NCBI GenBank assembly: GCA_017621885.1
Contig: JAGASD010000058.1
Location: forward strand, 1 to 36,670
Length of the DNA: 36,670 bases
Source of the DNA: Clostridia bacterium
Lineage (GTDB): Bacteria; Bacillota; Clostridia; Oscillospirales; Acutalibacteraceae
Reading direction: 5' to 3'
Of the stretch, positions 1 through 36,670 are shown piece by piece (within the stretch, counting starts at the first letter, position 1; every line of letters begins with the position of its first letter). The notes under the pieces are model-generated. The model had not been told where the DNA came from. It was given only the letters and a program-made list of their open reading frames with translations, and did no database searches. A program made the position numbers and the translations under genes.

Positions 1-256
1 AGATTTTTTGCACCTTCCACCATTCCGCCCGAGCTTTGTTTTAAAAGTCAATTTATCACCCGTGGTAAATGTGCAAAAATCAACATATTTATCATAGAAT
101 GGTCCCCCTCCCTCCGAGCTAAAGCTCGCAAGGAGGATAAGGCGGTACGCATAGATGCGTACCCTACTGTGTTATCGTTTTCAGGCTTTCAACTTAATCT
201 ACAATCAACGCGTAGCGTTTCGAAAATTACGCAATACCAATTATGAATTACGCATT
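1..256. repeat. Partial palindromic element, right half
   Basis: Non-coding. It matches the right half of the complete element at 21744-22411: an ACCTTCCACCATTCCG arm, a CGTGGTAAAT stretch, then GGTCCCCCTCCCTCC followed by a small hairpin (GAGC taaa GCTC) and GCAAGGAGGATAAGG. A 20-base perfect hairpin, GGTACGCAT ag ATGCGTACC, follows at 144-163, then a tail resembling other intergenic tails here (ACTTAATCTACAATCAACGCG). The left half lies outside the window. I see no gene in this stretch; a short reading frame across it is not convincing. Confidence 0.75.
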
Positions 257-291
257 AAAAAATGCCCTTGCTTTCGCAAGAGCATTTTTTT
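257..291 (-). terminator. Rho-independent terminator of the SPFH gene
   Basis: A-rich, near-perfect stem (TGCcCTTGC tttc GCAAGaGCA) with a T run on the minus strand, starting two bases after the SPFH stop codon. The loop and inner stem CTTGCTTTCGCAAG are identical to those of the pnp terminator at 2014-2047. Confidence 0.85.
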
Positions 292-292
292 A

Positions 293-1240
293 TTAATCAC
301 AGCAAGGGTCTTCTTTCTTTTTTACAGGTGCGGGTTTGCCCTGCTTTGTTGCATCACCTAGACCGGTGGTTTCAGTGAAAAGCACGTCCTTCTTTACAGC
401 CTCAACAGTATCGGTGGGAATAATAATCTTTGATGCCTGGCCGTTTGACATATTAACGAGTGCTTCGTATTTTTTGAGTTCAAGAACAGCAAGTGTGGGA
501 TTCGCCTCAACAATTGCGCGGATACCGTCAGCTTCAGCCTGCTTTGCAAGAAGAAGCGCTTTTGCTTCACCTTCTGCGCGGGCAATTCTTGCATCTCTTT
601 CACCTTCAGCGGCAAGAACCATAGCCTGCTTGTCACCTTCTGCACGGGTGATAGCTGCTTCCTTATGACCTTCAGCCTGAAGAAGAGTTTCACGGCGGTC
701 ACGTTCAGCCTTCATCTGCTTTTCCATAGCCTGCTGAATTTCCTGGGGAGGAATAATATTTTTAAGCTCAACACGTGTAACCTTCATACCCCACTGGTCA
801 GTTGCCTCGTCGAGGATTTCGGTCATTTTTGTGTTGATGGTGTCACGTGAAGTGAGGGTGTTATCAAGCTCAAGCTCACCAACAATGTTACGAAGGGTTG
901 TAGCGGTAAGGTTTTCAAGAGCGTTGATGGGGTTAACAACACCGTATGTGAAAAGCTTTGCATCAAAAATCTTGAAGAAAACAACGGTGTCTATCTGCAT
1001 TTTAACGTTATCTTTAGTAATAACAGGCTGGGGAGGAGAGTCAATAACCTGCTCCTTGAGAGTGATTCTTCTGGCAATTCTCTCAACGAATGGGATTTTG
1101 AAGTGAAGACCTGCATCCCACACAGCTTTATATTTACCTAAAAATTCAATAACGTACTGATGTGTTTGGGGTACGATGCGAACGTTTGCAACAATTAATG
1201 CAACGAGCACAACAAAAATTGCAATAATAACATATTCCAT
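293..1240 (-). CDS. SPFH/band 7 (stomatin-like) membrane protein
   Basis: Predicted membrane-anchored scaffold protein of the stomatin/prohibitin/HflC/QmcA family, 315 residues, typical of the family. Residues about 3-20 form one hydrophobic segment (VIIAIFVVLVALIVANV). The band 7 domain follows at about 22-190, with conserved stretches such as GLHFKIPFVE and VELKNIIPPQEIQQAM. Residues about 190-250 are a charged, alanine-rich coiled coil (AEGERDARIARAEGEAKALL). The C-terminus ends in CCD after a lysine-rich stretch, which is unusual. The ATG is preceded by AAGGAGG and a consensus promoter. The gene stands alone between inverted repeats. Family members organise membrane microdomains and often regulate membrane proteases; no NfeD partner is visible next to it, so the partner is unknown. 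Confidence 0.9.
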   Translation of the reverse strand: MEYVIIAIFVVLVALIVANVRIVPQTHQYVIEFLGKYKAVWDAGLHFKIPFVERIARRITLKEQVIDSPPQPVITKDNVKMQIDTVVFFKIFDAKLFTYGVVNPINALENLTATTLRNIVGELELDNTLTSRDTINTKMTEILDEATDQWGMKVTRVELKNIIPPQEIQQAMEKQMKAERDRRETLLQAEGHKEAAITRAEGDKQAMVLAAEGERDARIARAEGEAKALLLAKQAEADGIRAIVEANPTLAVLELKKYEALVNMSNGQASKIIIPTDTVEAVKKDVLFTETTGLGDATKQGKPAPVKKKEDPCCD

Positions 1241-1269
1241 AAAAAAGCCTCCTTGGTTTTTGTGATTTT

Positions 1270-1298
1270 ATTATACTATTACTATATTTGTTCGTCAA
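1270..1298 (-). promoter_or_regulatory. Sigma-A type promoter of the SPFH gene
   Basis: On the minus strand TTGACG (1298-1293), a 17-base spacer and TATAAT (1275-1270), about 30 bases before the start codon. The AAGGAGG ribosome binding site lies downstream. Confidence 0.8.
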
Positions 1299-1300
1299 TA

Positions 1301-1500
1301 GATATTTAAAATTTCAAAATTCAAAATTTAAAATGCAAAATTTCGGGGCGCAAAGCGCCGATATATAAGTTGCAAGTTGTCAGGGGTCAGGTGTCAGTTG
1401 AGGAACGCTGACGCGTGATTGTAGATTAAGTTGAAAGTTAAAAACGCAAAATTGAAAACGATAACACAGTAGGGTACGCATCTATGCGTACCGCCCGATA
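1301..1500. repeat. AT-rich intergenic repeat with 20-base hairpin
   Basis: Contains short direct repeats (AATTTCAAAATTCAAAATTTAAAATG), a GGCGC aaa GCGCC hairpin and the perfect hairpin GGTACGCAT ct ATGCGTACC at 1473-1492. The 39 bases at 1454-1492 are the exact reverse complement of 144-182, and 1409-1438 resembles the inverse of 187-223. The SPFH gene is therefore enclosed by inverted copies of the same repeat. No gene seen. Confidence 0.75.
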
Positions 1501-1503
1501 AAA

Positions 1504-1990
1504 TTGAAGTGTTGCGAAGCTTTACATCCCTGTTTCATCTTGGATGAAATAGGGAGGGCAAGGAACACGACCGCGCCCTGTGGGCGATGCAGGGAGTGTG
1601 AGTTGGCGCAGTGGTCAAAATTGTGCGAAGTGAATAACGAGCAAACAATTTTGGGTACCACAAGAGGTTGACCGTTCTCTAATAAAGTTGTTGATACAAA
1701 CGATACCTCCCTGCGTAAGGAGGGAGGGGGACCGTCATACCTCAATTTTTTCACAACGAAAAATCCATAAGCGTGACCAAAAATTGTTGTTATAAATAAA
1801 GCTTGTCGGACGGTGGAGGGTCCCTTCAACTTATTGTAAAAAACAGCTTGGTAAGGACTCTCCACCACTCCGGTGAACTTTGTTTTTAAATATAGTCTAT
1901 GACTCGCTTGAAAATTTGTTTTGAAAGCAACTTGACAAAAGGTGGTCCCCCTCTCTCCCGCAAGCGGCAGAGAGGTATAGCTTCGCATCA
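1504..1990. repeat. Palindromic element without hairpin array
   Basis: A compact, nested inverted-repeat element. The outer arms are GGAGGGAGGGGGACC (1719-1733) and GGTCCCCCTCTCTCC (1944-1958). The inner arms are GGTGGAGGGTCC (1812-1823) and GGACTCTCCACC (1855-1866). Small local hairpins sit in the arms (CTCCCT gcgtaagg AGGGAG and CCGC aag CGG). A further inverted repeat around AAAATTGT/ACAATTTT lies near 1616-1660. A 173-codon open frame runs across it on the minus strand but follows the repeat sequence and is judged non-coding. Confidence 0.75.
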
Positions 1991-2013
1991 CCGCACTTCG
2001 CATTTCTCATTTA

Positions 2014-2047
2014 AAAAACCGCCCTTGCTTTCGCAAGAGCGGTTTTT
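2014..2047 (-). terminator. Rho-independent terminator of pnp
   Basis: Stem AAAACCGcCCTTGC tttc GCAAGaGCGGTTTT with a T run on the minus strand, just after the pnp stop codon. Confidence 0.85.
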
Positions 2048-2055
2048 GTCATATC

Positions 2056-4233
2056 TTAGCCTTTTTTGTTTCTGTTGAAGCTACGGCGGGGACGTCTTTC
2101 TCTTTCGGGCTCGTCGTCATTTTCGGGAACAAGACCTTCAACCTCAATAAGAGCATCGCGTCTTGAAAGATTGATTCTGCCCTGGTCGTCGATTTCAGTA
2201 ACCTTAACCATAATCTGGTCACCAACGCTTACGCAGTCTTCAACCTTTTCGGTTCTCTTAACGTCAAGCTTTGAAATGTGAACAAGACCTTCTTTACCGG
2301 GAGCAATTTCAACGAATGCACCGAATGACATAAGTCTTGTAACAACACCGTTGTAAATAGCACCGATTTCGGGGTCATTTGCAATTGTGTTGATAATTTC
2401 AAGTGCGCGGTTAGCATCGTTGATGTCAACAGCAGTAACAAAGATTGTACCGTCCTCTTCAACATCAACCTTACAGTTGCATTCAGCACAGATTTTCTGA
2501 ATAACCTTACCCTGTTTACCGATAACGTCACCGATTTTTTCCACGTCAATCTTAGTTGTAAGAAGCTTGGGAGCGTAAGCAGAAAGCTCTGTTCTGGGCT
2601 CAGAAATAACGGGAAGCATAATTTCATCAAGGATGTACATTCTTGCTTTGTATGTTTTCTCAAATGCTTCTTTGATGATTTCGGGAGTAAGACCGTGTAC
2701 TTTAAGGTCCATCTGAATAGCAGTGATACCTTTCTTTGTACCCGCAACTTTGAAGTCCATATCGCCGAAGAAGTCTTCAAGACCCTGAATATCAACCATT
2801 GTCATAAAGCGGTCGCCTTCAGAGATAAGACCGCAGGAGATACCTGCAACGGGAGCTTTAATGGGAACACCGGCTGCCATAAGGGCAAGAGTTGAACCGC
2901 AAACAGAGCCCTGTGATGTTGAACCGTTAGAAGAAAGAACCTCAGAAACAACACGGATTGTGTAGGGGAATTCCTCCATTGAGGGAATAACGGGAAGAAG
3001 AGCTCTTTCAGCAAGTGCGCCGTGACCGATTTCACGTCTGCCGGGGCCTCTTGAGGGCTTTGTTTCACCAACTGAGTATGAGGGGAAATTGTAGTGGTGG
3101 ATGTATCTCTTCTCAACGTCTTCATCAATGCCGTCGAGCATCTGTGCATCGCGTGCAGTACCGAGAGTTGTGATTGAAAGAACCTGAGTCTGACCTCTGG
3201 TGAACATACCTGAGCCGTGAACTCTTGAAAGAAGGTCGATTTCTGCGTTAAGAGGACGGATTTCGTCAATACCGCGGCCGTCTACACGCTTGCCTTCGTC
3301 AAGGAGCCAACGACGAACGATGAATTTCTGGAGCTTGTAAAGGCAGTCGTCAATTTTAGCAGCTTCTTCGGGGAATTTTTCATCAAATTCAGCGTGAACT
3401 GCATCATAGATGGGAGCAAGTCTTTCATCGCGGATTCTCTTGTCGTCTGTGTCAAGAGCAACCTTAACATCTTCAATAGCGAAAGCCTTGATAGCTTCAT
3501 AAAGCTCTTCAGAGGGATCGTTTGATTCGAAAGCAATTTTCTCTTTGCCGATTTCAGCAACGATTGATTTGATAAATTCAACGATTTTTTTGTTCTCTTC
3601 GTGAGCGAACATAATACCGTCAAACATAACCTCGTTTGAAATTTCGTTAGCACCTGCTTCAATCATAGCAACAAGGCTGTCAGTTGAAGCAACTGTAACT
3701 GTCATTTCTGTTTTTGCTCTTTCTTCAAGAGTGGGGTTGATAACATATTTGCCGTCAACAAGACCGAGAGAAACGCTGGAAACAGGACCGTCCCAGGGGA
3801 TATCGGAAATAGCAATAGCTGTGGAAACACCCCAGAGTGCTGCAATTTCGGGTGAGCAGTCGGGATCAACAGACATAACCGTTGCAACAACGGAAACATC
3901 GTTTCTCATATCCTTGGGGAAGAGGGGACGGATGGGTCTGTCAATAACACGTGATGTAAGAACAGCCTTCTCAGAAGCTTTGCCTTCACGTCTCTGGAAG
4001 GAGCCGGGGATTCTGCCTACTGCATAGAGCTTTTCTTCAAAGTCTACGGAAAGGGGGAAGAAGTCAACACCTTCACGGGGCTTGGGAGCCATTGTAGCCG
4101 TACAAAGAACCTCTGTATCACCGTAACGAACGATACATGAGCCGTTTGCAAGCTGAGCCATTTTACCGGTTTCAATAACTAATTTTCTGCCGGCAACTTC
4201 AGTTTCAAAAGTTTTAAAATCCTTAAAAAACAT
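2056..4233 (-). CDS. pnp: Polyribonucleotide nucleotidyltransferase (PNPase)
   Basis: Phosphorolytic 3'-to-5' exoribonuclease of the RNA-degradation machinery; it forms a cytoplasmic homotrimer. The 725 residues match the family. The order is a first RNase PH domain (about 10-230; FPLSVDFEEKLYAVGRIPG), an all-helical linker, a second RNase PH domain (about 310-540; FTRGQTQVLSITTLGT, YNFPSYSVGETKPSRGPGRR and SNGSTSQGSVCGSTLALM, the phosphate-binding region), a KH domain (about 555-610; IGDVIGKQGKVIQKI) and an S1 domain (about 620-690; GVVTRLMSFGAFVEIAPGKE). The tail is short and Arg/Lys-rich. The start is preceded by GAGGTAAAAG. It follows rpsO on the same strand, the common bacterial rpsO-pnp order, with a terminator-like structure between them. 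Confidence 0.97.
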   Translation of the reverse strand: MFFKDFKTFETEVAGRKLVIETGKMAQLANGSCIVRYGDTEVLCTATMAPKPREGVDFFPLSVDFEEKLYAVGRIPGSFQRREGKASEKAVLTSRVIDRPIRPLFPKDMRNDVSVVATVMSVDPDCSPEIAALWGVSTAIAISDIPWDGPVSSVSLGLVDGKYVINPTLEERAKTEMTVTVASTDSLVAMIEAGANEISNEVMFDGIMFAHEENKKIVEFIKSIVAEIGKEKIAFESNDPSEELYEAIKAFAIEDVKVALDTDDKRIRDERLAPIYDAVHAEFDEKFPEEAAKIDDCLYKLQKFIVRRWLLDEGKRVDGRGIDEIRPLNAEIDLLSRVHGSGMFTRGQTQVLSITTLGTARDAQMLDGIDEDVEKRYIHHYNFPSYSVGETKPSRGPGRREIGHGALAERALLPVIPSMEEFPYTIRVVSEVLSSNGSTSQGSVCGSTLALMAAGVPIKAPVAGISCGLISEGDRFMTMVDIQGLEDFFGDMDFKVAGTKKGITAIQMDLKVHGLTPEIIKEAFEKTYKARMYILDEIMLPVISEPRTELSAYAPKLLTTKIDVEKIGDVIGKQGKVIQKICAECNCKVDVEEDGTIFVTAVDINDANRALEIINTIANDPEIGAIYNGVVTRLMSFGAFVEIAPGKEGLVHISKLDVKRTEKVEDCVSVGDQIMVKVTEIDDQGRINLSRRDALIEVEGLVPENDDEPERERRPRRSFNRNKKG

Positions 4234-4359
4234 ATCTTTTACCTCATTTATTTTATTTCCGTTTCAAATGGTTTAGCAACAAAGAAAAACACAAAAATAT
4301 TTTGCCCTTTTCTTTATCGCTAAAACCCTAATCAACGGATTGATTAACAAAAATATTCA

Positions 4360-4415
4360 ATAAAAAACCGTTTTAAAAAACGGCTAACGGGACAAACGGA
4401 AACCCGTTTGTCCCG
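4360..4415 (-). terminator. Double hairpin between rpsO and pnp
   Basis: Read on the minus strand, a perfect 12-bp stem (CGGGACAAACGG / CCGTTTGTCCCG, 4388-4415) follows the rpsO stop by about 10 bases. A second stem, CCGTTTT..AAAACGG, then runs into TTTTTT. The second looks like an intrinsic terminator. The first may be an RNA-processing or attenuation hairpin, as is typical of rpsO-pnp junctions. No clear separate pnp promoter was found in the remaining gap, so read-through is plausible. Confidence 0.75.
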
Positions 4416-4425
4416 AAAAGAGCAA

Positions 4426-4689
4426 TTATTTACGAAGACCGAGACGCTTAACAATTGCACGGTAGCGTTCAATGTCTGTCTTCTGAAGGTATGCAAGAAG
4501 GTTTCTTCTGTGACCAACCATTTTAAGAAGACCGCGACGTGAGTGATGGTCCTTCATATTCTCTTTAAGATGTGCGTTAAGGTCGTTGATTCTCTTTGTG
4601 AGAACAGCGATCTGCACTTCGGGAGAACCTGTGTCGCCCTCGTGTGTAGCAAATTCTTTGATAATTGCCTGTTTTTCTGCCTGTGTCAT
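4426..4689 (-). CDS. rpsO: 30S ribosomal protein S15 (uS15)
   Basis: Small-subunit ribosomal protein that binds the 16S rRNA central domain. The 87 residues have the family length. Recognised by [41 protein letters not shown], the conserved [21 protein letters not shown] region (split here only for length) and the ending [12 protein letters not shown]. The ATG at 4689 was chosen because GAGGTGA sits seven bases upstream and the protein then begins exactly where the family does; upstream in-frame codons belong to the leader RNA. Confidence 0.97.
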
Positions 4690-4818
4690 TTTTTTCACCT
4701 CATTAAATATTTCCCAAATAACCCAGAAGCAGGGCAGGTGAATGCGTTGAAGAACGCTTACTCCATACTCCGAGTCATAAGGCTTGAACATTATATCACA
4801 AGAAAATAAATTTGTAAA
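4690..4818 (-). promoter_or_regulatory. rpsO promoter and structured leader
   Basis: Promoter on the minus strand: TTTACA (4818-4813), 17-base spacer, TATAAT (4795-4790), abutting the end of the preceding aldolase-like gene. The leader of about 95 bases contains GCGTT cttc AACGC and a CCTGCC...GGG-rich segment before the GAGGTGA site. S15 autoregulates through structured leaders in several bacteria; that this leader does so is inference. Confidence 0.65.
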
Positions 4819-4821
4819 GTA

Positions 4822-6042
4822 TTATTTACCTGCTTTTTTTGAGTATTTCACCTTATAAATGAAATTCATAAGATGTGCATCAAATGCGCCGATGGGCTTT
4901 GTTTCTGCATAAAGCTCTGCACCAACGGCAGTTTTGCAGCCCTTTTCCATAACGATTTCAACCGCTTCAGCGTCATACTGACTGCCTGCAACGCAAACAG
5001 CACCGTTGTCTTTAATAAGCACGGCGTTACGTTTGCCGAGGGCTTTAACAACCTTTTTGCTTGTTTTAAGTGTGTCAGAGGGATTGAAAACTGCGCATTT
5101 AACAACGGGACCGCAAAGCTGAGCAAGGTCATCAAGGAAGGGCTTCATTGTTTTGCCTTTTCTTGACATTGCAACAACGTTTTCATCCTTTGTGTGACGG
5201 ATGTAGTTTACATCCTTTCTCTTTTTATAAATAGCCCAGTGCATATCTGCGCTGTCGGGAATTTCTCCGCCGCCTATCCACGCACCGCTTTTTGTGTCGA
5301 TAATAGCACAGTTTTTGTCCTTTTCACCGACAAAAATGCAATTACCCTTTCTTGTGCTGTCACAGGGAGCAAATTCCTTCGCAGCCTTATATTTGCTGTC
5401 AGATTTGAACACGTCTGTAATATAATCAACAACGTCTGAAAAGCTTTCAACGGCTTTGCCCGAAATTTCACAGCAACGGGAAATAATGAATTTTTCGCAA
5501 ACGTTTTCAAGAGTGTTTGCAACGCAGAAAGCGTTTTCATAGTCCGTGCCGAGGCAAACAGCACCGTGGTGCTTCATAATAACGGTGTTTGAGGTTGAGC
5601 GTTTAAGTGCATTAATAACACCCTCGCGGAGCTTGGGCTGACCGGGAAGACCGTAGGTAGCGCAGGGTACGTCTGTACCGAGGATTTCTGCATCCTGAGC
5701 ATCAATGCTGTTGATGTCAAGACCGAGTGTGCTCACAACAGACGCATTTTTCTGGTGTGTGTGAATAACAAAATTCACATCGGGACGAAGCTCATAGCAG
5801 GACGCGTGAATACCTTTTTCTGATGAGGGCTTAACGTCACCCTCATAAGAGAGGTCAGCAATGTTAACAAGAACAATATCATCGGGGGTAAGCGTATCAT
5901 AAGCCTTACCGCTGGGAGTGATAACAAACTGTGTATCACTGATGCGGCAGCTGATGTTACCCCAGGTTCTTACAATAAGACCTGCCTTTAAAAGCTCGTG
6001 ACCGGCTTTGATAACTATATTTTTAGCTTCTAAAATATCCAT
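4822..6042 (-). CDS. Class II aldolase/adducin family protein, duplicated domain
   Basis: 406 residues, about twice the usual 210-230 of L-fuculose-phosphate aldolase-type enzymes. The first domain (about 1-215) keeps the expected active-site residues: E75 in SSEKGIH, H94 and H96 in VIHTHQ, and H159 in KHHGAVCLG, so it probably binds a divalent metal and can carry out retro-aldol or related chemistry. The second domain (about 220-400) has the same outline but degenerate ligands: IRHTKD replaces the HTH motif and N346 in IKDNGAVCVAG replaces the third histidine. It is probably structural or substrate-binding. Start supported by AAAGGAG. It is separated from the aminotransferase upstream by a terminator and a palindromic element, but runs in the same direction and may belong to the same pathway. 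The substrate cannot be told from sequence. Confidence 0.82.
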   Translation of the reverse strand: MDILEAKNIVIKAGHELLKAGLIVRTWGNISCRISDTQFVITPSGKAYDTLTPDDIVLVNIADLSYEGDVKPSSEKGIHASCYELRPDVNFVIHTHQKNASVVSTLGLDINSIDAQDAEILGTDVPCATYGLPGQPKLREGVINALKRSTSNTVIMKHHGAVCLGTDYENAFCVANTLENVCEKFIISRCCEISGKAVESFSDVVDYITDVFKSDSKYKAAKEFAPCDSTRKGNCIFVGEKDKNCAIIDTKSGAWIGGGEIPDSADMHWAIYKKRKDVNYIRHTKDENVVAMSRKGKTMKPFLDDLAQLCGPVVKCAVFNPSDTLKTSKKVVKALGKRNAVLIKDNGAVCVAGSQYDAEAVEIVMEKGCKTAVGAELYAETKPIGAFDAHLMNFIYKVKYSKKAGK

Positions 6043-6054
6043 TTGAAGAACTCC

Positions 6055-6427
6055 TTTCTTTAATTAGGAATGAGGAATGAGGAATTAGGAATTTCGGGAC
6101 CTGCGGTCGGCAACATAATAAAGTTGCGGTGTTGCGAAGCCTATCCTCCCTACTCGTAGGGAGGGGGACCATTCTCAGATACAACTGTTGTTTTTCTATG
6201 TTTACCACGGGTGATAAACATTTTTTTAAAAATACAGTTCGGGCGGAATGGTGATGGGTAGCGGTACGCATGGATGCGTACCCTACGGTGCTATTGTTCT
6301 CAGCAACGCAACTTATAATCGCAACGCAGTTCCGAAACTTGCCACTTGCAACTTGCAACTTGCCACTTATATAATCAACGCGTAAGCGTTCCGATAATTA
6401 CGCATTACGCATTGGAAATCCTCATTC
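6055..6427. repeat. Palindromic repeat cluster, one arm only
   Basis: No gene seen. It begins with heptamer-like direct repeats (GGAATGAGGAATGAGGAATTAGGAATT, split in phase). Then comes the inverse of the arm seen at 1-130: GCGAAGCCTATCCTCC, a CTAC tc GTAG hairpin, GGGAGGGGGACC, a CCACGGGTGATAAA stretch and CGGGCGGAATGGTG. A third copy of the GGTACGCAT gg ATGCGTACC hairpin lies at 6263-6282. After it come CTTGCAACTTGCAACTTGCC direct repeats and a GCGTAAGCGTTCCG tail. The element lacks the hairpin array and separates two probably related genes. Confidence 0.75.
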
Positions 6428-6429
6428 CA

Positions 6430-6460
6430 AAAATGCCACGGTTTCCCGTGGCATTTTAAG
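6430..6460 (-). terminator. Rho-independent terminator
   Basis: Perfect 12-bp stem AAAATGCCACGG / CCGTGGCATTTT on the minus strand, two bases past the aminotransferase stop codon. Confidence 0.85.
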
Positions 6461-6462
6461 TT

Positions 6463-7944
6463 TTATTCAGCTTTTATTGCAACATTTGCAAAAACTCTGT
6501 CGAATCTTCTGAGGGCTTCGTCAATAAGCTCAGGTGTGTAGCAAGCATTAGTGTAAAGACGGCTGCCTGCAAGAGTAACAAGACCTTCAGCCATATAAGC
6601 TGCGCCCATGTGCTGCATTTCTTTCTTTCTTTCGCTTGTAGCAGAAAGAACGCCGGGGATTTTCCAGGGCTTTAGCCAGTCAATAGCATAGTGCATTGTG
6701 CCGACAGTGTCAATATGACAAACAGAACCCTGGTTGAATGCAACGAAGGGAAGGTTGTATTTAGCAATGAGCTCCTGAAGACCCTTTGTGAGTCTGTCAC
6801 CCATCAAACCTGCCTTCTGGCAAGCGTTCTGCTTATCGATTTCTTCAAGGGTGTAGTAACCCGCAACGCAAGAGATGGGAGTAGCAGCCATTGTGCCGCC
6901 CATGAAAGCTTTTTTAACCTTTTCACCGCTTGCATCAAGACCTGCACCGAGGTATTTCATATATTCTCTCTTACCGCCGATACCGCCTGCACCGGGATAA
7001 CCGCCGGCAATAACCTTACCGAAGATTGTAAGGTCAGGAGAAACACCGTAGTAGCCCTGAGCACCCGCCATACCTATACGGAAGCCCGTAACAACCTCAT
7101 CAAAGATAAGGAGAGCGCCGTATTTACGGCAAAGTCTTTCAACGCCCTTGTTGAAGTCTTTGTCGAGGGGTCTTGTGCCGCTTTCGGGGCCGATGGGCTC
7201 AATGAAAACAGCAGCAGTACCGCCTGTGAGAATATTTCTTTTAAGAACTCTTTCAAGAGAATCAAGGTCATTGGGGAAGAATTCCTGAGTATGTTTGAAA
7301 AGATAAAGAGGTACACCGTGTGCCTGAGTGAATTTTGAGCCGGGAACACGGATACTGTAACCGAGCTGATCACTCCAACCGTGATAAGCACCGCCCATTT
7401 TAACAATGTTCTTTTTCTTTGTTGCAAGTCTTGCAACACGGATAGCAGCCATACAAGCCTCTGTACCTGAACCGAGCATACGGAACATCTCAACAGATTC
7501 CATGCTGTCGCAAATCTTTTTAGCGAGCTTGTATTCAAATTCGTGGAAAAGACCTGTTGAAGGACCGCAGGTGTTGAGAAGGTCAATAACCTGATCTCTG
7601 ACAACCTTGGGGTTGGAGCCGAGAACTGTGGGACCGCCTGCCTGAAGGAAGTCGAAATATTCGTTTCCGTCAATATCGTAAAGCATCATTCCGTCAGCCT
7701 TTGTGAAAACAAGGGGGAAGGGATAGTTGAAAGCAAGGTTGTGCTGAACACCGCCGGGGATAACCTGCTTTGCTTCTTCAATCATTTCTTTACTTTTTGC
7801 ACATTTTTTGTCGTAGTACTCTTCTTCGTACTGTTTAAGCACATCGGGCTTAATTGTGTAAATAGGTTTTTTAATGAGCTCATCAAGCTGTCTTGTAACG
7901 GCGGCAGCGTCGTGATACTCACTAATTGCGAATCTTGTATCCAT
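6463..7944 (-). CDS. Class III aminotransferase, GSA-aminomutase-like (long form)
   Basis: PLP-dependent fold-type I enzyme related to glutamate-1-semialdehyde aminomutase and other class III transaminases. From the ATG at 7944 it is 493 residues, longer than GSA aminomutase (about 430) because of an N-terminal helical extension of about 60 residues. Visible PLP motifs: GSGTEA (158-163), the GGAYHGWSD loop, FDEVVTGFR with D282 contacting the pyridine nitrogen, and IFGKVIAGGYPGAG with the Schiff-base lysine K310. The start was chosen for the perfect AAGGAGGT site eight bases upstream; a GTG at 8010 in frame lies within the leader. It is transcribed divergently from the SCP2/aminotransferase/transketolase operon. 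It is unlikely to be hemL for haem synthesis, since no haem genes are near. Substrate unknown: an amino sugar, amino-aldehyde or omega-amine are all possible. Confidence 0.88.
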   Translation of the reverse strand: MDTRFAISEYHDAAAVTRQLDELIKKPIYTIKPDVLKQYEEEYYDKKCAKSKEMIEEAKQVIPGGVQHNLAFNYPFPLVFTKADGMMLYDIDGNEYFDFLQAGGPTVLGSNPKVVRDQVIDLLNTCGPSTGLFHEFEYKLAKKICDSMESVEMFRMLGSGTEACMAAIRVARLATKKKNIVKMGGAYHGWSDQLGYSIRVPGSKFTQAHGVPLYLFKHTQEFFPNDLDSLERVLKRNILTGGTAAVFIEPIGPESGTRPLDKDFNKGVERLCRKYGALLIFDEVVTGFRIGMAGAQGYYGVSPDLTIFGKVIAGGYPGAGGIGGKREYMKYLGAGLDASGEKVKKAFMGGTMAATPISCVAGYYTLEEIDKQNACQKAGLMGDRLTKGLQELIAKYNLPFVAFNQGSVCHIDTVGTMHYAIDWLKPWKIPGVLSATSERKKEMQHMGAAYMAEGLVTLAGSRLYTNACYTPELIDEALRRFDRVFANVAIKAE

Positions 7945-7959
7945 AAGATTGACCTCCTT

Positions 7960-8094
7960 AGAGTGAATGGATTCGAACCGGATATGCCTTAAATGGCCGA
8001 ATTCACGCACCTTTGTAATTTTTTTGTCTCGTAATACTCCTTGAGAGTGAATTTGCGTTCACTCTTATTATACTATACAATAATAAAAAGTCAA
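7960..8094 (-). promoter_or_regulatory. Promoter with perfect inverted repeat at start site
   Basis: Minus strand: TTGACT (8094-8089), 16-base spacer, TATAAT (8072-8067). Immediately after lies the 22-base palindrome AGAGTGAA cgcaaa TTCACTCT (8065-8044), covering the expected start site near 8060. The half-site TTCACTCT recurs at 7967-7960, directly in front of the AAGGAGGT ribosome binding site; the first copy is likewise followed by CAAGGAG. The likeliest reading is a repressor operator. An alternative is RNA pairing between the first arm and either TTCACTCT copy to mask the ribosome binding site. Confidence 0.75.
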
Positions 8095-8259
8095 GGGAAA
8101 TCAAACGATTGAACTAAAGAGTGTATACTTTCAACAAAAAACACGCATGTGTTTTATGCAGATTACAAACGCTTTTTTGCAAAAATGCCTAACCGCTCAA
8201 AAATATTGTGCATTAAGACGAAAACAACAAAATAGTTGTAAAATGTTTGAACAGATTTG

Positions 8260-8288
8260 TTGACATTGCACCATCGTTCTGCTAAAAT
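8260..8288 (+). promoter_or_regulatory. Promoter of the SCP2/transketolase operon
   Basis: TTGACA (8260-8265), 17-base spacer, TAAAAT (8283-8288), followed by AAAGGAGG at 8313-8320. The rest of the divergent intergenic region (8095-8259) is AT-rich; the imperfect dyad AAAGAGTGTATACTTT at 8116-8131 shares AGAGTG with the operator next door. Confidence 0.8.
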
Positions 8289-8329
8289 AAAATAGACTAT
8301 CAATGTACAAACAAAGGAGGATGTTTGAT

Positions 8330-9097
8330 TTGCAAAATTTAATGGATACTAAAACCCTCGCTTACATAAATATGTATGCAGTCCTCGGAACACTCGAAAA
8401 TCTTTGTGAGCTTGTTCCCGAAGCATCCGAGCTTCTTCAGGGCAAAAAACCGATTTCAATCGGTTTTGAGGTTAAGGACGGTCCCTCTGCAACTCTCTAT
8501 TTCAAAAACGGCAAATGCCGTATGGAACAGGGCTGCACAAACTGTGACGTGAAGCTTCCCTTCTCAAGCTGTGAAAAGTTCAACGGCCTTATTGACGGTA
8601 CGGTAACACCCATTCCCTCAAAGGGCTTTACACACATCGGTTTTCTTCTTAAAACCTTCACACCTCTTACAGATTTGCTTTCAAAATATATGAGAGCAAC
8701 CGAGGAGGATCTTCAGGACTCCGTTTTCTTTGAAAGAAGCACAAAGCTTATGCTTTACACAATCGGTGTTGCAATCGCTCAGATCGGTAACAACGATGAG
8801 GTTGGTAAGTTCAGCACAAAGGCAATTGAAGACGGCAGCGTTTATATCGGTATCAAAAACGGCCCCGGCCTTGAGCTTATTTGTAAGGACCACCGCCTTG
8901 TTACTCTTAAAAAGACACCCGAAAAATACCGCGCCGCAATGGTATTTGAATCAATCGAAACAGCCCGCGCGCTCTTTGACGGTGACGTAAATGCTCTTGC
9001 TTGCATCGGTACGGGTAAAATTGAAATGCACGGTCTTGTAAGTATGCTTGATAACGTTAACCGCATACTTGACAGAGTTGCATTATATCTTGCATAA
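8330..9097 (+). CDS. Tandem SCP2-like domain protein 1
   Basis: 255 residues with no signal peptide or membrane segment. The sequence reads as two copies of an SCP2-type (sterol carrier protein 2-like) lipid-binding fold. The first (about 15-125) contains ATLYFKNGKCRMEQG and LPFSSCEKFNGLIDGTVTPI; the second (about 150-250) contains VYIGIKNGPGLELICKD, VFESIETARALFDGDVNAL and GKIEMHGLVSMLDNVNRIL. The F-x-S-x-E...G pattern followed by GK-I-x-M/L-x-G is what suggests SCP2. The start is taken as TTG at 8330 because GGAGG ends at 8320, nine bases upstream; the ATG at 8321 abuts the site and the next ATG (8342) is too far. It is the first gene of the operon and a distant paralogue of the gene at 12637. 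Ligand unknown; the SCP2 call is by pattern only. Confidence 0.65.
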   Translation: MQNLMDTKTLAYINMYAVLGTLENLCELVPEASELLQGKKPISIGFEVKDGPSATLYFKNGKCRMEQGCTNCDVKLPFSSCEKFNGLIDGTVTPIPSKGFTHIGFLLKTFTPLTDLLSKYMRATEEDLQDSVFFERSTKLMLYTIGVAIAQIGNNDEVGKFSTKAIEDGSVYIGIKNGPGLELICKDHRLVTLKKTPEKYRAAMVFESIETARALFDGDVNALACIGTGKIEMHGLVSMLDNVNRILDRVALYLA

Positions 9098-9118
9098 CAG
9101 GGCGAAGGAGGTACAACA

Positions 9119-10387
9119 ATGAGTAAAAAATTCCCTTTATACAACAATACTAACTCAGATGCGTGGTACGACAGAGCCACTAAAGTAATTCCTGCAGGTG
9201 TTTACGGTCACCTCGGCCCTGCAGAAGGTCAGTTTATCCCCGTTAACAGATGGCCCCGTTTCTCAGAAAAAGCAAAGGGCACATATTTCTGGGACGTAGA
9301 CGGCAATCAGTACATTGACTATATGTGTGCTTACGGTCCCAACATCCTCGGTTACGGTGATGAGGACGTTGACGCTGCTGCTATTGAGCAGATTAAAAAA
9401 GGCAACTGCACAACCTCCCCTTCAAAAATAATGGTTGAATGTGCAGAGCTTCTTGTGGATACGGTTGCATCTGCTGATTGGGCTTTCTTTGCAAAGAACG
9501 GTAACGACGCAACACAGGGTGCTATCCTTACTGCCCGTGCCCACACTCACAGAAAGAAGCTTATTTTCTTCAATAACTTCTATCACGGCGTTTCTCCCAT
9601 GGTTCAGAAGATTGACTATCCCGGCGTTACACCCGAGGACGTTGCAAACAACCTTTACGCACGCTGGAACGATATTGAAGGTCTTAAACAGATTATTGCT
9701 GAAAACGAAAATGAAATCGCCGCAATTATTGCACAGCCTTATAATCACGGTAACTTCCTTGACAACTATTTCCCGGACGAAGGCTTCTGGAAAGAGGTTC
9801 GTGAGCTTTGCACAAAGCACGGTATCGTTCTTATCGTGGATGACGTTCGTTGCGGCTTCCGTCTTGACCTTGCGGGCAGTGACCATTTCTTCGGCTTTGA
9901 GGCTGATATTATCTGCTTCTGTAAAGCCCTTGCAAACGGATGGAATATGTCTGCCTTCTGCGGTAAAGAATTCCTTAAAAATGCCGCATCAAGTCTTTCA
10001 TATACAGGCTCTTACTGGATGAGCGCGGTTCCCTTTGCTGCTTGTATTGCTTGTATCAATAAGCTTAAAGCTATCGACGCTCCCAAGCTTTTCCGTCAGA
10101 TGGGTACAGAGCTTACCGAAGGACTTAAAAAAGCAGGTGCAGAGCACGGCTTCGATTTGGTTGTTTCAGGCGCTCCCGCACTTTTCTATTTAAGAATTGC
10201 TAATGACGATTCACTTCTTCTTCATCAGGATTGGATTGCTGAGTGTGTTAACAGAGGCGTATTCTTCGCATCACACCACAACCACTTTATGAATGCAGCT
10301 CTTACTCATGAGGACATCAACAGAACAATTGAAATTGCTGAGGATGCATTCAAAGCAGTTAAGAAGCTTCATCCTGAATTAGGCTGA
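9119..10387 (+). CDS. Class III aminotransferase, GSA-aminomutase-like (short form)
   Basis: Second PLP-dependent class III aminotransferase of the cluster, 422 residues, close to the GSA-aminomutase length. Motifs: KGTYFWDVDGNQYIDYMCAY at the N-terminal strand, KNGNDATQGA (126-135) in place of the usual SGTEA loop, NFYHG (153-157), LIVDDVRCGFR with D241, and CFCKALANGW with the Schiff-base lysine K269. The SGTEA-to-NGNDATQ change affects the cofactor-phosphate loop and marks it as a different subfamily from the minus-strand enzyme. ATG preceded by GAAGGAGGT, 21 bases after the SCP2-like gene, so it is co-transcribed. The transketolase genes follow. Its product or substrate is probably an aldehyde or amine shared with the transketolase reaction (inference). 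Confidence 0.87.
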   Translation: MSKKFPLYNNTNSDAWYDRATKVIPAGVYGHLGPAEGQFIPVNRWPRFSEKAKGTYFWDVDGNQYIDYMCAYGPNILGYGDEDVDAAAIEQIKKGNCTTSPSKIMVECAELLVDTVASADWAFFAKNGNDATQGAILTARAHTHRKKLIFFNNFYHGVSPMVQKIDYPGVTPEDVANNLYARWNDIEGLKQIIAENENEIAAIIAQPYNHGNFLDNYFPDEGFWKEVRELCTKHGIVLIVDDVRCGFRLDLAGSDHFFGFEADIICFCKALANGWNMSAFCGKEFLKNAASSLSYTGSYWMSAVPFAACIACINKLKAIDAPKLFRQMGTELTEGLKKAGAEHGFDLVVSGAPALFYLRIANDDSLLLHQDWIAECVNRGVFFASHHNHFMNAALTHEDINRTIEIAEDAFKAVKKLHPELG

Positions 10388-10389
10388 TT

Positions 10390-10409
10390 AGAGTAAATAA
10401 ACTCACTCT
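10390..10409 (+). promoter_or_regulatory. Operator-like imperfect palindrome before transketolase
   Basis: AGAGTAAATAAACTCACTCT resembles the operator at 8044-8065 (AGAGTGAA...TTCACTCT), keeping the AGAGT and TCACTCT ends but two bases shorter. A second small dyad, ACTGATT gttt AATCGGT, lies at about 10420-10437. No good promoter was seen in this 77-base gap, so an internal promoter is unproven. Confidence 0.4.
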
Positions 10410-10464
10410 ACAGGAATTAAACTGATTGTTTAATCGGTAATTTATAAATAGGAGGAATATTACA

Positions 10465-11337
10465 ATGGCACTTTCAAAACAGGAGTGGCTTGCTCTTGAA
10501 AAGAAAGCAAATGAACTCCGTAACCTCTGCCTTGACACAACATATTGGGCAGGCAGCGGCCACATCGGCGGCGGTATGAGCGTTATGGATATTATGACAG
10601 TATGCTATCATAAGTATATGCATATTAAAGTTGAGGACCCCAACTGGGAAGACCGCGACAGATTCATTCTCAGTAAAGGTCACGCAGGTATTGCTTATGC
10701 ACCCGTGCTTTGCGACCTCGGCTTTAACGATAAAGAAATGCTCAAGACATTTAACCTTTCCGGTTCAAAAATGGGTATGCACCTTGACGCTAACAAGGTT
10801 GTTGGTGTTGACGCTTCAACAGGCTCTCTCGGTCACGGCCTTTCAATCGGTGTAGGTACAGCTCTTGCAGCACGTCTTCTTAAAAAAGATTATAAAACAT
10901 TCGTTGTTCTCGGTGACGGTGAGCTTGACGAAGGCTCAAACTGGGAAGCAGCAATGAGTGCCGCTCACTATAAGCTTACAAACCTTATTACATTTGTTGA
11001 CCGTAACCACAATATGATTGACGGTCCTACAGAAGAGGTTATGGCTCTTGAACCCCTTGCAGACAAGTGGGAAGCATTCGGCTTTATCGTTAAGAAAATT
11101 GACGGTAACAACATTAAAGAGCTTTGCGAAGCAATTGACTTTGCTTACGAAAACGAAACCGATAAACCCGTTCTTATCCTTTGCGATACGGTTAAGGGCT
11201 GCGGTATCGACTTCATTGAAGGCGACTTCAGATGGCACTACGGTGCATTTGACGATGAAAAATATGAAAACGGCAAAAAGGCACTTGAGAAATCTTATGC
11301 CGCAAGAGTTGCACGCGTTGAAAAGGAGGCAGAATAA
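10465..11337 (+). CDS. Transketolase, N-terminal (TPP-binding) subunit
   Basis: Thiamine-diphosphate-binding half of a split transketolase, 290 residues as expected for the separate N subunit. Motifs: AGSGHIGGGMS with H33 near the N-terminus, LSKGHAGIAYAPVL, GSLGHGLSIGVGTAL, and the TPP/metal motif GDGELDEGSNWEAAMSAAHY (150-169) followed by DRN. ATG preceded by AGGAGG. It pairs with the C subunit starting two bases after its stop codon. Split transketolases are common in Firmicutes and archaea, and several act in dedicated pathways rather than the pentose phosphate route. Its location among aminotransferases suggests a dedicated two-carbon transfer here, although it could also serve as the cell's general transketolase. 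Confidence 0.93.
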   Translation: MALSKQEWLALEKKANELRNLCLDTTYWAGSGHIGGGMSVMDIMTVCYHKYMHIKVEDPNWEDRDRFILSKGHAGIAYAPVLCDLGFNDKEMLKTFNLSGSKMGMHLDANKVVGVDASTGSLGHGLSIGVGTALAARLLKKDYKTFVVLGDGELDEGSNWEAAMSAAHYKLTNLITFVDRNHNMIDGPTEEVMALEPLADKWEAFGFIVKKIDGNNIKELCEAIDFAYENETDKPVLILCDTVKGCGIDFIEGDFRWHYGAFDDEKYENGKKALEKSYAARVARVEKEAE

Positions 11338-11339
11338 TT

Positions 11340-12350
11340 ATGGCAGGCGGATTAAGTTATACAGCTGAACAGTCAACCTCTCTCTCAACAGCTGAAATTT
11401 ACGGTCAGGCTCTCGTTGAGTTGGCTGAAGCACATCCCGAGGTAGTAGCTCTTACTGCTGACCTTGCAAAATCAACAAAAATCGGTGATTTCCAGAAAAA
11501 ATTCCCCGAGCGTTTCTTTAACGTAGGTATTGCTGAACAGAATATGTTCGGTGTGGCTGCAGGTATGGCAAAGGCAGGTCTTGTTCCCTTCCTTTCAACC
11601 TTCTCACAGTTCGCATCATTGCGTTCTGCTGACCAGCTTCACACAGACCTTTGCTACCAGAATGTTAACGCAAAAGTTATTGCTACTCATTCAGGTACAT
11701 CCTTCGGTCAGGCAGGTTCAACTCACCACGCTATCTGTGACCTTGCCGTTACACGTTCAATTCCCAATCTTACGGTTATCTGCCCCGCTGACGGTTATGA
11801 AACCTACAACGCAGTTATGGCAGCTTACAATACACCCGGTCCCTTCTATATCAGAATCAACCGTGGTTTCGACCGCGTTCTTTACAAGGATGCTGATTAC
11901 GGCTTTGAGCTCGGTAAAGCAGTAGAGGTTCACGAAGGCTCAGACATCACAATTATCGCTTGCGGTTCTTGCGTATTCCAGGCTTTCCAGGCAGCAGAAT
12001 TCCTTGAGAAGGCTGACGGTCTTAAAGTTCGTGTTCTTGATATGCACACAATCAAACCCCTTGACAAAGAAGCTGTTCTTAAAGCTGTTATGGATACTCG
12101 CCGTATCATCACAGTTGAAGACCACACTGTTATCGGCGGTCTCGGTTCTGCAGTTGCAGAGGTTGTTGTTGAATCCGGTAAGGGTTGCGCATTCAAGAAG
12201 CTTGGTATTCAGGATGCATTTGCTCCCATCGGTCTTCACGAAGATATCATGAGCACTCTCGGTATTGACTCCAACGGTATTATCGAAGCTGTTCGTGAGG
12301 TTATGAAGGCTGACTTTGAAGAGGATAATGACTGGGACGACGAGTTTTAA
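11340..12350 (+). CDS. Transketolase, C-terminal (pyrimidine-binding) subunit
   Basis: Second half of the split transketolase, 336 residues: Pyr domain then C-terminal Rossmann-like domain. The catalytic glutamate that activates the thiazolium is E66 in VGIAEQNMFGVAAG. Also visible are FSTFSQFASLRSADQL-type sequence (written here FLSTFSQFASLRSADQ), HSGTSFGQAGSTHHAICDLA, PNLTVICPADGYET and, in the C-terminal domain, VLDMHTIKPLDKEAVL and VEDHTVIGGLGSAVAEV. The start is two bases after the N-subunit stop, with AAGGAGG inside that gene's end. The C-terminus is acidic (FEEDNDWDDEF), unusual but probably of little functional weight. After it the operon is interrupted by a palindromic repeat before the second SCP2-like gene. 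Confidence 0.93.
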   Translation: MAGGLSYTAEQSTSLSTAEIYGQALVELAEAHPEVVALTADLAKSTKIGDFQKKFPERFFNVGIAEQNMFGVAAGMAKAGLVPFLSTFSQFASLRSADQLHTDLCYQNVNAKVIATHSGTSFGQAGSTHHAICDLAVTRSIPNLTVICPADGYETYNAVMAAYNTPGPFYIRINRGFDRVLYKDADYGFELGKAVEVHEGSDITIIACGSCVFQAFQAAEFLEKADGLKVRVLDMHTIKPLDKEAVLKAVMDTRRIITVEDHTVIGGLGSAVAEVVVESGKGCAFKKLGIQDAFAPIGLHEDIMSTLGIDSNGIIEAVREVMKADFEEDNDWDDEF

Positions 12351-12626
12351 TTAAAAATTCAAAATTAAAAATGAAAAATTTCGGAACGCTTGCGCGTTGA
12401 TTATATTTAATGTTCCGTAGGGGCTGTGGCTTGCCCGGCCCGTAAAATACGAACAATCAAAACGGGTCAGGCAAGCCTGACCCCTAAGATAATTGTATTA
12501 GTTTCAAAAACATTATATATAAAACCGGAAACGAAGTTTCCCCGATAATTACGAATTACGCATTATAATCGGCGTTAGCCCCGAAATTCCTAATTCCTAA
12601 TTCCTAACTCCTAATTAACAGAAAGG
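12351..12626. repeat. Palindromic repeat between operon genes
   Basis: No gene. Inverted outer tails (AAATTTCGGAACGCTTGCGCG...TTATA and its approximate inverse TATAATCGGCGTTAGCCCCGAAATT) flank a large interrupted hairpin at about 12417-12488: TAGGGG..GGCTTGCC..CCCG pairs with CGGG..GGCAAGCC..CCCCTA. The end carries TTCCTAA direct repeats (CCTAATTCCTAATTCCTAAC). It sits between the transketolase C subunit and the second SCP2-like gene. Confidence 0.75.
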
Positions 12627-12636
12627 AATGATATTC

Positions 12637-13452
12637 TTGCCTAATATGGAAGAACTTTATACTAATAAAATATTCCTTTGCGGTGCATTGCCACTTTTGA
12701 AAACCATCGTTAATGATGTGCCTTCTCTTAAAAAGAAGTTTGAGAAAGTTCATTGCATTTATCAGGTAAGCTGTCTTGACCCCGATGCTCCCGAGGGCAA
12801 ATGGGCAACACACTTTATGGTAAACGGTGACGAATGGCTCGTTCATGCTAACAAGGTTGCTTACAGAGTTAAAAAGCAGAAATTTGTTGAGCTTGAATTC
12901 AAGAGTGTTGAAACAATGAATGCATTCTTCAAGGGAAAAATCGGCCCCGCAACACTTCCTAAAATGCGTGGTGTAAACAACATCTATGAATTCGGCGTAT
13001 TTATGATGGCGCTTCTTAAAATGGCAGACCTTTTGGGTCTTGAAGCTCCGCCCGAAAAGGAAGAGGACAAACGCCTTCTTGTTAAATGCTATTTCTACCT
13101 TCTTTCTGCAGGTATCAGCACACTTAACAAAATGGGTCACCCCGAAATTCACGATTGGACTTCTAAGAGCCCCGACCGTGTTTATGCGTGGAAGGTTGAC
13201 GGTGAAGACTCCGTTTCAGCATACATCAGAATTAAAGCAGGTAAAAGTAAAGCCGGCAGAGGCGAATATAAACGCGCTCTTCCATTCTTTACAATGCGCT
13301 TTAATAACCTTGACAGCGCACTCGGTATTCTTATGTCAATCGACGATATGATTGAGTCCGTTCAGAAAGGTAAGCTCATTATGGATGGCGCACCCGAATT
13401 CGGTGCACAAATCGGCGGATATATGATGTACATTGGCTCCTTAGCCAAATAA
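12637..13452 (+). CDS. Tandem SCP2-like domain protein 2
   Basis: 271 residues, a distant paralogue of the protein at 8330. The shared layout is a helical N-terminus, a first SCP2-like unit (ATHFMVNGDEWLVHAN, LEFKSVETMNAFFKGKIGPA), a helical bridge (FGVFMMALLKMADLLGLEAP then an EEDKRLLVKCYFYLL helix), and a second unit (PDRVYAWKVDGEDSVSAYI, FTMRFNNLDSALGILMSI, GKLIMDGAPEFGAQIGGYMM). Like its paralogue it appears to start with TTG, here at 12637, placed nine or so bases after AAAGGA; an ATG at 12628 overlaps that site. It may be the last gene of the transketolase operon, although a 286-base repeat precedes it and no promoter was seen. The function is not established; binding of a hydrophobic metabolite is the family-based guess. 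Confidence 0.6.
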   Translation: MPNMEELYTNKIFLCGALPLLKTIVNDVPSLKKKFEKVHCIYQVSCLDPDAPEGKWATHFMVNGDEWLVHANKVAYRVKKQKFVELEFKSVETMNAFFKGKIGPATLPKMRGVNNIYEFGVFMMALLKMADLLGLEAPPEKEEDKRLLVKCYFYLLSAGISTLNKMGHPEIHDWTSKSPDRVYAWKVDGEDSVSAYIRIKAGKSKAGRGEYKRALPFFTMRFNNLDSALGILMSIDDMIESVQKGKLIMDGAPEFGAQIGGYMMYIGSLAK

Positions 13453-13458
13453 AATATA

Positions 13459-13740
13459 ATACTCAAAAGGGAAGCTTTTGAGGCACACTCCGTAAGGAAG
13501 TGTGCCTCAAGCTATATTCGTGCTCCGCACGAGCGATATATCTACGATGCGATATGCGTAGAACGCGTGATATACGACTTTCGCCGTGTGAAAAAGCACG
13601 AATATAATATCGCAAAAGACAAAGGCTTTTATATCGCTTTTGCCTTTTGGCAAAAATATCGCCGCAAACGACAGTTTGCAATATCGCTTTACTTGCCGAA
13701 AAAACAATCATTTATTTTCGGCAAGTATTTACCTTTCTCG
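13459..13740. repeat. Hairpin array with GCGATAT/ATATCGC linkers
   Basis: A chain of small hairpins. CTCAAAAG..CTTTTGAG (13462-13482) and GAGGCACACT..AGTGTGCCTC (13480-13508) come first. Then TCGTGC tcc GCACGA (13518-13532) is followed by the linker GCGATAT (13533, again at 13549, and GTGATAT at 13567). After the arm GCACGAATATA (13596-13606, inverse of 13513-13523) the linker is inverted to ATATCGC at 13607, 13631, 13656 and 13681. Between these lie the hairpins AAAAG..CTTTT, TTTTGCC tttt GGCAAAA, GCAAAC gaca GTTTGC and finally ACTTGCCGAAAA..TTTTCGGCAAGT (13691-13726). No convincing protein. Confidence 0.8.
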
Positions 13741-13756
13741 AAGTATGTAACCCACT

Positions 13757-13793
13757 ATGACACTTTCAGAACTTGAAAGTGTCATTTTATCTT
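13757..13793 (+). terminator. Rho-independent terminator before ABC operon
   Basis: Perfect 11-bp stem ATGACACTTTC agaactt GAAAGTGTCAT followed by TTTATCTTT. It probably ends transcription from the SCP2/transketolase operon. An ATG in this stem opens an upstream extension of the ABC gene that I reject as its start. Confidence 0.8.
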
Positions 13794-13864
13794 TATATAG
13801 AAAAACGGAGGCTACTTCTTTACGAAGTGTCTCCATTTGGCTTCCCTTTTTATTTTTGTATATA

Positions 13865-13893
13865 TTGACTTTATTTCTTTTTTTATATACAAT
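13865..13893 (+). promoter_or_regulatory. Promoter of the ABC transporter operon
   Basis: TTGACT (13865-13870), 17-base spacer, TACAAT (13888-13893), about 35 bases before the ATG at 13928. Confidence 0.7.
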
Positions 13894-13927
13894 TTTCACT
13901 GATTTATATTATTTTCGGAGTGTCATA

Positions 13928-15751
13928 ATGAAAATCAATTCAAAAAAACAACCCAAGCCAAAAGCACACGTGTTGAAAAACACAGCCTTTATGCTTGCTT
14001 GTGCATTGAAAAGTGCACCCGTATCCCTTTTCATTATATATTTTTCTTATATAGCAGAAAATGTTTATTATGCCGTAGTAGTAAACGTAATGTTTCTTGA
14101 AACGGCGCTTTCAATTATTGAGGGTAACGGTACGTTCAATGAATTTGCAATCAGAATGTGCATTATAATTATAGGTAAGCTTCTTGTTGACCTGATTGGC
14201 TACATAAATGTTTACACAGTAAGGATAAAATTTGAAATAAAATGCGAAAGCTACATTAATTCGCTTATTTTCAAAAAAGCGCAAGAGGTGGAGCTCGGTT
14301 GCTATGAGAACCCCGATTTCTTTGACAAGTATAATCGGGCAACGTGGGTAATAGAAAAAAGCGGCTTTAAAAGAATTATTGAAGGCTCTGCGTGGACCTT
14401 GGGCTCAGTAGTCAGCTTGATTCTTCTTATAGGATATCTTTATTCCATAGATCCGTTCTTACTTATTTTCCTTGTTTGTCCTGTCATTGTTGTTGCTTTC
14501 CGTGTTTTTAAAAACAATTTAGAGCTTGAAAAAGAAAAGGATATGACACCCTACGAAAGAGAAAAGGATTATGTCAGAAGAACCATTCTTTTAAAAGACT
14601 TTGCAAAGGAAATTAAAACTACAAATATTTTTGTTGTTCTGGAAAAACGTTTTCGCGGTGCAATAGAAAAGAATATACAGGTAATAAAAAAATATGGTTG
14701 GAAAATAGCGTTGCTCGAATGCATCTCCGATTATTTCGCAGAAATAATCCCGGTTACCGGTGGCTTTATATACGGTTGTTACAGGCTTATGGTAGCGGGT
14801 GACATTGCGATTTCTGATTTTTCCGTACTTGTTTCAGCAATAACTACCTGTCGTAACAAGCTCAATCAGCTTGCCCACTATTTCGCAATGCAGCAAAAGC
14901 ATTGCTTGTGGGTTCAGAATTTAAGAGAATTTCTTGAATACGAGCCAAAGATTCAGGGAGGAAGCCTTATTCCGGAGGAATTTTCAAGTCTTGAATTCAG
15001 AAACGTGTATTTCAAATACAGTGAAGCTGCACCGTACATTCTCAAGAACGTTTCCTTTAAAATAGAAAAAGGACAAACGATTGCTGTTGTAGGGCATAAC
15101 GGAGCAGGCAAAACCACGCTTTCAAAGCTCATTATGCGTTTTTATGATGTAACAGAGGGCGAAATTCTTTACAACGGAATAAATATCAAGGAATATGATT
15201 TACTGAAATATCGCGAGAGATTTGCATCTGTTTTCCAGGATTACCGTGTTTTTGCAATGACTGTTTGTGAAAATGTTTTGACCCGAGAGGTAACGGACCA
15301 AAACAAAGAAACAGCTGTAAATGCACTTAAAACTGCAGGTGCTTATGAAAAAATAGGCGGATTACCAAGCAAGGAGGATTCGCTTCTGACTAAAGAATTT
15401 GACCCCGACGGTATTCTTCTTTCCGGCGGTGAAACCCAAAAGGTTACAATCGCCCGACTTTTTGCAAGGGATTTTGATGTTGCTATACTTGACGAGCCTT
15501 CGTCGGCACTTGATCCCGTAGCAGAAAGCAAAATGTACGATGCTCTTATGGAAGGAACAAAAGGGAAAACGGTTCTTTACATTTCACATCGTCTTTCAAG
15601 TGCAACACGTTCAGATAACATACTTGTTTTCAATAATGGCGTGCTTTCAGAACAAGGAACACACAGCACTCTTATGGAAAAGGGCGGAACCTACAGCGAG
15701 ATGTTCGAATTACAGGCATCGGGCTATAAGGGGGTGTTTGAGGATGAATGA
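13928..15751 (+). CDS. ABC exporter half-transporter A (permease-ATPase fusion)
   Basis: Type IV (exporter) ABC half-transporter, 607 residues: an N-terminal membrane domain of about six helices (about 20-340) fused to an ATPase domain (about 365-600). ATPase motifs: Walker A GHNGAGKTT, Q-loop FASVFQDYRVF, signature LSGGETQKVTIARLF, Walker B VAILDEPSSALDP with the catalytic glutamate, and switch ISHRLSS. The coupling helix region reads MTPYEREKDYVRR, echoed by MTPYDRKNLYFSR in the next protein. No peptidase C39 domain is present. The start at 13928 follows CGGAG, and upstream in-frame sequence belongs to a terminator and promoter. It overlaps the next gene by eight bases, so the two probably form a heterodimer. 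The cargo could be a peptide, lipid or drug; no precursor peptide gene was found nearby. Confidence 0.9.
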   Translation: MKINSKKQPKPKAHVLKNTAFMLACALKSAPVSLFIIYFSYIAENVYYAVVVNVMFLETALSIIEGNGTFNEFAIRMCIIIIGKLLVDLIGYINVYTVRIKFEIKCESYINSLIFKKAQEVELGCYENPDFFDKYNRATWVIEKSGFKRIIEGSAWTLGSVVSLILLIGYLYSIDPFLLIFLVCPVIVVAFRVFKNNLELEKEKDMTPYEREKDYVRRTILLKDFAKEIKTTNIFVVLEKRFRGAIEKNIQVIKKYGWKIALLECISDYFAEIIPVTGGFIYGCYRLMVAGDIAISDFSVLVSAITTCRNKLNQLAHYFAMQQKHCLWVQNLREFLEYEPKIQGGSLIPEEFSSLEFRNVYFKYSEAAPYILKNVSFKIEKGQTIAVVGHNGAGKTTLSKLIMRFYDVTEGEILYNGINIKEYDLLKYRERFASVFQDYRVFAMTVCENVLTREVTDQNKETAVNALKTAGAYEKIGGLPSKEDSLLTKEFDPDGILLSGGETQKVTIARLFARDFDVAILDEPSSALDPVAESKMYDALMEGTKGKTVLYISHRLSSATRSDNILVFNNGVLSEQGTHSTLMEKGGTYSEMFELQASGYKGVFEDE

Positions 15752-17534
15752 CAAGAAAACCAATTCATTCAAAAACTACATTTATATGTTGAGATTCATC
15801 TTTAAGCATACACCGTTTATGGTTTTCGGCTATTTGTTTTTTGATGTGCTTGCAAATCTTCCGTGGACTCTTTCAAACGTTGTTCTTTTGAAGTATATAA
15901 TTGATGTAGCTGTTGAAGGAAAGGATTTTTACAGAGTTGCGGTTGCCCTTGCACTTTTTGTCGCTTTTGTTGTTATAACTAACCTTTGCACAACGCTGTT
16001 CTATGAAGTATCTATGCCAAAGCAGAAGGAAAAGCTGTATTTTGCTATTTATAAAACAATTTACGAAAAGGCTGCAAAAATGGATTACGAGGCATACGAT
16101 AACCCCGAATATTACAATGACCTTGTGCTTGCAATGAATGCAATGAACGAGCGTGCGTATGCCGTTTTGTCAAACACTCAGGATATACTTACCAATATCA
16201 TCGGCGTTCTTACAATCGGTGCAGTTATTGTGACAATTGACCCCATTTGTCTTGTTTTTGTTGCCGTATGTGTCGCTATAATGACACCTATAGGAAGGCT
16301 TATAGCCAAGGTGAATGTTGAAAGAACAGAGGCGATGACACCCTATGACAGAAAAAATCTTTATTTCAGCAGGGTGTTTTATTTGCAGGATTACGCTAAG
16401 GAGTTGCGTCTTTCCGGCGCAGGTGAAATGATAGAGGCAAGATATAACAAGAATATTTTTGACCGTTTGAAAATTATTTCACCTTACCTTACAAAGCAAT
16501 GGAAGCTGTATTTCTGTCAGGAATCATTGCCTATGACAATTCTTATATATTTAGGAATTACCTTGCTTATGGGCTACAAAGCCATTGTTACAAAGGATGT
16601 AAGCATGGGCGATTTTGCCGCTACCTTCAACGGTGCAGCCTCCATAAGCACCAGTGTTTTTGCAATAACAAGTCAGTTTGCTATAAATATAAGAGAAAAC
16701 GGACTGTATGTTGAAAAATTCCGTAGGTTTATGAATGCAAAAGAAAAAATGATTTCGGGCACAAATACCACCGTTTTTGAAGAACCTCCGGTAATAAAAT
16801 TTGAAAATGTTTCATTTAAATATCCCGGTACAGATAAATATGTTTTAAAAAACATAAATCTTGAAATAGCACCTTATAAAAAGATTGCCCTTGTAGGCTA
16901 TAACGGGGCAGGTAAAACAACCCTGACAAATTTGCTTTTGCGTCTTTATGATGTAACAGATGGCGCAATAACTCTTAATGGGGTTAATATTAAAGAGTGG
17001 GATATAAGTGCATATCATCGTAATTTTGCAGCAGTTTTTCAGGACTTTTCTCTTTTTGGTGCAACCTTGGGTGAAAACGTATCAATGGATGATTCTCCTG
17101 ATGCAACAAAAGCCAAGGATGCATTGAATGCGGCAAGCTTTAATCGTGAGCTGCCCGATGGCACCGATAGTATTATTTTGCGCGAGTTTGATGATAACGG
17201 AGTTTCGCTTTCGGGTGGCGAAGCACAAAAAATTGCAATTTCCAGAGCATTTTACAAGGAGTGCCCCTTTGCCATTCTTGATGAGCCCAGCGCAAACCTT
17301 GATCCGGTTGCTGAATATTCACTTAATCAGTCTATGGCAAAGGCCGCAAACAGTAAAACTGTTATGTTTATTTCCCACCGACTTTCAACAACGGTTATGG
17401 CAGACGAAATATATATGCTTGAAAATGGGGAGATAATTGAGAGAGGTTCCCACGAGGAGCTTATGGCACTTGATGGCAAATATGCCTATATGTTCCGCCT
17501 GCAGGCTGAAAAGTATGTTGAAAATAAAGATTGA
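15744..17534 (+). CDS. ABC exporter half-transporter B (permease-ATPase fusion)
   Basis: Partner of the preceding gene, 596 residues with the same architecture. Membrane domain about 15-330, ATPase about 355-590. Walker A GYNGAGKTT, signature LSGGEAQKIAISRAF, Walker B FAILDEPSANLDP and switch ISHRLST. Both partners retain the signature motif and the catalytic glutamate, so this is not an obviously asymmetric pair with one dead site. The start is ATG at 15744 (MNDKKTNSFK), inside the end of the upstream gene and preceded by GGGGGTGTTTGAGG. The related but distinct membrane domains point to an old duplication. No terminator is evident right after it; the rpsU promoter follows within about 40 bases. 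Confidence 0.9.
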   Translation: MNDKKTNSFKNYIYMLRFIFKHTPFMVFGYLFFDVLANLPWTLSNVVLLKYIIDVAVEGKDFYRVAVALALFVAFVVITNLCTTLFYEVSMPKQKEKLYFAIYKTIYEKAAKMDYEAYDNPEYYNDLVLAMNAMNERAYAVLSNTQDILTNIIGVLTIGAVIVTIDPICLVFVAVCVAIMTPIGRLIAKVNVERTEAMTPYDRKNLYFSRVFYLQDYAKELRLSGAGEMIEARYNKNIFDRLKIISPYLTKQWKLYFCQESLPMTILIYLGITLLMGYKAIVTKDVSMGDFAATFNGAASISTSVFAITSQFAINIRENGLYVEKFRRFMNAKEKMISGTNTTVFEEPPVIKFENVSFKYPGTDKYVLKNINLEIAPYKKIALVGYNGAGKTTLTNLLLRLYDVTDGAITLNGVNIKEWDISAYHRNFAAVFQDFSLFGATLGENVSMDDSPDATKAKDALNAASFNRELPDGTDSIILREFDDNGVSLSGGEAQKIAISRAFYKECPFAILDEPSANLDPVAEYSLNQSMAKAANSKTVMFISHRLSTTVMADEIYMLENGEIIERGSHEELMALDGKYAYMFRLQAEKYVENKD

Positions 17535-17569
17535 TATTATTTGTTCACAAATATTTATCAAAATTCCTC

Positions 17570-17598
17570 TTGACACATTGCGATTGACCTTGTATAAT
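17570..17598 (+). promoter_or_regulatory. Consensus promoter of rpsU
   Basis: TTGACA (17570-17575), 17-base spacer ending in TG, TATAAT (17593-17598): a perfect sigma-A consensus, as expected for a highly expressed ribosomal gene. Confidence 0.92.
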
Positions 17599-17657
17599 AT
17601 CAAGAGTATTATGATAATTATGCCTTTGTTGGTAACAGCGGAGGGAGGGAACTATAA

Positions 17658-17834
17658 ATGAGTCAGGTAAAAGTTAAAGAGAACGAGTCTTTGGATAGCG
17701 CACTTCGCAGATTTAAAAGACAGACATCAAGAGATGGTGTTATTCAGGAAGTACGTAAGAGAGAGCACTACGAGAAACCCTCTGTAAAGAGAAAAAAGAA
17801 ATCCGAAGCTGCACGTAAGCGTAAGTTCTATTAA
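17658..17834 (+). CDS. rpsU: 30S ribosomal protein S21 (bS21)
   Basis: 58-residue, strongly basic protein beginning [20 protein letters not shown], with [20 protein letters not shown] in the middle and ending [13 protein letters not shown]. This matches bS21 in length and in the conserved ALRRFKR and REHYEKPS segments. It joins the 30S subunit near the anti-Shine-Dalgarno end of 16S rRNA. The ATG is preceded by a GAGGGAGGGA site. It stands as a single-gene transcript between its own consensus promoter and a terminator. Confidence 0.97.
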
Positions 17835-17837
17835 AAA

Positions 17838-17889
17838 AAGAGAGATGAGTCCTCAAAAAGAGGTTTCATCTCTTTCTTTTTTTGTTTTT
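17838..17889 (+). terminator. Rho-independent terminator of rpsU
   Basis: Stem AAAGAGATGA / TCATCTCTTT (17838-17847, 17866-17875), with an inner CCTC aaaaa GAGG stem and a long T-rich tail. Confidence 0.88.
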
Positions 17890-17962
17890 ATGTGATATTA
17901 TTATACTGATGTAATATTTATTTGAGCATTTACTGCAATGCTTATCTGACACAGGTGATCGT

Positions 17963-18490
17963 ATGCGTTTTGAAAAAGATACCACAATAAAATATATGTT
18001 CCGTGAAATTCACGATATCACACCCGAGGTTGTAAGGGAGCTGGGTCTTGATGCAATTCTTTTTGACCTTGATAACACAACGGTTAAGGATGCAACCCTT
18101 TCCACCATTCCGGGCGCTATCTCCTGGATAAAATCCTTGAAGGAAGCAGGAATAAAGGTTGCAATTGTAACCAACACTCCACGCATAAGAGCCTTTTGGT
18201 TTTCAAAAACCTTTGGTGTTAAATTCTACGGTTTTGCCAAAAAGCCTTTGCCCTTGGGTCTTCTTCGTATGTCACGAAAGCTTCAGGTGCCTATTGAAAA
18301 AATCGGTATGGTGGGGGATCAGGTTTTTACCGACGTTGCGGCTGCTAACCGTTGCGGAGCAGTACCTCTTCTTGTTGACCCTGTTGAAAACAAATGGTTC
18401 TGGAAAAACCACTATAAGAAAAACAGAATCAAAGAAACTCCCCTGCGCGAAGCCTTTTTAAAGGAGCACGGATATTATGGCGATAAATAA
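17963..18490 (+). CDS. YqeG family HAD IIIA-type phosphatase
   Basis: 175 residues, the usual size of YqeG/PGP-type HAD phosphatases. Motif I is LFDLDNTTV (nucleophile and acid aspartates), motif II VTNTP, the motif III lysine lies around AKKPLPLG, and motif IV is MVGDQVFTDVAAANRCG. Family members are phosphatases, some linked to phosphatidylglycerophosphate; the bacterial substrate is generally unassigned. ATG preceded by CAGGTGAT. It is the first gene of a tight run: the M24 peptidase start overlaps its end by 14 bases. In many Firmicutes yqeG sits among housekeeping genes. Confidence 0.92.
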   Translation: MRFEKDTTIKYMFREIHDITPEVVRELGLDAILFDLDNTTVKDATLSTIPGAISWIKSLKEAGIKVAIVTNTPRIRAFWFSKTFGVKFYGFAKKPLPLGLLRMSRKLQVPIEKIGMVGDQVFTDVAAANRCGAVPLLVDPVENKWFWKNHYKKNRIKETPLREAFLKEHGYYGDK

Positions 18491-19541
18491 GCTTAAAAAT
18501 TTTCTGAAAAATGACAGTGAAGCAATTCTTATTTGCTCCGAGGTGAACCGCCGTTATTTTACGGGCTTTCCCTCAAGTGACGGATATTTGCTCGTTACAA
18601 AAAATGATGCAGTGCTTTTTGCAGACAGCCGTTATATTGAAGCGGCACAAAGCTCTGTGAAAAATTGCAGAGCAGTTCTTCTTACCCGAGTTTCTACAGA
18701 AATAAAAGAATATGTCAAGAAAAACGGCATTTTAAAAATATATACTGAGAGAAACAGAATTTCAGTTTCAACTGCAGATTTTTTGAAAACGGCATTTTTA
18801 CCTTGCAGAGTGACATTTTCAAAAAAGCTTGAAGAAATAATTACCAATGCTCGCGAGATAAAAGAAAATGAAGAAACAGAATGTATTAAAAAAGCCCAAG
18901 CCATTGCCGAGGGAGCATTTAATCACATTCTTACATTTATAAAACCCGGTGTGACCGAGAAGCAAATTGCCCTTGAGCTTGATTTTTATATGCTCTCTCA
19001 CGGAGCAGAGGCTGTTTCCTTTGAAACAATTGCAGTAACAGGCAGTAAGTCCTCAATGCCTCACGGAGTTCCCGATGAAGCTGTTGTTAAAGACGGTGAT
19101 TTCATAACAATGGATTTCGGTGCTGTTTACAAGGGTTATCACAGCGATATGACACGAACAGTTGCTGTAGGGAATGTAACAGACGAGCAAAAGGAAATCT
19201 ATAATATAGTTTTGAAGGCACAGAAAAACGCACTTTCTGTTCTTAAAAGCGGAGTTTCTTGCGCAGATGCCGACAAAGCCGCAAGAGGAATTATTGAAGA
19301 TGCAGGCTACGGTGAATATTTCGGTCACGGCACAGGTCACGGCGTAGGTGTTGAAATTCACGAAGAGCCCGGCCTTTCACCCCGCAGCAAACAGACCTTA
19401 AAAGAGGGTAACGTTGTAACCGTCGAGCCGGGTATATACATTCCCGGTAAATTCGGTGTAAGAATTGAGGATATGGCTCTTATAACAGAAAAGGGCTATG
19501 AGAATCTCACATCTGCTCCCAAGGAGTTGATAATTCTTTGA
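18477..19541 (+). CDS. M24 family aminopeptidase (Xaa-Pro type)
   Basis: Cytoplasmic metallopeptidase releasing N-terminal residues before proline, 354 residues, typical of the short PepP/PepQ-like Firmicutes form. N-terminal creatinase-like domain about 1-125, then the pita-bread catalytic domain. All five metal ligands are visible: D213 and D224 in [19 protein letters not shown]288 in [18 protein letters not shown]317 in [11 protein letters not shown] and E331 in GVRIEDM. The substrate histidine H195 lies in SSMPHGVPD. The ATG is preceded by AAGGAG inside the upstream gene and overlaps it by 14 bases. It ends in a four-base overlap with the next gene. Confidence 0.93.
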
Positions 19542-20110
19542 AATACAGTAATTTTGACGAACTGAAAAAGGATTGCCTTGCTTGTAACAAATGCAATTTG
19601 TGTGCCACCCGTACAAATATTGTTTTCGGTGTGGGTAATGAAAATGCAGATATTATGTTTGTCGGTGAGGGTCCCGGTGAAAACGAGGATTTGCAGGGTG
19701 AACCCTTTGTGGGTAAAGCGGGTCAGCTCCTTGATAAATATTTGCAGGTAATCGGTCTTTCAAGAAAAGAAAATATTTATATTGCGAACATTGTAAAATG
19801 CAGACCGCCCGGAAACCGCGACCCGCAGGAAGAAGAGCAGGATGCCTGCATTGATTGGCTCAGAGCACAAACGCGCCTTATAAAGCCGAAAATAATTGTC
19901 TGTCTCGGCCGCATTGCGGCGCAAAGGCTTATTTCACCCGATTTCAGGGTAACCCGTCAGCACGGGGAATTTATAAAAAAAGGTAACATCCTTTTTATGG
20001 GCACTTATCACCCTGCGGCACTTCTGAGGAATCCCGATAACAAGCCCGATGCACTTTCGGATTTTCAGAATCTCAGGGATAAAATAAAAGAAATGAATAT
20101 TGAAATTTAA
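19538..20110 (+). CDS. Uracil-DNA glycosylase, family 4-like (4Fe-4S)
   Basis: Base-excision repair enzyme removing uracil from DNA, 190 residues. Motif A is [20 protein letters not shown], followed by [16 protein letters not shown], and the C-terminal motif is [12 protein letters not shown]. The cysteines suggest an iron-sulfur cluster: an N-terminal C-x2-C (C13/C16/C19/C22 available), then C88 and C104 with the family's spacing. The start is TTG at 19538, overlapping the stop of the peptidase gene as TTGA, with AAGGAG twelve bases upstream; the protein then begins [13 protein letters not shown] after initiation. It is translationally coupled to its neighbours. Confidence 0.92.
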
Positions 20111-20134
20111 AACTCTATAAAGGAGATTAAAAAT

Positions 20135-21712
20135 ATGGATATTAAAAATTACATTGCTGAAGGTAAAGCCGTTCTCGGTATTGAGTTCGGCTCAACAAGA
20201 ATCAAGGGCGTTCTTATTGATGATGAGGGCGGTGTTCTTGCAGTCGGCGGCTACGACTGGGAAAACAGCCTCGTAAACGGCATCTGGACCTATGGCGAGG
20301 ATGAATTTTTTGCAGGACTTAAAGGCTGCTATGCATCACTTAAAAAGGATGTTAAGGATCGCTACGGCATAACTCTTACAAACCTTAAATATATCGGTAT
20401 CAGCGGTATGATGCACGGCTACCTTGCTTTCAATAAAGACGGAAAGCTCCTTGCACCCTTCCGCACCTGGCGTAATACCTGCGCAGGTGAAGCCGCAAAC
20501 AAGCTGACAGAGGAATTTCAGTTCAATATTCCCGACCGTTGGAGCATAGCGCACCTTTATCAGTTGATTCTTGAGGATGCAGAGCATATAAAGGATGTTG
20601 CTTATTTCACAACTCTTGCAGGATATATTCACACTCTTCTTACAGGTGAAAAGGTTCTGGGTATCGGTGAAGCATCAGGTATGTTCCCTATGGAGGGCAA
20701 CAACTACAGCGAAGCTATGCTTGATAAATTTGATAACCTTGTAGAGGGTAAGGGATATCCCTGGAAAATCCGCGAAATTCTCCCCACAGTTCTTGTTGCA
20801 GGTGAAAATGCAGGTAAACTTACTGAAGAAGGCGCAAAGCTTCTTGACTCTGACGGCGACCTTGAAGCAGGTATTCCCATGTGTCCTCCCGAGGGTGACG
20901 CAGGCACTGGTATGGTTGCAACAAACAGCGTAAGAGTAAGAACGGGTAATGTTTCTGCAGGTACGTCTGTTTTCGCAATGATTGTTCTTGAAAAGCTCCT
21001 TTCAAAGCTTTACCGTGAAATTGATATGGTAACAACTCCCGACGGTGCACCCGTTGCAATGGTGCATTGCAACAACTGTACGTCCGATATCAATGCTTGG
21101 ACATATCTTTTCAAAGAGGTCCTTGACCTTATGGGTGCAGAGGTTTCTTTGGGCGACCTTTTCACAGCACTCTTCAAAAAATCTGCCGAAGCAGACAAAG
21201 ATTGCGGTAATCTTATTTCATACAACTATTTCTCAGGCGAATTCCTTACAGGCTTTGAAACAGGTAAACCCCTCTTTATAAGAGAGCCCGACAGCAAATT
21301 CTCACTTGCAAACTTTATGAGAGTTCAGCTTTTCACAGCCTTTGGCGGTATAAAAATCGGTATGGATATTCTTGATAAGGAAAATGTTGCCATTGATAAA
21401 ATTCTCGGTCACGGCGGTTTCTTCAAAACTCCCGTTATCGGACAGAGCGTGCTTGCAGCGGCAATGAATGCCCCCGTTTCCGTTATGGAAACAGCAGGTG
21501 AGGGCGGTGCATGGGGCGTTGCGGTTCTTGCAGCCTTTGCGGCAAATAAAGAAGAGGGAGAAATTCTTCCCGATTACCTTGATAACAAGATTTTTGCAAC
21601 ACAGAAAATGACAACTCTCGACCCCGAAAAAGAAATTGTAGAAAGCTTTAATCAGTTTATGGAAAACTATAAAAAAGGTCTCGCGGTTGAAAGAGCAGCG
21701 GTTGAGATGTAA
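20135..21712 (+). CDS. FGGY family carbohydrate kinase
   Basis: ATP-dependent sugar or polyol kinase, 525 residues, with two actin-like domains. Visible motifs: [16 protein letters not shown] (phosphate 1), [13 protein letters not shown], an AGTSVFAM stretch within [15 protein letters not shown] (phosphate 2), and [20 protein letters not shown] (adenosine region). It resembles the xylulokinase/ribulokinase group, but the substrate cannot be assigned. ATG preceded by AAAGGAG, 24 bases after the glycosylase gene, and ended by a strong terminator, so it is the last gene of the yqeG-M24-UDG run. Its codon use (many CTT, GGT, CTC) resembles that of the highly expressed transketolase cluster. A functional link to that pathway is possible but unproven. 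Confidence 0.87.
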
Positions 21713-21714
21713 GA

Positions 21715-21742
21715 AAAATCCCCTCGGATGAGGGGATTTTTT
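21715..21742 (+). terminator. Rho-independent terminator of the kinase gene
   Basis: Perfect stem AAAATCCCCTC ggat GAGGGGATTTT followed by TT, just after the stop codon. Confidence 0.9.
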
Positions 21743-21743
21743 A

Positions 21744-22411
21744 AATGAGAAATTAGGAATTAGGAATGAGGAATTTCGGAACGCTTCGCGTTGATTATAG
21801 ATTAAGTTGCAGTGAAGCGAAGCCTATCCTCCTTGCGAGCTTCAGCTCGGAGGGAGGGGGACCGCTCTTAAAACAAATTTCTCGTTAAATTCACTGTAAT
21901 GCGTGACACAAATCACCTTTACAATAAAATTATATCGGAGTGGTGGAAGGTACAATCACATTTTTCTTCAGCAAAATATATCGAATAAATCTTTAGATTT
22001 ATTTATCGAATTACGTAGCAATATATCGAGTTTATCGTGAGATGAACATATCGACAGTCGATATATGCTAACGCATTCGATATGTGCGTTGCACTCGATA
22101 TATTTTTGTTGCACAAAAATTCGATATATTCCGCTTTGCGGAATGAGAATTGTACCTTCCACCATTCCGCTCGAACTTAATTTTATAAATCAGTTTATCA
22201 CTCGTGGTAAATATATTAAAAGTAACAATTCTATACAAGAATGGTCCCCCTCCCTCCCGCAAGCGGCAAGGAGGATAGGCTTCGCACCACCGAAAATTAA
22301 TTTATAAATGCAACGCAGTTCCGAAACTTGCCATTTGCAACTTGCAACTTATATATAATCGGCGCTTTGCGCCCATTAATTCCTAATTCCTCACTCCTAA
22401 TTCCTAATTCA
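21744..22411. repeat. Complete large palindromic element
   Basis: About 670 bases, no gene. The tails carry GGAATTAGGAATGAGGAATT-type repeats at the left and the inverse (CCTAATTCCTCACTCCTAAT) at the right. Next come GCGAAGCCTATCC...GGGAGGGGGACC (21817-21863) and its inverse GGTCCCCCTCCC...GGATAGGCTTCGC (22243-22285), each with its own tiny hairpin (GAGC ttca GCTC; CCGC aag CGG). Inside lie a 21-base inverted repeat and the hairpin array listed separately. Partial relatives occur at 1-256, 1504-1990, 6055-6427 and 36483-36670. Confidence 0.85.
21936..22169. repeat. Hairpin array with ATATCGA/TCGATAT linkers
   Basis: Bounded by CGGAGTGGTGGAAGGTACAAT (21936-21956) and its inverse (22149-22169, 20 of 21 match). 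Left linkers ATATCGA are at 21978, 22003 (as TTATCGA), 22023 and 22048; right linkers TCGATAT are at 22058, 22077, 22095 and 22121; CAG at 22055-22057 is the axis. Inserts are hairpins: TTTTTC ttca GCAAAA, ATAAATC ttta GATTTAT, ATTAC gta GCAAT and GTTTATC gtga GATGAAC on the left; ATGC taac GCAT, GTGC gtt GCAC, ATTTTTGT tgc ACAAAAAT and ATTCCGC ttt GCGGAAT on the right. Left and right linkers are mutually complementary, so the whole can fold into stacked four-way junctions. Confidence 0.9.
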
Positions 22412-22448
22412 AAAAAGCTCCCACTTGCAAAGCAAATGAGAGCTTTTT
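22412..22448 (-). terminator. Rho-independent terminator of the oxidoreductase operon
   Basis: Stem AAAAAGCTC..GAGCTTTTT with an inner TTGC aaa GCAA stem; T run on the minus strand directly after the stop codon. Confidence 0.8.
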
Positions 22449-22449
22449 G

Positions 22450-23727
22450 TTATATGTACATAGTCTGTCCGTTATTTTCTCTTGATTTGTCTGCAAGGAA
22501 AACGACTCTGTGACCTGCAATGGAATTTTCAATTGATGTGCAGGAAACAGAAGGATTTTCGCCGCGGATGAACTTAATAAAGTCTTCTGTAAGTGCCGTG
22601 TCGGCACCGCCGTGACCGTCGTCGGGAGTGTTTGTTAAATCAACAACACGCTCGTCAAAATATTTACCGGGGTCGGGATTGATTGTTTTGATTTTCACAA
22701 ACTTGCTTTCAAGCTCGCCGTAAATTTCACCCTTTGTACCGATAATGCGGATAGTTCTTAAAGATTGTGCGGCACCGCCGGCAAGGTTGTGCGTGCCTGT
22801 TGCACCGCTTTTAAAGTTAACAAGAACGCTCTGATGGTCAACCACATCGTTATCACATTTGAACATACATCTGCCGAATTCACTTTTTTCAAGAATAGCG
22901 CGTCGCTGCTCTTCTGTGGGATTTTCTATGCCCTCTAAATCCTTCCAGACGTAAACCTCCCAGCTGTCCGGGTGGTCAAGGTACATACGCTTTGCACCAA
23001 ATTCACAATAATCAACTCTGGGGCAGTCAACAAGACAACGTGTGCCTGAATTTTCGGGAGCGTTTTCGGGCTTGAATTGGAATTTAGAGCCAACGGAAGA
23101 AACGCTGACGGGCTCGTCATCACCCATAAGCCACATCATAAGGTCAAGGTCGTGACAGCATTTCGCAAGAAGCATAGACGTGTGACATTTTTGGCTGTTT
23201 GCCCATTTGCCGCGGACGTAAGACGTTGAAAGGTGGTGATAGCTTACGTCTTCAACCATCTGAATATTAATAATTTTGCCGATTTCACCGCTGATAATGC
23301 TGTTTTTGATGGTGGAATATATGGGGTTATAACGGAGCACGTGGCAAATCATAACCTTATTTTTGTTGCGATTAACAACCTCAATAAGTCTGTTCATTTC
23401 CTCCTCGTTCACCGCAAAGGGCTTTTCAAGAAGCATATCATAGCCATTTTCAAGCAGGGGGATTGACGTTTCAACGTGGATTTCATCCATTGTTCCGTTA
23501 ATCACTACGTCTGCAAATTTTGGTGCCTGTGCAAGCGTAACCGAATCAATAAAGCACATGCTTTCGGGGATGTTGAAAAGCTCGCGCACGTGGTTTCTGC
23601 GGTAATCGTCAGGCTCTGCCACACCCACAATCTGAAGCTCGTCGGGGTGTGCCTTGGAATATTCTGCATAAGCCATAGCGCGATGTCCTGCGCCGAGAAT
23701 AATTGCTGTAACCGGTTTCTTTGTCAT
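22450..23727 (-). CDS. Gfo/Idh/MocA family oxidoreductase
   Basis: NAD(P)-dependent sugar or cyclitol dehydrogenase-like protein, 425 residues. The Rossmann domain opens with TAIILGAGHRAMAYAEY (dinucleotide loop GAGHR) and carries the family EKP motif in LLEKPFAVNEEE. The C-terminal part contains NFKSGATGTHNLAGG, which supports the MocA-type alpha/beta fold. A cysteine-rich stretch in the middle (RCLVDCPRVDYCEFGAKRMY) is shared by a subgroup and may bind a metal. The start was taken as ATG at 23727 (MTKKPVTAII); a GTG at 23736 overlaps the upstream stop as GTGA and is an equally coupled alternative. Last gene of the DUF896-GNAT operon. Substrate unknown. Confidence 0.87.
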   Translation of the reverse strand: MTKKPVTAIILGAGHRAMAYAEYSKAHPDELQIVGVAEPDDYRRNHVRELFNIPESMCFIDSVTLAQAPKFADVVINGTMDEIHVETSIPLLENGYDMLLEKPFAVNEEEMNRLIEVVNRNKNKVMICHVLRYNPIYSTIKNSIISGEIGKIINIQMVEDVSYHHLSTSYVRGKWANSQKCHTSMLLAKCCHDLDLMMWLMGDDEPVSVSSVGSKFQFKPENAPENSGTRCLVDCPRVDYCEFGAKRMYLDHPDSWEVYVWKDLEGIENPTEEQRRAILEKSEFGRCMFKCDNDVVDHQSVLVNFKSGATGTHNLAGGAAQSLRTIRIIGTKGEIYGELESKFVKIKTINPDPGKYFDERVVDLTNTPDDGHGGADTALTEDFIKFIRGENPSVSCTSIENSIAGHRVVFLADKSRENNGQTMYI

Positions 23728-23732
23728 ATCTA

Positions 23733-24296
23733 TCACTCTAAACTTTTTCCCATTGTTGCTGTGTGTAATAAGGTTGAAAGCATTTTAAAGCCAAGACGCT
23801 TATAAAATCTCACTGCGCCCTCATTGCTTAAATTAGCCTGAAGCATAATGCCTTTAACGTTGCGCTTTTTCAGTTCTTGAAAAAGAGCCTCCATAAGCTT
23901 TGAGCCCCAGCCTTGATTCTGGTATTCGTCAAGAATATCAATGTGAAGGTGGGCGGGGTATTTGTGCCCGAAGAAGCAATACGGAATAGGGAATAACCAG
24001 GCCTGATTTCCGCTTTTTTTATGGAGCTTTCTGATTTCCGGAACATCCGTTTTTCTGAAAATCTTTTTATATCGTTTGTAGTCGGGCTCGCAAAGAATAT
24101 AGCCTACTGCTTTATCGCTTTCGTCTGCCACAACAAAGCAGGTATCCCGGCATTCGCGCACGTAATACGTGGAAAACATTCTTGCAATGCGGTAACCTAA
24201 AACAGGGTCCTTCTGACAACCGGGACCTGCTGTCATACGGCAAACGTATTCAACGTCTTTAAGGTCGCTCTGTCGCATAGGTCTGATTGTTGCCAT
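23733..24296 (-). CDS. GNAT family N-acetyltransferase
   Basis: 187 residues. Acetyl-CoA-binding motif A is visible as DILDEYQNQGWGSKLMEALF (the Q-x-x-G-x-G/S pattern), followed by VKGIMLQANLSNEGAVRFYK and RLGFKML. The stretch AHLHIDILDEYQNQGWG resembles the GNAT-like domains related to the C-terminal region of O-GlcNAcase; this is a resemblance, not evidence of activity on GlcNAc. ATG at 24296 preceded by GGAGGT inside the DUF896 gene, with a one-base stop/start overlap (TGATG). It runs into the oxidoreductase gene with at most four bases of overlap, so all three are translationally coupled. Confidence 0.88.
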   Translation of the reverse strand: MATIRPMRQSDLKDVEYVCRMTAGPGCQKDPVLGYRIARMFSTYYVRECRDTCFVVADESDKAVGYILCEPDYKRYKKIFRKTDVPEIRKLHKKSGNQAWLFPIPYCFFGHKYPAHLHIDILDEYQNQGWGSKLMEALFQELKKRNVKGIMLQANLSNEGAVRFYKRLGFKMLSTLLHTATMGKSLE

Positions 24297-24529
24297 CAGT
24301 TTTTACCTCCGTCAGATTTGTTGGGGCGTTTGCGTGTAATTTTTTCGCGTGAGCCGTCGGGACGCACAATAACCGTACTGTCTAACTGAGTTTCCAAAGA
24401 TTTTCTGAATGCCGCAACGTATTCTGCTCTGAGAGCTTTTTGTTCAAGCAATTCTTCCTCGGTAAGACCTTCTGCTTTTGATTTTCTTGCAAGAAAATTA
24501 ATTCTGTCAATCTTTTCCTGAGTTATCAT
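24296..24529 (-). CDS. DUF896 (YnzC-type) small protein
   Basis: 77 residues, the family size. The two-helix hairpin motif is clear: QEKIDRINFLARKSKAEGLT followed by EEELLEQKALRAEYVAAFR, then VIVRPDGSREKI. Family members are small cytoplasmic proteins of unclear function; Bacillus subtilis YneB/YnzC-region genes are linked to the SOS response, which is not shown here. First gene of the three-gene operon, with its own promoter. The start is preceded only by a weak AAAGGAA site. Confidence 0.9.
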   Translation of the reverse strand: MITQEKIDRINFLARKSKAEGLTEEELLEQKALRAEYVAAFRKSLETQLDSTVIVRPDGSREKITRKRPNKSDGGKN

Positions 24530-24567
24530 ACTACCCGTTCCTTTAATTCTAAATTAAAACTACAACT

Positions 24568-24595
24568 ATTATAGTATTATAAAAAATAAAGTCAA
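24568..24595 (-). promoter_or_regulatory. Promoter of the DUF896-GNAT-oxidoreductase operon
   Basis: Minus strand TTGACT (24595-24590), 16-base spacer, TATAAT (24573-24568), about 40 bases before the start codon. Confidence 0.75.
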
Positions 24596-24643
24596 TACAG
24601 TATTTAAAAAAATCAAACAATAAAAATAATGGTATTCATTGAA

Positions 24644-24690
24644 AAAACCGCAAACCCGATAAAAGGATAAAAGGATTTGCGGTTTTGTGT
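24644..24690 (-). terminator. Rho-independent terminator
   Basis: Stem AAAACCGCAAA (24644-24654) with TTTGCGGTTTT (24676-24686), enclosing a loop of about 21 bases; T run on both strands. Ends the propeller gene transcribed from the minus strand. Confidence 0.8.
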
Positions 24691-24699
24691 TATTTTAAA

Positions 24700-26877
24700 T
24701 CAGTCACCTAAAAGCTCGTGGTATCTGCCCATCCAATAGGGAAGAAGATAGTTGTAAGGCATTACCGTTCTCATACCGTTTGCACCTGAAGAACCGGGGA
24801 GTGTGGCTGTGCGGTTAACAATCTTGCTGTTTATGTATACAAACTCTTCTGCGCCTGAGTCGCATACGAACTGGTTGCCGTCATAGTTACAGATAGCTCT
24901 TGAGGAATATTCAAGGGGATATTTAAGCTGAGGGGGGATGCCCATTTCTTCTTGTTCCGTATCCCAAATAAGGTCCTTTCTGTAGCTGTTGTACATAGGC
25001 CAGCAAACAAGGTCAAGGTTCATTTCCGAAAGAGATATTGCAGCATTTTCAATGTCGCAATTGTTGTTAGTAAGCGCACCGTAAACAATATTCCACATAG
25101 GAGAGCGCTCAACTCTCTCATATTCCCAATGATGTGTAAGACCCATTTTGAAGATTTCCTTGTGTGCTTCGTTGTCTGTGTACATAATAAGAGGATAAAT
25201 GTTTGTAAAGTCAAGCTGGTCATCAATATGAGCAACGTGACCGTCCTCGCATTTATACTGAATGCAGTTCATAGCATAATGATACTTCTTTATGAGCATA
25301 TCAAAAACTTCATTGTACTTTTTATCACCCGTAACGTGGTATGTGGTTATGAGGAATGAAAGTATCTCAAGTGAGTTTGTGCCTCTCTCATAGTACCATC
25401 TGTCATCATTGTTAAGAAGCTCGGGCTCCCAGTTTGCCCAGGTTGTAGGTACACCGTCCACGTCGCAAAGATGAAAATTGTTTTCGATAATGTGGTCGGT
25501 AATTTTTTTGACAACCTCTGCAATTTTCTTCTTTTCTTTTTTATCTGCAACAAGGTCGTAATAAATGCCGTATGCAAAATAGTGACCCGTCATTTCGTCG
25601 CTTGATGTTTCGCCGAGCCATTCGCAGTCGGGATTGTCCTCGCAAACGTGCCACTCTTCACGGTTGCCCTGACCGAAATAGGGATCGTCGGAGTAACGTG
25701 TAGCTCTTGCGGTGAATCCGGGCTTTCCTGTAACCTCGGTAAGCTTAATCATCGCTTCAACCGCTCTTTTAGCGTTAGCCTTTGCTTTTTCATCACCGGT
25801 TACTTTGTAACGGAAGCACTGACTTGCGCAGTAAAGGCCCGTAAAAAGACCGTCGTTATCGGAATTGGGGAGCCATCCTGATTCAAGATCGCCGTATTTG
25901 GTAAGAATTCTGTCAACCTGGTAGCCTTCGTTTCTTGTGGTGTATTTTACCGCAAACTCATCAAAATGATTTGCTTTCTCTTCAAGAGTCATATATTTAT
26001 GTGTAATAAGGCTGATACCACGGGGCGTAACAGCGGCAATCGTGCCTTTTTCGGATACGGCAATTTTTGTTACCGTGGGGTGCATAAGCCAAGCACCGTA
26101 TGAAAAATATGAAATTTTACCTTCAATGAGGGTAATAACACCTGTGTTTGTTGCAAAATATTTCTTTCCGTCGGGGGCAAAGAACATATCGTTAAAAGCA
26201 CCGTCCGGAACGGAATAGAAATCGCTGCCGTTGAACCAGTAGTTTTTACCGTCGTAAATATTAAGACCTTCGTCAGAGCCTACCCACAAATGACCGAGTG
26301 CATCAATCTGAATGCAGTTGATTTTCTGGCTGGAAACACCTGTAACGTTGGGGAGGAGCTCTGCCCAATGGCGGCGTTTGCCCTTCATTGACATAAGACC
26401 TTCAACCTTTGAGCCCACATAAACGGTTTCTGCATATTTTGCTCCGTTATCAAGGGCAGCAAGACAAGCTGTTTCCTCGGGGAGGTCAACAACCTGAACA
26501 AATTCTTTGTTATCATTAAGATACAGATCATTTTCTGTTATAATCCAGAAGGAGCCGTCAAGCGCTACTGAAATATCAACAACGGGACAGTCAAATTCTG
26601 CAATCTTTTTTGCTTTGCCGTTTTTAACTTCGCAAAGAGAGTTACCGACTGCAGCGTAAAGCTTGCCGTTTCTCGAAAAAAGTGCAGAAGCCTTAAAGGA
26701 AAGCTTTTTTACCTTTTTGTCGTAATATTCAAAAACGTTGCCGTTACATACAGCGTAAAGAGTTTCACCTTCAAAAGCAACAGACGTTACCTTTTCAACG
26801 TCAATGCCGTTGCCCGAAGTAATAAACTCTTTGTCATACTGCCTGAATTCGCCTAAAAATAATGCAGATTTTTTCAT
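24700..26877 (-). CDS. Beta-propeller plus alpha-barrel protein
   Basis: 725 residues with no signal peptide. The N-terminal half (about 20-310) is built of repeated beta-propeller blades; a two-component-regulator-type propeller repeat is recognisable in INCIQIDALGHLWVGSDEGL followed by NIYDGKNYWF. The C-terminal half (about 320-725) is helical and looks like an (alpha/alpha) toroid as found in glycan lyases and hydrolases: GWLPNSDNDGLFTGLYCASQ, RYKVTGDEKAKANAKRAVEA, DEMTGHYFAYGIYYDLVADK, TSSD and WYYERGTNSLEILSFLITTY. A catalytic role on a glycan is likely but no family-defining catalytic pair can be named. ATG at 26877 follows TAGGAGT. It is divergent from the alkaline phosphatase, sharing a 129-base promoter region. 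Confidence 0.7.
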   Translation of the reverse strand: MKKSALFLGEFRQYDKEFITSGNGIDVEKVTSVAFEGETLYAVCNGNVFEYYDKKVKKLSFKASALFSRNGKLYAAVGNSLCEVKNGKAKKIAEFDCPVVDISVALDGSFWIITENDLYLNDNKEFVQVVDLPEETACLAALDNGAKYAETVYVGSKVEGLMSMKGKRRHWAELLPNVTGVSSQKINCIQIDALGHLWVGSDEGLNIYDGKNYWFNGSDFYSVPDGAFNDMFFAPDGKKYFATNTGVITLIEGKISYFSYGAWLMHPTVTKIAVSEKGTIAAVTPRGISLITHKYMTLEEKANHFDEFAVKYTTRNEGYQVDRILTKYGDLESGWLPNSDNDGLFTGLYCASQCFRYKVTGDEKAKANAKRAVEAMIKLTEVTGKPGFTARATRYSDDPYFGQGNREEWHVCEDNPDCEWLGETSSDEMTGHYFAYGIYYDLVADKKEKKKIAEVVKKITDHIIENNFHLCDVDGVPTTWANWEPELLNNDDRWYYERGTNSLEILSFLITTYHVTGDKKYNEVFDMLIKKYHYAMNCIQYKCEDGHVAHIDDQLDFTNIYPLIMYTDNEAHKEIFKMGLTHHWEYERVERSPMWNIVYGALTNNNCDIENAAISLSEMNLDLVCWPMYNSYRKDLIWDTEQEEMGIPPQLKYPLEYSSRAICNYDGNQFVCDSGAEEFVYINSKIVNRTATLPGSSGANGMRTVMPYNYLLPYWMGRYHELLGD

Positions 26878-26896
26878 AAAGAATACTCCTAAAATA

Positions 26897-26925
26897 ATTT
26901 TATACCGTAATATTCTAACATACAA
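26897..26925 (-). promoter_or_regulatory. Possible promoter of the propeller gene
   Basis: Minus strand TTGTAT (26925-26920), 17-base spacer, TAAAAT (26902-26897). Fair match only. Confidence 0.45.
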
Positions 26926-26947
26926 TTATAATTTTGTCGATAGGTGG

Positions 26948-26976
26948 TTGCAATGATTTTTATAGGGTGATATAAT
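26948..26976 (+). promoter_or_regulatory. Promoter of the alkaline phosphatase gene
   Basis: TTGCAA (26948-26953), 17-base spacer ending TGA, TATAAT (26971-26976), then AAGGAG before the ATG. No obvious PHO-box direct repeats were noticed. Confidence 0.7.
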
Positions 26977-27006
26977 GGTAAAAAATGCAAATAAGGAGCG
27001 GATAAT

Positions 27007-28146
27007 ATGTTAGCATCTTTAAGCAGTATATGGGTTGAATTAACCTCTGTTCTTATGAGTTTAATTCTTTCTTTCGGTACAATGTTCGGCATCTTTTCAT
27101 CTCCCTCAACCGCACCTTCGGGCGGCTATAATGACGATGAAATAAAAAACGTTATTTTCCTTATCGGTGACGGTATGGGCTTTAACCACCTTAACAAAGC
27201 AGAAAAAGAAAGAGAGCTCTCTCTCACAATCAATGAGTTCGGAATCGGCGGCGAGGCAATGACACGCTCACTTTCAAACGCTGTTACTGACAGTGCGGCG
27301 GCAGGCACAGCCCTTGCAACAGGCGAAAGAACAAGCAACGGTGCAATCGGTGTTTATATGTTCGATCTTTTCTCAACATATTCTTATCCCAAGAGCATTA
27401 CAGAGCTCTGCAAAGAAAGCGGTATGATGGCAGGCGTCGTTACAACCGACGAGACCTCGGGTGCAACTCCTTCCGCATTCTCTGCTCACGCGCATGACAG
27501 AGGCGACGCTGAGGATATTACTGCAGACCAGATGGTTTCGGGCTTTGACCTTATCTGGGGCGCGGCTAACGGCATTGCAAGTAAAGGCGAGGCTGAGGCA
27601 AACGGCTTTACTTACGTTACAACCTATGATGAAATGATGGCACTCCCTGAGGGTAGCAGAAGCTTTGCGCAGTTTACAAATGCGCTCTGGACTCTTGAGC
27701 AGTCCGATGAAAACACCCCCACTCTTTCACAGATGACCGAAAAAGCAATTGACCTTCTTGATGATACTGACGAAGGCTTCTTCCTTATGGTTGAGGGTGC
27801 TCATATTGATAAGCATTCACACAGTAACGATGATGAAAATATGACGGAAGCTATGGCAGAGTTTGACAAGACAATTAAGCTTGCTCTTGATTATGCAAAG
27901 GCAGACGGCGAAACTCTCGTTGTTGTAACTGCTGACCACGAAACAGGCGCAATTATGCTTGAAGACGGTGAATATGTTTTCACAAGCGGTTCACACTCTG
28001 ATGCAAACGTTCCCGTTCGCGTTTACGGTTCAGATAAGCTTATTTACAAGGGCGAGATTCTTAATAACTACGAAATCCCCATGAGAATTGCATACACTCT
28101 CGGCTTTACAGAGGATGAATTCCCTTGCGAGGTAATGGTAGCGTAA
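27007..28146 (+). CDS. Alkaline phosphatase (PhoA/PhoB-like, exported)
   Basis: Secreted or membrane-anchored phosphomonoesterase, 379 residues. Residues about 1-33 form a long hydrophobic signal or anchor segment (VLMSLILSFGTMFGIF). The catalytic domain follows directly: FLIGDGMGFNH with metal ligand D55, the nucleophile S96 in VTDSAAAGTALATG, VEGAHIDKHSHSND and VVTADHETGA (zinc ligands), and SGSHSDANVPVRVYG. It is shorter than E. coli PhoA (about 450-470) and resembles compact Firmicutes forms. ATG preceded by AAGGAG and a good promoter, and followed by a strong terminator, so it is a single-gene unit. Expected to release phosphate outside the cell; phosphate regulation is not shown by the sequence. 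Confidence 0.92.
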   Translation: MLASLSSIWVELTSVLMSLILSFGTMFGIFSSPSTAPSGGYNDDEIKNVIFLIGDGMGFNHLNKAEKERELSLTINEFGIGGEAMTRSLSNAVTDSAAAGTALATGERTSNGAIGVYMFDLFSTYSYPKSITELCKESGMMAGVVTTDETSGATPSAFSAHAHDRGDAEDITADQMVSGFDLIWGAANGIASKGEAEANGFTYVTTYDEMMALPEGSRSFAQFTNALWTLEQSDENTPTLSQMTEKAIDLLDDTDEGFFLMVEGAHIDKHSHSNDDENMTEAMAEFDKTIKLALDYAKADGETLVVVTADHETGAIMLEDGEYVFTSGSHSDANVPVRVYGSDKLIYKGEILNNYEIPMRIAYTLGFTEDEFPCEVMVA

Positions 28147-28159
28147 GTGCTTAAACGAC

Positions 28160-28203
28160 AAAACAGCGTTGGGAAGTTTGGACTTTCCAACGCTGTTTTA
28201 AAA
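28160..28203 (+). terminator. Rho-independent terminator of alkaline phosphatase
   Basis: 13-bp stem AAAACAGCGTTGG / CCAACGCTGTTTT (28160-28172, 28187-28199) with T/A-rich tail. Confidence 0.88.
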
Positions 28204-28225
28204 TAATCACTCCGGTGGTGAAAAT

Positions 28226-29020
28226 ATGGATAAAAAGGTTATTGCAATAACGGGTGCAAGCTCGGGAATTGGCAGATATACCGCAATTGCCCTTATGAAT
28301 ATGGGGCATATTGTGTATGATTTAAGCAGAAGGAATATCCCTAACGGCAACGTTAAATATATAAAGACTGACGTTACGGATGAAGAGAATGTAAGGGCAT
28401 CAATTGATGAAATAATAAAGAACGAAAAACGCATTGATGTTGTAATAAACTGTGCAGGCTACGGCATTTCGGGTGCGGTGGAATTTACAAGGCTCTGCGA
28501 TGCCAAAAGGCAGTTTGACGTAAACTTTTTCGGTATGGTCAACGTGAATAAAGCGGTAATTCCCTATATGCGAAAAGAGGGAAAAGGTCTCATTATAAAC
28601 ATCAGCTCCGTTGCGGCTGTGACGCATATTCCATTCCAGACTTATTATTCCGCATCAAAGGCGGCTGTTGAGTCCTACACCTGCGCACTCGCTAACGAGT
28701 TAAAGCCTTTCGGGATTTTCGTCAGCGCAATTCAGCCGGGAGATATTTGTACCGAGTTTACAAGTGCGAGAAATAAATCATTTCTTGGTGATGACGTTTA
28801 CGAGGGCAGAATTTCCCGTAGCGTAGAGGGTATGGAAAAGGACGAGCAAAAGGGTATGAGTCCCGAATTTGCGGGGAAATATATAGCAAAAGTTGCACTT
28901 AAAAAGAGGCCGAAGCCCATTTACGCCATCGGCTTCAGCTATAAAGCCGTGTGCCTTTTATGTAAAGTTGTGCCGTGTGGGTGGAGAAATAAAATAATCG
29001 GCAGTCTGTATGCAAAATAA
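28226..29020 (+). CDS. SDR family oxidoreductase
   Basis: Classical short-chain dehydrogenase/reductase, 264 residues. Cofactor motif ITGASSGIGRYTA near the N-terminus, NCAGYG, the catalytic serine in INISSVAAVTHIPF, and the Y-x3-K pair in YYSASKAAVESY. IQPGDICTEF closes the substrate loop. A basic residue after the glycine motif and the SRRN stretch favour NADP(H). ATG preceded by CCGGTGGTG. It begins 22 bases after the phosphatase terminator, so it probably needs its own or read-through transcription; no clear promoter was seen. Substrate unknown. Confidence 0.9.
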   Translation: MDKKVIAITGASSGIGRYTAIALMNMGHIVYDLSRRNIPNGNVKYIKTDVTDEENVRASIDEIIKNEKRIDVVINCAGYGISGAVEFTRLCDAKRQFDVNFFGMVNVNKAVIPYMRKEGKGLIINISSVAAVTHIPFQTYYSASKAAVESYTCALANELKPFGIFVSAIQPGDICTEFTSARNKSFLGDDVYEGRISRSVEGMEKDEQKGMSPEFAGKYIAKVALKKRPKPIYAIGFSYKAVCLLCKVVPCGWRNKIIGSLYAK

Positions 29021-29031
29021 AGAGATACTTT

Positions 29032-29151
29032 ATGAAAAAATGCAAAAATTATACTCCCTATTCTGACAATATGCAGACCGATGGGGATGTTCTTGATTTT
29101 TATCAGAATGGCGACGTTGCCCCCGGTGGAAGATTTATGTTTGTTTTTTAA
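29032..29151 (+). CDS. Putative 39-residue peptide
   Basis: A small open frame just after the SDR gene, reading MKKCKNYTPYSDNMQTDGDV... and ending GGRFMFVF, directly followed by a strong terminator. Only a weak AGAG precedes the ATG. The composition (KNYTPYSDN, FYQNGDVAPGG) is not low-complexity and fits a real or decayed gene end. I do not recognise the family; it may also be the remnant of a longer gene. Confidence 0.35.
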   Translation: MKKCKNYTPYSDNMQTDGDVLDFYQNGDVAPGGRFMFVF

Positions 29152-29154
29152 AAG

Positions 29155-29195
29155 AAAAAGAGTTCAGGAACAAAAATCCTGAACTCTTTTTATAT
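29155..29195. terminator. Bidirectional Rho-independent terminator
   Basis: Perfect 15-bp stem AAAAAGAGTTCAGGA / TCCTGAACTCTTTTT between convergent genes; it can serve the SDR gene on the plus strand and the hydrolase operon on the minus strand. Confidence 0.9.
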
Positions 29196-29206
29196 GAGAA
29201 AATATT

Positions 29207-31153
29207 TTAACCGAGTATTTCAACCATCTGATGAATATTCACTTCAGGCACGGTGAATTCTGCTCTGCCGTCTGCGAAAGTGTAATCAAGGCTTTCACCC
29301 GAAGGTACAAGCCTGATGCTCTGCGGTTTTTTATCACATTTTACACTGCATTTAACATTATAAAGGGGCACGGTATCTTCAATTACCTCTGTATTTGTTC
29401 CTCTGACAGTTGTGTGAGCAAAGAGAAGATGAAGAATGCTTCTGTTTTCTTCTTCCTGCCTTGCGTAGGTTAAAACGGCTCTGTCGGGAAGCTGTGCAAA
29501 AGCAGTCATTTCGTCACCCATCATTTTCTTGATAATATAAGTGAAAAGCTCTTTGAAGCAAAGGTGTCCGTGGTTTGCGTAAGCGGTGAAAATATCCCAA
29601 CCGATGTAGGCGACATTTTTGTTGATTACAGCTCCCCGGAAGCTTTCGTCGGGGTTGTTGGGTGCATGAGCGTGGGAGCAGAAATGCTCCAAGGTACGGT
29701 TGAAATAAGGGTTTTGCATAAATGCAACTATTTCACCTTCATTAGCTTCAAATTTATTGAAATCGCACCGCATAACGTATTCCGTTTTGCCGTTTACGGT
29801 TTCAAATTCGGGAATAAAATATGTGGGACTAAATTCATTTTTACCCTTGTACACTGCACCGAAATCAAGAATGAACTTACCGTTTTTTATTATTGATTCA
29901 CCCGTGGCAATAATCTTACCGCCGTTTTCAGCATACCTTTTGATTTTTTCTGTCATTTCGGGTGAACAACCCGAAACGTCGGGAAGAATAAGGAGCTTAT
30001 AGGGGGATAAATCTGCATTCTCGTCAATGAAATTATAAAGAAAATGGTTTTCTAAAAGCATTCTGTTGGCGCCTATATCCGCTTTTGTGTCACGGCTTTT
30101 GGTTGTTGCTTCTGCGCTTAGAACCGCGAGGTCCGCAACGTTAACTGCACCGTTTAACCAGGGCTCTCTTTCTTCAACGTGAGCATAAGCCTTGCCTATA
30201 AGGTTATATGTTGCCATATTCATTTCCGAAAGGGGGTGCATCTGGTCACCAATGGAGCAGCCTGCACCGTTTGCAACGCTTAATGCGGTTTCGTAAATAA
30301 GTGCGTTGGGGTGCTTGTAACCGCCGAATTCACCCCAGCTATGGTGGAATTTTCCGGTCATACCTAAATAATCGATATCTTTAAGTGTGCGCACGTAGGC
30401 AGCAGAAAGAGGGAAATGGTCGTAGCCCCAACCGCCCGTGGGCAGACTTTCAAGCTCAAGGTGCGTGTTTGCATCTATGTAGCGGTAATCGCCCTTGGGA
30501 ATGTGACCGCTGTTGTGGAAAATGGTGGCGGTTTTGCTGTGTTTTCTAACAGCCTCATTGGTTTTTTCAAAATATTTATTCAATACAATTTGTGAGAAAG
30601 CCTCTCTGTCCTCTGCATTTTCAGTATCAAGACCCAATTTCTTCATATCGCTCAGGCATTTGTCGCAATAGCAGACCCTTGAAGCAATAATATCGAGAAA
30701 AATTCCGCAGGGGTTGTATTTTACCATAACCTCTTCAATCTGCCTGCAAAGAAAATCAAGGTACTCTGTGTTAAAGCAAAGAACGTGAAAATGCACTTCC
30801 TTGCTGTATTCTTCGTTCTTTTCCTTTTCAGGGAAAGGGCACCAACGCCATTCGGGGCGTTTAAGGTATTCCTTTTCGTCAAAGCCTGCAGAAATGTAAA
30901 CGGGAGCATTAACGTCAATTTCCTTGCAGGCTTCAAGCTGTGCACCCAACAGGTCAAAATCCAATTGAGGGTGCATTTCGTTAACCTCTGTGGGATGGTA
31001 TGACCACCCGTGGTGGCATTTTGAAAAGACGGTTATGGAATTAACGTGACCTGCCTTCAGAGCGTTCTGAAATTGCTCTTTTGAAAAATTTTCACCAACG
31101 GGCACAAGCTCGCTTGTGTGAAAGTCAAGGTGTACTTGTCTTTTTCTGAACAT
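29207..31153 (-). CDS. Glycoside hydrolase-like protein, TIM barrel plus beta-gal trimerisation-like domain
   Basis: 648 residues, no signal peptide, so probably cytoplasmic. The N-terminal part (about 1-330) is a TIM barrel of the type annotated as hypothetical glycosyl hydrolase 6 or fucosidase-like: ITVFSKCHHGWSYHPTEVNE, VYISAGFDEKEY, NPCGIFLDIIASRVCYCDKC (a C-x2-C pair), NSGH and LELESLPTGGWGYDHFP. The middle (about 335-550) resembles the beta-galactosidase trimerisation domain: LLILPDVSGCSPEMTEKIKR and YAENGGKIIATGES. The C-terminus is a beta-sandwich-like segment. Acidic residues in GIFLDII and HLELESL are candidates for the catalytic pair; this is unproven. ATG preceded by CGGAGG, 18 bases after the upstream gene, so the two are one operon. 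Confidence 0.75.
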   Translation of the reverse strand: MFRKRQVHLDFHTSELVPVGENFSKEQFQNALKAGHVNSITVFSKCHHGWSYHPTEVNEMHPQLDFDLLGAQLEACKEIDVNAPVYISAGFDEKEYLKRPEWRWCPFPEKEKNEEYSKEVHFHVLCFNTEYLDFLCRQIEEVMVKYNPCGIFLDIIASRVCYCDKCLSDMKKLGLDTENAEDREAFSQIVLNKYFEKTNEAVRKHSKTATIFHNSGHIPKGDYRYIDANTHLELESLPTGGWGYDHFPLSAAYVRTLKDIDYLGMTGKFHHSWGEFGGYKHPNALIYETALSVANGAGCSIGDQMHPLSEMNMATYNLIGKAYAHVEEREPWLNGAVNVADLAVLSAEATTKSRDTKADIGANRMLLENHFLYNFIDENADLSPYKLLILPDVSGCSPEMTEKIKRYAENGGKIIATGESIIKNGKFILDFGAVYKGKNEFSPTYFIPEFETVNGKTEYVMRCDFNKFEANEGEIVAFMQNPYFNRTLEHFCSHAHAPNNPDESFRGAVINKNVAYIGWDIFTAYANHGHLCFKELFTYIIKKMMGDEMTAFAQLPDRAVLTYARQEEENRSILHLLFAHTTVRGTNTEVIEDTVPLYNVKCSVKCDKKPQSIRLVPSGESLDYTFADGRAEFTVPEVNIHQMVEILG

Positions 31154-31171
31154 AAATCCAGCCTCCGTATG

Positions 31172-33616
31172 TTAGTTAAGTTCAATTTTTACAGTTTTAA
31201 TTTCCCACGGGTGGAAATCAAGTGCGTTATCATCAATATCTTTAATGTGGTTAGCAAGCAAATCTGTTTCGGCAACTATTTTACCGTAAGATGTGCTGAG
31301 CTCTGCGCAGGCTGAATTATCCGAATAATTACAGAAACGGGCTAAAATATAATCCTTTTCGGGATAAAGTGTAGTGAGTATTATTTCTTCATTATCTGTT
31401 TTAATTGAGAAAGGTTCAAAATCATTGATATTACCTTTACCCTGTGGGATAAATTCAGCAACAGGGGGAAGAGCGTATGCGAGAGCCTTTTTGTGAAGAG
31501 CCACATTAGTAAGGCTTTCTTCAAAGGGGAAGATTGCAAATTCGTTTTCAAAGGTGCCGTCTAAAATGCGTGTTCCGCACATATATTCGTTGGAATAAAT
31601 AAGCGGAATGCGCAGATTGTTACCTGTGAGGGCGCAACCCATACAGCCCTTGTTAAATACGGCAAGACCCTGCTCATCATCGCGTACAGAGAGCCAGTAA
31701 ATGCCGTGATAATATGTGGTGGAGTTAAAGGACTCCTCGGGTGAAACCTCGGTATCAATAAGGATATCATCGTTGGGATACCAGTATTTTTCGGTTTTCC
31801 TCAATGCACCGTTCCATTCGGAGATTGAGTAAGGCAAATCCCTGAACATTTTACGGTCGTTTTTGAGATTTACATTTAAGTTCAGGCAAAGCTTATCCTC
31901 GTGGTGGTGTCCGTTAAGGGTAAGGGGAACGGGTCTTCCCTGAGTGATGTCCGTTCTGCCGATAAGGTCATTTTTAACCGTGCACCTTGATTTACAGTCA
32001 ATTCTTTTTGACTTACCTGAAAAGCTCATTGTAAGCTCAAAGGGGACAATACCGATTTTACCGCTGTAAGCAGCCGTTGCGCCGAGATTTGTCACGGTAA
32101 TTTCCCATTTGCCCGTTGACTCACAGTCTGCACCGTTGATGTTACCTGTGAAAATACCGCTATTTTCGTTATTTACAACGAGCTTGTTTGTTGCAGTATC
32201 TTTTATGTAGTCAATTCCGTTTTCGGTAAACCTGATTTCATAGCAGGGAGTAGTAAGTATATTTGTTTTTTCGTCAAAATTATAAAGTGCAGAGGGCTTG
32301 TTTTCAGCCTTTTTAAGAGTGAATCTCTTAAAGCCGAAGGGCGCAAGTGTAATATGAACACAAAGCACTTTTTTGCCGTTTCTTTCAATAATTTCACATT
32401 CAAGGGGAGCGTCACCGTCAAAGGCAACAAAATCATCTTCAACAGGGATTTCTGCCCATTCGTCAATGGCGAAGGAATGGTGGTTTATAAAGAGGGCAGA
32501 GGGTGCTTCTTCTGTTGCAAAGCTTTTTGAAAGGAAGCTCAAAGCACCGCTTTTAACCTCTGCGGAATATTTTAAAGATTCGGGAATAAATCTGCGTGAA
32601 AGGTCAAGAAGACCGCAGATGGTAACGTCGTGATGCTCTGCCGCAAGAATATATTTCCATGCTTCAATGTTCTTTTCTTCATAAGACTCGCCGCCAAGCA
32701 TACGGGAGAATGCATTGATTTTTTCGGAAATTACCGCGTTAACCTCACCCTCACGGCAACCGTTGAAAATCTCATTACCGCAATAACCCCAGGGCATCTG
32801 TACGTGGAAATCGTTATCGGTTGTATCGTATTCATCAACGGGCTCACCGAAAAGGTCGGGTATATCCTCAAGAAGCACGTATTCATAGTTATCTTTTTTC
32901 TCTATATGAGCCGTTACCTCTTCAATAGGCTGGGTAAGGTCATCATATCTTGAAGCCAATAAGGGAGTGTATTTTTCATACATTTTTTCAAAGTCTTCAA
33001 GGGAGTAAAGGTCAGAGTCTACGGGCCAACGGGAAAGAATCCAGTTGTCAACGGTTGTACAGTTAAAGCCTCTGCCCTGTGTGTCATAGGTGGGTACAGC
33101 AGGGATAGAAGTACCGTCTCTGCCAATCCATTCTCCCCAGGCACTGTCATAGGTTTTGGGGTAGCCGTAGCCCATAACGTGTGAGCGCAGCATAGCCGCT
33201 TTATATCCGCAAAGGGTAATAAGCTGCGGGGTCTGGTTATGCAAAGCAAACTCGGAAATAGCGTAAACATCGGGTGTGATGTTAAAATAATCGAGGTTAG
33301 TTCTTACCGCATAAAGAAGCTGACGGGCGTTTGACTCGTCGTTTATGGTTAAAGCAAGAGGCTGACCGTAGGTGGTAGCACCGAGACCCACTCTGTCGGG
33401 GTATTTTTGGAGGAGCTTGCCGATTAAGGCAACAACCTCATAATCGCACCTTGAAAATTCGTCAAAGGTAAAGGACTCGTAATCAAGACCGATTCTGAGT
33501 TTCGGATATTTTTCAAGCCATTCAAAAAGCTTTAAAAGACGGGGCTTAACCACGTCCTTCCACAAAACGTAGCCACCGTGTTCATAGGTTAAAATATAAA
33601 GTTTTTTATCGCTCAT
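31172..33616 (-). CDS. GH38-like (alpha-mannosidase-related) protein
   Basis: 814 residues, cytoplasmic by lack of a signal. The N-terminal (beta/alpha) barrel domain begins LYILTYEHGGYVLWKD and includes WLEKYPKLRIGLDYESFTFD, IGLGATTYGQPL-type sequence (here VGLGATTYGQPL) and AAEHHDVTICGL, which lies where GH38 enzymes have a zinc-binding histidine. The rest is a large beta-sandwich region with GFKRFTLKKAE, GLAVFNKGCMGCALTGNN and FEPFSIKTDNEEIILTTL, as in the C-terminal half of alpha-mannosidases. A specific activity cannot be assigned. The start is ATG at 33616 (MSDKKLYIL) with CGGAGATGAT upstream; a longer frame reaching 33676 runs into the promoter. First gene of a two-gene operon with the TIM-barrel hydrolase. 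Confidence 0.75.
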   Translation of the reverse strand: MSDKKLYILTYEHGGYVLWKDVVKPRLLKLFEWLEKYPKLRIGLDYESFTFDEFSRCDYEVVALIGKLLQKYPDRVGLGATTYGQPLALTINDESNARQLLYAVRTNLDYFNITPDVYAISEFALHNQTPQLITLCGYKAAMLRSHVMGYGYPKTYDSAWGEWIGRDGTSIPAVPTYDTQGRGFNCTTVDNWILSRWPVDSDLYSLEDFEKMYEKYTPLLASRYDDLTQPIEEVTAHIEKKDNYEYVLLEDIPDLFGEPVDEYDTTDNDFHVQMPWGYCGNEIFNGCREGEVNAVISEKINAFSRMLGGESYEEKNIEAWKYILAAEHHDVTICGLLDLSRRFIPESLKYSAEVKSGALSFLSKSFATEEAPSALFINHHSFAIDEWAEIPVEDDFVAFDGDAPLECEIIERNGKKVLCVHITLAPFGFKRFTLKKAENKPSALYNFDEKTNILTTPCYEIRFTENGIDYIKDTATNKLVVNNENSGIFTGNINGADCESTGKWEITVTNLGATAAYSGKIGIVPFELTMSFSGKSKRIDCKSRCTVKNDLIGRTDITQGRPVPLTLNGHHHEDKLCLNLNVNLKNDRKMFRDLPYSISEWNGALRKTEKYWYPNDDILIDTEVSPEESFNSTTYYHGIYWLSVRDDEQGLAVFNKGCMGCALTGNNLRIPLIYSNEYMCGTRILDGTFENEFAIFPFEESLTNVALHKKALAYALPPVAEFIPQGKGNINDFEPFSIKTDNEEIILTTLYPEKDYILARFCNYSDNSACAELSTSYGKIVAETDLLANHIKDIDDNALDFHPWEIKTVKIELN

Positions 33617-33646
33617 AATATCATCTCCGGGGTATAAGATATACTG

Positions 33647-33676
33647 ATTATACAATGATATATAACGATTATTCAA
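33647..33676 (-). promoter_or_regulatory. Possible promoter of the hydrolase operon
   Basis: Minus strand TTGAAT (33676-33671), 18-base spacer, TATAAT (33652-33647). Confidence 0.6.
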
Positions 33677-33859
33677 TTACGAAAAGTGCATGAAATTTTC
33701 GCGGGTAATTTGTGGAAAAATAAGGCTGAAATTTATATTTGTTATATTGTGATATTTATAACTGCTTTTCCTTTCTTTTCCGCTAAAGTTTTAAATTTAT
33801 ATGCACCGCCGACACTTCTGTACAAATGGAACATCTTATTGCTATAGCAAAGGGCTTAA
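33677..33859. other. Intergenic stretch, nothing recognised
   Basis: AT-rich sequence between the hydrolase promoter and the channel-gene terminator. I see no reading frame, repeat or clear regulatory site here apart from possible upstream parts of the hydrolase promoter. Confidence 0.6.
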
Positions 33860-33869
33860 AATAAAAGAT

Positions 33870-33910
33870 CTCCGCAACACCTTTTTAAAAGGGTTGCGGA
33901 GTTTTTGTGT
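33870..33910 (-). terminator. Terminator of the potassium channel gene
   Basis: Stem CTCCGCAAC / GTTGCGGAG (33870-33878, 33893-33901) with T-rich flanks on both strands; it lies downstream of the channel gene on the minus strand. Confidence 0.7.
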
Positions 33911-33954
33911 TTATATACAAATGTTAATCCGGTAATTATTGGGAGTGGTAAGCA

Positions 33955-34701
33955 TCAATCATCTTTATTTGGGGAATCGTTTTCTGTTTTATTATTTAAT
34001 TCAGCAAGATAGCCGGCAGTAATAACACCTGAGGGCAGAGCAATAATTGCAATGCCAAAAATTGACGAAACCATTGTGACAAGTCTCCCAAGGGTCGTAA
34101 CAGGGTAAATATCACCGTATCCTACTGTGGTGAGCGAAACAACCGCCCAATATATTGCATCAAAAAAAGTATTAAAGGTTTCCGGCTCAATGTTATAAAC
34201 AATCAGGGCAGAAACAAGCACGTAAGCGACAGATAACGTACCAACTGCAGAAAGCATATCTTTTTGCTTTCGGAATACGTTAACCAGGGCTTCAAAGCTT
34301 TTTGAATATCGGAAAAATTTGAACAGACGAAAGACCTTTAATGTTCGCAATAATCTGAACAATCTTAATAATCTGAAGCCTTTGTTAAGGATTGTAAGGG
34401 ATGGCAGAATTGCCAATATATCAATTATTGCCATTGGAGTAAAAGGATACAATAAAAATGATATTGCAGATTTCTTCAGCTTAAGGTCTGCGGTTATAAA
34501 GCGTAACAAGTAATCAATAATAAAGATTGCAACAGTAACCCGGTCTATTAAATAAAAGGTAGTGGTGGTTTCCTTAAAAGCCAGCGGTACCAGGCTTATT
34601 ACAACTGTTATCATAATAAGAAAATCATAAATTAAACTTATTCTGCCGTTGCCGTCGCAAGGCTCAATTATTTCATAAATCTTTTTTCGTATATTTTTCA
34701 T
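33955..34701 (-). CDS. Voltage-gated potassium channel (6-TM, Kv-like)
   Basis: Integral membrane potassium channel subunit, 248 residues, expected to work as a tetramer. Six membrane helices: S1 about 23-41, S2 about 50-69, S3 about 85-103, S4 about 105-132 with regularly spaced arginines (RLLRLFRLLRTLKVFRLFKF), S5 about 150-170 and S6 about 205-228. The pore loop carries the selectivity filter TTVGYGD at 191-197. The S4 charges support voltage sensing. The start is taken as ATG at 34701 with GGGGTG just upstream; a GTG at 34707 is an alternative. The acidic/polar tail (ENDSPNKDD) is short, with no RCK domain. Stands alone; no promoter was clearly identified. Confidence 0.93.
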   Translation of the reverse strand: MKNIRKKIYEIIEPCDGNGRISLIYDFLIMITVVISLVPLAFKETTTTFYLIDRVTVAIFIIDYLLRFITADLKLKKSAISFLLYPFTPMAIIDILAILPSLTILNKGFRLLRLFRLLRTLKVFRLFKFFRYSKSFEALVNVFRKQKDMLSAVGTLSVAYVLVSALIVYNIEPETFNTFFDAIYWAVVSLTTVGYGDIYPVTTLGRLVTMVSSIFGIAIIALPSGVITAGYLAELNNKTENDSPNKDD

Positions 34702-34848
34702 ATTCACACCCCGAATAGATCTGTAAATAAAGTATATATAAAAATAAAAAGAAGTTCAAGAGGGATAAAGGCAAAGTGACGGAAATTGATTACTTAATGT
34801 ATTGTCGCAACATAAATTTTATGTTATTATTTTTTCGGAGATGATAAT

Positions 34849-35634
34849 ATGCGTTACGTTGCAGACCACGATTTTCATATTCATTCAACAATTTCACCCT
34901 GCTGTCACGATGAAAGCCAGACTCCCGAGGCAATTCTCGAATATGCAAAGGAGAACGGTTTTAAAAGCGTATGCCTTACAAATCATTTGTGGGATGAAAA
35001 TGTGAAAAGCGAGGCGGATTGGCACGACGGACAGCGGTTTTGTTGCCTTTCTTCGGTGTTGCCCCTGCCGCAGGATGAAAATGTCCGCTTTTTATTCGGT
35101 GCCGAGGTTGATATGGACTATAATTACATCTTGGGTGTAAGTCCCGAAAGATATGATATATTTGATTTTATGGTAATATCAACAACTCATCTGCACCTTG
35201 CAGGGAACACAGTTAAAGAAAAAATAACATCACCCGAAGAAGCGGCAGAGCATTGGATTGAAAGACTGAAAGAATTACTCAAAAAAGACCTGCCTTGGCA
35301 CAAGGTGGGTATAGCACACCTTACGTGCGGCCACATATTTAAAGGCAGAACAAATGAGGTTATCCCCCTTATTGGAGATGAAGTTCTCTACAATATTTTC
35401 TCCGATTGTTCAAAAAAGGGATTGGGAATAGAACTTAATATTAAGACGCTTTTTTCATCGGAAGAAGAAAAGAATATAATGCTCCGTCCATATTACATAG
35501 CTAAAGACTGCGGCTGCAAATTTTATCTGGGTAGTGACTCCCACAAGGCAGAAGCCCTCAAAGATGCAAAAGAGAATTTTGAAAGAATAATTACTCTTCT
35601 TGATTTAAAGGAAGAGGACAAATTTACAGTATAA
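34849..35634 (+). CDS. PHP domain hydrolase (histidinol phosphatase-like)
   Basis: 261 residues. The PHP metal-binding signature is visible: DFHIHST (H10, H12), the CLTNHLWDE stretch, FGAEVDMD (glutamate), STTHLHL, GIAHLTCGH and the C-terminal SDSHKAEAL. These fit a multi-metal phosphoesterase of the PHP superfamily, which includes histidinol-phosphate phosphatase, but no his genes are near, so the substrate is open. ATG preceded by TCGGAGATGAT. It is followed 20 bases later by the sugar isomerase-like gene, so the two are likely co-transcribed and may act on a common sugar phosphate (inference). A weak TTGTCG/TATTAT promoter pair lies about 30-50 bases upstream. Confidence 0.87.
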   Translation: MRYVADHDFHIHSTISPCCHDESQTPEAILEYAKENGFKSVCLTNHLWDENVKSEADWHDGQRFCCLSSVLPLPQDENVRFLFGAEVDMDYNYILGVSPERYDIFDFMVISTTHLHLAGNTVKEKITSPEEAAEHWIERLKELLKKDLPWHKVGIAHLTCGHIFKGRTNEVIPLIGDEVLYNIFSDCSKKGLGIELNIKTLFSSEEEKNIMLRPYYIAKDCGCKFYLGSDSHKAEALKDAKENFERIITLLDLKEEDKFTV

Positions 35635-35654
35635 ATTTAACAGAGGTGGATTAT

Positions 35655-36479
35655 ATGAAATTAGGTATCATAAACGGCTGGGAAGAAGGCAATATCAGAT
35701 ATGTAAGCGAAAAAGGTCTTGAAGCCGTTGAATTCTGCGTTAATCATAACTATAATTCTGCGGAGTTTTTGGAGAAAGCCAAAGATATTAAAGGCTATTG
35801 CGAAAAATACGGTGTTACGGTAGGCTCAACGGGCAGATGGGGCGCAAAGCGCATTGATGATGAAGGCGGAATTATCCCGGAACCCTTGCAGGACGATAAA
35901 AATATCATAGATGCCGCATCAATTATCGGCTGCCCCGTATTTAACTGCGGTGTAAATTACACCGAAAGCAAAAGCTTTTATGAAAACTGTGAAATTGCAA
36001 TAAACTACCTTAAACAGCTTATTTCTTATGCTAAAAGTAAGAATGTTAAAATTGCGGTGTATAACTGTTCTTGGGAAAATTTCGTTGTTGAGCCGAAAGC
36101 CTGGCATACAATTCTTTCCGCACTTCCTGAGCTTGGTATTAAATATGATGCATCCCATTGCCTTAGCAGAAACGGTAATTATCTTGCGGAAATCAGGGAT
36201 TGGGGCGAAAGATTTTACCATTTCCACCTTAAAGGTGCTGTTTATATTGATGGTGAGCACTATGACGACGCTCCCGCAGGACTTGATATGATAGACTGGA
36301 AAGCCGTTATGGATTTGCTTTATACAAAAGATTATAACGGTATGCTCTCCATAGAGCCCCACTCCCAATATTGGACAGGCAAAAAAGGTCAATGGGGAGT
36401 GGATTACACAATAAACTACTTCAGACCAATGATTATGCCCGAAAATTACGAGTATGACGATAATCCGTATATGCCGTAA
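35655..36479 (+). CDS. TIM-barrel sugar isomerase/epimerase-like protein
   Basis: 274 residues of the AP endonuclease family 2 / xylose isomerase-like TIM-barrel superfamily. Motifs: MKLGIINGWEEG at the first strand, VEFCVNHNYNSAEFLEKAKD, GCPVFNCGVNY, VKIAVYNCSWENF, IKYDASHCLSRNG and the ending FYHFHLKGAVYIDG, LSIEPHSQYW. The acidic and histidine residues in YDASH, FHFHLK-type (FYHFHLK) and SIEPH are the expected metal ligands. ATG at 35655 chosen for AGAGGTGG just upstream; a GTG at 35646 lies within that site. It follows the PHP gene by 20 bases. Exact sugar unknown. Confidence 0.87.
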   Translation: MKLGIINGWEEGNIRYVSEKGLEAVEFCVNHNYNSAEFLEKAKDIKGYCEKYGVTVGSTGRWGAKRIDDEGGIIPEPLQDDKNIIDAASIIGCPVFNCGVNYTESKSFYENCEIAINYLKQLISYAKSKNVKIAVYNCSWENFVVEPKAWHTILSALPELGIKYDASHCLSRNGNYLAEIRDWGERFYHFHLKGAVYIDGEHYDDAPAGLDMIDWKAVMDLLYTKDYNGMLSIEPHSQYWTGKKGQWGVDYTINYFRPMIMPENYEYDDNPYMP

Positions 36480-36482
36480 ATA

Positions 36483-36670
36483 ATGATTTGCGAAGCAAAG
36501 CAAATCATGGAGCATAGAAATATTTCACGTTTTGCTTCAGCAAAATATATCGAATAAATCATTAGATTTATATATCGAATTACGAAGTAATATATCGAGT
36601 TTATCGTAAGATAAACATATCGACAGTCGATATATGCTAACGCATTCGATATGTGCGTCGCACTCGATAT
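36483..36670. repeat. Hairpin array, second copy, cut by window end
   Basis: Begins after the isomerase stop with ATGATTTGC gaagcaaa GCAAATCAT (36483-36508). From 36530 it matches the array at 21961 almost base for base: TTTTGC ttca GCAAAA, then linkers ATATCGA at 36547, 36572, 36592 and 36617, CAG, then TCGATAT at 36627, 36646 and 36664. Inserts ATAAATC atta GATTTAT, ATTAC gaa GTAAT, GTTTATC gtaa GATAAAC, ATGC taac GCAT and GTGC gtc GCAC are all perfectly paired. The window stops at the last base of a linker. Confidence 0.9.

Follow-up and report, generated by a model that had tools for sequence, protein, structure and literature searches.

Intervening sequences (IVS) of 23S rRNA genes, as described for Coxiella and Leptospira, carry an ORF of the PF05635/S23p family with heptameric tandem repeats directly before it, and are regarded as selfish elements (PMC4990558). 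In Coxiella, three tandem heptameric repeats and a degenerate one precede the S23p ORF, their number varying between strains; that account argues that the Coxiella protein is probably not expressed, reports a homologue as a pentameric toroid, and stated in 2016 that S23/IVS proteins had no known function (PMC4990558). Short, dispersed intergenic palindromes that flank a dedicated gene and also occur as orphan copies are known from REP/BIME elements and from REPtrons with their RAYT, as that literature is presented in PMC3733652.

Here, we analyse a hairpin array on contig JAGASD010000058.1 of assembly GCA_017621885.1, a Clostridia bacterium of the Acutalibacteraceae; the whole stretch of 36,670 nt is referred to as the window. 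Unlike the 23S IVS, the window element is intergenic and without a PF05635 ORF, and its heptamers alternate with hairpins. It also differs from REP elements and REPtrons, in that its hairpin sequences are mutually unrelated, its constant part is a 7-nt linker, and the protein concerned is a four-helix bundle.

CRISPR arrays consist of repeats of ~23-50 nt with unique, non-palindromic spacers. The trp RNA-binding attenuation protein (TRAP) is a ring that reads short repeats with unconstrained spacers on one strand; it differs from the present case in having another fold, 11 repeats of 3 nt, and spacers that are short and unstructured. The bAvd protein of diversity-generating retroelements is a pentameric four-helix-bundle barrel acting with nucleic acid and a reverse transcriptase, but no template or variable repeat was seen at the arrays described here. 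MITEs and BOX elements are, like the window element, small, dispersed, intergenic, gene-less and inverted. The window element, in contrast, ends in arrays whose heptamer is fixed while the hairpins vary, and not in a single conserved inverted sequence; the array-linked protein is no known transposase. In open-licence papers, no description was found of hairpin-spaced heptamers or of the matching of such words to proteins.

Anatomy and dispersal of the window array

The core of the array (21960-22144) consists of eight differing hairpins joined by 7-nt linkers, which read ATATCGA to the left and TCGATAT to the right of a central CAG (Table 1). An earlier note on this DNA had described eight hairpins with a heptamer that flips at the CAG, within 21936-22169, and re-reading of the sequence bears this out. 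The linker is always 7 nt long, with TTATCGA as the single deviant; in copy L003 the centre carries a paired change, ATATCTACAGTAGATAT. The note had also set the array apart from CRISPR, correctly so: the repeat has 7 nt, the spacers are palindromic, and the best CRISPR model scored 19.9 bits, short of its gathering score, 37.

Table 1. Features of the array and its surroundings (window positions).
Feature	Position	Strand	Remark
Composite insert, approximate extent	21719..22410	.	missing at the orthologous site in G175, G311 and G314
Outer tandem heptamers, AATTAGG-AATTAGG-AATGAGG-AATT, period 7	21751..21775	+	sequence
21-base inverted repeat, 5′ arm	21936..21956	+	from a different dispersed palindromic repeat
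Left half-array	21960..22047	+	sequence; aligned with 11 other copies or part-copies; stem covariation
Left half-array hairpins	H1 21960-21977; H2 21985-22002; H3 22010-22022; H4 22030-22047		
Left linkers	ATATCGA 21978-21984; TTATCGA 22003-22009; ATATCGA 22023-22029		
Centre, ATATCGA-CAG-TCGATAT	22048..22064	.	linker orientation flips; CAG at 22055-22057
Right half-array	22065..22144	-	sequence and stem covariation
Right half-array hairpins	H5 22065-22076; H6 22084-22094; H7 22102-22120; H8 22128-22144		
Right linkers, TCGATAT	22077-22083; 22095-22101; 22121-22127		
Terminal GAGA after the last hairpin	22145..22148	+	by eye, without statistics
21-base inverted repeat, 3′ arm	22149..22169	-	from a different dispersed palindromic repeat
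Outer tandem heptamers, inverted, CCTAATT-CCTCACT-CCTAATT-CCTAATT	22377..22410	-	sequence
Second array copy, cut by the contig end, 94% identical	36525..36670	+	genome search

The array lies between two convergent protein-coding frames, and the one ORF of at least 80 aa in the insert (22065-22307) starts within the array itself. A GAGA/AAGA-like motif was also seen by eye, without statistics, 3′ of the final hairpin in relatives, among them L391, L082, L088 and L012. In L149, L079, L172, L143 and others, again by eye, the 5′ arm of the first hairpin (AAATCC...) recurs complemented after the last one (GGATTTATATC); it appears to change along with the first hairpin and permits local or long-range pairing.

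The 21-base inverted repeat and outer arms that the earlier note had made part of the fold are present, but belong to a separate dispersed repeat. The inverted repeat (core GTGGTGGAAGGTAC) forms a palindrome family of its own in the genome, seen as extra matches that cover only ~213-234 of the query; together with the outer arms it accompanies some array copies and is absent beside the array in L006, L007, L008 and L012. Because the AATTAGG word of the outer flanks also flanks four-helix-bundle genes in L300 and L316, two elements of the same class may be nested at this site.

The ten best matches in the genome range from 141 to 234 nt in length and from 86 to 100% in identity. Six are near-complete and four (L007-L010) are cut at contig ends, the latter possibly representing two to four further copies. 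A diverged full copy (L012) is 74% identical, and other copies, L013 and L017 among them, are partial. The three-linker pattern has 37 matches in the genome, partly overlapping, and its reversed control has none.

Comparison with congeners revealed sites at which the insert is missing. At the window locus both flanks lie side by side in 4 of 21 congeners: in G175, G311 and G314 nothing but a terminator-sized gap separates the two genes, and G313 carries a ~100-nt word-repeat element at this place. The array-only copy L012 stands between pyrE and pyrF, just 5′ of the pyrE start; nine congeners were searched for this site and eight judged, G306 being left out. The flank gap is 0 nt in G057, 4 in G175, 15 in G314 and 17 in G311, none of them overlapping, and -4 in G313, which has a 4-nt overlap. 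Since other repeats of 129-191 nt (L440, L442 and L443) occupy the same gap in G251, G309 and G316, this intercistronic site looks like an insertion hot spot. For the L006 site, 3 of 10 loci could be scored, with gaps of 13, 60 and 79 nt. By eye, several array copies stand after terminator-like hairpins.

Copies at many loci, together with empty orthologous sites in congeners, show the window array to be a mobile, dispersed, gene-less, MITE-like element, a possibility that the earlier note had raised in proposing a mobile non-autonomous element. Dispersed copies and empty sites without a gene, as in MITEs, are found here.

Within the family of the window's genome, the three-linker pattern occurs in 15 of 300 genomes, its own included, and the reversed control in 3 of 300; at least two of the 15 (G035 and G080) lack palindromes and resemble chance hits. 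The named genome collection gave at least 119 matching stretches, so that the number of carriers is a lower bound. Among the matches listed, 111 loci have a three-linker run, of which 61 are palindromic, all titled Clostridia, Oscillospiraceae, Ruminococcaceae, Ruminococcus or Christensenella. The other 50 listed loci are non-palindromic, come from many phyla and are mostly put down to chance, but some belong to Clostridia and may be decayed arrays. The hairpins vary between genera, whereas the heptamer is constant. In IMG/VR, six loci out of 81 stretches passed the palindrome filter. Palindromic TCGATAT arrays were observed there on L221, L226, L229, L269, L282 and L292, and the elements may therefore ride on phages, or these may be host stretches binned as viral.

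Folding, covariation and hairpin loops

The region 21900-22210, outer arms included, gives folding z scores of -8.75 as RNA and -7.90 as DNA, with 0 of 100 shuffles folding as well in either case. The earlier note had predicted a ladder of four-way junctions, formed by the pairing of left with right linkers. The linkers are able to pair in this way (27 of 28 positions), and the ladder gains ~21 kcal/mol over hairpins alone as RNA. It can form, but is not the minimum-energy fold, with -79.5 against -95.2 kcal/mol as RNA and -52.7 against -56.9 as DNA; for the array core only, the values are -42.7 against -58.4 (RNA) and -32.3 against -37.7 kcal/mol (DNA).

Covariation was assessed over 12 aligned copies and part-copies, the window array included. 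In the hairpin stems 96.4% of cells are paired, and nine pairs and 15 cells have changed on both sides, which 0 of 500 shuffles equalled; among the five measures, the number of further pair types in the stems (17) showed no excess over shuffles (308 of 500 as high). The hairpins are held by selection. Across the same 12 rows the linkers are conserved and 99.3% paired, with a single pair, that in the central hairpin, changed on both sides, a result as high in 49 of 500 shuffles.

An opposed array within 300 nt, counted by exact linkers only, was found for 43 of 66 distinct TCGATAT arrays lying away from locus ends and was lacking for 23; 18 of these 23 have zero exact opposed linkers and still keep the linker word. 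The linker is thus kept even where a ladder is unlikely. With linker covariation that does not exceed its control, a fold above the energy minimum and 23 of 66 arrays unopposed, the ladder does not hold up as a selected structure, and probably arises as a side effect of two half-arrays facing each other. That a cruciform ladder is the target of a junction-binding protein would agree with the pairable linkers and the opposed arrays, but the same energies, the single covarying linker pair and the unopposed arrays speak against it, and the words follow the protein clade instead (see below); we consider it very unlikely.

Partial copies such as L013 and L017 could be taken to indicate an incidental origin, in which slippage during replication multiplied decaying palindromes, the heptamer and the gene being carried along. 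The earlier note had asked for a covariation check and a search for a dispersed family. Both were run, and with compensated stems and an existing family the decay reading was not upheld. Compensated stem changes, strand-specific loops, a heptamer constant over genera and the co-segregation of word and protein make it the least credible of the explanations considered here.

The loops are strand-specific. Among 282 distinct hairpins read on the ATATCGA strand there are 113 triloops, 66 of them GNA and none TNC, and 110 tetraloops, of which 66 are GNNA and none TNNC; the loop-closing pair is C-G in 205 of the 282. In single-stranded DNA, GNA and GNNA loops with a C-G closing pair are known for their high stability. 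The RNA GNRA loop family has a purine at position 3, whereas GNRA (31) and GNYA (35) tetraloops in the arrays show no such preference, a hint that speaks mildly against RNA GNRA loops. An Rfam search of 21700-22460 gave 19 matches up to E 10, none at the gathering score, and searches of L391, L456 and L116 gave 0 matches.

The adjoining PF05635 gene and its heptamer word

Directly beside several arrays lie ORFs for a four-helix-bundle protein (PF05635, E 2.5e-22; TIGR02436, E 1.6e-25), whose nearest solved structure by sequence is PDB 2rld, a single entry with five chains. Eight distinct TCGATAT elements adjoin such a gene (L071, L116, L121, L124, L127, L173, L210 and L183; L084 and L093 were dropped as the same place as L071). 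The array ends ~15-24 nt from the gene start in seven of the eight, and lies 3′ of the gene in L183. A PF05635 gene stands beside the array at 10 of 137 palindromic loci, duplicates included, compared with 1 of 158 non-palindromic loci. Most TCGATAT arrays have no PF05635 gene nearby, which counts against the reading we favour below.

Some elements carry arrays on both sides. L391, taken from the Pfam search list of G174, a genome chosen as an array carrier, has the layout ATATCGA x5 - gene - TCGATAT x4, hairpin arrays standing on either side; L366 and L387 likewise have inverted arrays 3′ of the gene as well. In L458 and L460, half-array B is directly repeated on both sides of array A and the gene, as if insertion had duplicated ~100 nt. 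Simple inverted ends do not explain these direct repeats, a further point against our reading.

Most gene loci derive from 36 genomes: that of the window, 11 selected because they carry TCGATAT arrays, and 24 relatives. A PF05635 gene was found in all 11 array carriers tested (2-9 copies each) and also in 16 of the 24 other relatives, so that the presence of the gene does not by itself identify a TCGATAT carrier, another point against our reading. The window's genome has ten PF05635 matches (seven uninterrupted, one near-full with stops and two fragments), none of them labelled ATATCGA, and the genome search gave no match on the window's contig (C48). As the assembly is ~94% complete and shows no gene of the ATATCGA group, the cognate gene may be lost, unassembled or not needed; its absence likewise weighs against our reading. 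Congener G313 has a gene of this group, 74% identical to the L116 protein, with a <<<<CAG>>>> array immediately 3′ that matches the window array at 82.5% identity over 103 nt. A truncated array copy lies immediately 5′; judged by sequence, this gene and array together are the likely parent of the window array within the genus.

The association extends to other words. Arrays of any 6-mer with palindromic spacers flank 48 of 121 gene hits (118 loci), compared with 2 of 148 controls, and 39 of 112 after removal of nine loci found via the pattern; in 46 of the 48 the array is upstream of the gene. Read by eye in gene sense, the words are ATATCGA, ATATCGC, ATATCAC, ATATCAT, ACATCAC, ACATCAT, ACTTCAC, ACTTCAT, GCTTCAT, ATTTCAC, ATTTCAT, ATTACAT and ATATAAC.

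Word labels were compared with protein trees in two ways. By-eye labels, fixed before the tree and with GCTTCAT pooled with ACTTCAT, required 23 word changes over 113 proteins, where shuffled labels averaged 44.0 and never gave so few in 200 trials, and the nine ATATCGA proteins form one clade (SH-aLRT 96); L302, L319, L327 and L393, with arrays visible by eye, were scored 'none' in this tree. A counting rule over 13 words, which were drawn from the same loci and are not independent of them, labelled 77 of 136 proteins and required 25 changes against 73.4 on shuffling (0 of 200 as low), with one clade each for ATATCGA (10 rows, SH-aLRT 94) and ATATCGC (13 rows, 98). The trees are quick ones of 112 columns in which near-copies help clustering; both left out proteins below 85 aa, and the counting-rule tree also left out identical ones.

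The nearest relative at 50-90% identity shares the word in 63 of 76 cases, against a chance expectation of 0.12, and the words in the 13 mismatches are one or two letters apart. Two to four words co-occur in 17 genomes, so host descent does not explain the match between word and protein. The HMM scan covered the loci fetched by then, and would have revealed any TCGATAT array adjoined by a protein from a different clade; the only further PF05635 protein in it was that of L179, whose locus has no palindromic TCGATAT array. In these sequence comparisons, the labels and trees together show that the heptamer word co-segregates with the protein clade. Two points weigh against our reading: some words are scattered (changes/rows: ATTTCAT 6/14, ATATCAC 4/7, ACTTCAC 3/3, GCTTCAT 2/2), and 59 of the 136 proteins received no label under the counting rule.

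The position of the arrays raises the question of regulation at the RNA level, in which the array would be a 5′-UTR element bound in RNA by the four-helix-bundle protein, in the manner of TRAP, and spread by an unrelated process. Control of the gene itself and of its neighbours would suit the short distance to the start codon in seven of eight TCGATAT elements, the upstream array in 46 of 48 any-word hits, the strand-specific loops and the place of L012 just 5′ of pyrE. It suits less well the copies after terminator-like hairpins, the window copy between convergent genes and the inverted arrays 3′ of the gene in L391, L366 and L387; nor do the loops resemble the RNA GNRA family, or the window, L391, L456 and L116 match Rfam at the gathering score. 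We regard this explanation as unlikely, if the most serious of the competing ones.

The layout of a gene flanked by its own palindromes is also that of a REPtron (PMC3733652). A constant short word next to each hairpin, together with strand-specific loops, could likewise suit a REP-like element mobilised by a tyrosine transposase of the Y1/HUH kind (RAYT or IS200/IS605 type), which recognises hairpin plus guide. A Y1 match was found in 9 of 13 genomes searched, but in neither the window's genome nor G174, G251 and G260, all of them array carriers (4 of the 13). None of the 16 Y1 places is beside one of the arrays listed, the nearest being 2.5 kb away (G225:C16), and the gene that actually adjoins the arrays is PF05635. 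There is no GTAG or CGTC tag at the hairpin foot, where the constant neighbour is ATATCGA/TCGATAT. Both this missing tag and the failure to find Y1 in the window's genome agree with the earlier note, which had distinguished the array from a REP. We think such an origin even less probable than the junction target. A RAYT-moved element was dropped as a candidate, Y1 giving no match in the window's genome and not lying beside any of the arrays listed.

Period 7, rRNA insertions and a proposed recognition unit

Gene loci without a labelled hairpin array have tandem words in their flanks. At a threshold of 19 of 21, lag-7 repeats occur in 28 of 135 flanks (22 of 68 loci), and at lags 5, 6 and 8-12 in none of the same flanks; control stretches gave 9 of 1307 at lag 7 and one at lag 5, and hairpin-array loci 0 of 89 flanks at lag 7. 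Near and far flanks of the same loci differ at lag 7, with 41 of 190 against 3 of 182 at a threshold of 18 of 21 (the near flanks also giving one at lag 8 and three at lag 11) and 24 against 1 at a threshold of 19. Inverted word pairs on both sides of the gene occur in 32 of 111 cases (control 3 of 601), and same-strand pairs in 12 of 111 (control 12 of 601). Heptamer repeats before the ORF, as in the 23S IVS, are thus found in the related gene-bearing elements, as linkers or as period-7 words.

Across the phylum, PF05635 matched in 25 of 119 genomes, the window's own included. Scanning of 28 loci (56 flanks) at a threshold of 18 gave lag 7 in 13 flanks and lag 11 in three flanks, at two loci. 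The flanks of two four-helix-bundle genes, L498 and L500, have period 11, not 7, and count against our reading. Eight PF05635 loci of other Bacillota, picked by eye and some of them for 23S-like flanks, were submitted to Rfam, which placed the genes of L495, L499, L504 and L507 inside 23S rRNA genes; two of these four loci, L495 and L507, pass the lag-7 threshold. For L486 and L490, Rfam gave nothing. In L501, the PF05635 gene (~1501-1818) is enclosed by an RNase P RNA match of full length (1229-2003), which spans 775 nt for a model of 367 positions and resembles a 23S intervening sequence. A tmRNA was matched near a PF05635 gene in L514 (956-1303, Rfam), and another was seen, by eye only, after a PF05635 gene at L297 in the window's own genome.

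The heptamer is constant in length, specific to the protein clade, tied to a ring protein and either in tandem or spaced by hairpins, and the simplest reading is therefore one heptamer per subunit. We consider it probable, at about 0.6, that the window array is a gene-less copy of a mobile element with a PF05635 gene, and that the heptamer is the recognition unit of the ring protein. Each linker would be recognised, as a single strand, by one subunit of a ring-shaped S23/PF05635 protein. In basal members the heptamers would follow head to tail with a period of exactly 7; in the derived form, hairpin spacers would fold out at their base and amount to a spacer of nearly zero length, so that the heptamers stay in register. 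The protein would bind the arrays of its element, which in gene-bearing members lie just upstream of its own start codon, and would take part in mobilising the element, gene-less copies being bound or mobilised in trans. We infer direct binding, ring stoichiometry, a single-stranded substrate and a role in mobility.

Further observations stand against this recognition by a ring protein. The PF05635 family is described as having no known catalytic activity, and the Coxiella member is probably not expressed, at least in the account of PMC4990558. Copies per array fit a pentamer only loosely: with runs below three uncounted, 133 hairpin arrays have three linkers in 38, four in 87, five in seven and six in one, and tandem-word arrays have 4-5 copies in 26 of 33.

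More tentatively, and with somewhat less than even confidence, we suggest a class of mobile elements without a recognisable transposase. Its pentameric four-helix-bundle ring would recognise heptamers on a single strand, each subunit taking one, with hairpins as spacers that loop out and so keep the heptamers in register, and words particular to each clade would avoid cross-talk between families that share a genome; the insertions in 23S and RNase P RNA would belong to the same class. We take the window element to be an intergenic, hairpin-spaced variant of the S23-protein elements.

The most interesting part of these results is the general rule by which a heptamer word is matched to a protein clade. 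It offers a candidate ligand for the S23/IVS proteins, a 7-nt word with clade-specific letters. If the proposed reading is true, it would define a hairpin-spaced recognition code and account for several repeat families in gut Clostridia, and 23S insertions, simple period-7 repeats and hairpin arrays would be joined in one class of selfish elements.
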